Shown: piece after piece, positions 1 through 57,182 of the stretch
Position numbering within the stretch: the stretch's first letter is position 1
Layout: every line of letters starts with the position of its first letter
Origin: Lentisphaerota bacterium
GTDB lineage: Bacteria > Verrucomicrobiota > Lentisphaeria > Victivallales > Victivallaceae
Direction of reading: 5' to 3'
Assembly (NCBI GenBank): GCA_015061805.1
Contig: SUVV01000016.1
Location: 1 to 57,182, forward strand
Length of the DNA stretch: 57,182 nt
Made by a program: the position numbers and the translations under genes
The notes under the pieces: model-generated
Told to the model about the DNA's origin: nothing
Database searches by the model: none
What the model saw: only the letters and a program-made list of their open reading frames with translations

Positions 1-125
1 AAAAATGGCTTCCGCCTTCGCCAAGGCTGCGGCGGACAAGCCGGCACCTGGGCTGCCTTCGCTGCGCTCACGCACAACGCTTTTGCGTTGTCGAACCACC
101 CCGGTGGGGAATTTGGTTATTTTTT
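1..125 (-). other. tRNA-like fragment interrupted by palindromes
   Basis: Read on the minus strand, this stretch contains pieces of the tRNA-Asn 3' half in the right order: the terminal AGCCA, a 14-base exact match to the T-stem and acceptor region (CCGGCACCTGGGCT on the plus strand, about 41-54), and a T-loop CGAACCA (about 92-98). About 30 bases separate the first two pieces and contain the inverted repeat TCCGCC/GGCGGA. About 37 bases separate the last two and contain the perfect stem ACAACGC-TTTT-GCGTTGT (74-91). No anticodon arm follows. It looks like a broken third tRNA-Asn copy invaded by small palindromic elements, or an attachment-site remnant. The match to the neighbouring tRNAs is visible; the mechanism is inferred. 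Confidence 0.45.
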
Positions 126-186
126 GCTGACACAAAAAATGCAGATTGAATTCTCAATCTGCCGAGCCTGCGGTTTGTCACCATTT
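126..186. repeat. Composite palindrome
   Basis: A perfect 9-bp stem GCAGATTGA-ATTC-TCAATCTGC lies at 141-162. It is enclosed by the looser inverted pair TGACACAAA (128-136) and TTTGTCA (174-180). It resembles the other chains of short palindromes in this window. No gene is visible here. Confidence 0.5.
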
Positions 187-200
187 TTTATAAATAAAAA

Positions 201-277
201 TGGCTCCGGCACCTGGGCTCGAACCAGGAACCAAGTGGTTAACAGCCACCTACTCTACCATTGAGCTATGCCGGAGC
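201..277 (-). tRNA. tRNA-Asn (GTT)
   Basis: The reverse complement is a complete 77-base tRNA including an encoded CCA. The acceptor arm starts GCTCCGGC and pairs with GCCGGAGC, the anticodon loop reads CTGTTAA with anticodon GTT (asparagine), and the T-arm is CCTGG-TTCGAGC-CCAGG. It is identical over its full length to the copy at 332-408, 54 bases away. Confidence 0.97.
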
Positions 278-331
278 GAAGACACTTTTTCAAGTCTATG
301 CCAAGACCGTTACAACCGGAACATTAAAGAA

Positions 332-408
332 TGGCTCCGGCACCTGGGCTCGAACCAGGAACCAAGTGGTTAACAGCCACCTACTCTACCATTGAGCTAT
401 GCCGGAGC
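332..408 (-). tRNA. tRNA-Asn (GTT), second copy
   Basis: Identical in all 77 bases to the tRNA at 201-277, with anticodon GTT and an encoded CCA end. The flanks of the two copies differ, so the duplicated unit is the tRNA itself and not a larger block. As the upstream copy on the minus strand it may share a transcript with the other. Confidence 0.97.
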
Positions 409-541
409 GTTGTAACATTGCTTAATATACCTCTAATCTTCGCTCTTGTCAATACCTCAACTCAAAAAAAATGGATTTTTTCAATACAAATCCCGAATGT
501 TTTGATAAAACCGGAGGTTTTTAATGACTTTACCGGCATAT

Positions 542-570
542 TTGACAAAATCTCCCGACAATGGTATATT
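542..570 (+). promoter_or_regulatory. Sigma-70-type promoter of the first metallophosphoesterase
   Basis: TTGACA (542-547), 17 bases, TATATT (565-570), placed about 40 bases before the start at 612. This is a near-consensus housekeeping promoter, with a predicted transcript start near 577. Confidence 0.75.
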
Positions 571-611
571 AAAATAATTCAACCCTATCCCAAACAAAGG
601 AGATGTTTTTT

Positions 612-1673
612 ATGAAAAGCAGATTTTTATTTCTGCTCCTGTCGCTGTTCTTGCTGGGCTGCGGAAAATTCACTTACGCCGCTGACACTTATCAGGTCAT
701 GGTGCTGGGCGATTTGCACTATGACGGTATGGCTTATCACAAAATCCCGGCTGCCACCCCGAACCGCGCCAAAGAACGCGTGCGCAACTGCACAATGTGG
801 GAAAAAGCAACTCCTGAACTGCTGACCCTCGCCGCTAAACAGATGAATAATGATATACCATTTGTCATTCAAGTCGGCGACTTCGTTCAGGGTGACTGCG
901 AAACCGTCGAACTTCAGGAAAAAATGATCACTGACGGTTTCGACAAAGTCAAAACTTATTTCCCCAACCACAAGCTTCTGCCTGTTCGCGGCAATCACGA
1001 CATCCGCATGTTCAAAGGCAACAGCGGCGCCCCGACCGTCAACGCCTTCTTCCCGCGTATCGCCAAAGAACTCGGCGTGCCAAAAATCAACGGCACCTAT
1101 ACCGTCCGTCACGACAAAGACCTCTACATCTTCTTTGACGGTTTCCTCCGCAAAAAAGAAAGCCTCAAATCTCTGCAAAAAGCGCTCGCGGATAATCCCA
1201 ATGTCCGTTACACCTTCTTTATCACCCACCTCCCCGTATTGAACTGCAGCATCGGCAATCCGTCATGGCTGGTAAAGGATTTCAAAGCTGTCCGTCAACT
1301 TCTGCTTGAACGCAACGCGATCATCATCGCCGCCCATACCCACGTCCCCTCTCTGGTTCAGGCAAAACGCGACGGCAAACAACTTACCCAGGTCATCGTC
1401 AGCAGCGTAGGCAAAGACTGGTCTCCGGAAATCGCTCCCGGAACCGCAATCAACGGCTTCGACACCTTCTGCAAGCGTATCGGAACCAAAAAACTCGAAA
1501 ACAAACGCCACAAACCCTTTTTTGATGACATGAAGACCTTCGAAATCCCGGTCTTTGAACTCTACAAAAACTGCACCGGTTTCGCAAAACTCAATGTCGC
1601 CGACAGCGGCGTTTCCATTGAATACTACACCAACGCTTCCGGAAAACCCACGTTGGTGAAAAAACTGCGCTGA
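612..1673 (+). CDS. Calcineurin-like metallophosphoesterase lipoprotein
   Basis: Predicted 353-residue dinuclear metallophosphoesterase. The N-terminus is a short charged and hydrophobic signal ending in the lipobox LLGC, so it should be lipid-anchored outside the inner membrane. The family's metal-binding motifs appear in order: GDLHYDG, GDFVQGD, GNHD, a later HLP and AAHTHVP. The start at 612 is preferred over the ATG at 603 because AAAGGAG at 596-602 sits nine bases before it. The substrate cannot be read from the sequence. A clear paralogue with the same layout lies on the minus strand at 31499-32599, and both genes are followed by a family A hairpin repeat. It is transcribed alone from the promoter at 542-570. 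Confidence 0.85.
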   Translation: MKSRFLFLLLSLFLLGCGKFTYAADTYQVMVLGDLHYDGMAYHKIPAATPNRAKERVRNCTMWEKATPELLTLAAKQMNNDIPFVIQVGDFVQGDCETVELQEKMITDGFDKVKTYFPNHKLLPVRGNHDIRMFKGNSGAPTVNAFFPRIAKELGVPKINGTYTVRHDKDLYIFFDGFLRKKESLKSLQKALADNPNVRYTFFITHLPVLNCSIGNPSWLVKDFKAVRQLLLERNAIIIAAHTHVPSLVQAKRDGKQLTQVIVSSVGKDWSPEIAPGTAINGFDTFCKRIGTKKLENKRHKPFFDDMKTFEIPVFELYKNCTGFAKLNVADSGVSIEYYTNASGKPTLVKKLR

Positions 1674-1689
1674 TACCGGGAGATAACAT

Positions 1690-1800
1690 TTTGGGGGAAG
1701 GGAAAAACTTTTTTTCACGAGAAAAAAAGTTTTTCCCTTCCCCCAAACCCCCATCCTTTTTCAAAAAAAGCGAGGTATGTTTGCTCCCGTCGGTCGCAAA
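1690..1800 (+). repeat. Family A hairpin repeat, copy 1
   Basis: A very long near-perfect hairpin occupies 1690-1747: a G-rich/A-rich arm, the loop CACG, then the complementary pyrimidine arm. It is followed by a C-rich tail, a short TTTTTCAAAAAAAGCG segment and TTTGCTCCCGTCGGTCGC. It starts 17 bases after the stop codon of the preceding gene. Copies at 10343, 31381 (inverted), 30476 (inverted), 51749 and 57121 share the same modules. It may serve as a 3' end processing or termination structure. Confidence 0.85.
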
Positions 1801-1815
1801 ACAGGAAACATAAAT

Positions 1816-1941
1816 TTATCATGTCCTTACTCGCGTAAGCGAGCGCTTCATGTTTGCCGCAGGCAAACGCTTCACATTGCGAAGCAATGCTTCACGCAGG
1901 ATTTATCCTGCTCTTCACGTTGGTTTGCATCGCAAACCAAC
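1816..1941 (+). repeat. Family B hairpin string, copy 1
   Basis: Five consecutive short palindromes are joined by CTTCA(C/T) spacers: CTCGC-GTAA-GCGAG, GTTTGCC-GCA-GGCAAAC, CATTGC-GAA-GCAATG, GCAGGAT-TT-ATCCTGC (a two-base loop) and a GTTGGTTTG stem. The unit is repeated almost exactly at 1954-2079 with a period of 138 bases. No convincing coding content. Confidence 0.85.
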
Positions 1942-1953
1942 AAGACTATAAAC

Positions 1954-2079
1954 TTATCATGTCCTTACTCGCGCAAGCGAGCGCTTCATGTTTGCCAAAG
2001 GCAAACGCTTCACATTGCGAAGCAATGCTTCACGCAGGATTTATCCTGCGCTTCACGTTGGTTTGCATCGCAAACCAAC
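1954..2079 (+). repeat. Family B hairpin string, copy 2 (tandem)
   Basis: Tandem duplicate of 1816-1941 with a handful of substitutions, most in loops (for example GTAA to GCAA in the first hairpin and GCA to AAA in the second). It ends exactly at the stop codon of the minus-strand lipoprotein gene. Confidence 0.85.
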
Positions 2080-2832
2080 TCAAAACACCGGGGGAAGAAA
2101 TTCCAGCTGATTAATCACCGGGTCAAGTTCATAACTAATGACTTCAACAACCTGTTTCAGACCGTTCTGGCGGGTTTCGGTCACCTTGGGAATCATCACC
2201 CCGTTGTAAAGACCATAACTTTTGATTCTGGAATCGTACTCCAGATGACCGACGCCGAGTTTCATCCGTCCGCTCATCCGGCGCAGCAGAAAATCGGAAG
2301 CATCCACATATATATTGAAAGTATTCTCATTGTTTCCGACACACTTCAAAAGGTAAAACTCTCCATCATCATTGGAACAACGGAAAATCTCCACCTTTTT
2401 GAAAATATTACGATAGCCGAATGCAGGAATTGCCAATTTGGACAACGTGAGCAACTGCTGGAGTTTTTCGCCTTCGATATTCCGGAGTTTTTTGCTGGCG
2501 GTATCTGCCAGCCACGCTTTACTGCCATTGGAACAGATGATCTGCACCGGTTCATTATCCTGCAGTGTAGTTATCCGGAACTTGTCCGGCAGAACCATTT
2601 TGGTTTCAACCATGTTTTCGATATCATCATCCAGAAACTGCGGAGTCTTGATCGTCTGACGGAAAATAAAACTCTTGCTTTTCCGGTAATTTCCACTGGC
2701 GTCGACCTTTGCCGCCATTTTGCTTTCCAACTCCTCCACGGTCAGATCAGAAACCGTCAGCACATCACTGGAAGCGCATCCGCTCATAATCAATACACAA
2801 AAAAGTCCGGCAAGATAACAAAACATTTTCAT
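2080..2832 (-). CDS. LolA-like lipoprotein
   Basis: About 250 residues with a type II signal ending in IMSGC, so a predicted lipoprotein. The body resembles the LolA/LolB-like lipoprotein-sorting superfamily fold: repeated amphipathic beta strands, a central PDKFRI...NGSKAW stretch, a later NIYVDASDFLLRRM hairpin and a final YDSRIKSYGLYNGVMIPK stretch typical of that group. Residue-level homology is not certain. The start is set at the second Met (2832); the first Met at 2838 is two codons upstream. It lies 89 bases downstream of the zinc peptidase gene and may belong to the same transcript, although AT-rich promoter-like sequence lies between. Its stop codon abuts the family B repeat array. 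A role in lipid or lipoprotein handling in the periplasm is inferred. Confidence 0.6.
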   Translation of the reverse strand: MKMFCYLAGLFCVLIMSGCASSDVLTVSDLTVEELESKMAAKVDASGNYRKSKSFIFRQTIKTPQFLDDDIENMVETKMVLPDKFRITTLQDNEPVQIICSNGSKAWLADTASKKLRNIEGEKLQQLLTLSKLAIPAFGYRNIFKKVEIFRCSNDDGEFYLLKCVGNNENTFNIYVDASDFLLRRMSGRMKLGVGHLEYDSRIKSYGLYNGVMIPKVTETRQNGLKQVVEVISYELDPVINQLEFLPPVF

Positions 2833-2921
2833 AAACAATTTTCTCCATGCTGTTTTTCAGTAATATAATATAGTGCACGCTGACGAAAAAGCCAGTCCGA
2901 AGTGAAAATTAAACTGATTTT

Positions 2922-3677
2922 TCACTGTCCGGCAGAATCATTTTTGAAAATATTCTGCCAGAACTGACTGCCCAGCAAATTATTTTTACTGGTGATACGC
3001 ACAATGAATTCCATCTTTTTCCGCAAGACCGGACTTTTGGCAGTACGCCTGAGAAAGCCTTGTTTTTCACTTATCATAAAGGCAAAAGTTTCTGCCCGGT
3101 CCTCTTTTTCATTGCTCATGGCGTAGCGGGAAACGAAATCATCATCAAATGTTCCATCCTGCAAATTTTTCGCTTTACGCTTACGTTTGACACTACTGAC
3201 CTTTTCTGCGTAAAAATCACTTCCGGTATAGACGAACTTTTTATTGTTGAGCCGGGTCCATTTCCGGTCTTTCGGACGGGGATCAAAAATATGGAACAAC
3301 TCATGATAAACGGTTTTGTCTGAAAAGTTGACATTCAAAAAAATCGAATCTGCTCTGGCAATACCGCCAGCCGGAACATTGTTCAAGGTCAAATCATTCA
3401 GAAAAGTCACATATTTCAATCCGGAACGTTTGATAAAATTTGCCGGCAATTGATCAAGCACGGCGAAAAAGCGTTCTGCCGCTCTTTTTACCACATCCTC
3501 TGACGGCAAACGGCCGCCGATATGATCAACATGCGGTCTGGTCTGCCGAACCACAATGCTGTGGTTATTATATCTTCTGGACTCAAACTTACTTTTTTTG
3601 ACTTCGTTACCTGCCCGAAGCACCGGCAGGCAAATCACCCCGGACAGAAAAATCAACATCAACGTTTTTTTGATCAT
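2922..3677 (-). CDS. Secreted zinc metallopeptidase-like protein
   Basis: A 251-residue protein with a cleavable signal peptide (hydrophobic stretch ending near VLRAG). The zinc-binding signature is HELFH inside YHELFHIFD, and a downstream EDRAETFAF segment provides a likely third glutamate ligand, as in gluzincin-type putative peptidases. No wider family is recognised. The start is the ATG at 3677, with GGAG eight bases upstream; the in-frame TTG at 3683 overlaps the stop of the GH36-like gene and is less likely. It follows that gene with two bases between stop and start, so translation is probably coupled. The periplasmic location is inferred from the signal peptide. Confidence 0.65.
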   Translation of the reverse strand: MIKKTLMLIFLSGVICLPVLRAGNEVKKSKFESRRYNNHSIVVRQTRPHVDHIGGRLPSEDVVKRAAERFFAVLDQLPANFIKRSGLKYVTFLNDLTLNNVPAGGIARADSIFLNVNFSDKTVYHELFHIFDPRPKDRKWTRLNNKKFVYTGSDFYAEKVSSVKRKRKAKNLQDGTFDDDFVSRYAMSNEKEDRAETFAFMISEKQGFLRRTAKSPVLRKKMEFIVRITSKNNLLGSQFWQNIFKNDSAGQ

Positions 3678-3679
3678 TT

Positions 3680-5512
3680 TCAATACTCCAACAACAGACA
3701 GCTATGCGGGGCAAGGACGATCTCTTTCGGAACATTGATCGTTTTGGCGCGCCAGAAATCGACCGCTTTTTCCGGAACTCCGGTGACATCAAGCCGGAAT
3801 TCCTGTGCTTCATCCAGCCAGTTCACCACCAGCACCCTGCCCCCTTTGGAGAGTTTCTGCTGCCAGAGCGAAGGCATATTTGCACTGAAAAGATCAAGCG
3901 GCAAAGCCGCCTCGCCCGCTTCGGCACTCACCACTTTGCGGGCGAGTTCCAACCCGGACTCATTGAGCAAAGGCAGATTGTCAGAAAGGTTGATCGCTCC
4001 GCCGGACATCAACGCTATCGAGAGAAGCACCTCAAGTTCACACTCTTTCGCCGAAGCAAAGGTCTTGCTGTAAAGTTCTTTCCATTCCGAATCAGGCTGA
4101 CAGAAAACCAGACAGGGCTGCAGAGTTTCTCCGGCATCGCTGGTTTCAACACCCCGGCACAATGCGAAATCGGGGTCATTCACCCACAACTTTTTATTCA
4201 TCCAGAAACGGTATGCCACATTCACGGCATTTATTTTTGTCCCCTCCCAAGTCGCGTGGATATCACTGCCGACCCGCGCTGCATCAACATAACTGTTGCC
4301 GCACATAAATGGGTAGTTGCAGCCGAGGATCGCCGCTCTGCCCGCTACACCGTCATTGACCGCCTGCATCAGATGGCGCACAATATGACTGCGGGGAACA
4401 CTCTTATCCGAAAATTGTGCTGCCGCCAGAGTTGAAGAGAGAAAATCCAACTTAAAGTAACCGAATCCCTCATTCACCAGCCGGTCAAACAGTTCGCGCA
4501 GGAACTTCCGGCTTTTTTCCACCGTCGGATCAAGGATAAATCCGTAACGGCGCATACACTGAAATGCCAGACAGGGCTGACCGCCCTCGGAACATGCCAG
4601 CATATCGTAATCCAATTGAGCGATCCGGGCGTGAGGTTCAACGGCGGAGGGAGCCACCCACACCCCCGGAGTGAATCCCATTTTGCGGATTTCAGAAGCC
4701 AGCGCTTTCATTCCGGATGGAAAAAAGTGATTGGCATGCCATTCTCCGTAACAATACTGCCAGCCGTCATCGACGATGATCCGCTTCACATGCTTGGAAA
4801 GCACCGGATCTTTGGCAATGAACTCCGCATTTTTCAGCACCTCTTTTTCGCTGACCGTCCAGCGGTAGTAATCCCAACTGTTCCAGCCGTTTTCCGGCGC
4901 GGAGAACTCTTTTTTGACTTCGGCATTTTCATCGGCATAGTGCCGGAGCATTTCAAAAGGAGCGCCGTATTCGAAGGTGGTTTCCGGGAATGTGATATCG
5001 GTCAGAGCGCAATGGTCGATATTATACACCACATCCAGATCGACCGTTTTGCCGTAAATCCGGCCGCGGAAATCCGCCATCTGCGACAAGCCGAGCGGAT
5101 GACTCAGCATCAACGATTTGCCGTCACTGCTGAAAATGCAGTTGTAGAAACATTCAAATTCATTTGCGCCTTCCCCGGAAACTGTGTCGGGAGTGTATAT
5201 CGAACACTGCCCCATACTCATACCGCCGCAGACCAGATGGGTAAGCGGCAGAGCCCGGCACTGCATCAGAATAAATTCAAGGTGGCGTACCGGAGAGAGA
5301 AGTTTCACTCCGGCAGCCAAACGCACCCGGTCATTCTGCCGGGAAACTGATAACACCCAAACGCCGAGAGGATTTTCAGCGGTGAAACATCCAGGTTCCG
5401 CTCCGGCGCGCCATTGGATATCATAACGCTGTCCGTCGGCTTCGACCGAAGAGGAAGCATCTTCAAAATCCCAGAGACCGAACTTCAATCCCTCAAACGG
5501 AGTTGAAATCAT
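3680..5512 (-). CDS. GH36-like alpha-galactosidase family protein
   Basis: A 610-residue clan GH-D-type glycoside hydrolase. An N-terminal beta domain (about residues 1-205) precedes a TIM barrel that opens with ENGWNSWDYY (about 207-216). The barrel carries VDDGWQ (about 248-252), the nucleophile region YFKLDFL (Asp about 356) and a probable acid/base Asp in ARVGSD (about 417). These positions fit melibiase/raffinose-synthase-like enzymes that hydrolyse terminal alpha-galactosides. There is no signal peptide, so the protein should be cytoplasmic and act on imported oligosaccharides. The start has GGAG eight bases upstream, overlapping the end of the slipin gene. It sits in a run nfeD, slipin, this gene, zinc peptidase. 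The substrate is not certain from sequence. Confidence 0.75.
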   Translation of the reverse strand: MISTPFEGLKFGLWDFEDASSSVEADGQRYDIQWRAGAEPGCFTAENPLGVWVLSVSRQNDRVRLAAGVKLLSPVRHLEFILMQCRALPLTHLVCGGMSMGQCSIYTPDTVSGEGANEFECFYNCIFSSDGKSLMLSHPLGLSQMADFRGRIYGKTVDLDVVYNIDHCALTDITFPETTFEYGAPFEMLRHYADENAEVKKEFSAPENGWNSWDYYRWTVSEKEVLKNAEFIAKDPVLSKHVKRIIVDDGWQYCYGEWHANHFFPSGMKALASEIRKMGFTPGVWVAPSAVEPHARIAQLDYDMLACSEGGQPCLAFQCMRRYGFILDPTVEKSRKFLRELFDRLVNEGFGYFKLDFLSSTLAAAQFSDKSVPRSHIVRHLMQAVNDGVAGRAAILGCNYPFMCGNSYVDAARVGSDIHATWEGTKINAVNVAYRFWMNKKLWVNDPDFALCRGVETSDAGETLQPCLVFCQPDSEWKELYSKTFASAKECELEVLLSIALMSGGAINLSDNLPLLNESGLELARKVVSAEAGEAALPLDLFSANMPSLWQQKLSKGGRVLVVNWLDEAQEFRLDVTGVPEKAVDFWRAKTINVPKEIVLAPHSCLLLEY

Positions 5513-5515
5513 CAG

Positions 5516-6436
5516 TTATTCTCCTTTGGAAGTTTCAATGACCTTGGATGCCGCCTTGATGAATCCGGCGACATTGGAAAGATCTCCGGGGATGATCATG
5601 GTATTGTTTTCTTTGGCGAGTTTGCCGAATTCAGCAATATACTTTTCGGCAAGCTGCAGATTTACCGCATCACTTCCGCCTTCACAGCGGATGGCGGTGG
5701 CGATGGTGGCGATACCGTTGGCGGTCGCTTCGGCAACCAGACGGATCTCTTCGGCGCGGCCCTGTGCTTCGTTGATACGCTTCTGCTTTTCACCTTCGGA
5801 ATGGGCGATCGCTTCACACTTTTCGCCCTCGGCGCGGTTGATACGGGACTGGCGTTCACCCTCGGATTCAGCGATAAGTGCGCGTTTTTCGCGTTCAGCG
5901 CGCATCTGCTTTTCCATAGCATCGAGAACCGAAAGCGGCGGCTTGATGGTTTTGATCTCGTAACGGGTGACTTTCACGCCCCACGGATCGGAAGCCTTGT
6001 CCACTTCGGCGCAGATGGCGGCATTGATGGTGCCGCGTTCTTCAAAGGTTCGGTCGAGTTCAAGTTTGCCGATCTCCGAACGCAAGGTGGTCTGCGCCAG
6101 CTGCGAACAGGCAAAAAGATAATCGGAAATACCGTAACTCGCCTTGATCGGGTCGACCACCTGCAAATAGAGCAGACCGTCGACTTCAACGATGATATTA
6201 TCTTTGGTAACACATTGCTGGGGCGGCACATCGATCGCCATTTCCTTGAGGTCGCGGCGATAAGAGACCCGGTCGACAAAGGGCATAAGGATGTGCAGTC
6301 CGGCACTCAAGGTGGCATGATACTTGCCCAGACGTTCCACGATCCACGCCTGTTTCTGGGGGACAATGCGAGCGGTCTTGAAAAGAACCACCATAACCGC
6401 AAAAACAATTACTGCAACAGTGACAAGTTGAACCAT
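5516..6436 (-). CDS. SPFH/Band 7 protein (QmcA/paraslipin type)
   Basis: A 306-residue membrane-anchored slipin. One N-terminal transmembrane helix (about residues 4-20) is followed by the Band 7 domain, with RIVPQKQAWIVERLGKY at its start, then a long Ala/Glu/Arg-rich coiled coil with repeated AEGE/SEGE motifs (about 180-240) and a C-terminal tail. Family members form large rings or caps on the inner membrane that organise membrane domains and protease complexes. The gene directly follows nfeD (26-base gap), the conserved slipin-NfeD pairing, which supports the call. Confidence 0.9.
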   Translation of the reverse strand: MVQLVTVAVIVFAVMVVLFKTARIVPQKQAWIVERLGKYHATLSAGLHILMPFVDRVSYRRDLKEMAIDVPPQQCVTKDNIIVEVDGLLYLQVVDPIKASYGISDYLFACSQLAQTTLRSEIGKLELDRTFEERGTINAAICAEVDKASDPWGVKVTRYEIKTIKPPLSVLDAMEKQMRAEREKRALIAESEGERQSRINRAEGEKCEAIAHSEGEKQKRINEAQGRAEEIRLVAEATANGIATIATAIRCEGGSDAVNLQLAEKYIAEFGKLAKENNTMIIPGDLSNVAGFIKAASKVIETSKGE

Positions 6437-6462
6437 TTTTTAACTCCTTCCTCTAAAAATTA

Positions 6463-6897
6463 TCACTTCATCTTACGCACATTGAGCGTAAGATTATTTC
6501 TTGAAATCACCACGCAGACAGCGCCGGCTTCAATGTTCTCATCGGCGGAAGCGCTCCAGAGCGAACCGCGAAAATCGACCTTTCCGGGAATTCCGGGAGC
6601 GATCGCTTCTGAACAAACACAATTTTCTCCGGCGATACCGTCATTGTCGATATCCGAATCCGCACCCGACTCACTGCCCCGGAAAATATCCGGCATAAAG
6701 CGGCGGCATCCGATCAGCAGCAGAACTCCGATAATTGCGAACAACAGCAGCTGCCACGCAAAGGTCAGCGCCGGGAACACCCACAGCACCCCTCCGACAA
6801 TCAAAGCGGCTCCTCCGAAAAAGCATATCACAAAACCGGGGATAACAAATTCGGCAAGGATCAGAATTATTCCGGCGATAAACCAAATCCAGTTCAT
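6463..6897 (-). CDS. NfeD-like membrane protein
   Basis: A 144-residue short NfeD: several transmembrane helices in the first 80 residues, then a soluble OB-fold-like C-terminal domain (IPGKVDFRGSLWSASADENI, then a GAVCVV strand). The start at 6897 has AAAGGAG nine bases upstream; the longer open frame to 7053 lacks coding character in its extension. NfeD proteins partner with slipins and influence membrane organisation. The adjacent downstream slipin gene is in the expected order. Confidence 0.88.
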   Translation of the reverse strand: MNWIWFIAGIILILAEFVIPGFVICFFGGAALIVGGVLWVFPALTFAWQLLLFAIIGVLLLIGCRRFMPDIFRGSESGADSDIDNDGIAGENCVCSEAIAPGIPGKVDFRGSLWSASADENIEAGAVCVVISRNNLTLNVRKMK

Positions 6898-7059
6898 AAA
6901 GCGACTCCTTTCTGGTAAAATTTTTGCACATGAGGGAAAATACCACAGAGAAAGATATTTTTCAATAGCAAAACCGAACATTTTTTCAAAAATACCGCCG
7001 CACTCCAGTTCGCATGCCAAGCCTGCGCGATTTAATTGCACCAAGATCGGCAAATCCGA

Positions 7060-7088
7060 TTGAAAAAGATGAGTTTATGTGATATATT
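7060..7088 (+). promoter_or_regulatory. Promoter of typA
   Basis: TTGAAA (7060-7065), 17 bases, TATATT (7083-7088). The predicted transcript start is near 7095, about 32 bases before the typA start. Confidence 0.65.
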
Positions 7089-7126
7089 ATCAGGATAACA
7101 TTTTCAAATATACGGAAAACAGAATT

Positions 7127-8938
7127 ATGCAGGAAATCAGAAATATTGCAATCATCGCTCACGTTGACCACGGTAAGACCACTCTGGTCGATCAAATCTC
7201 CCGTCAGGCAAAACTTTTCCGGGATAACGAAATCGTCGAAGAGTGCTTCCTCGACAGCAACGACCTCGAACGTGAACGCGGTATCACCATCCTTGCCAAA
7301 AACATCAGCATCCAGTATCGCAACATCAAAATAAATCTGCTGGACACCCCCGGACACAGCGACTTCGGCGGACAGGTCGAGCGGGTACTCAAACTCGCTG
7401 ACGGCGTTCTGCTGCTGGTCGATGCTGCCGAGGGTCCGATGCCCCAGACCCGCTTCGTGCTGCAGAAAGCGCTGGAACTCAACCTCCGTCCGGTCGTGGT
7501 CATCAACAAACTGGACAAACCCGATGCCCGTCCGCTGGAAATCCAGAACAAGGTGTTCGATCTTTTCTGCGAACTCGATGCCAGCGATGAACAGTTGGAA
7601 TTCCCCACGCTGTTTGCTTCCGGCAGAGACGGCTGGGCGATCAGAAATCTCGAAGATACTCCGGGAGATATCACTCCGCTGTTGGATGCAATGGTCGACT
7701 TCGTGCCGCCGCCGCCCCATCGCGAAGGCCCGGTCCAGCTCCAGGTAGCGACCCTTGATTACTCCACCTTTGTCGGCCGAATCGGTATCGGACGGGTCTA
7801 TCGCGGCGACCTTGACCTCAAACGTCCCTTGACCCTGATCAAACGTGACGGCAGAACTTTCCCGGCGCAGATCAAACAGCTTTTCACCTTTGAAGGTCTT
7901 GGCAAAAAGGAAACTGACAGCGTTCAGTGCGGCGACCTCTGCGCGATCGTCGGCATCGGTGACATCGACATCTCCGATACCATCTGCGATGCCGAACACC
8001 CCGAAGCAATGCCCGAAATCGCCATCGACGAACCGACGATCTCCATGACCTTCCGCATCAACGATTCGCCCTTCTTCGGCAAAGAAGGAAAATATGTGAG
8101 TTCCCGCCAGCTGCGCGAACGCCTTTTCAACGAAGTCGAACGCGACGTGGCGCTCCGGGTGGAAGAGATGAATGGTGACTCCTTCAAAGTTTCCGGACGC
8201 GGCGTGCTTCACCTGGCGATCCTCATCGAAACCATGCGCCGCGAAGGCTATGAACTTGCAGTCGGCAAACCGCAGGTCATCATCAAGGAGATCGACGGTG
8301 TCGAATGTGAACCGATCGAACTTCTGACCGTCGACGTCCCCAACGACTTCGCCGGAAAAATAATCGAAATGGTCGGTCTCCGACGCGGAGAAATGATCAA
8401 AATGGAAAGCCGCGGCAACCGTCAGATGCTGGAATTCCACATCCCGACCCGCGGACTCATCGGCTTCCGGAGCAAGGCGCTCACCGCCAGTCAGGGCGAA
8501 GCGGTGGTCAACCACATCTTCGACCACTATGAACCTTTCAAAGGCATTATGCCCCGCCGCAGTTTCGGCGTGATGGTCAGCATGGCAGGCGGCAAAGCCC
8601 TGCCCTTTGCCATCGACGGACTTCAGCAGCGCGGAGAATTTTTCATCGAACCCGGCACCGATGCCTACGAAGGTATGATCGTCGGCGAACACTGCAAAGA
8701 TAACGATCTGGTCGTCAACGTCCAGCGCGCCAAGCAACTGACCAACATGCGTGCCGCCGGAAGCGACCGCAATATGAAGATCGCTCCCGCAAGAAAAATG
8801 TCCCTCGAACAGTCCCTCGAATATATCGAAGACGATGAACTTGTGGAAGTCACTCCGCTCAACATCCGGTTGCGCAAAATTCTGCTCACCGAATTGGAAC
8901 GCCGCCGCCAGCATGTCAAAAATATGAATCTTGAATAA
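7127..8938 (+). CDS. typA: Ribosome-associated GTPase TypA/BipA
   Basis: A 603-residue translational GTPase of normal family length. The G1 loop AHVDHGKTT is near the N-terminus, followed by the switch regions (RERGITI, DTPGHSDF) and the G4 motif NKLD. After the beta-barrel domain comes the EF-G-like III/V region and the TypA-specific C-terminal domain, including TRGLIGFRS. TypA binds the ribosome and supports growth under stress, in 50S assembly and at low temperature. The ATG at 7127 puts the mature N-terminus in register with known family members; the upstream in-frame extension starting at 7079 includes the promoter and is rejected. It is monocistronic. Confidence 0.96.
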   Translation: MQEIRNIAIIAHVDHGKTTLVDQISRQAKLFRDNEIVEECFLDSNDLERERGITILAKNISIQYRNIKINLLDTPGHSDFGGQVERVLKLADGVLLLVDAAEGPMPQTRFVLQKALELNLRPVVVINKLDKPDARPLEIQNKVFDLFCELDASDEQLEFPTLFASGRDGWAIRNLEDTPGDITPLLDAMVDFVPPPPHREGPVQLQVATLDYSTFVGRIGIGRVYRGDLDLKRPLTLIKRDGRTFPAQIKQLFTFEGLGKKETDSVQCGDLCAIVGIGDIDISDTICDAEHPEAMPEIAIDEPTISMTFRINDSPFFGKEGKYVSSRQLRERLFNEVERDVALRVEEMNGDSFKVSGRGVLHLAILIETMRREGYELAVGKPQVIIKEIDGVECEPIELLTVDVPNDFAGKIIEMVGLRRGEMIKMESRGNRQMLEFHIPTRGLIGFRSKALTASQGEAVVNHIFDHYEPFKGIMPRRSFGVMVSMAGGKALPFAIDGLQQRGEFFIEPGTDAYEGMIVGEHCKDNDLVVNVQRAKQLTNMRAAGSDRNMKIAPARKMSLEQSLEYIEDDELVEVTPLNIRLRKILLTELERRRQHVKNMNLE

Positions 8939-8940
8939 AT

Positions 8941-8969
8941 TTGCATTAATCAATTATTTGTGTTATCTT
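8941..8969 (+). promoter_or_regulatory. Promoter of thyX
   Basis: TTGCAT (8941-8946), 17 bases, TATCTT (8964-8969). It lies just after the typA stop codon and about 50 bases before the thyX start. Match quality is moderate. Confidence 0.5.
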
Positions 8970-9019
8970 ATATCATTGACGTATTTGTAACACATTTTTA
9001 ACAACAGGAAAATCGGATT

Positions 9020-9721
9020 ATGGCAGTAGAACATCTCAATATCCCTCCCGCCAACCATGTCAAGGTTCTGGGCGGACAGGGTTGGATCGGTCTGATCGAT
9101 CATCTCGGAACTGAATCAACTATCGTCAATGCCGCACGGGTATCTTTCGGTAAACTCAAAACTGAAATGGATGACCGCGACGTTAAACTTCTGGAATATC
9201 TGATCGCCAATAAGCACACCAGCCCGTTGGAACACATGGTGTTTACTTTCAGCATCCATTGTCCGCTCTTTGTCCGTGGCCAGTGGCACCGTCACCGCAC
9301 CTGGAGTTACAACGAAATCTCCCGTCGCTACACCGAAGTCGACATGGAATTCTACACTCCGGAAGCGCTCCGCCGTCAGGCTGCCAGCGACCGTCAGGCT
9401 TCAGTCGCCGATCCGGAATTCGATGGTACCGCGCTTCAGCAGGATATCGCCGCCCACAATCAGGCTTCTTTTGAACTCTATGAAAAACTGCTGGCTTCCG
9501 GTGTCTGCCGCGAACAGGCGCGCGGAGTTCTGCCGCAGAATATGATGGTGACTTTCTGGGGTACAGTCGATCTCTCCAACTTGCTCCACTTCCTCGAACT
9601 GCGCGACAGCGAACACGCCCAGTACGAGATCCGGGAATATGCGATTGCCATCAAACAGTTGATCAAACCGATCGTCCCCAACGTGGCAAAATACTTTGCT
9701 TCCAAAGGACAGGACTGGTAA
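9020..9721 (+). CDS. thyX: Flavin-dependent thymidylate synthase ThyX
   Basis: A 233-residue ThyX that converts dUMP to dTMP using FAD, NAD(P)H and methylenetetrahydrofolate. The family signature RHRTWSYNEISRRY (RHR-x7-S) is intact, preceded by SPLEHMVF and followed by the dUMP-binding LRDSEHAQYEIR region. The length fits the family. No thyA is visible in the window. It probably has its own promoter in the gap after typA, and a hairpin with a weak T tail follows its stop codon. Confidence 0.95.
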   Translation: MAVEHLNIPPANHVKVLGGQGWIGLIDHLGTESTIVNAARVSFGKLKTEMDDRDVKLLEYLIANKHTSPLEHMVFTFSIHCPLFVRGQWHRHRTWSYNEISRRYTEVDMEFYTPEALRRQAASDRQASVADPEFDGTALQQDIAAHNQASFELYEKLLASGVCREQARGVLPQNMMVTFWGTVDLSNLLHFLELRDSEHAQYEIREYAIAIKQLIKPIVPNVAKYFASKGQDW

Positions 9722-9731
9722 TCAGAATTCT

Positions 9732-9770
9732 CCCCGCATAATGAAATATTTATCGCGGGGATAATTTTAT
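9732..9770 (+). terminator. Possible terminator after thyX
   Basis: CCCCGC (9732-9737) pairs with GCGGGG (9755-9760) and ATAATTTTAT follows. The loop is long and AT-rich and the T tract is interrupted, so this is a weak intrinsic terminator call. yfcE starts 20 bases further on. Confidence 0.4.
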
Positions 9771-9789
9771 CGTTTTACAGGATTTTTTT

Positions 9790-10308
9790 ATGAACGTACT
9801 CTTTTTTTCCGACATTCACGGCGTGCCTTCGACCGTGGAAAAAGTGTTTGAACACGCCGACCGGCTTAAAGCTGAACAACTGGTCATCCTCGGCGATATC
9901 CTCTATCACGGCCCACGCAACGGAGTACCCGGTTTTTACGACCCGCAGAAAGTTGCAGAACTGCTGAATTCCCGGCGCGACATGATACTCGCCGTCCGCG
10001 GCAACTGCGATGCGGAAGTCGATCAGATGATGCTGAATTTCCCCATCATGTCCGACTATGCGGAACTGGCGGTGGACGGGAAACGCTTTTTCCTGACCCA
10101 CGGCCACTTGTGGAATGCCGGCAATCTTCCGGCGCTCCTGCCGGGAACGATTCTGGTTCATGGTCACACCCACATCCCCGAAGACCGCATCATCGGATCT
10201 GCCGGCATCCGGATTTTCAATCCCGGTTCGATTTCGCTGCCCAAAAGCCAGACCCCGCGTTCATTCGGCTTCTTTGACGGCAGCGAACTTGTTCATTGCA
10301 GCCTTTGA
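9790..10308 (+). CDS. yfcE: YfcE-type metallophosphodiesterase
   Basis: A 172-residue cytoplasmic phosphodiesterase of the YfcE/MJ0936 family. The dinuclear metal motifs are FFSDIHG, LGDILYHGPRN, RGNCD and THGH, with HGHTHIP near the C-terminus followed by NPGSISLPK. Members hydrolyse phosphodiester model substrates; the physiological substrate is unknown. It has no signal peptide, unlike the two lipoprotein metallophosphoesterases in this window. A family A repeat (variant form) starts 35 bases after the stop. Confidence 0.88.
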   Translation: MNVLFFSDIHGVPSTVEKVFEHADRLKAEQLVILGDILYHGPRNGVPGFYDPQKVAELLNSRRDMILAVRGNCDAEVDQMMLNFPIMSDYAELAVDGKRFFLTHGHLWNAGNLPALLPGTILVHGHTHIPEDRIIGSAGIRIFNPGSISLPKSQTPRSFGFFDGSELVHCSL

Positions 10309-10342
10309 ACAACGCCATGTTCCCGATAAGGGAAGATGGCAT

Positions 10343-10470
10343 TGTGGGGAGGGGAAAAACCTTTTTTCACGAGAAAAAATGCCGAACGTCGGCCTCGGTG
10401 TATCCCCTCCCCACACCCCACCCCTTTTCGAAAAAAGCGGGGTACGTTGCCGCTCCGTTGTCGCGGCATA
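10343..10470 (+). repeat. Family A hairpin repeat, copy 2 (variant)
   Basis: Same left arm and loop as other family A copies, the same C-rich tail and the same CCGCTCCGTTGTCGCGGCA end. The inner part of the right arm is replaced by 23 bases containing the perfect small hairpin GCCGA-ACG-TCGGC, so the long stem pairs only at its base (GGGGAGGGGA/TCCCCTCCCC). Confidence 0.8.
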
Positions 10471-10515
10471 GCCTTGGGCGACGGCGGATTGTCGCGGCAA
10501 AGCGATAAACTTGTC

Positions 10516-10551
10516 ACAAAAAAGAGTTGCTCCTTGACAGGGGCAACTCTT
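10516..10551 (-). terminator. Intrinsic terminator of the hsp20 pair
   Basis: A 12-bp stem AAGAGTTGCTCC/GGGGCAACTCTT (one G-T pair) with loop TTGACA lies at 10522-10551. On the minus strand it is followed by a run of T (complement of 10516-10521). It sits 18 bases past the stop of the distal hsp20 gene. Confidence 0.75.
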
Positions 10552-10569
10552 GAATTTTTATACAAAGGT

Positions 10570-10923
10570 TCACTTCACCTCGATCCGATGAGCCTTGGCA
10601 GATTCGGCTTTAGGCAGGAACAAAGTCAGTAAACCGTCAGCGGCTTTGGCGGTGATTTTTTCCGCATCGACCGCATCAGAAAGATAAAACGAACGCTGAT
10701 ACATCACCGGCATCCCCCGGCGGTGAAGCATACTGCACGCCTTGAGCGTGAGCAGTTTATCTTTGATTTCCAAAGTGATATCATCGGATGAACTGCCGGG
10801 TATCTCGAAACAGATTTCAACACCGTCTTTTTCATCGGTCACATCTGCCACCGGGCGAACGGTGATGGCTTCACATTTTTCATGGTGGCAATCGCAGTGT
10901 TTTTTTATAAGTTCGTCATTCAT
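10570..10923 (-). CDS. Hsp20/alpha-crystallin family small chaperone, distal
   Basis: A 117-residue small heat-shock-type protein with an alpha-crystallin domain (about residues 27-110; VEICFEIPGSSSDDITLEI and the ADGLLTLFLPKAE strand). Such proteins bind unfolding polypeptides in the cytoplasm and hold them for refolding. The N-terminus is short and unusual, with HCDCHHEKCE, a Cys/His cluster that could bind metal or react with oxidants. It follows the other hsp20 gene after 12 bases and ends at a clear terminator, so the two form an operon. Confidence 0.85.
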   Translation of the reverse strand: MNDELIKKHCDCHHEKCEAITVRPVADVTDEKDGVEICFEIPGSSSDDITLEIKDKLLTLKACSMLHRRGMPVMYQRSFYLSDAVDAEKITAKAADGLLTLFLPKAESAKAHRIEVK

Positions 10924-10935
10924 GATAGGAACTCC

Positions 10936-11412
10936 TTATTTTTCGCAATGGACCTTTATGGTGCGGGCAGGATTTTTACCGGCGAGATCGCGGGGGATAA
11001 CGATTTCAATGATGCCGTCTTTATATATGGCATGCGCTTCGGCGCCTTTCACCGGGACGGGAAGTTTGATGGATTCCTCGTATTCGGCGAAAGAGCGTTC
11101 CCGGAAAATGTAACGTTTCCGGCACTGGGCATCCCGGCACTCCTGACTCTGCTGCATTGTGAAGTTGAGGATATCTCCGACGATCTCAAGGTTAAAATCG
11201 CATTTGCGGCACCCCGGACAGGCGATGCGAACCTTGACTGCATCATCTTTGACTTCGGTTTCCCAGCGGGAATCGAACACCGAACTGCGGAGCAGACCGG
11301 AACCGGGTTCGATAAACTTTCCGAAAAATGAACGGACAAGTTCATCTACGCCCGGAAAAACTTTTTCCAGTTCTGCCGGAACCTCATTTTCCCGTTTTGC
11401 AAGTAAATTCAT
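10936..11412 (-). CDS. Hsp20/alpha-crystallin family small chaperone, proximal
   Basis: 158 residues: an N-terminal helical region (about 1-55), then an alpha-crystallin domain. It is marked by AVKVRIACPGCRKCDFNLEI and ends with the family's IIEIVIPRD strand. Two cysteine clusters, CPGCRKC and CRDAQC, are inside the chaperone domain, which is not typical for Hsp20. The start is the ATG at 11412 with GAGGAG eight bases upstream; the open frame continues to 11529 but runs through the promoter. Holdase function is inferred from the family. Confidence 0.83.
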   Translation of the reverse strand: MNLLAKRENEVPAELEKVFPGVDELVRSFFGKFIEPGSGLLRSSVFDSRWETEVKDDAVKVRIACPGCRKCDFNLEIVGDILNFTMQQSQECRDAQCRKRYIFRERSFAEYEESIKLPVPVKGAEAHAIYKDGIIEIVIPRDLAGKNPARTIKVHCEK

Positions 11413-11501
11413 AACAACTTCTCCTCTTTTAGTTGTTGATTTTTCCGCTCCGAACCGGCACCTGCCGGAACTGCGGAAAAATTCTCCTCTCTGATAAAGA
11501 C

Positions 11502-11529
11502 ATAATAAACGAATATCGCAGAATTTCAA
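11502..11529 (-). promoter_or_regulatory. Promoter of the hsp20 operon
   Basis: On the minus strand TTGAAA (11529-11524), 16 bases, TATTAT (11507-11502). The predicted leader is about 80 bases and contains an inverted repeat around CCGGCACCTGCCGG (11456-11469). No CIRCE-type element was seen. Confidence 0.5.
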
Positions 11530-11530
11530 A

Positions 11531-11559
11531 TTGCTTTTTCAACAGAAGCAGGTTATATT
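11531..11559 (+). promoter_or_regulatory. Promoter of the RsmB-like gene
   Basis: TTGCTT (11531-11536), 17 bases, TATATT (11554-11559). The predicted start of transcription (about 11566) is only some four bases before the ATG at 11570, so the message would be nearly leaderless, consistent with no visible ribosome-binding site. Confidence 0.5.
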
Positions 11560-11569
11560 ATATACCATT

Positions 11570-12913
11570 ATGAATAACTACATCAAAAACGACACATTGG
11601 CTCCCGGCAAACGGAATGCCCAACTCAATCTGCTTGATGACGCATTGAGACGGGTACTGTCCGGGATTTTCGGCCGCCGTCAGCACTCCGACCGGGTGCT
11701 TTCGGCATACTTCAGAGAAAACCGCCGCTGCGGTTCGCGCGACCGCGCCTTCATTTCCGAAGCGGTATACAGTTTACTGCGCTACTGGGGATTCATGAGA
11801 AAATATCTCCCGGCAGAGCGCAGAACTGAGTTGGAATCAGGTTCGATCCGTTTTACTGCCAAGGAGTTGGGCGCATTGCTCATGGCCGGAACTTTTATCG
11901 CGGGAGAATTCTCCACCGCAGAGATCATCCGCTGTGGCCATAATCTGATGCCCGCACTCCCCAATCCCGCCCCTGCCCCGGAACGCCGGGCAAGACAGAT
12001 GGCGGACTATTTCCACGCAGAAGTTTCCATCACGTCAGCAGACCTCATCCCGGAGTGGATCAATGATTTTCTTCCGGAAAATCTGAATAAGGAACTCTTT
12101 ATCAACGCACTCGGCGAACGTCCGCCGCTCTATTTGCGGCTGCAGTGCACTCCCGAAGAACGTACCATGCTGCAGCAGGAACTTATTTCCAACGGAGCCG
12201 AAATCATCCCGGTTGCCAATATCAATGATGCACTCGCCATCCGGGCAAAAGTCAATATGTATTCTCTGGAAAGTTACCGCAAGGGACTTTTTGAAATTCA
12301 GGATCTCGCCAGCCAATGCGTCGGTCTGGTCTGCGCTCCCCGTCCCGGCAGCCGGTGGCTGGATGCCTGTGCCGGAGCCGGAGGCAAAACCTTGCAGTTG
12401 GCGCAGTTGATGAAGCGCAAAGGCAATGTCACCGCCAGCGATCTGCGCAGCTACAAACTGGAAGATCTGCGCCGCCGCGCCCGCCGTGCCGGATTTCCCA
12501 ACATCACGACCAAAGAAAATCTCGCTGCCAGCGGCAAAGTCAAACACCCCTTTGACGGTGTGCTGATCGATGCTCCCTGCAGTTGTTCCGGAGTCTGGCG
12601 CCGCAATCCCGGAGCCCAATGGATTCTGAGTCCCGGAGAGATAAATGATATCGCCGCTCAGCAGTTGGAAATTCTGGAAACCTATGCCGCCGCCGTCCGC
12701 GCAGGCGGAGTACTGGTCTACGCGACCTGTTCAGTATTTGATATCGAAAATGTCGGCGTCGTGCGGAAATTCATGGAGAAACATCCCGAATTCAAACTCG
12801 ATCCGTTCCCCAATCCGCTCACTGGAGATATTGCTCCCGGCATGCTGCGCATTGACGGAGGAGTTTACAACTGCGACACCTTGTTCGCCGCCAGATTACG
12901 GAAGTTCGAATAA
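11570..12913 (+). CDS. RsmB-like rRNA cytosine-C5 methyltransferase
   Basis: A 447-residue NOL1/NOP2/Sun-family methyltransferase. An N-terminal NusB-like helical domain (about residues 15-135) precedes the Rossmann domain with LDACAGAGGKT for S-adenosylmethionine, DAPCSCSGVWRRNP (motif IV cysteine) and YATCSVF (motif VI catalytic cysteine). The domain order matches RsmB, which makes m5C967 in 16S rRNA; the exact target is inferred. The ATG at 11570 is favoured over a TTG at 11531 inside the promoter. It is followed immediately by trmL (one base between stop and start), forming an RNA-modification operon. Confidence 0.87.
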   Translation: MNNYIKNDTLAPGKRNAQLNLLDDALRRVLSGIFGRRQHSDRVLSAYFRENRRCGSRDRAFISEAVYSLLRYWGFMRKYLPAERRTELESGSIRFTAKELGALLMAGTFIAGEFSTAEIIRCGHNLMPALPNPAPAPERRARQMADYFHAEVSITSADLIPEWINDFLPENLNKELFINALGERPPLYLRLQCTPEERTMLQQELISNGAEIIPVANINDALAIRAKVNMYSLESYRKGLFEIQDLASQCVGLVCAPRPGSRWLDACAGAGGKTLQLAQLMKRKGNVTASDLRSYKLEDLRRRARRAGFPNITTKENLAASGKVKHPFDGVLIDAPCSCSGVWRRNPGAQWILSPGEINDIAAQQLEILETYAAAVRAGGVLVYATCSVFDIENVGVVRKFMEKHPEFKLDPFPNPLTGDIAPGMLRIDGGVYNCDTLFAARLRKFE

Positions 12914-12914
12914 G

Positions 12915-13394
12915 ATGAAACCCTTTAACATTGTTCTTTTTTCTCCGGAAATCCCGCAGAATACCGGAACCATCGGCCGACTGGCAGTTTCAACCAACAG
13001 CAAACTCCATCTGATCGAACCGCTGGGCTTTTCTCTCGAAGACAAATACCTCAAGCGCGCCGGGCTGGACTATTGGGAATATCTCGCGCCATCGATCTAC
13101 CCGGACTGGGAAACTTTTATTGAAAAAAATCAGCCAAAACGGATGTTTTTCATCTCAACCCACGGCGAAAAAGAGTTTTTTGATATGGAATTCCAAGAGG
13201 GAGACTATCTCGTTTTCGGCAGAGAATCCGCCGGTTTGCCGGAGGAATTTCACCAGCGGTATAAAGATGATTTCTGCCGCATTCCCATGCCGGGTGAATT
13301 CAACCGCAGTCTGAACCTCGCCAACGCCGCAAGCATCGTCCTCTACGAAGCCCTCCGCCAGAACCGCACTCTCTGGCACGATAACAAGATTTAA
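12915..13394 (+). CDS. trmL: tRNA (cytidine/uridine-34-2'-O)-methyltransferase TrmL
   Basis: A 159-residue SPOUT methyltransferase of normal TrmL length. It opens with NIVLFSPEIPQNTGTIGR, and the knotted S-adenosylmethionine site is formed by YLVFGRESAGLP, the IPMPGEFNRSLNLANAA segment and a C-terminal helix. TrmL methylates the wobble ribose of certain tRNA-Leu species. The start at 12915 aligns with the family N-terminus and lies one base after the stop of the preceding methyltransferase gene. The long upstream in-frame extension overlaps that gene and is rejected. Confidence 0.94.
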   Translation: MKPFNIVLFSPEIPQNTGTIGRLAVSTNSKLHLIEPLGFSLEDKYLKRAGLDYWEYLAPSIYPDWETFIEKNQPKRMFFISTHGEKEFFDMEFQEGDYLVFGRESAGLPEEFHQRYKDDFCRIPMPGEFNRSLNLANAASIVLYEALRQNRTLWHDNKI

Positions 13395-13397
13395 CAC

Positions 13398-13576
13398 GGA
13401 GCTATCTCGCTTTGCCGGAGCGCGCCTTGCGGTCGTCGCCGCTCTGGTCACGTACGCAAGTACGTTCCCCTCGCGAACTCCTCGGCAAAACACGACCGGC
13501 TGTGCGAGATCGCTCCTGATTCCGGATTGTCCGGAGTTTGCGCCTGTCGCTGGGCTTTCGCCCGGCAGGCGAAAGG
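13398..13576 (+). repeat. Family C nested palindrome, copy 1
   Basis: A block of about 180 bases. GGAGCTATCTCGC near its start pairs with GCGAGATCGCTCC about 110 bases later, enclosing smaller palindromes such as ACGTAC-GCAA-GTACGT. A distal hairpin around CGCCTG...CAGGCG follows. Two related copies lie at 45519-45696 and 45697-45864. It begins four bases after the trmL stop. Confidence 0.8.
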
Positions 13577-13682
13577 TAGTTTTTATGATAGCACCACCTG
13601 ACAACAGCTTATGGCTCGCACCAAAAACGCGTTGCTCTGTTATCCGCAATTTTAATAATTTTTCTGAATAAATTTCTTGCAT

Positions 13683-13992
13683 TTGATCTTACCATGTGAT
13701 AGATTATAACCATTGTAGCAAGAGAAAGGCTCTTTCACAAAAAAACATTTGAGGTAAAAAACAATAAAAACTACTGAGTAAAAATTTTGGCAAACTGATT
13801 GTAAACGTCCATTCCTGAATTACGACCTCACAAATAGACGATTGCAAAAAACATTTACTGTCGGTGTGTTCGTGTATTTTTTACACGGCACATTTCGATA
13901 TGTGTTTTTTGCAGCGTCGTCGTAAACGCAGGAATGGGCACTTCTTCGGAATGTGCCTCTTTTTTTTCAAAAACAGGAAAAGGAATACTATT
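13683..13992 (+). promoter_or_regulatory. Attenuator-like leader
   Basis: A possible promoter (TTGCAT at 13677-13682, 17 bases, TAGATT at 13700-13705) would give a leader of about 280 bases. Near its end, CACAT-TTCGAT-ATGTG is followed by six T (13889-13910), and GGCACTTC-TTCG-GAATGTGCC is followed by a T run (13937-13967), only 26 bases before the start codon. The upstream GGCACATT (13887-13894) is perfectly complementary to AATGTGCC (13950-13957) of the second hairpin, so terminator and antiterminator forms exclude each other. The ligand or signal is unknown. Confidence 0.5.
13937..13967 (+). terminator. Terminator-like hairpin before a start codon
   Basis: GGCACTTC pairs with GAATGTGCC (one bulged A) around a TTCG loop, followed by TCTTTTTTTT. 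It lies in the leader of the downstream gene and not after a gene, suggesting premature termination control. Confidence 0.6.
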
Positions 13993-15387
13993 ATGACTGA
14001 ACAACCGATAATTACAGTAGACAAACAACTTGCGAACGATGAAAAACGTTGTCCGTTTTGCGGAGAAATTATAAAAACACAGGCAGTTATTTGTAAGCAT
14101 TGCAATAGTGATCTGAATAAAACAGCAGTTCCTGAAACTGCTCGGGAGTCATCCTTCATTTTTATTTGTCCAGAGTGCTATACTACAGCTGAACTTCCGG
14201 AATCAATGAAAGATAAAACATATGAATGCAAAGGCTGTTGCGAAACATTTATTGCCGAAGAAACGTCGGAGCGAGCCTGTCCCTCATGCGGAAAAAAGAT
14301 TAAAATCAAAGCAACTGTGTGCAAATATTGCAAGCATTCTGTAAAATCGCCCACATCAGGAGCAAAAAGTAATTCTAGCATCAATCAAAATATATTTGTT
14401 CCATTAACTAATGCAAAATTCTGTGACTTCAAAACTCGCGCCCGTCGTTCAGAATACTGGATGTTTACTTTAGCCTGTTATCTTATCGGCATGATACCTG
14501 TCATCGGTTGGTTATTCTGTTTATTTATTGCTCCGATTCCCCATTTGGCAGTAACAGTTCGTCGCTTGCATGATACCGGACGCAGCGGCTGGAATTTATT
14601 ATTGGTATTAATTCCTATTGTCGGTCCTATCATATTCTTAATTTTCCTGTGTCAGGATTCCGAACCGGGAAGCAACCAGTATGGTTGCAATCCCAAGGGT
14701 GAACAAAAGTCATACAATAATGAAGCCGAAGAACAACGTCTCAAAGCTGTTGCAGCAAGTAATTTATACGCTTCGCTGAAAATGCAACTAAAAAGTCACT
14801 TAAAAGCGGTTGTTATCACAGCCGCGGTGATCGGAGTGATTTTTACAGTCTGGATGTTGTGGCTGAATTCTGTCGGATATGCACGAAAAGAGGCAGAAAA
14901 ATATTATACAAAAAAAGATTTTCAGAGTGCAACAAAATGGTATCTCAAAGTTGCAGAAGACGGAGATACAGAGGCTCAACATCGTTTAGGTTTATGTTAT
15001 TATGAAACGCGCAATTTCTCAGAAGCAACAAAATGGTATCGTAAAGCAGCCGAACAGGGACATGCTCTGGCTCAAATTAATCTTGGTTTGTGCTATGTAA
15101 AAGGCAAAGGTGTATCAGAAGATTTGACTGAAGCGGGCAAATGGTTCCAAAAAGCTGCTGAACAAGGGAATGCCAATGCACAATATATTCTTGGCAATTG
15201 TTACTATAGTGGCATCGGCGTAAGCAAAAATTACGCGGAAGCGGTTAAATGGTATAAAAAAGCCGCAGAACAGGGAAATGCCAATGCACAAATCCGAGTT
15301 GGGGATTGCTATGACCTTGGACATGGCGTTGAAAGAAGTACTTCAGAAGCGATCAAATGGTATCATAAAGCAGATCAATCTCGGTAA
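13993..15387 (+). CDS. Zinc-ribbon / DUF805 / Sel1-repeat membrane protein
   Basis: A 464-residue multidomain protein. Three zinc-ribbon modules come first (CPFC...CKHC at about 20-37, CPEC...CKGC at about 59-82, CPSC...CKYC at about 96-113). A DUF805 membrane domain follows (about 135-232) with RARRSEYWMF and VRRLHDTGRSGW. A further transmembrane helix lies at about 272-291, and the rest is a run of Sel1 repeats (about 297-464; KWYRKAAEQGHALAQ type). Sel1 repeats usually bind proteins, so this may be a membrane scaffold with cytosolic metal-binding heads; the function is unknown. Base composition is visibly more AT-rich than the neighbours, suggesting transfer. The start at 13993 has AAGGAAT upstream. 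Confidence 0.8.
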   Translation: MTEQPIITVDKQLANDEKRCPFCGEIIKTQAVICKHCNSDLNKTAVPETARESSFIFICPECYTTAELPESMKDKTYECKGCCETFIAEETSERACPSCGKKIKIKATVCKYCKHSVKSPTSGAKSNSSINQNIFVPLTNAKFCDFKTRARRSEYWMFTLACYLIGMIPVIGWLFCLFIAPIPHLAVTVRRLHDTGRSGWNLLLVLIPIVGPIIFLIFLCQDSEPGSNQYGCNPKGEQKSYNNEAEEQRLKAVAASNLYASLKMQLKSHLKAVVITAAVIGVIFTVWMLWLNSVGYARKEAEKYYTKKDFQSATKWYLKVAEDGDTEAQHRLGLCYYETRNFSEATKWYRKAAEQGHALAQINLGLCYVKGKGVSEDLTEAGKWFQKAAEQGNANAQYILGNCYYSGIGVSKNYAEAVKWYKKAAEQGNANAQIRVGDCYDLGHGVERSTSEAIKWYHKADQSR

Positions 15388-15514
15388 CATTGCCTCTATT
15401 CGGGAAATACTGTTGTTTGGCTGACACCTGACAGACAAGCGGATGCAATCAAAGCACGGTATGTGCGCCAGCAAGTCCCGTTGCCTATGCGTCCAACAAA
15501 GCAAATTCTCAAAA

Positions 15515-15778
15515 TCAGGGGGCGGTGAGTTTTTCCAATTCGGAGAGGTAGGCGAGTGCCTCTTCGCGGCAGGATCTGCACATTTCCGGATTCGGCTGCA
15601 AAGAAGCGCACACCGCCGGGCGTGCCGGGTCCCCAAAGATCCGGCACCGGAAGTTTTCATCCAGATTGACACAAGTTACTCCTGCCGGTTTGCCGTCCGG
15701 CATTCCGGGTATACTCGAACTTATGGATGGAGCAATACAGCATGCTCCGCACTTTTCTCTGCAAATAAATTGTTCCAT
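15515..15778 (-). CDS. YkgJ-like cysteine cluster protein
   Basis: An 87-residue protein of the YkgJ zinc/iron-chelating family. It opens with [20 protein letters not shown], then [29 protein letters not shown] and a C-terminal CRSC, the usual eight-cysteine pattern. The family is predicted to coordinate a metal cluster; biochemical roles are poorly known. The start is the ATG at 15778; the longer upstream frame overlaps the promoter and start of the divergent 706-residue gene and is rejected. No strong ribosome-binding site was seen. Confidence 0.85.
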
Positions 15779-15823
15779 ACCGGAATAACATATCACCGGA
15801 AACGATTTTTTCAATCCGTCAAT

Positions 15824-15852
15824 TTGAAAAAACTGAAATAATGTGGTATATT
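15824..15852 (+). promoter_or_regulatory. Promoter of the 706-residue protein gene
   Basis: TTGAAA (15824-15829), 17 bases, TATATT (15847-15852), about 38 bases before the start codon at 15890. Confidence 0.7.
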
Positions 15853-15889
15853 TCACCATAATTATTTTTGTCGTAACTGTGAGGTCATC

Positions 15890-18010
15890 ATGCAAAAGAA
15901 ATCTGTTGAAAAAGTCTTTTTTGAAAATATCGGCGGAAGTTTCCAATTCCGTGCCCGCAACGCCGCAGATCTCAAAAAAATATTGTTCCTCGATGCCACC
16001 GCATGGGCGGCATTGTGTGTACCGGCTTCCTCGCTCAACGGCGACCCGGCATTTTTCAAAGCTCTGGACAATGACAACAATCACATGATCCAAACCGGGG
16101 AAGTAAAATCCGCGATCGCCTGGCTGATGGACATTCTTGCGGATACCTCATCCATTGACAATGGCAGCGATGCCATATCTGTCAACGCCATCAATGCCGC
16201 CTCTTGCGAAGGCGCAACGTTAAGCGAATTCATCGCCGCCAACCGCGTTGATCTGGATAACGGCAGCGGCGAGATCACCCTTGCCGCCGTCCGTGCAAAA
16301 CTTGCCGCCGTTACTTCCGGAGCCCTGGCCGGCAACGGTATACTCAATGCCAAGGCCGTAACCGATGTTGATGCCGCCAATCTCTACAAAGAGATCACGA
16401 CCTTGCTGAACACACCAGATCAACTGACTTTGCCAGTTCTGGAAAAATTCCTTGCTGATGCTCAAAGTTTCGTTGATTGGAGCAAAACCGCAGAAAAGCC
16501 GCTTTACAACGGCGACGCTCCGGAAAAATACTATGACCTCTATCAGAAACTTTCCGGTAAGATCGATGAATATTTCCGCTACTGCCGCTTGCTCTGCATC
16601 GACTCCGCACACGCTGCAAGATTTGAACTCGACCCGGCAAAACTCCCGGAACTGGATATCAACGATTCAGCAAAAATCGATACCCTGCTCGATTCCGCTC
16701 CGCTGGCCCGCCCCGCAACCGATATGGTTCTCGACCTCAATGCGGTCAGCAATCCGGTCTATCAAAGAAGCGCTTCCGACTTTGCCGCCTTGTTCAACAT
16801 CCGTGAACTTACGCCGGAAATCTGGCAGGATTTGAAAGCAAGTTTCACCGATTACACCAATTACCTCAACCGGGCGCAGGGAGACCTCGCCGGAAAACTC
16901 GGTGTGGAAAAACTGGAGCATTATCTGGAACAGAGCGAAGCCGATACTCTGCGCAAACTTTTCACCCGGGACCGGGAACTTGCCGGAGTGGTGGATAATC
17001 TCCGCAAACTGGAACGCCTGCTCCTTTTCAGCCGGGACATGATCACTTTTGTCAACAACTTTGTCAGTTTCTCGGAATTTTTCAGTCAGGAACAGCGCTC
17101 AATGCTCCAAGCCGGACGGCTGGTCATGGATGGCAAAAGTTACAATCTCGCCGTCTGGATCGATGATCCAGCCGCCCACAAGAAAATTGCGGTGCGTTCC
17201 AATTTGTGTCTGCTCTATCTGGAAGTCGTTTCCTGCGATAATCCTGCCGACAAACGCAAAGCCGCCGTTGCCATCACCGGAGGTTCGCTTGACCGTATCT
17301 ACGTCGGAAAACCCGCCTATTTCATCGACAACAACAACCGTTCCTATGTCGGAAAAGTCATCGACATGGTCGAAGGCCCCATCTCTTTCAGTCAGACTCT
17401 TTTCGCTCCGTTCCGCCGGTTATCGGCAGCGATCAGCGGAAAAATCCAGAAACTCACCGACTTTTCCTCCACCGAAAAGCAGCTTGCCCAAAGCATCGAC
17501 AGCGGCACTCTCCAGCCGGCTCCGGCAGCTCCGCCCAAATCTTCTTTCGTTCAGAAACTCGGCGGAAACGGTATGATGATGCTGTTGGCAGGCGGCTTGA
17601 GTTTAGCCGCGATCGGTGCCGGTTTGAGTTTCATTTTCAAATCGATCGTAAGTGCAGTTGTGGCGATTTCCCTGATGCCGTGGTATCTTATTTTCACCTG
17701 GATCGCGGTCTTTGCGGGGATCATCCTTATCCCGATGGCGATTTTTGCCGCCATCCGGCTGCGCAAGCGCAATCTGACCATGTTCCTCGAAGCCGGCGGC
17801 TGGGGTATCAATCTGCCGATGCGTTTGAATATCTGCGTCTCCCGCCTTTTCACCCGGGGTACAAGATATCCGGAAAACGCCCGTTTTGCTGTGGTAAAGA
17901 AACCTGCCCGCCGGATGCTCCGGCTCGGGCTGTTCATTCTGATTGTGCTGGCAACAGCAGCTCTTCTTTACTGGTATGGAGTGATTCCCTGCGGAAAAAT
18001 GTTCAATTAA
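15890..18010 (+). CDS. Uncharacterised EF-hand-like membrane protein
   Basis: 706 residues, family not recognised. Residues 60-71 ([12 protein letters not shown]) fit the calcium-binding EF-hand loop spacing D-x-D-x-N-x-x-I-x-x-x-E, and a weaker second candidate, [10 protein letters not shown], follows about 60 residues later. The middle (about 150-540) is soluble, acidic and helical. The C-terminal 150 residues hold a Pro/Ala linker and about four transmembrane helices, ending in a basic stretch and a final helix. There is no signal peptide, so the large domain is probably cytoplasmic. GAGG lies five bases before the start. The gene ends in a four-base convergent overlap with the next gene. 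No function is proposed. Confidence 0.75.
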
Positions 18011-19053
18011 GCGAATATTTCCGGATAAAAACGAGTTGCGGGGGGAAGAATTTTCAAATTGGCGTGATTTTTCAGAAAACCAGAAGCATTGCCTGAGGTG
18101 AAAATTTTTCCGCCGCGCTCCATGAATCCAGTTAAACTTTCAATTATCTGCGGCGTAAAAAACACCTTGTAACTCTCCGGAACCCCATGCGGCAAGACGA
18201 CCAGATCAAGGTGACGCAATATTCCGGCGTTGATCTCCGGTGCAGCAATCAATTGAAGATCGATATCCGGGTGGCTCTCCAAATCAAACATCTCAAGCAC
18301 CGGAGTTCGTCCGATGATCGCCCTGCCAACAAAACCGACCCGCCATGGCCGCTTGATAGTTTGCGGGAAGTTCGGAATGGCTTTAACTCCGGCTGCCGCA
18401 TACAATGCTCCGATAGCGATCGGATAACTGGATTCGTTGGATTCCGGGTGAAAACTTATTCCCACAATCCGTCCCTTGCCGTAACGTCCACAGATCATCG
18501 CAGGAACACCGTTGAAATCATAACATTCGCTCTGCCCTGCACCGCTGACTGAATTCCGGTAGACAGCCAGAACTTCTCCTGTCCCCGGACAGAAATTGTC
18601 AGAAAACTTCATCAGCGGTCCGTCTGAATAACGGACTTCATAATTTCCCGGTGTGATGTCCATAATTGCAGCACCGGCATTATTGATTTCAACAGTAAGT
18701 ACCGCTGTTCCGCCGCAGCCGCAATTGAAAAATTCAAACGGCAACAGCTGCAGACGGTCTGGATTATTCAGAATATTGTAACACCCGGCGCATATTCCGA
18801 GATAGGCTCCGCCGTTCTCAATGAAGCGTTTGACCGCTTTTTGTCCGGATTCCTGCATGGCGCGCAGTTGCCGGGCACTGCCGCCTCCGGGGCAGATAAA
18901 CAGATCAAGTTCATCCAAACTGCCGTTGCAAATATCTTCTGCTTCGAGCAAACTCAATTCAAATTGCGGGGAATAATGAAGCAAACGCGCCCATTGAAGA
19001 ACTCCGCAGTTACGACAGCCGTCATCGACAAACAAACCTGCTTTTTTTATCAT
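18007..19053 (-). CDS. Tandem GATase1-like (BPL_N-type) protein
   Basis: 348 residues. The first domain (about 1-225) has the class I glutamine-amidotransferase-like fold of BPL_N proteins: FICPGGGSARQL, the nucleophile elbow YLGICAGCYN with its cysteine, and a late GISFHPESNESSYP with His and Glu. A second, similar domain (about 240-348) has VLPHGVPES but the elbow reads FTSGNASG with no cysteine, so it is probably non-catalytic. There is no signal peptide. The start at 19053 is chosen because GGAAGG lies about seven bases upstream. A lipoprotein paralogue is at 48099-49277. The substrate is unknown. Confidence 0.75.
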   Translation of the reverse strand: MIKKAGLFVDDGCRNCGVLQWARLLHYSPQFELSLLEAEDICNGSLDELDLFICPGGGSARQLRAMQESGQKAVKRFIENGGAYLGICAGCYNILNNPDRLQLLPFEFFNCGCGGTAVLTVEINNAGAAIMDITPGNYEVRYSDGPLMKFSDNFCPGTGEVLAVYRNSVSGAGQSECYDFNGVPAMICGRYGKGRIVGISFHPESNESSYPIAIGALYAAAGVKAIPNFPQTIKRPWRVGFVGRAIIGRTPVLEMFDLESHPDIDLQLIAAPEINAGILRHLDLVVLPHGVPESYKVFFTPQIIESLTGFMERGGKIFTSGNASGFLKNHANLKILPPATRFYPEIFA

Positions 19054-19198
19054 ATTCATTCCTTCCGGTCTATTATATTTTAATATAACTCTGCTGTTTT
19101 TCAAATTCAAGAAACAAAGTTTGATTTCCATCCTTGTTTTTTACGGAAACCATGGTAAATTATACATGCAACTGAGATACCATTTATGAGAGGTTTTT

Positions 19199-20464
19199 AT
19201 GCGTCTTGAAACACCCGGCAAATTTCTGATCCGGAAAATCGGCAATGAAATTCAGACCTTGTGCCGTTTTTCCAAAGAGAAAAATATTTTCAACCGTTTT
19301 GTTGACGGCAACAATTATTCCCTTTTTCTCCCCAAAGACACTCCGTTTGAAATGTGGAAAACCGGAGAAGTTTTCCACGAAGGTTGGGATGACATCGCCC
19401 CGTTCCTCACCGAAAAATACAGCACTGTCGGCGCCAATCACGGTTCGCCGTTTGCCTACAGCGTGACCATGCCCCGGCACTGGTTCTTTGATCGGGATAT
19501 CGGCAAGGTGCTGACCGATGATGCCGGCAACCGTTTCATCATTGTTCAAATCGTGAGTGTTTCCAATTTTTTAGTCCACAGCGATATTGTGCCTGGACAA
19601 CTGCCCTGCTTCAATCAACTGCAGGGGGATCTTTACGATGACGGAATGAAATTGAACGCCTCCAGTATCAAAAAAGTTCAATTAGGTCACAACCGCAGCG
19701 AACAACTGCTGCCGCATTACCGCTTCAACAAAGTCACCCTTACCGCAGATGGAGAAAACGTTCCGGAAAATACCATCGTCGAATGTTCATCAGCGTTGCT
19801 TCATTGGGATATCGATCTCTGCCTTGCTGATTCCATGTTGGAATACATCCGCAAACATCCGGGTAAATACATTTCTCCGACCGCACCGGAACTGGAAAGT
19901 ACGACTCACTTTGAATACGATTTCACCTTCCGCCCGGACAACTCCTACACGATCGATTGTGCCGCAACTTTCCTTCGGGACATTCCGGGAATGGTCAAAT
20001 TCGGTGTCATTCAACACTACGGCACGATCGGATTTGCCGCCCATGAAAAATATATTCCCGGTCTCAAGCCGGTGGAAATCGAATATGCTTCCGGAGAAAC
20101 CGCCACCATCGACCTCAACACCCCGACGCTGATGAAAGGCGCTCCGAAAGTCAATTATGATCTGTTCAAATCCGATTGTCTTGATCCGCAAAATCCGCCG
20201 ACACGCTACATCGATCTTTTCGGAGACGGAACCACCAGACAACTGGGGGTTGCACTGTGCTACTCGGAAAACCGCGGTATAACGGCAAAAAATTCTTCTG
20301 AACGCGGTGATATCGTTATGAAACTGCCCTGGTCCAATAAGATCTATCCCTATGCCTTTTACAAATTCGGAGTATGTGCCGGAGAAAAATTCCTGATTTC
20401 GGCTCACCGGCAATATTTTGACCCGCAAACCGAAACGATCGAACGGAAGTTCCCCGGAGAATAA
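19199..20464 (+). CDS. Conserved-type hypothetical protein (421 residues)
   Basis: No family recognised. It is soluble with no signal peptide or membrane segment. Mixed alpha/beta character is suggested, with aromatic-rich segments (HYGTIGFAAHEKYIPGL, KIYPYAFYKFGVC) that would suit a beta-rich binding or enzyme fold. GAGAGG five bases upstream supports the start. It is followed after four bases by a TPR gene and then by an overlapping DUF4037 gene, so the three are almost certainly one operon. Confidence 0.7.
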   Translation: MRLETPGKFLIRKIGNEIQTLCRFSKEKNIFNRFVDGNNYSLFLPKDTPFEMWKTGEVFHEGWDDIAPFLTEKYSTVGANHGSPFAYSVTMPRHWFFDRDIGKVLTDDAGNRFIIVQIVSVSNFLVHSDIVPGQLPCFNQLQGDLYDDGMKLNASSIKKVQLGHNRSEQLLPHYRFNKVTLTADGENVPENTIVECSSALLHWDIDLCLADSMLEYIRKHPGKYISPTAPELESTTHFEYDFTFRPDNSYTIDCAATFLRDIPGMVKFGVIQHYGTIGFAAHEKYIPGLKPVEIEYASGETATIDLNTPTLMKGAPKVNYDLFKSDCLDPQNPPTRYIDLFGDGTTRQLGVALCYSENRGITAKNSSERGDIVMKLPWSNKIYPYAFYKFGVCAGEKFLISAHRQYFDPQTETIERKFPGE

Positions 20465-20468
20465 CGGC

Positions 20469-21221
20469 ATGTCCCAGAGTTCCGAAGCCCGCATTTTTGC
20501 CGGAATAACAACCGAATGCGACAAATTTTTCAACGCCGGAAATTCAGCCGGAGTTGAAGCGCTTCTGCTTGAGCATCTATCTGCGGCTGAAAACAACGGA
20601 CATTTGTATTTGCAGCTCTTTCTGCAAAGTGAACTCATGGGACACTTTCGCATGAAAGGCGATACCCGGCGCTCTCTCAATGCCGTTGAAGCAGGGCTTA
20701 CGTTACTGAAACAATTACCGGAACTCGATCCGGTGAGCCGGGGTACGCTCCAAATCAATGCCGGCACGGCACTTTCAGCCGCCGGAAAATTTGATGAAGC
20801 ACTTGCCGTCTATCAGCAAGCCCGGAAAAGTTTTGCAGGAGTGTTGAAGTCCAACGATTATTTGCAGGCTGGCTTGCTCAACAACATGGCTTCGGTATAT
20901 GCGGCACAAGCCGATATCACTTCCGCAGAACAGTGTTATCTTGATGCCCTTGATATCCTGAAATCCAACCAAAAGTATGCCGACAGCGCAGTAACATGTG
21001 TCAATCTTGCCCAGCTCTATGCACAACGCGCGCAGGATGATCCGCTGATTTCAGTCATGCTGGAGTGCACCATGGAATTTCTCGACACCCCCGCCCTGCC
21101 CCGCGACGGATACTATGCCCACACCTGCACCAAGTGCATTCCGGTATTTGAATTTCTTGGGGAAACGGCGCGTGCCGCCGAACTCCGATCCCGCGTAAAG
21201 GAGATCTATGAAAGGAATTGA
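20469..21221 (+). CDS. Tetratricopeptide-repeat protein
   Basis: A 250-residue all-helical protein with TPR-like pairs; the clearest are GKFDEALAVYQQARKSF (about residues 105-121) and ADITSAEQCYLDALDIL (about 145-161). There is no signal peptide, so it is probably a cytoplasmic protein-interaction scaffold. The start at 20469 has GGAG nine bases upstream, inside the end of the preceding gene. Its last 14 bases overlap the DUF4037 gene, indicating translational coupling. A TPR protein next to DUF4037 is a recurring arrangement in other bacteria; the joint function is not known. Confidence 0.8.
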   Translation: MSQSSEARIFAGITTECDKFFNAGNSAGVEALLLEHLSAAENNGHLYLQLFLQSELMGHFRMKGDTRRSLNAVEAGLTLLKQLPELDPVSRGTLQINAGTALSAAGKFDEALAVYQQARKSFAGVLKSNDYLQAGLLNNMASVYAAQADITSAEQCYLDALDILKSNQKYADSAVTCVNLAQLYAQRAQDDPLISVMLECTMEFLDTPALPRDGYYAHTCTKCIPVFEFLGETARAAELRSRVKEIYERN

Positions 21222-22131
21222 ACTTGCCGGAAAACTTTTCCGGGAATTCGGTGAACCGATGCTCGCTTCACAATTTCCGGAACTGCTCCCCCGTCTTGCC
21301 ATCGGCATTGCCGGGCGCGGTTCGGAGTGCTTCGGATTTGATGATGATGTTTCCTGCGACCACGATCACTCCGGCGGCTTCACTATCTGGATCAGTGAAG
21401 CAGATGACCTGAAGTACGGCATTGCTCTTTCCCGCGCCTATAAAGAACTGCAAAAATCATTTCCGCAAAACCAGTCGGCGTCAAGTGCGCTGGGCGGTCA
21501 GGAACACGGAATATGTGTGATCGATGATTTTTTTTACCGTCACCTGGGATTTCCGGGCGCTCCACGCGGTTGGCAGGAGTGGCTCTATACTCCGGAACAT
21601 GCCTTTGCCGAAGTTGTCAATGGAGAAGTTTTCCGCGATGATTGCGGTAAATTCTCCGGCATCCGTAAGGAGATATCCTCCGCCATGCCGCGCGATGTCC
21701 GGCTGAAAAAACTTGCCGCCCGTGCCGTGATGATGGCGCAATCCGGACAATACAACTTTGAACGCTGTCTGCGCCACAATGAACCCGGAGCCGCTGCAAT
21801 GGCACTTGCTGAATTCGTCCGGCATACCGTTTCCATGGTATTCCTGCTCAATCACCGTTTTGCCCCCTACTACAAGTGGCAATTCCGCGCCATGCGTCAA
21901 CTGCCGTGGGGAAGTGATATCGCCGATGATTTGGAAAATCTGCTCACCGGTAGATTCCTCCCCGACACCAAAAAAGCACTCATTTCCCGGATATCTGCAA
22001 AAATCATTTCTGAACTTGCCGCACAAAAATTAAGTGCGGTCCAAGATGATTATCTCGAACCGCACGCCTTTGCTCTGATGTCCCGAATCGAACACCGGGA
22101 AATCCGTGCCCTCCATATTATGGAAGGGTGA
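21208..22131 (+). CDS. DUF4037 nucleotidyltransferase-like protein
   Basis: A 307-residue protein of the DUF4037 type. The N-terminal half carries a nucleotidyltransferase-like signature, GRGSECFGFDDDVSCDHDHS, with the Gly-Ser pair and clustered acidic residues expected for metal-dependent nucleotidyl transfer. The C-terminal half is helical with conserved-looking YKWQFRAM and LPWGSDI. The substrate is unknown; an antitoxin-like or RNA/protein nucleotidylation role is only a possibility. It overlaps the TPR gene by 14 bases and ends four bases from the convergent FAD oxidoreductase gene. Confidence 0.8.
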   Translation: MKGIELAGKLFREFGEPMLASQFPELLPRLAIGIAGRGSECFGFDDDVSCDHDHSGGFTIWISEADDLKYGIALSRAYKELQKSFPQNQSASSALGGQEHGICVIDDFFYRHLGFPGAPRGWQEWLYTPEHAFAEVVNGEVFRDDCGKFSGIRKEISSAMPRDVRLKKLAARAVMMAQSGQYNFERCLRHNEPGAAAMALAEFVRHTVSMVFLLNHRFAPYYKWQFRAMRQLPWGSDIADDLENLLTGRFLPDTKKALISRISAKIISELAAQKLSAVQDDYLEPHAFALMSRIEHREIRALHIMEG

Positions 22132-22135
22132 GGTT

Positions 22136-23470
22136 TTACAAATTCGCTCCCATTTCCCGCAACTTGTTACGCACTGCAACACCGTCAAGTTCAGCTTGAG
22201 TTTTACCCTGCAATGCCGCCATCGCCGCCGCAACCCCGGCGGCCTGTCCGAGCGAACAGGCGATCGGCATCACCCGGATACTGCTGTGGATCGCCACGTC
22301 AACTGAAATCGGACGTCCGCCGACAGTCAGATTGTCCACATCTTTGGCGACGATACAGCCGTAGGGAACTTCATAATAGTCATCCGGCGGCAAATCTTTC
22401 AAAAAAGTTCCGCTGCCGTAGGGACTGTGGATATCAATAGAGTAGTTGCACCGGGCGATCGCATCCGGATATTTGCGCGCTTCGCAGAAACTTTCCATGG
22501 TCAAATAGGCTTTGCCCATGACCCGGCGGCTCTCTCTGACTCCGATCTGCGCCGCCATGGAAAGCAGTTTGGCATTTTCAAATCCCGGTGCCGATTTACG
22601 GAGCCAGAAAAACAGTTCACGCAACTGACGGCGTCCTTCAATTTCTGCTTCAGAAAACTCTTTGCCGTCGACCGCCGAGTGTTCGATCACCCGCACGGTG
22701 TTGAAGTGTACCACATCCGGCATGGATGGACAGGAGAAAATCAACAGATTTTCTCTCGGACAACTGATCTCGCCATCCTGAACCGCCTTTTTATAAAGAG
22801 CCTGCAGTTCAGCCCGCCACGCCGGTTCATAGGACGTCGACATTTCAGTAGCGTACCGGGTCTTGACATTTCCGACTTTGAAACACAAGGTCATCGGCTG
22901 GCATCCGCCCTTTTCGTCACCGATTTTGACCTCACATCCCGCCGCAGCGGCAAGGTGTCCGTCTCCGGTGGTGTCGACAAAGCATTTACCTTTGATGATA
23001 CCGAAACCGCCGGAATTGTGAACTGCAACAGAAGAAATCTTCCGCCCTTCTTTGCAGACTCCGACGACTTCGTGATGATAGAGAACTTCAACACCATTGG
23101 CAAACAGCAGATCCTCCGCTGCCAGCGCAGCGATCTCTTTATTGACCGCACGCTTGCGCCAGAAAGCTCGGGGCATCCCCTCCTCGGCGGCAATTTTCTG
23201 CTGTTCAGAATCGTTGTGATAAGGCAGCATGGCATTGAGCCATTCGCCATAGACCGGAGCATCCAACGGCACATCGTTGCAGTGGTTGGGCATAAAGGGA
23301 TGTACTTCACCGATCGCCGCCATACCGCCGGGTAAACCGTAATGTTCCAAAAGAATGACCTTGGCTCCGGCGCGGGCAGCCATTACCGCCGCGCCGATAC
23401 CTCCGGGTCCGGCACCGGCGATCACGACATCGGCTTCAGCCAATACCGGAAGTTCTGAAAAGTTCAGCAT
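22136..23470 (-). CDS. FAD-dependent oxidoreductase (FAD_oxidored type)
   Basis: A 444-residue flavoprotein with the ADP-binding motif GAGPGGIGAAVMAARAG at about residues 18-34, LLEHYGLPGGMA just after, and a second FAD-contact region CFVDTTGDGHLAAAAG near 165-180. A C-terminal segment (VGGRPISVDVAIHSSIR, then CSLGQAAGVAAA) is typical of the PF12831 family common in PVC and Bacteroidota genomes. The substrate is unknown. It starts 13 bases after the decarboxylase gene and shares its transcript, so it may act on a diaminopropane-derived compound; that link is only inferred from position. Confidence 0.82.
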   Translation of the reverse strand: MLNFSELPVLAEADVVIAGAGPGGIGAAVMAARAGAKVILLEHYGLPGGMAAIGEVHPFMPNHCNDVPLDAPVYGEWLNAMLPYHNDSEQQKIAAEEGMPRAFWRKRAVNKEIAALAAEDLLFANGVEVLYHHEVVGVCKEGRKISSVAVHNSGGFGIIKGKCFVDTTGDGHLAAAAGCEVKIGDEKGGCQPMTLCFKVGNVKTRYATEMSTSYEPAWRAELQALYKKAVQDGEISCPRENLLIFSCPSMPDVVHFNTVRVIEHSAVDGKEFSEAEIEGRRQLRELFFWLRKSAPGFENAKLLSMAAQIGVRESRRVMGKAYLTMESFCEARKYPDAIARCNYSIDIHSPYGSGTFLKDLPPDDYYEVPYGCIVAKDVDNLTVGGRPISVDVAIHSSIRVMPIACSLGQAAGVAAAMAALQGKTQAELDGVAVRNKLREMGANL

Positions 23471-23483
23471 AACTGATAATCCC

Positions 23484-24938
23484 TTAACGCAAAGAAAGTA
23501 TCAAATCAAGAAGTTCATCCAGTTTTGCCGTACTCTGCAACGGATTGAGCAAGGTGAATTTCAAACAGACATTGCCGTTGCAGACAGTCTGTCCGATGAC
23601 CACGCCTTTGTGGTGCAGAAGTTTACGGCGGATACGCTTATTCATGGTATCGGCATCTTCGCTGCTTCCCGGAACCGGGAGCAGACGGAATACCACGGAA
23701 CTGATTTCAGGAGCGACCACGACTTCAACATCATCCCGCTTTTTGAGAATGCTGTAGAAGTAATCGGCATTATCGATACACTTGGTGATCATTTCCGACC
23801 AGCCGTCTCTGCCGCGCATCCGGAAAGATATCCAGACCTTGAGAGCATCAAAACGGCGGGTGGTCTGCATGGATTTATTGACCAGATTGATATAGCCGTC
23901 CTCTTCATCCTCTTCGCGGTTGAGGTAATCGGCATGAATGGTCAACGCATCAAAATAGCGCTTGTCCCGGATCAGCGAAGCACTGCAGCTGATGGGAAGC
24001 AGGAACATCTTATGGAAGTCAACGGTGATCGAATCACATTTCGCCAGACCGGCGACCCGGTGGGCATATTTTTCGGACATGACAACACCGCTGCCATAGG
24101 CGGCGTCAGCGTGCAGCCACATACCGTATTCATCGCAGATCTGCCGCAGTTCAGCCAGCGGGTCGATACTGCCGAAGTCGGTGGTTCCGACGGTGGCGGC
24201 GACACAGAAAGGTTTATTTCCGGCTTTAATATCCGCTTCAATAAGTTCCCGTAGTTTGGCGACATCCATACGCATATTGCTGTCGACGGGGACTTTGACC
24301 ACGGCTTCGTAGCCCATACCCATCAAATGGGCGCTCTTTTCCATGGAGAAGTGGGCAACTTCGGAACTGTACATCCGGAACTTGCGGAAATCCGCAGGCA
24401 GACCGGATTTTTTCACATCGTGTCCGCACTTTTCATTGCAGAACCAGTCACGCGCCAGCAGCAGTCCGGACAAATTGGACTGAGAACCGCCGGAGGTGAA
24501 AACACCGTCGGAATTTTCATCATATCCGTACATCTTGCACAGATTGCGAATGACTTCGACTTCGATTTCGGTCGCAACCGGAGCCTGATCCCAGGAATCC
24601 ATGGACTGATTGAATGTGGCGATGACCAGTTCAGCGGCGATGGATTCCATCAGCACCGCGCTGTGCAGATGCGCCATATAATCGGTGGACATCGGACGAA
24701 CCAGATTGGGCAATATCCGGGCTTTGACCTCTTCGAGAATGGCTTCAAAACCGCATCCTTTTTCGGGGAGCAGTTCATCAGTATGCACCGCAGCGCGCAA
24801 TTCATAGGGCCCCATACCGGCATAAGCCTTGGGGTGATCCATAGCAGAAGCGATGGCATCAACCATCGCTCCCATCATTTCCACATATGCTTTTTTGTCG
24901 GCGGTGCCGGAAGTAAGAAACAGATTACTTGCAGACAT
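23484..24938 (-). CDS. ddc: L-2,4-diaminobutyrate decarboxylase-like PLP enzyme
   Basis: A 484-residue group II PLP decarboxylase. Recognisable motifs are VFTSGGSQSNLSGLL, the PLP-ring contact VAATVGTTDFGSIDP, HADAAYGSG and the Schiff-base lysine in DSITVDFHKMF. This group includes glutamate, tyrosine and diaminobutyrate decarboxylases. The assignment to diaminobutyrate rests on the upstream dat gene: the start lies inside the last 14 bases of the aminotransferase gene. The product would be 1,3-diaminopropane, a polyamine precursor. Confidence 0.85.
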   Translation of the reverse strand: MSASNLFLTSGTADKKAYVEMMGAMVDAIASAMDHPKAYAGMGPYELRAAVHTDELLPEKGCGFEAILEEVKARILPNLVRPMSTDYMAHLHSAVLMESIAAELVIATFNQSMDSWDQAPVATEIEVEVIRNLCKMYGYDENSDGVFTSGGSQSNLSGLLLARDWFCNEKCGHDVKKSGLPADFRKFRMYSSEVAHFSMEKSAHLMGMGYEAVVKVPVDSNMRMDVAKLRELIEADIKAGNKPFCVAATVGTTDFGSIDPLAELRQICDEYGMWLHADAAYGSGVVMSEKYAHRVAGLAKCDSITVDFHKMFLLPISCSASLIRDKRYFDALTIHADYLNREEDEEDGYINLVNKSMQTTRRFDALKVWISFRMRGRDGWSEMITKCIDNADYFYSILKKRDDVEVVVAPEISSVVFRLLPVPGSSEDADTMNKRIRRKLLHHKGVVIGQTVCNGNVCLKFTLLNPLQSTAKLDELLDLILSLR

Positions 24939-26319
24939 CGGCGTTTACCTCAATGACAACTTTGCTGAAGATATCGATCATGGTATTCAGTTCATCATCG
25001 CTGACATTGAGCGCGCACAGACAACGCATAACGGAGCCGTGACGTCCGCCCTTTTCCATGATAAGTTTGTTCTGGAAACATTTCTTCTGGACCAGCGCCG
25101 CAATATCTCCGGCGGCCGGCAGAGAACCGATAGCATCAGGAGTGCCATTGGGATCGACAAATTCGCAGCCGGACATCAGACCTTTGCCGCGGATATCGCC
25201 GATAATGGAAACTTTGGCTTTGAGTTCTTCGAGTTTTTCCCGGAGATATTCACCCTTGCGGGCGACTTCCGCGAGGAATTCCGGTTTGGCAACGCGGTTC
25301 ATCACCACGGTACCGGCGCGCATGGCGAGCTGGTTGCCGCGGAAAGTTCCGGCATGGGAACCCGGCTGCCACTTATCGAGAGCCTTGTTGTAGATGACAA
25401 CCGAGAGCGGCTGAGTGCCGCCGATGGCTTTGGAGACAAGAATGACATCCGGCACAATGTCAGCGTATTCAAAGGCAAAGAATTTACCGGAACGGCCGAT
25501 ACCGCACTGGATCTCGTCGCAGATCATGGGGATACCCAGTTCGCGGGTGACCCGGCGGACGGTCTGCAGGAATTCAACAGGAGCGGGAATAACGCCGCCT
25601 TCGCCCTGGATCGGTTCAAGGATGACTGCTGCCGGAGGAGTGATACCGCTTTCGGGATCTTTAAGGACCCGTTCAAAGTAGTTGCAGCACGCCTTGACAC
25701 CGGCTTCACCGCCCAGACCGAACGGGCAGCGGTAGCTGTAGGGATAAGGGAAGAAATTCACTTCCGGCATCAGCGCGTGAACATGCTGTTTGGCAGAAAG
25801 GTTTCCGGTAAGTGACATCGCACCGTGTCCCATACCATGATAGCCGCCGCCGAAAGCGATGACAGAACTGCGGCCGGTCGCGGTTTTGCACAATTTGATA
25901 GCGGCATCGACCGCATCGGTACCGGAGGGACTGCAGAACTGCAATTTGACATTGCCCTGCATTTCCGCAGGCAGCAGAGAGATCAAAGTATGGACAAAAG
26001 TATCTTTGACCGGAGTGGTGAGGTCAAGAGTATGAAGCGGGGCTTCACTGGAAATCAGGTCGATCATCGCCTGATTGATTTCGGGATCATTGTGACCGAG
26101 AGCGAGAGTTCCGGCTCCGCAGAGGAAGTCAAGATAGCGGTTACCTTCAACATCTTCGACCCACACCCCCCGGGCTTTCGCTATCGAAAACGGGAATTTT
26201 CTGGGGTAGCTTCTGGCATTGGATTCCGTCTGTTCCTGACGAATCATATAGTCAGCATTGGTTACAGGTTTTCCACTGAAATCAGTGCGTTTTTCCATAA
26301 GATCATTGTTAAGTGCCAT
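24925..26319 (-). CDS. dat: Diaminobutyrate-2-oxoglutarate aminotransferase
   Basis: A 464-residue class III PLP aminotransferase. Landmarks are FLCGAGTLALGHNDP, the FCSPSGTDAVDAAIKL cofactor loop, ICDEIQCGIGRSG and the Schiff-base lysine in VSKAIGGTQPLS. The N-terminal ARSYPRKFPFSI and the length fit Dat/EctB-type enzymes, which make L-2,4-diaminobutyrate from aspartate semialdehyde and glutamate. It is first in an operon with ddc and an FAD oxidoreductase. About 135 bases upstream is a run of eight G (26453-26460 on the plus strand). Ectoine synthesis is unlikely because no ectA or ectC is near. Confidence 0.88.
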   Translation of the reverse strand: MALNNDLMEKRTDFSGKPVTNADYMIRQEQTESNARSYPRKFPFSIAKARGVWVEDVEGNRYLDFLCGAGTLALGHNDPEINQAMIDLISSEAPLHTLDLTTPVKDTFVHTLISLLPAEMQGNVKLQFCSPSGTDAVDAAIKLCKTATGRSSVIAFGGGYHGMGHGAMSLTGNLSAKQHVHALMPEVNFFPYPYSYRCPFGLGGEAGVKACCNYFERVLKDPESGITPPAAVILEPIQGEGGVIPAPVEFLQTVRRVTRELGIPMICDEIQCGIGRSGKFFAFEYADIVPDVILVSKAIGGTQPLSVVIYNKALDKWQPGSHAGTFRGNQLAMRAGTVVMNRVAKPEFLAEVARKGEYLREKLEELKAKVSIIGDIRGKGLMSGCEFVDPNGTPDAIGSLPAAGDIAALVQKKCFQNKLIMEKGGRHGSVMRCLCALNVSDDELNTMIDIFSKVVIEVNADVCK

Positions 26320-26519
26320 TACCGTGGGCCCTTCATTTGTTTGCGGAATTGAACCTCGCTTCCGTTTTTTTGTTTTAAGTAAAATTGCTATATGTGCTTG
26401 CCGCCCTCAAATTGCACAAGAGAACAGCAACATCGGCTTAAAATAGCACCAAGGGGGGGGTATTTCAAATTACAAATGGCTCTTTACCCAAAAAAAATGC
26501 AAAAAAACTGAAATTTCAC

Positions 26520-27386
26520 CTAATATTGCCACCTCCGGCGAAAGCGCTTCGGTGTTTCACCGGTCTCCCGTTTGAGAGCGAGCATAAAGCCGTTGGCACT
26601 GGCAAAACCGACTTTTTCCGCGATTTCAACAACACTCAAATCGGTAGAACGCAACAGTTCCATCCCCCGGTTCAGCCGCCGCACCAGCTGATAGTGCCCG
26701 ATGGAAACATTCATCTTTTTCTGGAAATGCTGTCGGAGCGTACTTCCGGAAATATGAAATTTTTTTGACAACTCCGCAACAGTAACGTGCCGGTGGCGGT
26801 TGGCGGCAAGATAAGCAATGATCTTATTGAGCAGCGGCAATTCAGAATCCTTAAGTTTACGTTCTTTGAGTTCCGGCACGGCAATACTCTGGATCTGGCG
26901 CAGAAATATAGCGAAATAACATACAGCTTCTTCGGCGGCGGCAACATCTTCATTCTGCCAGCGCACAAGACAGGCTATCGTCTGACGGAGAGTTTTCTCC
27001 TCCTTGCGGGTCAAACGCCAGCATTGAGCTGAAATGTCGATCAACCGCCGGGAATCTCCGGAAATCGTGAATACTGCCTGAAGGGCTTCAAAATCCAGGT
27101 ATTCATTACCGAACGAGTGTTTGGCATAGGGTGGAATAAGAATAAATTCCCCCGCGTTCAGCACATGGGAACAATCATTTATCGTGACCGTCCGTTTGCC
27201 GGAAACCATATAGACCAGACAAAAAAATTCGTGAGAAAAGACCCGGCCCCACATTTGGTAATTCCTTCCGATACGGAAATACAACTTGAGATGCTCCGGC
27301 ATCAGCGGCGGTACGGCGGACATTCCCAAGCCGCCGTAATTGCTGTTTTCCGGCAATTCTGCACACACTTCTCTGAAAGATTTCAT
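26520..27386 (-). CDS. AraC-family transcriptional regulator
   Basis: A 288-residue regulator: an N-terminal cupin-like sensor (about residues 30-130; GEFILIPPYAKHSF) and a C-terminal double helix-turn-helix (about 190-288) with VAELSKKFHISGSTLRQHF and the family signature VVEIAEKVGFASANGFMLALKRETG. The start at 27386 is the second Met of the open frame and has GAAG upstream. It is divergent from the large secreted-protein gene, whose promoter is preceded by two direct repeats spaced like AraC half-sites, so it probably activates that operon in response to a small ligand, perhaps a sugar. Confidence 0.9.
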   Translation of the reverse strand: MKSFREVCAELPENSNYGGLGMSAVPPLMPEHLKLYFRIGRNYQMWGRVFSHEFFCLVYMVSGKRTVTINDCSHVLNAGEFILIPPYAKHSFGNEYLDFEALQAVFTISGDSRRLIDISAQCWRLTRKEEKTLRQTIACLVRWQNEDVAAAEEAVCYFAIFLRQIQSIAVPELKERKLKDSELPLLNKIIAYLAANRHRHVTVAELSKKFHISGSTLRQHFQKKMNVSIGHYQLVRRLNRGMELLRSTDLSVVEIAEKVGFASANGFMLALKRETGETPKRFRRRWQY

Positions 27387-27445
27387 TTTCTTCGTTCCCC
27401 TTGTTTTACAATATACATTACCAAATAAAAATTGCAAACATCTTT

Positions 27446-27482
27446 TGTCATTTCTTTAGTTTTTTATGTCATTTTGTTAGTT
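27446..27482 (+). promoter_or_regulatory. Probable AraC-type operator (direct repeat)
   Basis: TGTCATTTCTTTAGTT (27446-27461) and TGTCATTTTGTTAGTT (27467-27482) match at 14 of 16 positions with a 21-bp period, two helical turns. The second copy overlaps the -35 box of the adjacent promoter, the classic placement for activation by an AraC-family protein. Confidence 0.7.
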
Positions 27483-27509
27483 GGCAAAAATTCCGTTCCG
27501 TGGTATACT
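27481..27509 (+). promoter_or_regulatory. Promoter of the secreted protein/pseudopilin operon
   Basis: TTGGCA (27481-27486), 17 bases, TATACT (27504-27509). Predicted transcript start near 27516, about 26 bases before the ATG. The -35 box overlaps the proximal operator half-site. Confidence 0.75.
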
Positions 27510-27541
27510 TATAGCAGTAACACAAACGATGGAGGTTGGCC

Positions 27542-30439
27542 ATGAAATTTAATTTTGTTTTATTGAGTTTTATAATGTGTTCAGTCCTGTGCGGTGCCGA
27601 CAAACCGCAAATTGCATGGCGTTTCACTCCGGATGCCGAAAAGAAGTTGGAGGAATTTTCCCGCGCCGGAAAAAACTGCCGCCTGAAAAATAATTCAACG
27701 GAATTCGTCGTCCGCGCCCAGTTGAAATATGCCCTCCACCGGAATTACTACCTCCACCGCTGGTATGACCGTCCGCTTTACCAGAATACCGGACTTGCAA
27801 AATTCAACACATCCAATATGATGCCTAATAATGTTGAAGCCCAGGCAATGAAGCAGGCTCTGGAAATGGGAAAAATCTCCGGGGTTGCCGCTCTTATCCA
27901 AGGCCGCAGCTACTTTTTAAAAACCAGTTTGGATAACGGCATAAGATTGCATGGAGAATTCATGACGGTCAAATATCATAAAAAAGAAAATCTTTCCATT
28001 TCCAATTCCCTGACATTAAAACTTCCCGGAATGATGCTGGCAGCCCCCAATGTTTTCCGCTTCAACGGCAAACCGGTGATAACGGTATATCCCAGCAACT
28101 ATGACACCAGTCATATCAAAGATCTGCGGAAAATCCTCGATGAAAAATATGGAGCCGATAAATTCAATCTGGTTCCCTATGTATCTTTTCATAATAAACG
28201 TAAATTCTCTCGGCTGAATCCCCCGTTGACTGCTGCTGACATCGAAAATATGGCAGAAGATCTGCGCTCACACTTGCGGCACTCGGAGGGTATCCATATC
28301 CATTCCGCGCATTTTCTCACCTACAACCGGGTGGACAATGCATTCGGCTTCAAGGTGATGATACCGATTCTGCACAAGATATTTTCGGAACCGGAGTTTA
28401 AGGATAAATTTCTTTCCTACGGTTTGATCCAGGGGTTGGAAAATCAATACCGCTGGAACCGCAACCGGGATTCTGAAGGAGTTGCCACCTTGAGAAAAGA
28501 ACTGGAATTTATTTCCGCTCTCCGTCCGGATATCTGCCTTTTGGCGGAATGGGATGAGGAAAACGAAAACACCTGTTACCGCCCGATGGTCAACACCGGG
28601 TGGAGTTCTTTGCGGATGCTCCGCCACTTTGCCGAAAAAATCCGCGGCGAAAAATTCACCGCATTTCCCGGCGATGACCTTTCCATTCCCAATATGATTT
28701 TCTGTTACCGCCGGAGACTGCTGGCCGGAGAAACCGCAGAGTTTCAAGTGACCAATATCCCCGACCAGACGCCGGAACGCAACTGTAAAATTTCACTTAC
28801 GCTTTGCGATGCCAACGGCAAAGTGATCAGAAAATTTGCTCCGAAAAATTTGAAAACAACTGAATGTAAAGATGTAACATTCACCGTTCCGGCAGTGGAA
28901 CTGCTCAAATATCAGCTTGTAAAACCCCGGCTTGAAATCACTTGGGAGGGTGGAAAATATGTTTCCCCTGATTCTTTCTGGGCGCAGGAAATACGCGCCG
29001 ACTGGAATCAGGATTGGCAATGGGCAAAACATCCCTTACGCGAACAGCTTGACGGAATAAAAGCTGATTACACCATCACCCCTTATGAAAATGGCTTGCT
29101 CCGGTTGAAAGGCAAAATTTCCAGCCCGGTTCCCATGGCACAGGCAGAGATACTTGACGGCAGTGATACCGTTTGGATGGCGGACAACCGCCCTGCCCTG
29201 CGGGAAACGGACACCGATGCAGTAATCAAAATCGAACTGCACGGCTTGGGGCGGCACAAACTGGATTTAACGCTCGATGTCCAAAATGCGCCCAATGCGA
29301 AAATGGCAAACGGCAAAAAACTGCCGTGTAAAATCATTGACAAAAAATGGAATCATGTTTTCGCAAAATCGTTTTTGATCCGCCTGCCCAAAAGCGAAGT
29401 CAGTAACGCGATGCTCAAGGTAAAAATCCCCGGCGTTTATGATGAAAATATTTCCATTAAAGAGGTGATGGATAAACACGTTCTGGGGTTCCACACCACA
29501 ACGCGCAATCTGGCGCTGGTGGTTTCCCGCTACAACAGCCAAATCTCCATCCCGCCGCATATCGACCGGAAAACGGTTGAATTCGATTGCTTTGTCATTC
29601 CTGCCGATGTAAAAAAGAGTGTATTTTCTTTGCGGGTGATCGACAAACGCGGCAACACCTGGCGCGGCGGAGAAAAATCGCTTTATACGCCATCCGGCAA
29701 AGAAAAGAGCTTCACCGTTTACGACCATGCCTCCAAAGGTGCGGTCAAAATTTCGGCAGACGAAAATCTGCTCACTCCCATGAAATTTGATTTTGCTCCC
29801 GGCAGAGGAACCGTCGTTCCCAATCCCGCCGGACGGAAATATTACGGTTTGATGAATGGTTGCACTCCATTGGTTTCCAACATCGGCATCGGCGGTTCCC
29901 GCTACGGTTCGCTGCTGGCGGATGATATGGCCAAAGGGAAAAATTTCCCGGAACTCCCGGTCAGAACAAAAGAAGATGACGGCAGTTGGAGCCTCTCTTT
30001 CGACAAATGCTCCCATCTTTCACTGCCGATGCAGGTGGTTCCGATGCACACCGGATATAAGATAAAAATGCAGTTGCAAGTGCCGAAGCACTTCAAACAA
30101 ATGCAGCATATTTTCGGTTCCGGCAGTCACGGTTTCATGCTGGCAGTCATAGACGGTACGCTCCGGGCAAAAATGTTTATCAATGATCTTTTCTGGAAAA
30201 CCAAAGGCGGCACGGTTTTCGCCAAGTCCAAAGGGAAACTTATTCCCGGCAAGTGGAACGATGTGGAAATTATCTACGATCATAAAAACTTTTATGTGAA
30301 ACTCAACGGCGAAGCGGGAATACCCAGAAAAGTTACCGGAGAGCAGATGTATCCCCAAGCCGGTATCCTCGGCGGCGGCGAAAAAAAGAATGTGAGTTTC
30401 ACCGGCAAAGTCAAAAATCTTTCAATTGAGGTGTACTGA
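27542..30439 (+). CDS. Large secreted protein, possible glycoside-active enzyme
   Basis: 965 residues with a signal peptide (hydrophobic 6-16, SVLCGA cleavage or a weak lipobox). The N-terminal part (about 60-400) resembles GH71/GH99-like barrels: [15 protein letters not shown], then FNLVPYVSF and [13 protein letters not shown], the pattern of barrel strands with acidic ends. The middle has beta-sandwich-like repeats. The C-terminal ~200 residues look like a concanavalin/LamG-type module ([20 protein letters not shown]). The start at 27542 has GGAGG six bases upstream. It is divergent from an AraC gene and followed after one base by a pseudopilin gene. A role in attacking or binding an external polysaccharide is inferred, not shown. 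Confidence 0.6.
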
Positions 30440-30440
30440 A

Positions 30441-31322
30441 ATGAACGGCAAAAAATCGTTTACGCTGATTTTCAAACGCTGCGACAAACTGGAGCAGCAA
30501 AATACCCCGCTTTTTTTGAAAGAGAAAGGGGGCGCGGGGGAAAGGGAAAACTTTTTTCCCCGTGAAAAAAAGTTTTTCTTGTCCCCCGCACACTACCATT
30601 TCACTTTGATAGAATTGCTGGTTGTGATTGCAATAATCGCCATACTGGCGGCGATACTGCTTCCGGCACTGCAAAGTGCCCGGGAGCGGGGACGCGCGGC
30701 AAGCTGCGCCAGCAATATGCGCCAATTCGGGCAGGCGTTTCAAATGTATACCAATAACACCGAATACTTTATGCCTTACACCAAAACAGCGGAATCCAAA
30801 ATGAAGCCGGGGAAGAGTGTTTACTGGACCGGCTATCTTTACGGATATGGTATTTTGCCGTTGAATGTATTTGCCTGTCCCTCATTTCATCCGACGGCAA
30901 ATAAAAAAACGCAAACTGCGGTCGATGAATACGGCAATATCAACTACACCGGCTACGGTTATCCATACTACAACATCGGTGCCGGAAGATATGTCTGCAA
31001 CGTGGATACCGGCGTAAAAGTAAGTGAAAGTGTACTCAAGAGTTCCAAAGTAAAATTTCCCTCTCAAATGTATGCGCTGCTGGATGGCTGGGTGCAATTC
31101 GGTTCCGGCGGCACTCACGGCTATTTGAATCTCTCGTACAGAGCAAGTTATCTTACTTCGGATTCGATTTCCTCTCCCCATGCCCGTCATCAGAAGTCGA
31201 TAAACATTCTTTATGCTGATGGACACGTTTCATCGAAAAAGGTCGGCAATGTAAACAATGCTTACCCGGATTTGGGCGGAACCGATAAGTTTGCCGTCCA
31301 CTGGTCAGGCTGGAAAGATTGA
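30441..31322 (+). CDS. Pseudopilin-like protein (H-x9-DG type) with repeat-derived leader
   Basis: 293 residues. The type IV pilin signal [18 protein letters not shown] starts at residue 54, not near the N-terminus. It is preceded by [10 protein letters not shown], a truncated second copy of the signal, and then about 40 residues encoded by a family A repeat (30476-30592). The mature part has the [20 protein letters not shown] helix and near the C-terminus [12 protein letters not shown], the H-x9-DG-type motif of Lentisphaerae/Planctomycetes pseudopilins. The residue before the cleavage point is His rather than the usual Gly. It starts one base after the stop of the large secreted protein, so both are co-expressed. 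Whether the 53-residue leader is processed is unknown; initiation further downstream cannot be excluded. Confidence 0.8.
30476..30592 (-). repeat. Family A hairpin repeat, copy 3, inside a coding region
   Basis: Inverted relative to copies 1 and 2. From the minus strand it has the G-rich/A-rich hairpin (loop related to CACG), a C-rich segment, TTTCAAAAAAAGCGGGGTAT and the CAGTTTGTCGCAGCG end. It is open in the pilin frame and contributes codons 12-51 of that gene. Confidence 0.8.
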
Positions 31323-31380
31323 CTGTTGCAAAATTGACTTGCGGAGAAGAGACCTTTTCAAGTTTTTACAACTTTTTTTT

Positions 31381-31485
31381 GCGACCATCGGGAGCAAGCA
31401 TACCCCGCTTTTTTCGAAAAGGGGTGGGGTGTAGGGAGGGGAAAAACCTTTTTTCTCGTGAAAAAAGGTTTTTCCCCTCCCCACA
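31381..31485 (-). repeat. Family A hairpin repeat, copy 4
   Basis: Same orientation as copy 3. The hairpin (31431-31483) ends 14 bases from the stop codon of the minus-strand metallophosphoesterase gene, so it follows that gene's 3' end. Together with copy 3 it brackets the mature pseudopilin coding segment as direct repeats about 0.9 kb apart. Confidence 0.85.
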
Positions 31486-31498
31486 ATACATCGAATTA

Positions 31499-32599
31499 TT
31501 ATTTCAACTTTTTCGTAGCGGCAGGTTTGCCGGATTTATCGGTATAAAATTCAGCAAAAACACCTTTATCGCTGATCTTGAGATAAACAAATCCGGTGGC
31601 ATTATCGTAAAGTTCATAACTTTCGATCTTGAGTGAAAGCAGATAATCGATTGGCTTTTTGTGCATCGGTTTCTTCCGGCGTGCCGGAAGCACCCGCGCC
31701 AGCATTTCATCAAAATTCTTACAACGCACCGCGAATGGTTTTCCGGTATTCCAGGCAAAACCGATACTGCTTGCGACCATCTGAGTAATTGTATTTTTTC
31801 CATTGCTGACCTTGATCACAGACGGAACGTGGGTGTGTGCGGCAAGGACAATGGCATTGTGTTCAAAGAGAATATCCGCAACCTTGCGGTAATAGGGCAT
31901 CAACCAACCGGGACTGGCGGTGCAAGCGGCGAACAACGGCAAATGGGTGAATAAAAACACATGACGGTTCCGGGGATACTTCCGGAATGTTTCTTTGAGG
32001 AATTTGATGGAATCATCCGGCTTGATGTAAGTATCATAAAAAATAAACAGATCTTCACCGTGACGTATTACATAATTATTTTTGATCTCACGACCGAGTT
32101 CTTTTGCAATGTGCGGCGTAAAAGCCTCGGCATAGGTCTGGTAATCTTTAAGCGACTTGACCACGCTTTTGGGACCGTAACACTGGTTGTCGTGGTTTCC
32201 CGGTATCGACAGGAGTTTGTGATCGGGATAATATTTTTTGACCGCTTTGAAAGCATCATCAAGCATTTTTGCCCGCTGTTCTTTCAGGGCAAGATATCCC
32301 TGGATAAAGTCCCCCAGCTGGACGACAAACGGCACATCTTTATCCAGCAGAGCGGCAGAAGCGGTAAACAATTCCGGCATCTCTTTCTGCCACATTTCAT
32401 AATATTTTCTGGAAAATTTCGTGCGGTATTTCATCCCCGGTATTCCGTGATACTGCGGACCTTCATAGTGAATATCGCCAAACACCAGCACCCGGTATTC
32501 TCCGGCGGCGGCATTTTTACTGCCGGACGGAGATTTACAATTAAAACACGAACATCCGGCGACGGATACGGCAAGCAGAATTGCAAAAACATTTCTCAT
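31499..32599 (-). CDS. Calcineurin-like metallophosphoesterase lipoprotein, paralogue
   Basis: About 366 residues, clearly paralogous to the protein at 612-1673. The lipoprotein signal ends in VSVAGC, followed by the metal motifs FGDIHYEG, GDFIQG, PGNHD, HLPLF and AAHTHVPS, and a similar C-terminal tail (FTDKSGKPAATKKLK-like). Its substrate is unknown. Two Met starts (32605, 32599) are possible; AAGGG lies nine bases before the second. A family A repeat follows the stop codon, as with the paralogue. Confidence 0.84.
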   Translation of the reverse strand: MRNVFAILLAVSVAGCSCFNCKSPSGSKNAAAGEYRVLVFGDIHYEGPQYHGIPGMKYRTKFSRKYYEMWQKEMPELFTASAALLDKDVPFVVQLGDFIQGYLALKEQRAKMLDDAFKAVKKYYPDHKLLSIPGNHDNQCYGPKSVVKSLKDYQTYAEAFTPHIAKELGREIKNNYVIRHGEDLFIFYDTYIKPDDSIKFLKETFRKYPRNRHVFLFTHLPLFAACTASPGWLMPYYRKVADILFEHNAIVLAAHTHVPSVIKVSNGKNTITQMVASSIGFAWNTGKPFAVRCKNFDEMLARVLPARRKKPMHKKPIDYLLSLKIESYELYDNATGFVYLKISDKGVFAEFYTDKSGKPAATKKLK

Positions 32600-32682
32600 T
32601 TTCATTTTCCCTTGAAATATTCCTGCTCACCTGTTTTGAGCCGGAACAAATTTTACGCAACCGGAATATACTGCAGCAATGC

Positions 32683-33345
32683 TCAACGCTTGCGGAAAGG
32701 AGTCAGCGCCATTCCGGAAATGACCTCACTCCAGCGGCCTTCCTGCAAATCAACCGCACAAACTCCGGGGCGGACACTCACCACCCGGAATATCAGTTTA
32801 CGGCTTTTGAAATTGACCGGATAAAGCAGCATTCCGGGAAAAATCCCCTTGCTCATCCCTTCGGAAACCACGGCAATATTCAACTTTGGATTAACGGAAA
32901 TCACCCGCATATCCAACTCCGCCGATTCTTTACTGCGGACGCTGCCGGAAAAACTCCGGGCGGCGGCATCGAGTTCGTCCAGAAGCAATACACAATTTAT
33001 CCGCGTGACCTCATCAATTTTGCTGTTCTGCAAAATGCGTCGGAAATTTTGGGAAACACTGTCGCTTTTCAACGCGAGGTGCATCCCCTGATCGATCACG
33101 GTTTTCATCCGGAAAAGTTTAACGGCATCCGCCTCTTTTCCCAATTCAGCTTCACCGGAGATCATACCGGCAAGCCACGCTCTCATCCGGGCAAGTTCTT
33201 TGTCCTGCGCCAGTAATTTCGCGCGGAGTTCACTGTTTTCTTTGCGGAGAGTCGCCAACGCATCCGGAACAGACTCCTCCCCCGCCGCAAAACAGACTGC
33301 GGCAGCGGCAAGGAAAGCGGTCAATATTCCGGATGCTTTCAGCAT
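32683..33345 (-). CDS. Periplasmic coiled-coil protein linked to the RND operon
   Basis: A 220-residue protein with a signal peptide (hydrophobic residues about 5-20, cleavage near FAAGEE), then a coiled coil (about 30-60; LRKENSELRAKLLAQDKELA) and a C-terminal beta-rich domain (about 145-220; ISVNPKLNIAVVSEGMSKG, FRVVSVRPGVCAVDLQEG). The C-terminal part resembles small barrel domains that occur in cell-envelope proteins, but no family is assigned. It starts four bases after the RND pump stop and belongs to that operon. A supporting role for the pump or envelope is only inferred. Confidence 0.6.
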   Translation of the reverse strand: MLKASGILTAFLAAAAVCFAAGEESVPDALATLRKENSELRAKLLAQDKELARMRAWLAGMISGEAELGKEADAVKLFRMKTVIDQGMHLALKSDSVSQNFRRILQNSKIDEVTRINCVLLLDELDAAARSFSGSVRSKESAELDMRVISVNPKLNIAVVSEGMSKGIFPGMLLYPVNFKSRKLIFRVVSVRPGVCAVDLQEGRWSEVISGMALTPFRKR

Positions 33346-33349
33346 TTGA

Positions 33350-36300
33350 TCAATCTTTCTTTTGATTGTAGCCCATGATCCGTTCGCGCAAACGCTGGAA
33401 GAATGCGTAGAGCGGCGGAATAAACACGATACCGAAGATCGTAGACAACAGCATACCCCAGAATGTGGAGATACCGATAGCACGACGGCTTCCGGCACCG
33501 GCACCGGTGGCAATGACCATCGGGAACACACCGATAACAAATGACCACGCCGTCATCAATACCGAACGGTAACGTTTGCTGAAACCGTTCTGGGCGGCAT
33601 CGTAGACCGAAGCACCTGCTTCACGTTCCTGCTTGGCAAGTTCCACCATGAGGATGGCATTTTTGCAGGCAAGACCGATCAGCATGATGATACCCAACTG
33701 AGCATAGATACTGAAGTCCTGACCGAACCACTTCATACCGAGGAAGCCGCCGAGCATGGCAAAGGCAAAGGACAACACCACCGAAATCGGCATCGTCCAG
33801 CTTTCATACTGACCGACCAGGAAGAGATAACCGAAGACCAGAGCCAGCACCAGCAGCGGCAGCAGCCGTCCTTCATTACCGCGTTCCTGATAACTCTGAT
33901 CGGTCCAGCTGATCTGGTAGCCTTTAAGTTTGGTATTGACAATATTTTCGATATTGCGCATCATGGCGTGACTGGTGACACCGGTTTTACCTTCGACGGT
34001 GATCTTGGCAGCCATCAACTGGTTGAAACGGCTGATCAGACGGGGACCGATGGTACGTTTGATCTCCGCGAAACTTGCCAACGGAACCATTTTGCCATTA
34101 TTGGACTGAACCATCATCTGTTCGATTTCATTGACCGCAGAACGGTCTCCGGCTTCAGCCTGCATTTTCACCTTGAATGAGTAGCCCATCAAGTTGAAGT
34201 CGTTGATATAACTGGAAGCGATCTTACCCTGAAGCGATTCAAAGATCCGGCTGACCGGGACGCCGAGGGATTCCGCTTTTTCACGATCGATATCCAGATA
34301 CAACTGCGGAGTGGTCGCTTCAAAGTTACCGAAAGCGATCTTGGTATCAGGATGTTTGTAGAGTTCCATGAGCAGCAGATTCATCGCGCCGAACAACTCC
34401 TGCGGAGTCTGACCGTTGGCGGCCTGCAGCACGAAGGTCACACCACCGGTAACGCCGAGCCCCATGATCGGCGGCGGCTGGAAGAACATGATCCGGGCTT
34501 CCGGGATCTGAGCGACTGCCATCTGAACCTTTTTCTGGATCTCACCGATCTGAGTTTCCGGGGTTTTCCGTTTTGACCAGTCGTCCAGAGTGACGATGAT
34601 ACAGCCGACGTTTTCACCGGTACCGCTGGTGAAACTGAATCCGCTGATGGCGATGATATTTTCCACACCGGGAATATTTTTGATCGATGCTTCCGCCTTT
34701 TTCATAACATCGGTGGTACGTTTCAGCGTTGCGCCGGGCGGCAGATCGACCATACCCATAAGCGCCCCCTTGTCTTCCGGGGGAATGAATGAAGTCGGAA
34801 TCGTTTTGAAGTAATGCACGTTGAAGTAGATCACCGCCGCAAAGATCAAAACAGCGATCACCGTATAACGCACCATGAAACCGGAAATTCCCATGTATTT
34901 GCGACGGGTCCAGTCCAATGCAACGTTGAAAGGTTTGAAAAATTTGTTGTCTTTCTGTTTGCGCAGGATGATGCCGCACAGCGCCGGACTCAAGGTCATT
35001 GCGTTTACCGTAGACAGACACAATGCAATACACATCGTCACCGCGAACTGCATGTAGATGGTTCCGACCATACCGCCGTAGAATGCCACCGGCACATAGA
35101 TCGCGACCGTCACCAATGTCGTTGCAATGATCGCACCGGTGATCTGTTTCATGGTCTTGCTGGCGGCCTCTTTCGGAGAAAGGTTCTCTTCCTGGATCAA
35201 GCGCACGCAGTTTTCAGTAACCACGATCGCATCGTCCACCAGTGAACCGATGACCAGAATAAGTCCGAACATGGTCAGCAAATTGATGGAGAAACCAAGC
35301 GGGATCAGGAAAATAAACGTACCGATCAAACTGACCGGGATCGCCAGCACCGGAACCAAGGTTGCCCGCCAATCCTGCAAAAAGAGCCAGGTGATAACCA
35401 CCACCAGAATCAGTGTCATGATCAACGTTTCAAAGATTTCCGCCATCGTCACACGGATATAGCGGGTGGGGTCATAACCGATCTTGTAATCGACACCGGC
35501 AGGGAATTGCTTCGCTTTGATATCGTCCAACAGGGCATTACAGCGGTCAACCACGTCAATAGCATTGGCATCGGTGTTGCGGTAGATTATCAGAGAAATA
35601 GCATCTCTGCTATTGAAGCGTCCGCCATTGGAGTAACTTTCGGCACCGAGTTCAATCCGGGCGATATCACCGAGTTTGATCTGGCTGCCATTCTTTTTAC
35701 TGCGGACAATAATATTGGAAAACTGTTCAACCGTGTCCAGACGGCCGAGCGCGTTGAGTTTCAACTGAAGCACATCATTTGCGCCTTCGGCACCGACAGT
35801 ACCTGCCGCCGCCTGAATATTCTGGGAACGCACCGCCGCCTGAACATCGGAGGTCTTGATGCCCAGCGAAGCCATGTGAGCCGTATCCAGCCAGATACGC
35901 ATACTGTAGTTACGTTCACCCATGATACTTACTTCACTCACACCGGGGATACGGGTCAGCGGGTCGCGGACGTTGGTACGGATAAAGTTGGACAACTCCG
36001 TAAGTGACAGTGTACTGCCATCGGTGGTAAAGTTGTAGAGCGACAGAATATCTCCGGAACGCTTGAACTGCCGTACACCGTTGTCGATCACAGTCTGCGG
36101 CAGCAGCGGTTCGGCACGTTTTACGGCATTCTGCACGTTGACCAGCGCGATATCGGTATCAGTACCGGCTTCGAAGGTGATTTCCAGCATGTAGTTTCCG
36201 TTATCGCTGCAGGAACTGGAGAAGTAAAGCAGATCTTCCAGACCGTTCATCTGCTCTTCGATAACGGTTGCAACCGTATTGGCGACCTCCTGCGCACCGG

Positions 36301-36457
36301 CACCGGTATAGTTTGCCCAGACCATAATGGTCGGAGGAGCGATCTCCGGGTACTCGGCAATCGGAGCTTTGAATACACACAACAATCCGGCGATAACCGT
36401 AACAATGGAAATTACGATCGCCAACTTGGGACGTTCAATAAAAATCTGGGAAAACAT
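33350..36457 (-). CDS. RND efflux pump inner-membrane subunit (HAE1 type)
   Basis: A 1035-residue AcrB/MexB-like proton-driven exporter. The N-terminus is MFSQIFIERPKLAIVISIV; twelve transmembrane helices and two large periplasmic loops are evident. The TM4 acidic pair lies in VIGSLVDDAIVVTEN, and family motifs such as GVSEVSIMGERNYSMRIW and PPEDKGALMGMVDLPPGA are present. It should export hydrophobic or amphiphilic compounds together with the adaptor encoded just upstream, with which it shares a TAATG overlap. No outer-membrane TolC-type gene is seen in the window, so the pump probably uses one encoded elsewhere. Confidence 0.95.
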   Translation of the reverse strand: MFSQIFIERPKLAIVISIVTVIAGLLCVFKAPIAEYPEIAPPTIMVWANYTGAGAQEVANTVATVIEEQMNGLEDLLYFSSSCSDNGNYMLEITFEAGTDTDIALVNVQNAVKRAEPLLPQTVIDNGVRQFKRSGDILSLYNFTTDGSTLSLTELSNFIRTNVRDPLTRIPGVSEVSIMGERNYSMRIWLDTAHMASLGIKTSDVQAAVRSQNIQAAAGTVGAEGANDVLQLKLNALGRLDTVEQFSNIIVRSKKNGSQIKLGDIARIELGAESYSNGGRFNSRDAISLIIYRNTDANAIDVVDRCNALLDDIKAKQFPAGVDYKIGYDPTRYIRVTMAEIFETLIMTLILVVVITWLFLQDWRATLVPVLAIPVSLIGTFIFLIPLGFSINLLTMFGLILVIGSLVDDAIVVTENCVRLIQEENLSPKEAASKTMKQITGAIIATTLVTVAIYVPVAFYGGMVGTIYMQFAVTMCIALCLSTVNAMTLSPALCGIILRKQKDNKFFKPFNVALDWTRRKYMGISGFMVRYTVIAVLIFAAVIYFNVHYFKTIPTSFIPPEDKGALMGMVDLPPGATLKRTTDVMKKAEASIKNIPGVENIIAISGFSFTSGTGENVGCIIVTLDDWSKRKTPETQIGEIQKKVQMAVAQIPEARIMFFQPPPIMGLGVTGGVTFVLQAANGQTPQELFGAMNLLLMELYKHPDTKIAFGNFEATTPQLYLDIDREKAESLGVPVSRIFESLQGKIASSYINDFNLMGYSFKVKMQAEAGDRSAVNEIEQMMVQSNNGKMVPLASFAEIKRTIGPRLISRFNQLMAAKITVEGKTGVTSHAMMRNIENIVNTKLKGYQISWTDQSYQERGNEGRLLPLLVLALVFGYLFLVGQYESWTMPISVVLSFAFAMLGGFLGMKWFGQDFSIYAQLGIIMLIGLACKNAILMVELAKQEREAGASVYDAAQNGFSKRYRSVLMTAWSFVIGVFPMVIATGAGAGSRRAIGISTFWGMLLSTIFGIVFIPPLYAFFQRLRERIMGYNQKKD

Positions 36458-37548
36458 TATTTATTCTCCACAAAAACCGGTTTCACAACAGCGCCGGGAC
36501 GCGCCTTATGAGTGCCGTCAACGACCACGACCTCGCCCTCATTCAAGCCGGAAGCAATCAACTGCATACCGGACTGGAGTTCATCCAGCACCACCGGACG
36601 GCGGCTTACCGTGTTATTCTTGTCGAGAACCAGAACAAATACATTCTTGCCGTCGCTGAGAACAGCGCTGGGCGGAAGCGCGGCTTTTTTGCCGCTATTT
36701 CTGGAAATATAAACCGAAACCAGACTGTCCGGGATCAGTTTCAGATCAGGATTGCGGAAATAACCTCTGATTTTGATGGTGTCAGTATCTTTGTCAACGC
36801 GGTTGTCCGGGAGCAGGATATGATAGGCTTTCTGATTATATTTGCTTCCGTCGGCGAGAGCAAAGGTGATCTCTGCAGTCTCGCGGATATTTTCCAGAGA
36901 ACCGAAATATTTGTAGAAATCTCTGGCGCTGATTGAAAAGTCCAAATACAACGGCTCAGTGGCAACCACCGTAACCAGCGTACCGCTGCCGGGAGTTACA
37001 TAGTTGAAGTCAGAAAGCACCGCATCACCGACCCGGCCATCGATGGGAGAGGTGATCTTGGTGTAACTCAAATTGTTTTCCGCATCGATAAGGGCGGCAC
37101 GGGCGGCGGCAAGAGCTGCTTTGCTGGTACCTTCCAGACGGATGGCTTCTTCGTAAGAACTTTCAGAAACCGCATTCTGTTTTCTCAGTGTGGAAATACG
37201 CTTGAAATTGGCTGAAGCAAATTTGAATTCCGCTTCGCACTGGGCGACCTTGGCACGGGCGGATGCGACCTGCGCGCGATAGGTGGTATCTTCCAATTTG
37301 AACAGCAGTTGACCTTTTTTGACCAGATCACCGTTTTCAAACAATTTTTTCTCAATGATACCGGAAATACGGGGAACCAGACTCACGTCAATACTGGAAA
37401 CCAGAGTTCCGACATAGCGTTTGCTGATGACCGAATCGACCATTTTGACCCGGCTGGCAGAAACCAGTTCAGGTGGACGCTGTTCTGCACCGGCAAGCGA
37501 CATTGCGGTCATGAAAACGACTGCTCCGATCAAAAGAAATTTTTTCAT
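36457..37548 (-). CDS. RND periplasmic adaptor (membrane fusion protein)
   Basis: A 363-residue HlyD/AcrA-like adaptor. It has a cleavable signal peptide (no lipobox cysteine; cleavage near SLAGA), then a barrel-sandwich half motif (VSLVPRISGIIEKKLFENGD), an alpha-hairpin (about 95-150; ARAKVAQCEAEFKFA), the returning lipoyl half (ITSPIDGRVGDAVLS) and a C-terminal beta-barrel. It connects the RND subunit to an outer-membrane channel. It lies three bases after the MarR gene and overlaps the pump gene by one base. Confidence 0.93.
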   Translation of the reverse strand: MKKFLLIGAVVFMTAMSLAGAEQRPPELVSASRVKMVDSVISKRYVGTLVSSIDVSLVPRISGIIEKKLFENGDLVKKGQLLFKLEDTTYRAQVASARAKVAQCEAEFKFASANFKRISTLRKQNAVSESSYEEAIRLEGTSKAALAAARAALIDAENNLSYTKITSPIDGRVGDAVLSDFNYVTPGSGTLVTVVATEPLYLDFSISARDFYKYFGSLENIRETAEITFALADGSKYNQKAYHILLPDNRVDKDTDTIKIRGYFRNPDLKLIPDSLVSVYISRNSGKKAALPPSAVLSDGKNVFVLVLDKNNTVSRRPVVLDELQSGMQLIASGLNEGEVVVVDGTHKARPGAVVKPVFVENK

Positions 37549-37551
37549 TGT

Positions 37552-38034
37552 TTACTTCTCCTTATTCTGTTTATCTAAAAATATATTCAAGTCGTTGAGA
37601 ACATTCAAAAAGATCTGCAGATTTTCCGGGGTCTGGGTTTCAGCGAAACGGGCGGAAATATCATCAAAAAAGCGGTCATATTTTTCGTCGATCTCTTTAC
37701 CGTTGCCGGAGATCCGGATCATGACCCGGCGGCGGTCATCCGGCGAAACCTGCCGTTCCAATATGCCGCGGCGCACCATAGCATCGACCATCACTGATAC
37801 GGCGCTGCTGGAAAGCGAAAGCTTTTCAGCAAGTTCCTTGAGCATGATTCCTTCGGAGCGGCTGCGGGTCATCCGCCACACTTTGCGGATCATCCGCTGC
37901 TGACTGATCGAAAGCGCCATTATATCTTTGATATCCTGTTCGGATTGACGAACCAGCCAGTAATCACGCAACTCATCGGCGCAATCACAGATCATCCGTT
38001 GAAACGTCATCGTATTTTTTTTATCTTCACTCAT
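37552..38034 (-). CDS. MarR-family transcriptional regulator
   Basis: A 160-residue winged-helix regulator. The recognition region LKELAEKLSLSSSAVSVMVD and the wing ILERQVSPDDRRRVMIRIS are typical of MarR, with dimerisation helices at both ends. It heads the operon encoding the efflux pump and probably represses it, with release by a pump substrate. The promoter at 38088-38116 has a palindrome over the -35 box that could be its operator. The Met at 38034 is preferred because AGGA lies eight bases upstream; a Met at 38043 is also possible. Confidence 0.9.
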   Translation of the reverse strand: MSEDKKNTMTFQRMICDCADELRDYWLVRQSEQDIKDIMALSISQQRMIRKVWRMTRSRSEGIMLKELAEKLSLSSSAVSVMVDAMVRRGILERQVSPDDRRRVMIRISGNGKEIDEKYDRFFDDISARFAETQTPENLQIFLNVLNDLNIFLDKQNKEK

Positions 38035-38087
38035 CTTAGGCATCCTGAAAATAAAATTTCTCCTGTTGCTGCTAATGTCATCACCTT

Positions 38088-38119
38088 AATATAACAGCGG
38101 TCATAATATTTTGCAATAT
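38088..38119 (-). promoter_or_regulatory. Promoter and possible MarR operator of the RND operon
   Basis: On the minus strand TTGCAA (38116-38111), 17 bases, TATATT (38093-38088). The palindrome ATATTGCAAAATAT (38119-38106) covers the -35 box and could be the binding site of the regulator encoded first in the operon. Confidence 0.6.
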
Positions 38120-38187
38120 CTAACTATTAAAAAAATACAAATATATACTGTTTTTTTCAAGAATTTCACAATTCCGATCAGGGGATT

Positions 38188-39675
38188 TCAAAATAATGCG
38201 TTCTGCCTTGCGGCAGCCAGAACAACTCCGGCGCGTTCTCCGAATTCACCGGCGAGCGGTATTCCGGGAGCAGTTTCGCCGGCAACGCCGTGAATAAAAC
38301 CTGCCAGTGCGGCGGCGGTCATGGTGTCTTCAATACTGCAGGCACATGCGGCAATTATTCCGGCAAGGACATCACCGCTTCCGGCGGTCGCCAGAGCATG
38401 ATTGCCCGAAGCGATCCGCATCACATTGCCATTCCGGTCAGCGACGACCGAATCCCTGCCCTTGAGCAGAACGGTACATTGAAGTTTCGCGGCAAGTTCC
38501 TTTGCCGATTGTTCCCGGTTCCCGGCAGAAAATGGCAATTCAAGTGCGGCAGCCAACCTGGCGGCTTCGCCGGGATGAGGGGTTATGATCACCCGGTCTC
38601 GGCAACGCCATTTGTCAATGTGAGCGCTGAACATATTCAAGGCATCGGCATCAAGGACAAGAGTTCCGGGGAATTCCCACAACACATCCAGCGCTTCGAC
38701 CGGCGTTTCATCACCCCAGCCGCATCCGGCGACCAGAACATCGCTCAGCGGGAAAAATTCCCGGACATCCCGACCGACATCGGAACCGCAAAGAATCTTT
38801 TTCACAATCACTTCAGCAGGAGCCAGTTCCCGGCACTCGCCGTTTGAAACGATCCGGACAATGCCGGCGCCGCACCGCAGCGCGGCAACAGCACTCAAAA
38901 CCGGTGCGCCGGGATAAAGCGAACTTCCGCCCCACACCAACACCCTGCCCCGGCTGTTTTTATGACAGTCAAAACCGGGATGCGTTACACACTTTACTGC
39001 ATCGAGGTTGGTAAATATTCCGTTTGCTACGGATGCTCCGGCATCAAGACCGATATCGACCAGACGGAGTTTTCCTCTGTACCGGCTGCCCTCGCCGGAA
39101 AAGAGTCCGGCTTTAAGCATTCCGAAAGTTATGGTCATATCTGCATCGATCACCCCATCCGGTGAAACAACTCCGGTATCGCCATTCATCCCGCTGGGCA
39201 GATCAAGAGCCGCCACCGGAAGTCCGGAAGCAACTGCGGCGGCAATAAATGATTTGACTTCACTCCGCAATGCGCCGCCGGAAAAACCGATTCCGAGCAA
39301 ACCATCGATAATAACATCGCCGGGTTTGAAATCTCTTACAGAAAGGCTTTCGCGGTGAAAGAAACCGATATCTTCCGGCAAATCATTGACCGCATGTCCG
39401 GCACAACCGGAAAATCCGTCGCGCGCTTTCACGCTGTATATCACGACATTGCGGCGGTAATTCCGGGACAACACCCCGGCGGCGACCAATGCATCGCCGC
39501 CATTATTTCCGCCGCCGCAGAGGACGACAAAACGCGATGCTTCCGGGTAGTGGAAATTTATTATATCTGCCGCCTGAGAACCGGCATCAACCATCAAAGA
39601 ATATTCTGCAATTCCGGAATCAACAGCTGACTTTTCAGCATTCCGGACAGCAGAAACAGTTTGCAAAACACTCAT
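38188..39675 (-). CDS. nnrDE: Bifunctional NAD(P)HX epimerase/dehydratase
   Basis: A 495-residue fusion of the YjeF_N epimerase (about 1-215; VVLCGGGNNGGDALVAAGVL, then VAALDLPSGMNGDTG) and the ADP-dependent dehydratase/carbohydrate-kinase fold (about 225-495; LVLDADALNMF, VIITPHPGEAARLA, ALATAGSGDVLAGIIAA). It repairs hydrated NADH and NADPH. The start overlaps the stop of lspA by four bases (ATGA), so translation is coupled. It is the last gene of the ychF-dksA/traR-lspA-nnrDE run. Confidence 0.94.
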   Translation of the reverse strand: MSVLQTVSAVRNAEKSAVDSGIAEYSLMVDAGSQAADIINFHYPEASRFVVLCGGGNNGGDALVAAGVLSRNYRRNVVIYSVKARDGFSGCAGHAVNDLPEDIGFFHRESLSVRDFKPGDVIIDGLLGIGFSGGALRSEVKSFIAAAVASGLPVAALDLPSGMNGDTGVVSPDGVIDADMTITFGMLKAGLFSGEGSRYRGKLRLVDIGLDAGASVANGIFTNLDAVKCVTHPGFDCHKNSRGRVLVWGGSSLYPGAPVLSAVAALRCGAGIVRIVSNGECRELAPAEVIVKKILCGSDVGRDVREFFPLSDVLVAGCGWGDETPVEALDVLWEFPGTLVLDADALNMFSAHIDKWRCRDRVIITPHPGEAARLAAALELPFSAGNREQSAKELAAKLQCTVLLKGRDSVVADRNGNVMRIASGNHALATAGSGDVLAGIIAACACSIEDTMTAAALAGFIHGVAGETAPGIPLAGEFGERAGVVLAAARQNALF

Positions 39676-40190
39676 TTTTTTTCTTCTTTTTCAGAAGACT
39701 TTCTTAAACAATTGGAAAGAATAAAGATACCGACTCCACAGCAAATCGCAATATCTGCAACATTGAATATCGGATAGTGCCAGACATTATGCCAATGCAC
39801 ATGGATAAAATCGACCACCGCTCCCCGGTAAATCCGGTCAAACGCATTGCCGACGATCCCGGCAAGCAGCAGCAGCAAAGCGAAATATCTCTCGGGACAG
39901 CCTTCGCAGATCTTGCGAAAAAACACCACAAGAAGCACCGCCGCCACCACTGCGAACGCAAACAACAGCCAGACATGGCCGCTTAAAATGCTCCATGCCG
40001 CGCCATAGTTGCGGACACTGGTAAATGCCAGCAAGCCGGGAATCAACTCTACTGATTCATGAAGTTTGAAACAGCGAATGACCCAGATTTTAGTCAAAAA
40101 ATCCGATACCAGAACTGCGAGCGCAATTATTGCAGAAAATACCAAAACCCGCTTTTCGGCAGGAGAGTTCGATGTAAGCCGTTCTTTCAT
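39672..40190 (-). CDS. lspA: Lipoprotein signal peptidase LspA
   Basis: A 172-residue polytopic membrane aspartic protease that cleaves prolipoprotein signal peptides. Four transmembrane segments are visible. The conserved blocks are TSVRNYGAAWSIL, GIVGNAFDRIYRGAVVDFI (first catalytic Asp) and IFNVADIAI (second Asp). The start at 40190 overlaps the stop of the upstream zinc-finger gene (TGATG). It serves the several lipobox proteins in this window. Confidence 0.94.
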   Translation of the reverse strand: MKERLTSNSPAEKRVLVFSAIIALAVLVSDFLTKIWVIRCFKLHESVELIPGLLAFTSVRNYGAAWSILSGHVWLLFAFAVVAAVLLVVFFRKICEGCPERYFALLLLLAGIVGNAFDRIYRGAVVDFIHVHWHNVWHYPIFNVADIAICCGVGIFILSNCLRKSSEKEEKK

Positions 40191-40564
40191 CAGCGATTTT
40201 TCATCATTTCTTCCTGACGGCTCTTGCACTTTATGCAAAAGACCGCATAGGGACGCGCCTGAAGGCGGGGTTCAGCGATCATCTCGCCGCATTCCATACA
40301 CTTGCCATACTCTCCGTTGGCGAGCCGTTCGATGGCATCGTCGATCAACGCGAGGATATCGCCGTCTTCGCTGAGCATGCGAAGTGCCATCTCACTGCGG
40401 GAGTTGTCAAAAGAACTGTCCGCCATGTGAGTGGTGACTCCGCGTTTTTCGATATTGTCTGAACTCAATGCCGTATCAGCACAGTGACGCATCTGTTCAG
40501 TGACTTCATCACGCACCTTGATCAGTGCGTTGTAATATTCCAAATCTTTACCTTTGAATTCCAT
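40190..40564 (-). CDS. DksA/TraR-family zinc-finger protein
   Basis: A 124-residue protein with an N-terminal coiled-coil region and a C-terminal zinc finger CMEC-x17-CIKC. It belongs to the DksA/TraR superfamily, members of which bind the RNA polymerase secondary channel or otherwise modulate transcription. The coiled-coil tip does not show a clear DxxDxA motif, so classical DksA function is uncertain. It lies 22 bases after ychF and overlaps lspA. Confidence 0.85.
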   Translation of the reverse strand: MEFKGKDLEYYNALIKVRDEVTEQMRHCADTALSSDNIEKRGVTTHMADSSFDNSRSEMALRMLSEDGDILALIDDAIERLANGEYGKCMECGEMIAEPRLQARPYAVFCIKCKSRQEEMMKNR

Positions 40565-40586
40565 TATAGCGACCTTTCAACAGCAA

Positions 40587-41687
40587 TTACACAGAGAAAC
40601 GGACATGGATGACATCGCCATCCTGAACAACATAATCTTTTCCTTCGATGCGGAGCTTACCAGCCAACTGCGCTTTAGCCCAGGAGCCGCACTCCACCAG
40701 ATCATCATAAGAAACCGTTTCCATACGGATAAAACCGCGGCACATATCAGTATGGATCTTTCCGGCGGCCTCCGGAGCGAGCGCGCCGCGGGTGACCGTC
40801 CACGCCCGGGATTCCATGGGACCGGCGGTGAAGAAAGTTATATAATCCAGCAGCCGGTAACCGGTCTGGACGACCCGGTCAAGACCGGATTCGGTGATAC
40901 CGAGTTCTTCCATAAAAACAGCGGCCTCCTCTTCGGAAAGAGAACCAAGTTCATCTTCCAATTTTGCACACACCGGCACCACTTCCATATTGTGAGCATC
41001 GGCATAATCCTTGAGGCGCTTGCCGGCTTCACAATTGGTGAAATCAGCCACCTGATCTTCTCCGACATTGGCGCAGATGAACGCCGGTTTAACGGTAAGC
41101 AGACCGAAAGACTCCACCAGAGAACGGATTTTTTTATCTTCCTTATCATAACGCGGAACTGAACCATTTTCCAAATCGGCAATCAGCGACTTGACCAATT
41201 CATACTCAAGCTTGGCATCCGCATCATTGGAACGCGCCAGTTTATGCGCTTTGTCCCGGCGTTTTTCCAGCATTTCCAAATCGGAAAGCATCAATTCTGT
41301 TCCGATCGTTTCCAGATCATCAACCGGATCGACCTTGCCGGAAACGTGAACCACATTGGAGTCTCCGAAAAGACGAACCACATGAGCTACCGCGTCCACA
41401 TTACGGACATGACCGAGGAACTGGTTGCCCAGACCCTCTCCCTGACTGGCGCCGCGCACCAGACCGGCAATATCGATAAACTTCAACGTTGACGGCACGA
41501 TACGTCCGGACTTTTCCAAATCTGCCAGTACAGCCAGACGGCTGTCCGGCACCTTGGCAATACCGGCGTTGGGTTCGATGGTGCAGAACGGGAAGTTCGC
41601 CGCCTCCGCTCCGCCGTGACTCAACGCATTAAACAAAGTTGACTTGCCCACATTGGGAAGTCCGACAAAACCACATGAAAAACTCAC
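40587..41687 (-). CDS. ychF: Redox-regulated ATPase/GTPase YchF
   Basis: A 366-residue Obg-family P-loop protein. The mature N-terminus reads SFSCGFVGLPNVGKSTLFNA, with FIDIAGLVRGASQGEGLGN as switch II and a C-terminal TGS-like domain ending KDYVVQDGDVIHVRFSV. YchF binds ATP and associates with ribosomes. The start is placed at a GTG (41687), which restores the exact family N-terminus; the ATG-containing extension to 41834 is not homologous. A TATAAT at 41706-41701 would leave only about seven bases of leader. Confidence 0.95.
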   Translation of the reverse strand: MSFSCGFVGLPNVGKSTLFNALSHGGAEAANFPFCTIEPNAGIAKVPDSRLAVLADLEKSGRIVPSTLKFIDIAGLVRGASQGEGLGNQFLGHVRNVDAVAHVVRLFGDSNVVHVSGKVDPVDDLETIGTELMLSDLEMLEKRRDKAHKLARSNDADAKLEYELVKSLIADLENGSVPRYDKEDKKIRSLVESFGLLTVKPAFICANVGEDQVADFTNCEAGKRLKDYADAHNMEVVPVCAKLEDELGSLSEEEAAVFMEELGITESGLDRVVQTGYRLLDYITFFTAGPMESRAWTVTRGALAPEAAGKIHTDMCRGFIRMETVSYDDLVECGSWAKAQLAGKLRIEGKDYVVQDGDVIHVRFSV

Positions 41688-41714
41688 AATTACACCATAA
41701 ATTATATTCTGCTT

Positions 41715-41757
41715 AAAAAATGTGCCGGAACCGCATTCCGCGCTCCGGCACACATTT
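41715..41757 (-). terminator. Terminator of the TIGR04073-type gene
   Basis: TGTGCCGGA (41721-41729) pairs with TCCGGCACA (41744-41752). On the minus strand the stem is followed by six T. It lies just past the stop of the minus-strand gene at 41773 and upstream of ychF. Confidence 0.75.
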
Positions 41758-41772
41758 ACACTCAACAATCTG

Positions 41773-42213
41773 TTACAGATTGGGATTGACGATCGACTGA
41801 TCCTGATAAACGAAGTTGTTCCAGTCGCTGCCAACGGGGATCACCCAAGCCGGACGCATGATCGGTCCATAACCCCAACCGGCATCATCCGGATAATCCG
41901 GGCAATCCGGAAGCGGGAACGGGAAAGTAATGATATCAGTCAAACCGACTCCGAGCCGGGCGACCACATAACAAACACCACGGAGAGTACCTTTGGTAAG
42001 TCCGGCGATACCGCCTTCTTCGCGGGTGACCGCCGTCCACTGCATCGGCAGTTCAAAAACGCCGAAAGCGACATTGGCGATACCGCGACCGAGTTTTTCA
42101 ACCGGACGGAAGATCCACTGCGGCTCATTTTTCTCTGCTGCAGAAGCGGTATTGGTGCAAACCACACCCATTACAGCGATCAGCGCGATCAAACAAATTT
42201 TTCCAAATTTCAT
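41773..42213 (-). CDS. Exosortase-system-associated protein (TIGR04073 type)
   Basis: A 146-residue secreted protein with a signal peptide (cleavage near TASAAE). The body shows the family's RPVEKLGRGIANVAFGVFEL, then MQWT and a GLTKGTLRGVCYVVARLGVG segment, ending in a Pro/Asp/Trp-rich tail. This family co-occurs with exosortase/PEP-CTERM systems in Verrucomicrobia and Lentisphaerae; its biochemical role is unknown. It is a single-gene unit ending in a good terminator. No exosortase or PEP-CTERM gene is seen in this window. Confidence 0.78.
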   Translation of the reverse strand: MKFGKICLIALIAVMGVVCTNTASAAEKNEPQWIFRPVEKLGRGIANVAFGVFELPMQWTAVTREEGGIAGLTKGTLRGVCYVVARLGVGLTDIITFPFPLPDCPDYPDDAGWGYGPIMRPAWVIPVGSDWNNFVYQDQSIVNPNL

Positions 42214-42359
42214 CTTTTACTCCATATGTTTAAGTTACATAATTTATGTACGATTCTGACTTCATCTACTGAATATAGTCTATCAAACCGGATTTTTCAA
42301 GACCGTTGCCGATTTTATCCGGAAAATTTTTGAAATTTAACCGTTTTACAGCAAAACAC

Positions 42360-43010
42360 TCACTTTTTGTCTTTTCCGAACCGGCTTTCAGTACCATTGA
42401 GCAAACGCTTGATATTGCTGTGGTGACGGGCAATTGCCAACACCGCAACGATGGTCAGAAAAATCAGCGTCAAAGTCGAACGCGAGGCAGGACTGCCGAC
42501 CTCACACAACTTGAATAACCAGGCCGTCACCGGCAGCACCGCTGCCGCACAGATACTCGCCAGAGAAACATAACGGAACACAAAAAACACCACCGCCCAG
42601 ACCGCGAATGCCACCAGCAGCGGCAACGGCGCCAACGCCATGATCGAACCGGCGGCAGTACTGACTCCTTTGCCGCCTTTGAACTTCAAAAAAACCGGAA
42701 AAATATGACCGACGATCGTGGCAAACATGACTGCGATCACCACCCACTGCGCCGAACTTTTCCACGATTCAGCAGCCGTTGCATATTGCGCTGCCATCAC
42801 CGGCAGACCGCCCTTGAGGAAATCCAGTGCAAAACAGAGTTTGCCCTGCATTCTGCCCACCGTCCGGGTCACATTGGTAGCACCGATGTTTTTTGAACCG
42901 ACGGTACGGACATCAACACCGTAAAATTTACCGATAATATATCCCCAGGGAATACTTCCAAGCAGGTAAGCGCCAAGAATCAGAACTCCGGCTATCGCAA
43001 CATTACTCAT
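42360..43010 (-). CDS. plsY: Acyl-phosphate glycerol-3-phosphate acyltransferase PlsY
   Basis: A 216-residue integral membrane acyltransferase that starts phospholipid synthesis. The family motifs are GSIPWGYIIGK, the active-site SKNIGATNVTRTVG and HIFPVFLKFKGGKGVST, with five or so transmembrane helices. The start at 43010 has GGAGAAA seven bases upstream; the open frame to 43064 adds no family sequence. Confidence 0.95.
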   Translation of the reverse strand: MSNVAIAGVLILGAYLLGSIPWGYIIGKFYGVDVRTVGSKNIGATNVTRTVGRMQGKLCFALDFLKGGLPVMAAQYATAAESWKSSAQWVVIAVMFATIVGHIFPVFLKFKGGKGVSTAAGSIMALAPLPLLVAFAVWAVVFFVFRYVSLASICAAAVLPVTAWLFKLCEVGSPASRSTLTLIFLTIVAVLAIARHHSNIKRLLNGTESRFGKDKK

Positions 43011-43145
43011 AAAATTTCTCCGTTTTACTCTTGAAACTCCGCGTCCGGCGGAGTATTTTATCAAATGTTCTCAACATAACAACACAGAACATTATAACTG
43101 TGCAATAAGATAATATGCCCCACTTTTACTGAAAAGTCAATACTT

Positions 43146-44258
43146 ATGAACAAAAATTTTGCAAGATTGCTTATCGGCTCCGGAGAATCTTCCCCGGAAA
43201 TACGCTATTTGACCGGAATATCCACTCCGGATGATTTCATCTGTCTTGAGTATTCCGGTTCCGTCACCGCGCTGATGTCCAAACTGGAGATATCCCGCGC
43301 CCGGCAGGTCGCCAAACCGGGAGTTTCTGTCCTGCCGGAGAGCGACTACGGAACCACCCGCTGTGAAATCATTTCAAAAGCCGCCGGAACAATGAAGGTA
43401 AAATCCTTTGAAGTTCCGCCGTCATTCCCGCTCGGCATTGCCGAAAAACTGCGTGCCGCCGGATTGACTCTCACAGTTTCCGAACGTCCATTCTGCCCCG
43501 GACGCATCAGCAAAACGCCGGAGGAAGTCGAACTCATCACCGCAAGTCAGCGCGCCGGAGAAGCCGGTTTCGCCCGCGCGGTGACCGTCCTGCAGGAAGC
43601 CTCGATCAGCAATTCCGGAGAAATTCTCTGGCAGAACACTCCGCTTACCAGCGAAATACTCCGTGCGGAAATCGATTGCGCCATCCTCAAATCCGGTTCT
43701 CTGCCGACCGGAACCATCTGTGCCGGCGCCATTCAATCATCCCAGCCGCACAACTGCGGCAGCGGCAAACTTTATGCCGCAGCTCCGATAGTCATGGATA
43801 TTTTCCCCCGCAATCCGGAAAGCGGATACTGGGGCGACCTCACCCGTACCGTGGTCAAAGGCAAAGCCCCGGCGATCGTAAAAAACGCCTATCTCGCGGT
43901 CAAAGATGCCAGAGATACGGTAAAAGAAAATATTTCACTCGGCGCAGATTGCGCCAAACTTCATAAACTTGCGGAAAAAATTCTGGACAAACACCGCTTT
44001 TTCACCGGAGTATCCGACGGGGAACCGTTCGGATTCTTTCACGGTCTCGGACACGGCGTCGGGCTGGAGATCCACGAAGCCCCCCGCCTCTCTCCGCGCA
44101 GTACCGAAAAACTGTCCGGCGGTGAAGTTTTCACCGTAGAACCCGGCGTCTACTACCGGGAATGGGGCGGCATCCGTCTGGAAGACCTCATATATCTCGC
44201 CCCTGACGGGACGGTAAACTGCCTGACTGAAGCGCCGGATTTTCTGGAGATCGACTGA
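43146..44258 (+). CDS. M24-family Xaa-Pro aminopeptidase
   Basis: A 370-residue pita-bread metallopeptidase: an N-terminal creatinase-like domain (about 1-120) and a catalytic domain (about 125-370). The five metal ligands are visible in VMDIFPRN (Asp), GDLTRTVV (Asp), HGLGHGVGLEIHE (His), TVEPGVYY (Glu) and IRLEDL (Glu). It should remove N-terminal residues before proline from cytoplasmic peptides. It is convergent with ybaK, eight bases away. Confidence 0.9.
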   Translation: MNKNFARLLIGSGESSPEIRYLTGISTPDDFICLEYSGSVTALMSKLEISRARQVAKPGVSVLPESDYGTTRCEIISKAAGTMKVKSFEVPPSFPLGIAEKLRAAGLTLTVSERPFCPGRISKTPEEVELITASQRAGEAGFARAVTVLQEASISNSGEILWQNTPLTSEILRAEIDCAILKSGSLPTGTICAGAIQSSQPHNCGSGKLYAAAPIVMDIFPRNPESGYWGDLTRTVVKGKAPAIVKNAYLAVKDARDTVKENISLGADCAKLHKLAEKILDKHRFFTGVSDGEPFGFFHGLGHGVGLEIHEAPRLSPRSTEKLSGGEVFTVEPGVYYREWGGIRLEDLIYLAPDGTVNCLTEAPDFLEID

Positions 44259-44266
44259 CCGGAAGG

Positions 44267-44743
44267 TCAATCTTTCACCAGATCGGTGAACTCGGCTCCG
44301 ATAAGTTCAGCAAGAGCCTCCGGATCAACTGCAACATTCAAACCGACTCTGCCGCCGGACACACAAATAGTCTCATAAAGAATCGCGGTTTCATCGATAA
44401 ACGTCGGAAAGTTCTTTTTCATACCGACCGGAGAGCATCCTCCATGGATATATCCGGTCAAACCCAACAGCTGCCGGGACGGTATCAGATCGATACTCTT
44501 TTTGCCGGATATTTTCGCGGCTTTTTTCAAATCAAGTTCAGCGCACGCCGGAACCACGAATACAAAATGTTCATGTTTAGGGTCTTCCGTCACCAGCGTT
44601 TTGAAAACCTCTTCCGGTGACCTGCCTATTTTCCGGGCGATGGACACTGCATCGATCATTCCGTCGGCAATTTCATATTCATACGCCTGAAACTCTACCC
44701 CGGCGCTCTCAATTATCCTTAAAGCATTCGTTTTCGTTGCCAT
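44267..44743 (-). CDS. ybaK: YbaK/ProRS-associated Cys-tRNA(Pro) deacylase
   Basis: A 158-residue single-domain editing protein. The family features are VFKTLVTEDPKHEHFVFVVP, AKISGKKSIDLIP and GYIHGGCSPVGMKKNFPTFID. It hydrolyses mischarged Cys-tRNA(Pro). The length is normal and the start has AAGGAG upstream. Confidence 0.92.
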   Translation of the reverse strand: MATKTNALRIIESAGVEFQAYEYEIADGMIDAVSIARKIGRSPEEVFKTLVTEDPKHEHFVFVVPACAELDLKKAAKISGKKSIDLIPSRQLLGLTGYIHGGCSPVGMKKNFPTFIDETAILYETICVSGGRVGLNVAVDPEALAELIGAEFTDLVKD

Positions 44744-44869
44744 AAAAACTCCTTATTACATCTCATCTAATGTATATTCAACCGGAGCGTTTGTCAAGTA
44801 TTTTTTTATCAGAATGTGCTGAAACAGCGCTTTTTACAAATTTTTTTCAATTTTATTTACAAAAGACTA

Positions 44870-44898
44870 TTGACATTTATCAATCCATGCAGTATGGT
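44870..44898 (+). promoter_or_regulatory. Promoter of the RRM protein gene
   Basis: TTGACA (44870-44875), 17 bases, TATGGT (44893-44898). It predicts a transcript start near 44905 and a leader of about 125 bases. Confidence 0.65.
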
Positions 44899-44904
44899 TT
44901 ATGA

Positions 44905-45029
44905 AAAGTCAATTTTTGGGTGGGTTGTGGTTTATACCGGTCAGCTTCGTCGTAAATGCCGGTAACGCCTGAACTTGACATCAACTGCAAGCCGTAAGGC
45001 GGCTGCATAAAGAAAGGATAAAAAAGGTA
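44905..45029 (+). promoter_or_regulatory. Structured 5' leader of the RRM protein gene
   Basis: TACCGG (44936-44941) pairs with CCGGTA (44960-44965), presenting TTCGTCGTAAATG in the loop. A second stem around GCAAGCCG/CGGCTGC lies near 44988-45007, and AAAGGA precedes the start. The loop core TCGTCGTAAA also occurs in the leader at 13917-13926. Long structured leaders are common for cold-induced RNA-binding proteins; the present role is inferred. Confidence 0.5.
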
Positions 45030-45284
45030 ATGAATATTTATGTAGGCAATTTGCCGTTCAGTACCAGTCAGGAAGAATTGCGCAGCATTTTTTCAGCGTT
45101 CGGAGAGGTCTCCGCTGTCCGTATCGTCAGCGATCGTGAAACCGGACGCCCCAAAGGGTTCGGTTTCGTCGACATGCCGAACGATGCTGAAGCCCGCAAC
45201 GCCATCGAAGCCCTCAACGGCAACGATATCGGCGGACGTAAAGCGGTCGTCAACGAAGCCCGTCCCCGGGAACCCCGGCGCTGA
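45030..45284 (+). CDS. Single-RRM RNA-binding protein
   Basis: An 84-residue protein that is nearly all RNA-recognition motif. RNP2 is IYVGNL (residues 3-8) and RNP1 is KGFGFVDM (about 42-49), with a short Arg/Pro tail ending EPRR. Such bacterial RRM proteins bind single-stranded RNA and are often cold-induced. The structured 125-base leader and the terminator right after it make it a single-gene unit, possibly self-regulated. Confidence 0.93.
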   Translation: MNIYVGNLPFSTSQEELRSIFSAFGEVSAVRIVSDRETGRPKGFGFVDMPNDAEARNAIEALNGNDIGGRKAVVNEARPREPRR

Positions 45285-45327
45285 TTTTCTGCCGGAGCCT
45301 TGACCTCCGCTGTCAATGCGAAGTTGC

Positions 45328-45371
45328 AAAAACATGGTTTTTCCCAGGAAAGCCATGTTTTTTCTTTTTTA
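45328..45371 (+). terminator. Terminator of the RRM protein gene
   Basis: AAAAACATGG pairs with CCATGTTTTTT around a 15-base middle region (45328-45363), followed by TTCTTTTTT. A strong, possibly bidirectional intrinsic terminator. Confidence 0.85.
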
Positions 45372-45374
45372 CCC

Positions 45375-45403
45375 TTGATTTTTACGCTCCGGCATTGTAT
45401 GTT
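45375..45403 (+). promoter_or_regulatory. Promoter of the candidate small RNA
   Basis: TTGATT (45375-45380), 17 bases, TATGTT (45398-45403). The predicted start coincides with the first base of the long stem at 45411. No open reading frame follows. Confidence 0.55.
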
Positions 45404-45410
45404 ATACACC

Positions 45411-45510
45411 AGAAAGCAGGTTTGTCTCGGAACAATTTTTTATACGGGTCCATCTTCGGGCTTATTGTACATCGTGTTGCCGCTGAGCATTACGCCTGCT
45501 TTCTTTTTTT
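45411..45510 (+). ncRNA. Candidate rod-like small RNA, about 100 nt
   Basis: AGAAAGCAGG (45411-45420) pairs perfectly with CCTGCTTTCT (45495-45504), and the stem runs straight into seven T (45504-45510). Inside, CTCGG/CCG-CTGAG, ACAAT/ATTGT and GGGTCC/GGGCTT can extend the rod toward a small loop. A promoter with 17-base spacing ends seven bases before it. The SRP RNA core (GGAA plus GCAG) is absent and it is too short for 6S RNA, so it is not a family I recognise. It is flanked by the RRM gene terminator and a family C repeat. Confidence 0.55.
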
Positions 45511-45518
45511 GTGTTCAC

Positions 45519-45696
45519 GGAGCGATCTCGCTGTGCCGGAGCGCGCCTTGCGGTCGTCGCCGCTCGGGTCGAGTACGCAAGTACACTCCCCTCGCGGACT
45601 CCTCGGCAAAACGCGCCCGGCTGTGCGAGATCGCTCCTGATTCCGGGCGGCTTGGTTTGCGCCAATCGTTGGGCTGAACGCCCAACAGGCGAAAGG
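45519..45696 (+). repeat. Family C nested palindrome, copy 2
   Basis: The outer arms GGAGCGATCTCGC (45519-45531) and GCGAGATCGCTCC are perfect complements and enclose GAGTAC-GCAA-GTACACTC. A distal hairpin GTTGGGC-TGAAC-GCCCAAC follows. Closely related to 13398-13576. Confidence 0.85.
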
Positions 45697-45864
45697 ATTT
45701 TCCGAAGCGCGCCTTGCGGCGTTCGATCCTCCAGTCACGTACTCCAGTACGCTCCTGTCGGCTCTCACTTGCAAAACACGCCCGGCTGTGCGAGATCGCT
45801 CCTGATTCCGGGCGGCTTGGTTTGCGCCAATCGCCGGACTGATCGTCCGGCAGGCGGATGGCGA
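45697..45864 (+). repeat. Family C nested palindrome, copy 3 (left arm missing)
   Basis: Directly follows copy 2. The outer left arm is replaced by TTCCG, but the right arm GCGAGATCGCTCC, the inner CGTAC-TCCA-GTACG hairpin and the distal hairpin (GCCGGAC...GTCCGGC) remain. Confidence 0.8.
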
Positions 45865-45867
45865 TGT

Positions 45868-45998
45868 GTTGGTTTGCACAGCAAACCAACGTGAAGCGCA
45901 GGATAAAGATCCTGCGTGAAGCATTGCTCCGCAATGTGAAGAGTTTGCCTGCGGCAAACGTGAAGCGCTCGCTTACGCGAGTTAAGGATATGATAACT
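45868..45998 (-). repeat. Family B hairpin string, copy 3
   Basis: Inverted relative to copies 1 and 2: stems GTTGGTTTG/CAAACCAAC, GCAGGAT/ATCCTGC, CATTGC/GCAATG, GTTTGCC/GGCAAAC and CTCGC/GCGAG separated by GTGAAG. It ends in GATATGATAA, the complement of the TTATCAT..C end of the other copies. Confidence 0.85.
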
Positions 45999-46045
45999 TT
46001 TTTATGAGATTTCGTGATGTCTGACAGCAGTGTGGTCTGCGCCAA

Positions 46046-46108
46046 TTGTGAAGAGTTTGCCTGCGGCAAACGTGAAGCGCTCGCTGGCGCGAGTAAGGAT
46101 ATGATAAC
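46046..46108 (-). repeat. Family B hairpin string, copy 4 (partial)
   Basis: Only the last two hairpins remain: GTTTGCC-type and CTCGC-TGGC-GCGAG, with the GTGAAG spacers and the GATATGATAA end. It lies about 60 bases before the 3' end of the convergent exonuclease gene. Confidence 0.75.
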
Positions 46109-46171
46109 TTTTATATGTACCGTTTACGCCTGACGACGACTCATAACTCCCGTTGGGGAGCGGCGGATTTT

Positions 46172-46708
46172 TTACTGCTTCATCGCCGCTTTGAGGGCGA
46201 TTGACAATATCTGCAATGTCCACTCCACGTCGGCATCTGCCCGGTGAGCCTGCATTGAATCATCTGATTCAAGTTGAAATATCGCCCGCAAACTCTGCAA
46301 TTTATATGACGGCAAATGGGGATGTGTGGTCTTGATCAAACGCAAAGTGTCCAGAGTTTTCCCCTTCCACAACGGCAGTCCGGTTCGGTTCAAACTCTCC
46401 TGCAGAAATCCGAGGTCAAACCGGGCATTGTGAGCCACCAGCGTGGAGCCCGACGCAAACTCAATGAAATCCCGCCCCGCCCGGGCAAATACCGGAGCAG
46501 AAGCCACTAATTCATCGGTAATGTGATGCACCGCCACCACGCCAGCCGGAATACTCCTGCCCGGATTGATGAAACTTGCCCAGCGGGAAACCGTCCCATC
46601 CCGGTCGATCCTGACTGCGGCAATCTGCACGATCCGGTCATTGACCGGACTCATTCCGGTTGTTTCAACATCAAAGACCGTAAAGGGTCCAAGCTCAAAC
46701 CACTCCAT
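46172..46708 (-). CDS. DnaQ-like 3'-5' exonuclease
   Basis: A 178-residue DEDDh exonuclease. Motif I is FDVETTGMSP, motif II is VAHNARFDLGFL and motif III is AHRADADVEWT. It resembles the epsilon proofreading subunit but lacks the C-terminal tail that binds polymerase, so it may be a stand-alone exonuclease. The start at 46708 is preferred over 46750, which overlaps galE. It is the last gene of a run with galE and xseB. Confidence 0.88.
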   Translation of the reverse strand: MEWFELGPFTVFDVETTGMSPVNDRIVQIAAVRIDRDGTVSRWASFINPGRSIPAGVVAVHHITDELVASAPVFARAGRDFIEFASGSTLVAHNARFDLGFLQESLNRTGLPLWKGKTLDTLRLIKTTHPHLPSYKLQSLRAIFQLESDDSMQAHRADADVEWTLQILSIALKAAMKQ

Positions 46709-46733
46709 AACTATTCCCCACTCCGTATCACGA

Positions 46734-47708
46734 TCATTCGGCGTAGCCATCGGGATTGGCGAGCTGCCACTTCCACGCGGACTCGATTATAGCGGAAACA
46801 TTTTCAAATTCCGGTTTCCACTCCAGAATCTTCCTCGCCCGTCCGCTGCCTGCGATCAGTCGCGGCGGATCTCCCGGACGGCGGGGGACGATTTCAAAAT
46901 TAAGTTTTTTTCCGGTTACTTCTTCGGCGGCGCGAATGATTTCAAAAACCGACAAACCGTTGCCGGTTCCCAAATTATAATATCCGCTCTCCTTGGCATA
47001 CAGCGCCTTTTCATGAGCCTGCGCCAAATCCAGAATATGAATGTAATCACGGATACAGCTGCCGTCCGGGGTATCGTAATCATCGCCGAAAAGCATAAAT
47101 TTATCCCGCTTGCCCCGGATGGTCTGCAGCACCAGCGGAATAAGATGAGATTCCGGGCGGTGATCTTCGCCATGGATATCGGTAGCACCGGCGGCATTGA
47201 AATAGCGCAATGCGGCATATTTCAAACCATAGATCTCGCTGTACCATTGCAGGACCTTTTCAAAACAGAGTTTGGATTCACCGTAAGGGTTGATCGGCTT
47301 CTGGGAACTTTCTTCAGTGATCGGCACACTTTCCGGTATTCCGAATGTCGCAGCGGTTGAGGAAAACACAAACGACTTAACTCCGCTTTCCACAGCCGCA
47401 TCCGCCAGGTTTATGGCATTGGCAAGGTTGTTGCGGAAATATTTGGATGGATTCTGCATGGACTCTCCGACCAGCGAAAACGCGGCGAAGTGCATGACAG
47501 CATCAAATTTTTCTCTCTTGCAAAGGTCGATCAGTTCATCACGTTCAGCGAGATCACCTTTGATAAATTTTGCTCTGGGATCGACTGCGTCCCGATGTCC
47601 GGTGAAAAGTGCATCAAGCACAGTCACTTCGTAATCACGATCAAGCAGATACTCGGCACAGGCGCTTCCGATATAACCGGCGCCTCCGGCAACAAGAATT
47701 TTTTTCAT
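46734..47708 (-). CDS. galE: UDP-glucose 4-epimerase GalE
   Basis: A 324-residue short-chain dehydrogenase-fold epimerase. The NAD motif GGAGYIGS is at the N-terminus, the catalytic Ser-Tyr-Lys set is in FSSTAATFG and NPYGESK, and RDYIHILDLAQAH is typical of GalE. It interconverts UDP-glucose and UDP-galactose for envelope glycans or galactose use. The ATG at 47708 has AAGG nine bases upstream; a GTG one codon earlier is less likely. It lies 12 bases after xseB. Confidence 0.95.
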   Translation of the reverse strand: MKKILVAGGAGYIGSACAEYLLDRDYEVTVLDALFTGHRDAVDPRAKFIKGDLAERDELIDLCKREKFDAVMHFAAFSLVGESMQNPSKYFRNNLANAINLADAAVESGVKSFVFSSTAATFGIPESVPITEESSQKPINPYGESKLCFEKVLQWYSEIYGLKYAALRYFNAAGATDIHGEDHRPESHLIPLVLQTIRGKRDKFMLFGDDYDTPDGSCIRDYIHILDLAQAHEKALYAKESGYYNLGTGNGLSVFEIIRAAEEVTGKKLNFEIVPRRPGDPPRLIAGSGRARKILEWKPEFENVSAIIESAWKWQLANPDGYAE

Positions 47709-47720
47709 CACATCTGACCT

Positions 47721-48017
47721 TCAAAATGGAATATTTTCCTGACTCGCGGAAATACTGCGGGAATTTTCCATTGCCGAAGCACTTTCCGGAACGAAATCCT
47801 GCCACACCCCATTACTGCCGTCATCTTTGGAAAGCAGCGTTATCTTACGTTCAAACTGATCGAGTTTACTGCGGCAGAATCCGGCAAGTTTGCGGCCGCG
47901 TTCAAATCCGCTGACCAGTTCATCCAGCGAAAGGCGGCCGGTTTCCATTTTGGAGACCAGCGCTTCCAATTCCGCGATAGCATTTTCAAAAGAAAGTTCT
48001 TCAAGCGGCTTATCCAT
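47721..48017 (-). CDS. xseB: Exodeoxyribonuclease VII small subunit
   Basis: A 98-residue helical protein. The core LSFENAIAELEALVSKMETG and LSLDELVSGFERGRKLAGFC is diagnostic for XseB; the tail is longer than usual and rich in Ser/Glu/Asn. It needs the large subunit XseA, which is not in this window. The start at 48017 has AGGAG six bases upstream. Confidence 0.9.
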   Translation of the reverse strand: MDKPLEELSFENAIAELEALVSKMETGRLSLDELVSGFERGRKLAGFCRSKLDQFERKITLLSKDDGSNGVWQDFVPESASAMENSRSISASQENIPF

Positions 48018-48098
48018 TTTCATCTCCTGTTTTCCTCACAAATATACATCGCGGCAAACCTCATTGCGACCTGCCTTGAAGCATAAGCAGAATAAAAA

Positions 48099-49277
48099 TC
48101 ACTTATCAGTCAGATATTCCGTAAAATCGGCTCCGGCAGGAAGTTTTTTCAGATTCGGATGATCGGGCAGCGGAGTTGCGGCATTTCCGGAAGCAAGAAT
48201 GATCCCGCCACGATCCATAAATTCCTTCAACTTCTCCCAGCGTGCTCCTCTGCTGAAAAAATTGCGGTTGTTTTCGGCTATTCCGTCCGGCAGGATAAGA
48301 GCATCGATATGGTTGAGTTCACCATCGTCAACATTGGACAATGAGAAATATCTTACATCGATATGTTTTTGCCGTTCAAGTGCCATCGCCGCCTTGATCG
48401 GCTCATGCCCGATAATGGCTGCAGCACTCACGCCGACCCGGATCGGACGGCGGCTCTTGACCGGCTTCACCGGAGTAAGCTTCACTCCGCTTACGGCATA
48501 GATCGCGCCGACAGAAAGATCGGTTGTCGACTCCCGGTATTCCGGATGGTAACTGCTGGCGAGCACCTTGCCCTTGCCCAAAGTCCCATAAACTACTGCA
48601 GGCTGATCGAACATATTTCCTGCCGGTTTCCCATAGTAACTGATGGAATTTTTATAAACTCCGAGCACCTCTCCGGTACTGTCGGCATCCGGCTTACGTC
48701 CCGGACGGGGGATCGGACCGCTGGCATAAGTTACGACACGTTTTCCCGGCTTCACCCCCAGGATGGCGGCACCTCTTTCTGAAATTTCGATCTGGGTATT
48801 GCCGGAAGCTCCTCCGGAATTCGGAAGACGGATAAAGGGCAGCAGCCGCAGACGTTCCTTATGATTCAACGCACAGGTAAGTCCGGCGCAACTGCCAACG
48901 TAACCGCCGCCGTTTTTGACCCATTCCCGCAGAATTTTTATACCCTCCGGCTTCATCGAACCGTACTGACGGGTGGGATAGCCGCCGGGCATCAGGAGAA
49001 CGTCCACCGACTTCAATTTACCGTCCCGGATATCCTGTCCCGTAATAGTAACGAGTTCTGCCTGCGGTGAAAATTCAATCAATTTTGCCCAATGGAAAAC
49101 TCCGCCACCGGAACTGCCGCGATCGACATAAAGAGCAACGCGCAACTTCGGTTGCACAGAAGATGTTTTTTCTGCGGCTGCTTTTTCCACCGGAAACACC
49201 TGACAAGATGCCACTCCGAAAAGCGCGGCAAATGACAGCACCACTGCTGACAATCGGGATGAGAAAACTTTTTTCAT
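48099..49277 (-). CDS. GATase1-like (BPL_N-type) lipoprotein, tandem domain
   Basis: 392 residues with a lipoprotein signal ending in VASC. The first GATase1-like domain has LLMPGGYPTRQY, the elbow YVGSCAGLTC and a late ASSYHPEYRES. A second domain (about 285-392) has ILPDGIAENN and an elbow IILASGNAATP without cysteine. It shares order and key residues with the cytoplasmic protein at 18007-19053, so the pair are paralogues in different compartments. GAGG six bases upstream supports the start. It lies 81 bases upstream of xseB. Confidence 0.78.
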   Translation of the reverse strand: MKKVFSSRLSAVVLSFAALFGVASCQVFPVEKAAAEKTSSVQPKLRVALYVDRGSSGGGVFHWAKLIEFSPQAELVTITGQDIRDGKLKSVDVLLMPGGYPTRQYGSMKPEGIKILREWVKNGGGYVGSCAGLTCALNHKERLRLLPFIRLPNSGGASGNTQIEISERGAAILGVKPGKRVVTYASGPIPRPGRKPDADSTGEVLGVYKNSISYYGKPAGNMFDQPAVVYGTLGKGKVLASSYHPEYRESTTDLSVGAIYAVSGVKLTPVKPVKSRRPIRVGVSAAAIIGHEPIKAAMALERQKHIDVRYFSLSNVDDGELNHIDALILPDGIAENNRNFFSRGARWEKLKEFMDRGGIILASGNAATPLPDHPNLKKLPAGADFTEYLTDK

Positions 49278-49476
49278 AAAATACCTCTTTTTTTGAGTTG
49301 CGTTCAATAATTCTCACAATATAAAGTACCACGATTCAGCATAAATTACAAATAAAATATTTTCCATCACTCCGGAATTAACGTTTTTATTTATGAAAAA
49401 ATCCGCAGAATACTGTAAAAAAACCTGTCTTTGGTAAAATATTCCGTAATTTTTCTGAAATTTGCCTTCCGGATAC

Positions 49477-49522
49477 TTGAAACCGGAATAAAGAAGTTTA
49501 TATTATAAATGAGATTCATTAT
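49477..49522 (+). promoter_or_regulatory. Promoter with Fur/PerR-type box
   Basis: TTGAAA (49477-49482), 18 bases, TATTAT (49501-49506). The imperfect palindrome ATAAATGA-GAT-TCATTAT starts in the -10 box and covers the predicted start. Its half-sites resemble Fur-superfamily boxes, and the first gene downstream encodes such a regulator. Confidence 0.65.
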
Positions 49523-49549
49523 CACTTACAATCACCGAGGAGGCATAAA

Positions 49550-49951
49550 ATGAAACGTTCCGTTCAACGCGAAGCGATACTTGACACCTTGCGCTCTCTC
49601 AAAACCCATCCCACCGCCGAAGAACTTTATTCTCTGCTGCGGCCATCGATGCCCAATATCAGCCTTGCCACCGTATACCGGAATCTGGAACAATTTTCCC
49701 GCGCCGGAATAATTTTGAAACTGGATTGCGGCGGCGAACTCAAACGTTTCGATGGAAACACCGACATCCATCCGCATCTGCGCTGCAGCACCTGCGGAGC
49801 CGTTTCCGATGTGGAACACTCAAAAATCGACAAACTGCAGAAAGAATTGATCGACATGCTCCCGGAACTGGATTGCCGGACTTTGAGTCTGGAGTTCTGC
49901 GGATTGTGCAAAAATTGTCAACACCAAAACAAAGAGGAGGTCTTTATATGA
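49550..49951 (+). CDS. perR: PerR/Fur-family peroxide-sensing repressor
   Basis: A 133-residue metal-dependent regulator. The winged helix includes HPTAEELYSLLR and ISLATVYRNLEQFSRAG; the metal region has RFDGNTDIHPHLRC with the Asp/His ligands, and two zinc-binding pairs, CSTC and CGLC. It is short at the N-terminus, as in PerR. Its genes downstream (superoxide reductase, flavodiiron protein, rubredoxin) and the Fur-type box in its own promoter make PerR-like autoregulated control likely; Fur or Zur identity cannot be excluded by sequence alone. Confidence 0.85.
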   Translation: MKRSVQREAILDTLRSLKTHPTAEELYSLLRPSMPNISLATVYRNLEQFSRAGIILKLDCGGELKRFDGNTDIHPHLRCSTCGAVSDVEHSKIDKLQKELIDMLPELDCRTLSLEFCGLCKNCQHQNKEEVFI

Positions 49952-50331
49952 AAACCAATCAAATCTACCGCTGCGCTCACTGCAAACTGCAGATCGAAGT
50001 TCTGGTCGCCAATGAAAACATGCCGGTTCCACAGTGCTGCGGCGAAGCCATGCAGCTTCAGGAAGCCAACACCGTCGATGCCGCCAAAGAAAAACATGTC
50101 CCGGTCATCGAAGCCGACGGCAACGGCACTCTGGTCAAAGTCGGCAGCGTAACTCATCCGGCGACTCCGGAACACTTCATCGAATGGATCGAACTCATTT
50201 GCGGCAATCGGGTCTGCCGTGTTCAGTTGTCCCCGGCCGATGCTCCGCAGGCGCACTTTGCGGTTCCCTATTCTCCGGAACTCACTGCCCGTATCAGTTG
50301 CAATTTGCACGGTGTCTGGCAGAACAATTGA
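49948..50331 (+). CDS. dfx: Superoxide reductase, desulfoferrodoxin type
   Basis: 127 residues. The N-terminal desulforedoxin-like Fe centre has CAHC and CC (about residues 9-32). The catalytic non-haem iron site ligands are in EKHVPVIE, THPATPEHFIEWIEL and CNLHGVW, giving the usual His4-Cys arrangement. It reduces superoxide to peroxide using rubredoxin electrons, without making oxygen. The start overlaps the perR stop by four bases. The GGAGG-preceded ATG at 49948 is preferred over a longer out-of-context extension. Confidence 0.95.
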   Translation: MKTNQIYRCAHCKLQIEVLVANENMPVPQCCGEAMQLQEANTVDAAKEKHVPVIEADGNGTLVKVGSVTHPATPEHFIEWIELICGNRVCRVQLSPADAPQAHFAVPYSPELTARISCNLHGVWQNN

Positions 50332-50341
50332 GGCATAAAAC

Positions 50342-51547
50342 ATGAACAGTTTCTATAATGCGGAAAAAGTTTCTGCCAACGTCTACTGGGTCGGCGCCGT
50401 CGACTGGCACGTCCGGGATTTTCACGGATACAAAACTCAGCGCGGCACCACCTATAATGCCTTCCTGATCATTGACGAAAAAATCACTCTGGTCGATACC
50501 GTCAAAAAAGGCTTTACCAACGAAATGCTCGAACGCATTTCAACCGTCGTCCCGCTGGAAAAAATCGATTATATCGTCTCCAACCATGCTGAGCCAGACC
50601 ATTCCGGCGGACTCCTTGAAGCGATCGGAAAAATCAAACCGGAAAAGGTCTTTGCTTCAAGTTTCGGTGCCAAGACACTTGCAGCATACTACGGCATCGA
50701 AGCAGAAGTTGTCCCCAACGGTTCATCCATCGATCTCGGCAAAGGAAAACTCACCTTTGTCGAAACCAGGATGCTCCACTGGCCCGACAGCATGATAAGT
50801 TTCTACGATGCCGACGGCATGCTGTTTTCCCAGGATGCTTTCGGTATGCACCTCGCTGGAAGCAAACTCTGGGCTGATGAATATCAGGAAAGCATTATCG
50901 ATTACGAAATGCGTAAATATTTCTGCAACATCATCAACGCCCAGAGCGGCAAAGTGCTTGCCCTCCTGGAAGAACTTCCGAAACTCAACCTGGATATCAA
51001 AGCCATTCTGCCCGATCACGGCCCGTTATTCCGCAAGGACTTCGGCAAAGTCATGCAGCTCTACCGTGAATGTGCCGAACAGAAACCCCAGCCCAAAGCA
51101 GTTGTCGTATACGCCACCATGTGGCAGGCAACCGAAATGCTCGCCCGCGCTTTCGCCGACGGCGTCCGCGCTCAAGGCATGGAGGTCAAAGTCCTCGATC
51201 TGGCAGTTGCCGACCGCAGCGAAGTCATGACCGAAGTCGCCGCCGCCGGTCTGGTCGCTTTCGGCGCGCCGACGATGAATAACAATGTATTCCCGCTGAT
51301 GATGGATGCACTCACCTACGTCCGCGGCTTGAAACCCCAGAATAAAACCGGGTTTGCTTTCGGTTCATGCGGCTGGAGCGGAGAAGGCGCAAAACAGATT
51401 TCTGAACAATTGAACCTTATGAAGTTTGAACAGCCGATTCCATTCATCCAGAGCAAATACCGACCCACCGACGCGGAAATGAAAGCCGCATTCGATGCCG
51501 GATTCAATCTGGCTGAACAAGTCGGAAATAAAGTAAAACAACCCTGA
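50342..51547 (+). CDS. Flavodiiron protein (rubredoxin:oxygen oxidoreductase)
   Basis: A 401-residue A-type flavodiiron protein. The metallo-beta-lactamase-like domain carries the diiron ligands in NHAEPDHSGG (about 81-90), H146 in MLHWPDS, the SQDAFG Asp (about 165) and the DHGPL His. The flavodoxin domain occupies about 255-401 with AVVVYATMWQATE. It reduces oxygen to water or nitric oxide to nitrous oxide. It lies between the superoxide reductase and rubredoxin genes, its usual electron donor, in one operon. Confidence 0.95.
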   Translation: MNSFYNAEKVSANVYWVGAVDWHVRDFHGYKTQRGTTYNAFLIIDEKITLVDTVKKGFTNEMLERISTVVPLEKIDYIVSNHAEPDHSGGLLEAIGKIKPEKVFASSFGAKTLAAYYGIEAEVVPNGSSIDLGKGKLTFVETRMLHWPDSMISFYDADGMLFSQDAFGMHLAGSKLWADEYQESIIDYEMRKYFCNIINAQSGKVLALLEELPKLNLDIKAILPDHGPLFRKDFGKVMQLYRECAEQKPQPKAVVVYATMWQATEMLARAFADGVRAQGMEVKVLDLAVADRSEVMTEVAAAGLVAFGAPTMNNNVFPLMMDALTYVRGLKPQNKTGFAFGSCGWSGEGAKQISEQLNLMKFEQPIPFIQSKYRPTDAEMKAAFDAGFNLAEQVGNKVKQP

Positions 51548-51568
51548 AAAAAACAAGGAGAATTAATT

Positions 51569-51730
51569 ATGGAAAAGTACATTTGTGACGTCTGCGGATA
51601 CGAATACGATCCGGAAAAAGGTGACCCCGATAACGGTATCGCCCCGGGAACCGCTTTCGAAGATATCCCCGAAGACTGGGCCTGCCCCGAATGCGGCGCC
51701 CCCAAAAGCTGCTTCAGCAAAGCTGACTGA
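51569..51730 (+). CDS. rub: Rubredoxin
   Basis: A 53-residue electron carrier. [14 protein letters not shown] and ACPECGAPK give the two CxxC iron ligands, with the usual DWACP between them. GGAG is nine bases upstream. It is the last gene of the perR operon and should feed electrons to the superoxide reductase and flavodiiron protein. A family A repeat starts 19 bases after the stop. Confidence 0.96.
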
Positions 51731-51748
51731 TAACGATTGAGGGATATT

Positions 51749-51863
51749 TCGGGGGGAAGGGAAAAACTTTTTTTCACGAGAAAAAAAGTTTTTCCCTTCC
51801 CCCCGAACCCCCTAACCCTTTTCAAAAAAAGCGAACTATTTTGCCGCTCCGTTGTCGCGGCAG
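51749..51863 (+). repeat. Family A hairpin repeat, copy 5
   Basis: The hairpin (51749-51804) has arms GGGGGGAAGGGAAAAACT and complement around CACG. A C-rich tail, TTTTCAAAAAAAGCGAACTAT and CCGCTCCGTTGTCGCGGCAG follow. It lies after the rubredoxin gene. Confidence 0.85.
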
Positions 51864-51870
51864 TTAAAAA

Positions 51871-51973
51871 TTATCACATCCTTACTCACGAAGTGAGCGC
51901 TTCACGTTTGCCGCAGGCAAACACTTCACATTGCAACGCAATTCTTCACGACGGATGAAATCCGTCTCTTCAC
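51871..51973 (+). repeat. Family B hairpin string, copy 5
   Basis: The stems are CTCAC-GAA-GTGAG, GTTTGCC-GCA-GGCAAAC, ATTGC-AAC-GCAAT and GACGGAT-GA-AATCCGTC, each separated by CTTCAC. The first and fourth stems differ from the other copies on both sides of the stem, preserving pairing. Confidence 0.85.
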
Positions 51974-52070
51974 ATCCCCTGCCCCCTAACCCTTTTCAAA
52001 AAAAGCGAACGATGGTTTGCTCACGACTTGTCCCGCCACAGCTCCCTGAGCGACGGCGGATGTTCGCAAA
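51974..52070 (+). repeat. Family A fragment without hairpin
   Basis: Carries the C-rich tail (CCCCTGCCCCCTAACCC), TTTTCAAAAAAAGCGAACGAT and TTTGCTCACGAC typical of family A, but the long hairpin is missing. It directly follows the family B copy. Confidence 0.65.
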
Positions 52071-52183
52071 CCGTGTTTATACTGCGTCCGATATGTCTGA
52101 CGAGTCCGACATGTCCGACAACTCCATCCCAATCACGTGGCACAATCTTTTTAACTCCTGCATAAAAAGCGATTTATTTTTGC

Positions 52184-52212
52184 TTGAAATGATACAGTTT
52201 CAAGTGTATATT
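52184..52212 (+). promoter_or_regulatory. Promoter of hydG
   Basis: TTGAAA (52184-52189), 17 bases, TATATT (52207-52212). Predicted leader about 75 bases. Confidence 0.7.
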
Positions 52213-52296
52213 ATAGGTTGTTGCCGTTTCCGGCAGATCGAGGTGTTTTTCTGAAACTCTGCCGGAGCATGATCCGTTTATTTGAGAGGTTGGAAT

Positions 52297-53712
52297 ATGT
52301 ATGATGTAATGTCGCCGCACGCCGCAGATTTTATCGACGATGCGGAAATCAACGCGACACTTCAATTTGCCGCTGAACACTGCAACGACCGGGGAATGAT
52401 CGCAGATATCCTCGCCAAAGCAGAAGAATGTAAAGGTCTCAACCACCGCGAAGCCCTCGTCCTGCTCGACTGCAAGATTCCGGAATTCAACGCGCAGATA
52501 CTTGAACTTGCCGGAAAGATCAAACAGCGTTTTTACGGCAACCGTATCGTTATGTTCGCGCCGCTCTATCTTTCCAACTACTGCGTCAACGGCTGCATCT
52601 ACTGCCCATATCACGGACAGAATAAGACCATCGCCCGGAAAAAACTTTCTCAAGCTGAAATCCGCGATGAAGTCATCGCCCTGCAGGATATGGGACACAA
52701 ACGCCTCGCCATTGAAGCTGGCGAACACCCCATTCTGAACCCGCTCGAATACATCCTCGAAAGCATTGACACCATCTATTCCATCAAGCACAAAAATGGT
52801 GCGATCCGTCGTGTCAACGTCAATATTGCCGCAACCACCGTCGACAACTACCGCCGCCTCAAAGATGCCGGTATCGGTACTTACATCCTCTTTCAGGAAA
52901 CCTATCACAAGAAGAATTACGAATATCTTCACCCCTCCGGCCCCAAACATGATTACGCTTACCACACCGAAGCGATGGATCGTGCCATGGACGGCGGCAT
53001 CGATGATGTCGGCTGCGGTGTTCTCTACGGTTTGACCACCTGCCGCTACGATTTTGTCGGACAATTGATGCACGCCGAACACCTTGAAGCATTCAAAGGT
53101 GTCGGCCCCCACACCATCAGCGTACCGCGCATCCGCCCTGCTGACGACATTGATACCGAAGATTTCAAAGATGCCATTTCCGACGAAATGTTTGAAAAGA
53201 TCGTTGCCGTCCTGCGGATCGCCGTCCCCTACACCGGCATCATCGTTTCCACCCGCGAAAGTGCCGCTGCCAGAGCCAAAGTACTCAAGGTCGGTGTTTC
53301 CCAGATCTCCGGCGGTTCCCGCACCAGCGTCGGCGGCTACACCACCCCCGAACGCCACGACGAAACCGCCCAGTTCGATGTCAGTGACACCCGCACTCTG
53401 GACGAAGTCGTCCGCTGGCTCCTCGAACAGAACCATGTCCCCAGTTTCTGCACCGCCTGTTACCGCGAAGGCAGAACCGGCGACCGTTTCATGTCGCTGG
53501 TCAAGACCGGACAGATTGCCAACTGCTGTCAGCCCAATGCGCTGATGACACTGATGGAATATCTCGAAGATTACGCTTCTCCGGAAACCCGCGCTATCGG
53601 CATGAAGATCATCGGTGAAGAACTCAAACGGGTTCCCAACGAAAAAGTCCGCCGTATCGCCACTGAAAACATCGAAGCGATCCGCAACGGTTCCCGCGAC
53701 TTCCGGTTCTGA
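52297..53712 (+). CDS. hydG: [FeFe]-hydrogenase maturase HydG
   Basis: A 471-residue radical SAM tyrosine lyase that makes the CO and CN ligands of the hydrogenase H-cluster. The SAM cluster motif is CVNGCIYC (about residues 96-103); the C-terminal auxiliary cluster is in CTACYREGRTGDRFM and NCCQPNALMT. The start at 52297 is the ATG with GAGAGG upstream; the TTG at 52282 is less likely. No hydE, hydF or hydrogenase gene is in the window. uvrB starts 18 bases downstream and is probably co-transcribed. Confidence 0.95.
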   Translation: MYDVMSPHAADFIDDAEINATLQFAAEHCNDRGMIADILAKAEECKGLNHREALVLLDCKIPEFNAQILELAGKIKQRFYGNRIVMFAPLYLSNYCVNGCIYCPYHGQNKTIARKKLSQAEIRDEVIALQDMGHKRLAIEAGEHPILNPLEYILESIDTIYSIKHKNGAIRRVNVNIAATTVDNYRRLKDAGIGTYILFQETYHKKNYEYLHPSGPKHDYAYHTEAMDRAMDGGIDDVGCGVLYGLTTCRYDFVGQLMHAEHLEAFKGVGPHTISVPRIRPADDIDTEDFKDAISDEMFEKIVAVLRIAVPYTGIIVSTRESAAARAKVLKVGVSQISGGSRTSVGGYTTPERHDETAQFDVSDTRTLDEVVRWLLEQNHVPSFCTACYREGRTGDRFMSLVKTGQIANCCQPNALMTLMEYLEDYASPETRAIGMKIIGEELKRVPNEKVRRIATENIEAIRNGSRDFRF

Positions 53713-53730
53713 TCATGGAGTGTTCGCAGC

Positions 53731-55749
53731 ATGGGAATATTCAAACTTCATGCGCCCTATCAGCCCTCCGGCGACCAGCCGGGGGCGATAGCCCAACTCC
53801 AAAGCAATCTGCGTTCCGGGCAGAAATTCCAGACCCTGCAAGGGGTGACCGGTTCCGGTAAAACCTTTACCCTTGCCTGTGCCATCGCGCAGGAAAACCG
53901 TCCGGTACTCGTCTTGAGTCACAACAAGACTCTTGCCGCCCAGCTTTACAGCGAATTCAAAAGTTTCTTTCCCGAAAACGCCGTCGAATACTTCATCAGT
54001 TACTACGACTACTATCTGCCGGAATCCTACATCCCGCAGACCGACACCTATATTGCCAAAGATGCTTCCATCAACGAAGATATCGAAAAACTCCGCCTCT
54101 CCGCCACCGCAAGTCTGACCGAACGCCGCGATGTCATCATCGTCGCCAGCGTTTCCTGCATCTACAGTCTGGGCGCTCCGGAAGAATACACCGAAATGTG
54201 CGTGCGTCTTGATTCCGGCGACACCTTGAACCGCGATGAACTGCTCCGCCGTCTGGTCGCCATCCAATACAACCGCAACGACACCGCCCCCGGCAAAGGT
54301 GAATTCCGTGTCCGCGGCGATATCGTCGATGTCTTTGAACCGCAACGTGATGACTTCGTCCGCATCAGTTTCTTCGGTGACGGCATCGAACGCATGGAGC
54401 GGCGCGATGCCCTGACCGGCAAACTCAAAGCGGTTCTGCACAATGGAACCCTCTTCCCCTGCAAACACTTCGTCATGCCCCCCGACCGCATCGAAAGTGC
54501 TTCCGCCGCCATTTTGCAGGAGATGAATGAACGCTGCGCCTGGTTTGAATCCCAAAACCTCCTCGTCGAAGCCCAGCGCCTCAATCAACGGGTCAACTAC
54601 GACCTCGAAATGATGCGGGAACTCGGCTACTGCAGCGGTATTGAAAACTATTCAATGCACTTATCCCGGCGCGCACCAGGTATGCGCCCCTACTGTCTTT
54701 TTGATTTTTTCAACGATGATTTTCTCACCATCATCGATGAATCACATGTCACATTGCCCCAATTGCAGGCAATGTATAAAGCCGACCGTCAACGCAAAAC
54801 CACCCTTATCGACCACGGCTTCCGATTGCCGTCAGCGCTGGAAAACCGTCCGCTGATGTTTGAAGAATTCTCCGCACTCACCGGACAAACCATATTCGTT
54901 TCCGCCACCCCCGGCGATTATGAACTGGAAAAAAGCGGGAAGCCGGTCGAACTGATCGTCCGCCCGACCGGATTGCTCGACCCTGAAGTCGAAGTCCGCC
55001 CCCTCGAAGGCGAACTCGACGATGTCATCGCCGAGATCAGGGAGTGTTCCGGCCGCGGTGAACGCGCGCTCGTCACCACCCTTACCAAGAAAAATGCCGA
55101 ACGTCTTGCCGATTACCTTTCTGAAATCGGCATCCGCGCCAGTTATCTTCACAGCGAACTCGATGCCATCGAACGTGTCCGCATCCTCAATAAACTGCAA
55201 AACGGTGACTTCGACTGCCTGATCGGGATCAATTTGCTCCGCGAAGGTATCGACTTGCCCGAAGTAGCTCTCGTGGCGATTCTCGATGCCGACAAGGTAG
55301 GTTTCCTGCGTTCCGCCCGAGCCCTCATCCAGACCGCCGGACGCGCCGCCAGAAACAGCGCCGGCAGAGTTATTCTTTACGGCGACTCCATCTCTCCCGG
55401 CATGAAAGAACTCATCGACCAAACCGCCAGACGGCGCAAGATCCAGATGGAATACAACCAACTCCACAACATCACTCCGCGTACCATCATCAAAGAAAAG
55501 CGCCAGACTATCGGTGAAATCATCGGTTCCAAACCGCGCCGCAAGGGCAAAGCAGAAATGCCGGATTTCGGTTGTGACATCATGTCCGATGACGGTTCGC
55601 GCGGATTTGATATCGACACCCTGCCCCCCGCAGAACAGGCAGCATTGATCGAAGAACTTACCCGCGATATGTTCGCCGCCGCCGAAGCCCTCGAATTTGA
55701 ACGCGCCGCTGATTTGCGCGACCGCATCTCCGCATTGAAAAAGAAGTGA
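53731..55749 (+). CDS. uvrB: Excinuclease ABC subunit B
   Basis: A 672-residue UvrB of normal length. Walker A is GVTGSGKT (about 39-46). The DNA-clamping beta-hairpin region is SYYDYYLPESYIPQTDTY, the Walker B box is IIDESHV, and helicase motifs VI-like QTAGRAARN and the C-terminal UvrC-binding UVR motif (EFERAADLRDRISALKKK) are present. It verifies DNA damage in nucleotide excision repair. GGAG is ten bases upstream. Confidence 0.97.
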   Translation: MGIFKLHAPYQPSGDQPGAIAQLQSNLRSGQKFQTLQGVTGSGKTFTLACAIAQENRPVLVLSHNKTLAAQLYSEFKSFFPENAVEYFISYYDYYLPESYIPQTDTYIAKDASINEDIEKLRLSATASLTERRDVIIVASVSCIYSLGAPEEYTEMCVRLDSGDTLNRDELLRRLVAIQYNRNDTAPGKGEFRVRGDIVDVFEPQRDDFVRISFFGDGIERMERRDALTGKLKAVLHNGTLFPCKHFVMPPDRIESASAAILQEMNERCAWFESQNLLVEAQRLNQRVNYDLEMMRELGYCSGIENYSMHLSRRAPGMRPYCLFDFFNDDFLTIIDESHVTLPQLQAMYKADRQRKTTLIDHGFRLPSALENRPLMFEEFSALTGQTIFVSATPGDYELEKSGKPVELIVRPTGLLDPEVEVRPLEGELDDVIAEIRECSGRGERALVTTLTKKNAERLADYLSEIGIRASYLHSELDAIERVRILNKLQNGDFDCLIGINLLREGIDLPEVALVAILDADKVGFLRSARALIQTAGRAARNSAGRVILYGDSISPGMKELIDQTARRRKIQMEYNQLHNITPRTIIKEKRQTIGEIIGSKPRRKGKAEMPDFGCDIMSDDGSRGFDIDTLPPAEQAALIEELTRDMFAAAEALEFERAADLRDRISALKKK

Positions 55750-55813
55750 TGTTCACGAACACAGGGCGCCGCGTATTGTGTTTGTAAATCTTGCAGATCA
55801 CCACTGTTGCAAC

Positions 55814-55841
55814 TTGTATTTCACCTGAAAAGAGTTATATT
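55814..55841 (+). promoter_or_regulatory. Possible promoter of the Gfo/Idh/MocA gene
   Basis: TTGTAT (55814-55819), 16 bases, TATATT (55836-55841), about 34 bases before the start codon. Confidence 0.45.
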
Positions 55842-55874
55842 ATATCCAACTTAACAACCGGAGGATCTACTTTC

Positions 55875-57113
55875 ATGAAACAAGTTACTATTGCCATTGT
55901 TGGAGCAGGTTCCAGAGGCACCGGGTATGCAAAATATGCTCTCGCCCACCCGGAAGAAGCAAAAGTTGTCGCTGTCGCTGATCCCGACGATTTCCGCCGA
56001 AACCGGATTGCCGAGGCCCACCATATCCCGCCGGAAAACGTTTTCCGCACCTATCAGGAAATGCTCTCCCGTCCCAAACTTGCCGATGCCGTCATCATCG
56101 CAACTCAGGATAAAATGCACCTTGAACCGACTGTGGCATTTGCGGCAAAAAAATATGATATCCTGCTGGAAAAACCCATGGCCACCTCCGCCGAAGAATG
56201 TATCAAAATCTGTAAAGCGGTAAAAGATGCCGGAGTCATTTTCGGAGTCTGTTTTGTTCTGCGCTACACCCCCTACTTCCGCAAACTCCGGGAACTCATC
56301 CACTCCGGAGTCATCGGCGAATTGGTAACGTTCCGCCATATCGAAAAGGTCGGCTTCTGGCATCAGGCGCACAGTTTCGTCCGGGGCAACTGGCGCAACT
56401 CCGTTGAATCCAGTCCGATGATCCTTGCCAAATGCAGTCACGATATGGATATCCTCAACTTCCTTATCGGCAAAAAGTGTCTGCAAATATCCAGTTTCGG
56501 TTCGCTCAAATATTTCAAGCGCAAAAACCAGCCCGAAGGAGCCGCCGACCGCTGCATGCAGTGCAAATACGCCGATGAATGTATCTACTCGGCAAAAAGT
56601 TTCTACCTTGGGCGTTTGCACCGCAATCAACTTCTGTGGCCGCTCAATGTCATAACCAATGATCTCACCGAAACCGGTGTCATTTCCGCTCTGGAAAACG
56701 GTCCTTACGGACGCTGTGTTTTCGCCTGCGACAATGACGTGGTGGACAATCAGGTGTTGAATTTCGTTTACGAAGGCGGCATCACCGGCAATATGACCAT
56801 GACCGCATTCTCCCAGGAAGTCGCCCGCGAAAGCGAATTCCGCGGTACTCACGGCGTTATCAAAGGTGATGGCAAAAACCTCACCGTCACCCGTTTCAAG
56901 GACGGGGAGGAAATCGTTGAACACTACGATACCGCACTTGCCAACCAATCTCTGGCTGGAGGTCACGGCGGCGGCGATGCCGGACTGATGAAAGACTTCA
57001 TCAGCGCAGTCGCCAATCAGGATCAATCCTGCCTGGGAGCCACCCCGGAAGAGATGCTCGACGGACACCTCATGGCATTTGATGCCGAAGAATCCCGGAT
57101 CAAAAATTCCTGA
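55875..57113 (+). CDS. Gfo/Idh/MocA-family oxidoreductase with Cys cluster
   Basis: A 412-residue NAD(P)-dependent oxidoreductase. The Rossmann motif is IVGAGSRGTGYAKYA and the characteristic loop is LLEKPMATSAEE; the catalytic-region segment is KCSHDMDILNFLIG. An inserted RCMQCKYADECIYSAKSFY (about residues 231-249) carries four cysteine-type positions and could bind a metal; this insertion is found in a subset of the family. The substrate is probably a sugar or inositol derivative. The start at 55875 has GGAGG about ten bases upstream. A family A hairpin begins eight bases after the stop. Confidence 0.88.
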   Translation: MKQVTIAIVGAGSRGTGYAKYALAHPEEAKVVAVADPDDFRRNRIAEAHHIPPENVFRTYQEMLSRPKLADAVIIATQDKMHLEPTVAFAAKKYDILLEKPMATSAEECIKICKAVKDAGVIFGVCFVLRYTPYFRKLRELIHSGVIGELVTFRHIEKVGFWHQAHSFVRGNWRNSVESSPMILAKCSHDMDILNFLIGKKCLQISSFGSLKYFKRKNQPEGAADRCMQCKYADECIYSAKSFYLGRLHRNQLLWPLNVITNDLTETGVISALENGPYGRCVFACDNDVVDNQVLNFVYEGGITGNMTMTAFSQEVARESEFRGTHGVIKGDGKNLTVTRFKDGEEIVEHYDTALANQSLAGGHGGGDAGLMKDFISAVANQDQSCLGATPEEMLDGHLMAFDAEESRIKNS

Positions 57114-57120
57114 TGCGGGA

Positions 57121-57182
57121 ATTGTGGGGAGGGGAAAAACCTTTTTTCACGAGAAAAAAGGTTTTTCCCCTCCCCACCCCCC
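57121..57182 (+). repeat. Family A hairpin repeat, copy 6 (cut by window end)
   Basis: A near-perfect hairpin GTGGGGAGGGGAAAAACCTTTTTT / complement with loop CACG, followed by CCCCCC at the window edge. It begins eight bases after the stop of the preceding gene and continues beyond the window. Confidence 0.85.

Follow-up and report, generated by a model that had tools for sequence, protein, structure and literature searches.

The window pilin gene and its leader

Here we describe a pseudopilin-like gene and its leader in the window, by which we mean the whole 57,182-nucleotide (nt) stretch of DNA that was analysed. The gene comprises 293 codons (30441–31322, forward strand), and its product combines a DUF1559 match (PF07596; 36.3 bits, cut-off 23.3) with an N_methyl motif, which scores 19.7 bits in the protein alone (cut-off 21.2) and 23.9 bits in the genome search. 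It is preceded on the same strand by a gene for a 967-aa protein without a Pfam match (27536–30439), the stop codon of which ends 1 nt 5′ of the pilin ATG, and is followed by a convergent metallophosphoesterase gene (PF00149; 31499–32605, reverse strand). A GAGGTG resembling a Shine–Dalgarno sequence (30428–30433, forward strand) lies 7 nt 5′ of the ATG at 30441. The class III signal of type IV pseudopilins has Gly at −1, Glu at +5 and a hydrophobic segment, and is recognized by a prepilin peptidase. Glu at +5 and the hydrophobic stretch are present in the window protein, and one Peptidase_A24 gene (PF01478, 57.9 bits) is found in the window genome. Because residue −1 is His, with Gly absent, and because this residue varies across the 39 pilins of the genome, we refer to the protein as pseudopilin-like only.

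Codons 1–53 consist largely of a truncated signal and an in-frame hairpin repeat. A first signal copy is reduced to FTLI (30459–30470) and is followed by a 43-codon insert (30471–30599), which is a unit of a repeat that we call family A; the second copy, FTLIELLV (30600–30623), leads into the hydrophobic segment (all on the forward strand). A preliminary description, made from the letters alone, had placed the pilin signal at codon 54 behind a truncated copy of itself, with about 40 leader codons supplied by family A. This layout was borne out (F at 30600 and ATG at 30441), as was the remark on differing codon use in the two FTLI copies (ttt acg ctg att versus ttc act ttg ata). A second repeat copy in the same orientation does follow the gene, starting about 59 nt and ending about 165 nt past the stop at 31322. 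The commoner family A leaders have a full first FTLIELLV, with the two copies 177–279 nt apart; since many family A leaders begin in this way, the truncated copy of the window is best interpreted as derived from them by an in-frame deletion.

The family A repeat

The matching parts of the two copies that flank the mature segment are 30534–30588, the main hairpin of the leader unit (forward strand), and 31430–31484; with their left parts, they extend over about 30491–30588 and 31381–31487, the latter lying on the forward strand between the pilin and the convergent gene. The segment 30499–30592 folds as two stems (−45 kcal/mol, z = −4.9; 0 of 200 shuffles equal). Six copies are present in the window, the other four all on the reverse strand: 1691–1801, 10343–10468 (partly rearranged), 51750–51870 (with stop codons in the pilin-aligned frame) and 57121–57182, at the contig end. 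Genome-wide, 82 pieces were matched, with arms counted separately and the copies at 10343, 31381 and 57121 outside this list. Given the six window copies, the 82 pieces and the folding z-score, the repeat is not a product of chance. Outside pilins, the pilin-aligned frame contains a stop in 11 of 15 copies, these being the usable alignments after exclusion of one duplicate row and one opposite-arm row. No Rfam match above the gathering score was found in 29500–32500. Mobilization by a RAYT transposase was rejected, as the sole Y1_Tnp match of the genome (L223, G000:C29:20906–21220) has three internal stops, in an assembly that is 91% complete and could lack an intact gene.

The window also holds family B arrays (1810–2079, 45516–46111 and 51891–51956), in which an invariant GCTTCAC/GTGAAGC spaces differing short palindromes. 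Many palindromes of pilin leaders are delimited by this heptamer too, and some leaders contain family B-related arrays in frame (..KASASC..CFIQSA). Two tRNA-like, near-identical copies (99%), recognized by eye, are located at 196–278 and 327–409, 131 nt apart.

The window locus in sister species

In two sister species, G018 and G003, 97% of 700 nt upstream is common to the window, the FTLI remnant is identical and the family A insert is retained. The 967-aa upstream gene is orthologous and syntenic in both as far as their contigs reach. Homology to the window stops at the pilin stop codon, past which the DNA is different and, by eye, repeat-like. A second family A copy was not found in the 3.6 and 2.8 kb examined downstream in G018 and G003; the bracketing of the mature segment is therefore no conserved part of the system, and the second copy was rejected as a functional partner. 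Thus the bracketing emphasized in the preliminary description is real in the window and is not conserved in either relative. Judged by these alignments, the window gene is a stable, fixed product, with no exchange at its locus in three species. G018 also carries a second copy of the 967-aa gene, 70% similar and located after the pilin (L415, G018:C26:26501–31836); behind it is another pilin, L217, with a plain short leader.

Inserts that regenerate the signal

The window genome (G000) is 2.29 Mb in 34 contigs and 91% complete. Of its 44 N_methyl matches, 39 passed a motif and length filter, and these were compared with 64 pilins of G018 and 41 of G003 (144 in all). Classified by motif, the leaders of G000 are whole or partial family A (19), palindrome (12), B-array (1) and plain (7); the corresponding numbers are 9, 30, 5 and 20 for G018 and 14, 15, 0 and 12 for G003. 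The window gene is thus not alone, since 19 of the 39 G000 pilins have a family A-type leader. When all three frames were scanned up to 600 nt upstream, 29 of 30 first FTLIELL copies among the 144 pilins were in frame with the real signal; the single exception, L261, has an array with two inserts. An in-frame ATG is present in 33 of the 34 complete family A leaders, a further 7 being cut at a contig or stretch end. Another pilin start with two FTLIELL copies, L040 (G000:C18:51984–52317), stops soon after the signal at a contig end.

Several unrelated repeat classes occupy the same place between two FTLIELLV. Of 42 family A leaders, 19 begin their signal with the codons TTCACTTTAATAGAA; none of the 102 other leaders does so. 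The two FTLIELLV copies of a leader differ in sequence in 28 of 29 pairs and so represent no fresh target duplication; a transposon with target-site duplication was rejected on this count. One locus, with synteny to either side, carries the insert in G000 (L031) and is empty in G018 (L290); the junctions follow CTTGT and CTGGT. As the insert carries its own FTLIELLV codons, it regenerates the signal that it interrupts and leaves the mature protein as it was. Among the matches listed, inserts in frame are found again in separate assemblies. Among the best 80 of 239 confirmed loci, named relatives have mostly plain pilins; the closest named match is a Lentisphaeria assembly from sheep colon, and many others are ruminant-gut Lentisphaeria. 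Two-copy leaders in these relatives (L103, L108, L110, L117, L123 and L170) were read on the forward strand only, a survey that misses minus-strand loci.

Palindromes built on the signal codons

A palindrome with an arm of at least 5 runs into the F codon in 14 of 39 pilins of G000, 39 of 64 of G018 and 15 of 40 of G003 (those of its 41 with 60 nt upstream), compared with 4.2% in mononucleotide shuffles. Upstream palindromes with an arm of at least 7, family A hairpins included, number 22, 33 and 22 in the same genomes (0.5% in shuffles). Many leader palindromes are perfect and gene-specific, the arm being the pilin's own F–T codons: in the 49 cases with a GTRAA no more than 26 nt upstream, the R agrees with the F-codon wobble base in 47, and the base before it with that of the T codon in 46. 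For the F codon, TTC is the more frequent choice (91 of 144 in the three genomes). Across 137 genomes of the order, GTAAAG...CTTTAC precedes the signal at 212 sites in 34 genomes (20 of the 34 in the genus), a sum over the full genome table, and the mismatched GTAAAG...CTTCAC at 5 sites in 5 genomes; this contrast covers these two forms alone. Constraint on the protein cannot account for two wobble bases that covary. In RNA genes, perfect hairpins can be created and maintained by template switching (PMC8794818), a process that could keep the leader palindromes perfect as well.

Exact duplications of a palindrome unit of 31–38 nt were found in eight leaders (one in G000, seven in G018 and none in G003), and in all eight the length is not a multiple of 3. 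With one unit removed, an ATG falls in frame 42–87 nt away; in two of the eight, an ATG is still available 6 nt ahead of the F codon. An in-frame ATG is likewise retained in six further duplications that are inexact (91%). Exact unit duplication thus shifts the frame of the leader, as in phase variation by repeat number, and may thereby switch the gene off.

Proposed exchange of upstream regions at the FTLIELL codons

Reciprocal ortholog pairs were defined by mature sequence only (at least 68% DNA identity over 300 nt; n = 22). In the 18 pairs whose members each have at least 250 nt of upstream sequence, upstream homology (threshold 100 nt) was kept in 11 and lost in 7; like the other counts given here, these come from related genes, so that sample sizes overstate independence. 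All six pairs with family A on both sides kept it (three of the six being the window gene), and so did the plain gene L001 in 3 of 3 comparisons of this one gene, retaining 105–178 nt at 58–66% protein identity. A palindrome leader was present on one or both sides in six of the seven pairs that lost it, two of them with family A on the other side. Pairs with palindromes on both sides showed no match beyond −42 within 900 nt (6 of 6, two of which had less than 250 nt available).

The break is sharp in six pairs, in which homology sets in near the F codon (between −15 and +6) and extends 1.1–7.1 kb downstream. It runs from −4 to +3661 in L025/L297, with about 8 kb of unrelated DNA upstream on both sides; from −15 to +7138 in L003/L286; from −5 to +3915 in L035/L294; from −8 to +7132, in pieces, in L033/L304; and from +6/0 to +5.7 kb in L241/L287. 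In L024/L292, an identity of 87% extends from −3 to the contig end, a stretch that reaches 340 nt beyond the stop, and nothing is in common upstream. No upstream-to-upstream match was found in any of these six pairs, although only 153 and 275 nt of upstream sequence were available in two of these six kilobase-scale pairs. In L018/L307, homology starts at −42 and part of the leader is common. Read from these alignments, different upstream regions stand before the same downstream block in related species.

A swap of partners can be traced for L294 of G018: its 5.7 kb upstream are syntenic with the region upstream of G000 L007, and the pilin itself with 3.9 kb downstream matches G000 contig C17. 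A second swap (L019 versus L274 and L243) is less well supported, since the upstream regions match in dispersed fragments. Individual pairs on either side of the count are less clear-cut. Among the seven, L235/L224 has a 76-nt upstream match that falls short of the threshold. For L011, the upstream region corresponds to DNA 2.0–3.3 kb before its ortholog, ahead of a three-pilin array of which the ortholog is the third member, so that a deletion within the array would suffice. Among the 11, L016/L282 have only the insert in common within 900 nt, with a 95% block farther upstream at a shifted distance. Pilins seem to head gene blocks, and plain relocation of such blocks could therefore remove upstream synteny. 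The genomes compared are mostly draft assemblies, in which chimeric joins are possible. The preliminary description had proposed that recombination between family A copies could shuffle leader and promoter among pilin genes, with breakpoints to be sought at these copies. Re-pairing is supported at other pilins between species; the joint, however, lies at the FTLIELL codons, where homology breaks, whereas pairs with family A on both sides keep their upstream regions and the window gene itself is unexchanged.

Contig ends within the window genome

Of 68 contig ends in the assembly, 44 were examined and 10 lie within 450 nt of FTLIELL. The first 127 nt of contigs C17 and C28, comprising an upstream stretch with the ATG and leader, are identical; C17 then goes on to two palindrome units and one pilin, C28 to a single unit and a different pilin. 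At their ends, C27 and C33 have in common 127 nt of a single mature pilin, behind different leaders. These two cases hint at re-pairing within the population, of which such a pattern is expected; two loci each would also give it. No continuations of the C17/C28 and C27/C33 branches were found in the same assembly, and separate loci and population variants are therefore indistinguishable here. The window contig ends in a family A copy (57121–57182), and several other ends fall at family A-like sequence or pilin starts.

A model for the pilin start region and its alternatives

The comparisons show the pilin start region as a hot spot, where hairpins, inserts and whole upstream regions differ between relatives. 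We give about an even chance to the reading that it is a hypervariable joint at which leader and promoter are re-paired with the downstream operon, the family A insert being a tolerated passenger. The long leader of the window pilin would then be a relic of an event common in the genus: a hairpin unit entered in frame behind a first FTLIELLV and, ending in its own FTLIELLV, regenerated the signal. The leader is presumably removed by the prepilin peptidase of the genome, which would be why the insert is tolerated. The signal codons, common to dozens of paralogues, would form the joint between leader and upstream regions on one side and downstream pilin operons on the other, most likely through homologous recombination over these codons. 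Palindromes just upstream may stimulate this recombination, and either template switching or selection acting on the hairpin may keep them perfect; duplication of a palindrome unit would shift the frame and may switch the gene off. In a wider form, expression would be shuffled by a system anchored at the signal, with N-terminal codons as joints, palindromes that mark or provoke exchange, duplications that switch genes off and the window insert as a frozen by-product; we regard this extension as possible, if tentative.

The same leaders could be the work of a purely selfish palindromic element, comparable to those of Rickettsia, that entered leaders in frame and was tolerated because leaders are cut off, with upstream differences due to ordinary relocation of blocks and rapid divergence of leaders that are under no constraint. 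Family A copies outside pilins, the stability of the gene-internal copy in three species and the upstream homology kept in 6 of 6 pairs with family A on both sides all suit such an element. It accounts poorly for several unrelated repeat classes at one position between two FTLIELLV, for signal codons tied to the insert and for the 28 of 29 differing copy pairs; nor would it lead one to expect that L024/L292, 87% identical from −3, are unrelated upstream when the plain gene L001 keeps its 105–178 nt. We consider it rather unlikely. Regulation rather than recombination, in which the palindromes serve as RNA hairpins or operator sites adjusted to each gene and leader differences reflect differences in control, would fit palindromes that are gene-specific and covary with the F and T codons, and two chained palindromes could form alternative hairpins; yet loss of upstream homology at the F codon and exact duplications that shift the frame are left unexplained, and we judge this account quite improbable.

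Metagenome assembly could also have joined wrong leaders to wrong pilin operons at repeats, as the 10 of 44 examined contig ends near FTLIELL and the close similarity of family A inserts might suggest. Against such an artefact, which we hold to be very unlikely, the contig overlaps are 127 nt long and exceed the 24 nt of FTLIELLV codons, the exchanged junctions of L025/L297, L033/L304 and L024/L292 lie deep inside contigs, and separate assemblies repeat the in-frame inserts (among the matches listed). Finally, translation might begin just before codon 54, making the repeat 5′ UTR, and there is an in-frame TTG seven codons before F54. This TTG is missing from SPIKP-type inserts, codons 48–53 hold no ATG, GTG or TTG, GAGGTG stands before the ATG at 30441 and first copies are in frame in 29 of 30 leaders. 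The 5′ UTR reading, barely credible on these grounds, was rejected. Neither of the outcomes that the preliminary description had set against its own proposal, a sole pilin with such a leader or a start near codon 54, was found.

Relation to known systems

In the pilE/pilS system of Neisseria and in the R64 shufflon, recombination over common pilin sequence joins constant parts to new variable ones. There the mature sequence varies behind a fixed start, whereas in the joint proposed here upstream region, leader and promoter would vary before a fixed mature operon. No account of such an arrangement in Lentisphaerae was found among the titles and abstracts listed, a search with subscription journals mostly outside its scope.

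Palindromic elements of Rickettsia are about 150 bp long and lie in frame inside protein genes, coding a conserved peptide (PMC10969869); they lose arm identity over time, according to PMC6649704. Family A resembles them in arrangement, being palindromic and in frame in a gene, with the frame kept in relatives. In contrast to the elements as portrayed there, the units here affect numerous members of one gene family at a single position, the unit resupplies the interrupted signal, the encoded peptide belongs to a leader that is probably removed, and many leader palindromes are perfect. PMC6649704 further describes perfect inverted repeats in coding DNA of Nematomorpha mitochondria that are gained or lost between species, for which template switching is suggested. 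Many leader palindromes are likewise perfect inverted repeats inside coding DNA; they differ from those described in being short and chained and in ending in the F–T codons of one signal across numerous paralogues, and duplicating them shifts the frame. REP elements, associated with RAYT transposases, are abundant small palindromes often found between convergent genes (PMC3733652). The second family A copy of the window also lies between convergent genes; in contrast to REP elements as outlined there, the pilin unit carries a coding end, and the one Y1_Tnp match of the genome has three stops.

Implications

Palindromes whose arm is a gene's own synonymous codon choice offer a natural test case for the making of perfect hairpins by template switching. 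If the signal codons do act as a joint, a removable signal peptide would double as a recombination platform, one that tolerates inserts, swaps the promoter of an operon without touching the mature protein and switches by frame. This would provide a sequence-testable answer to how the lineage diversifies its large sets of pseudopilin genes.
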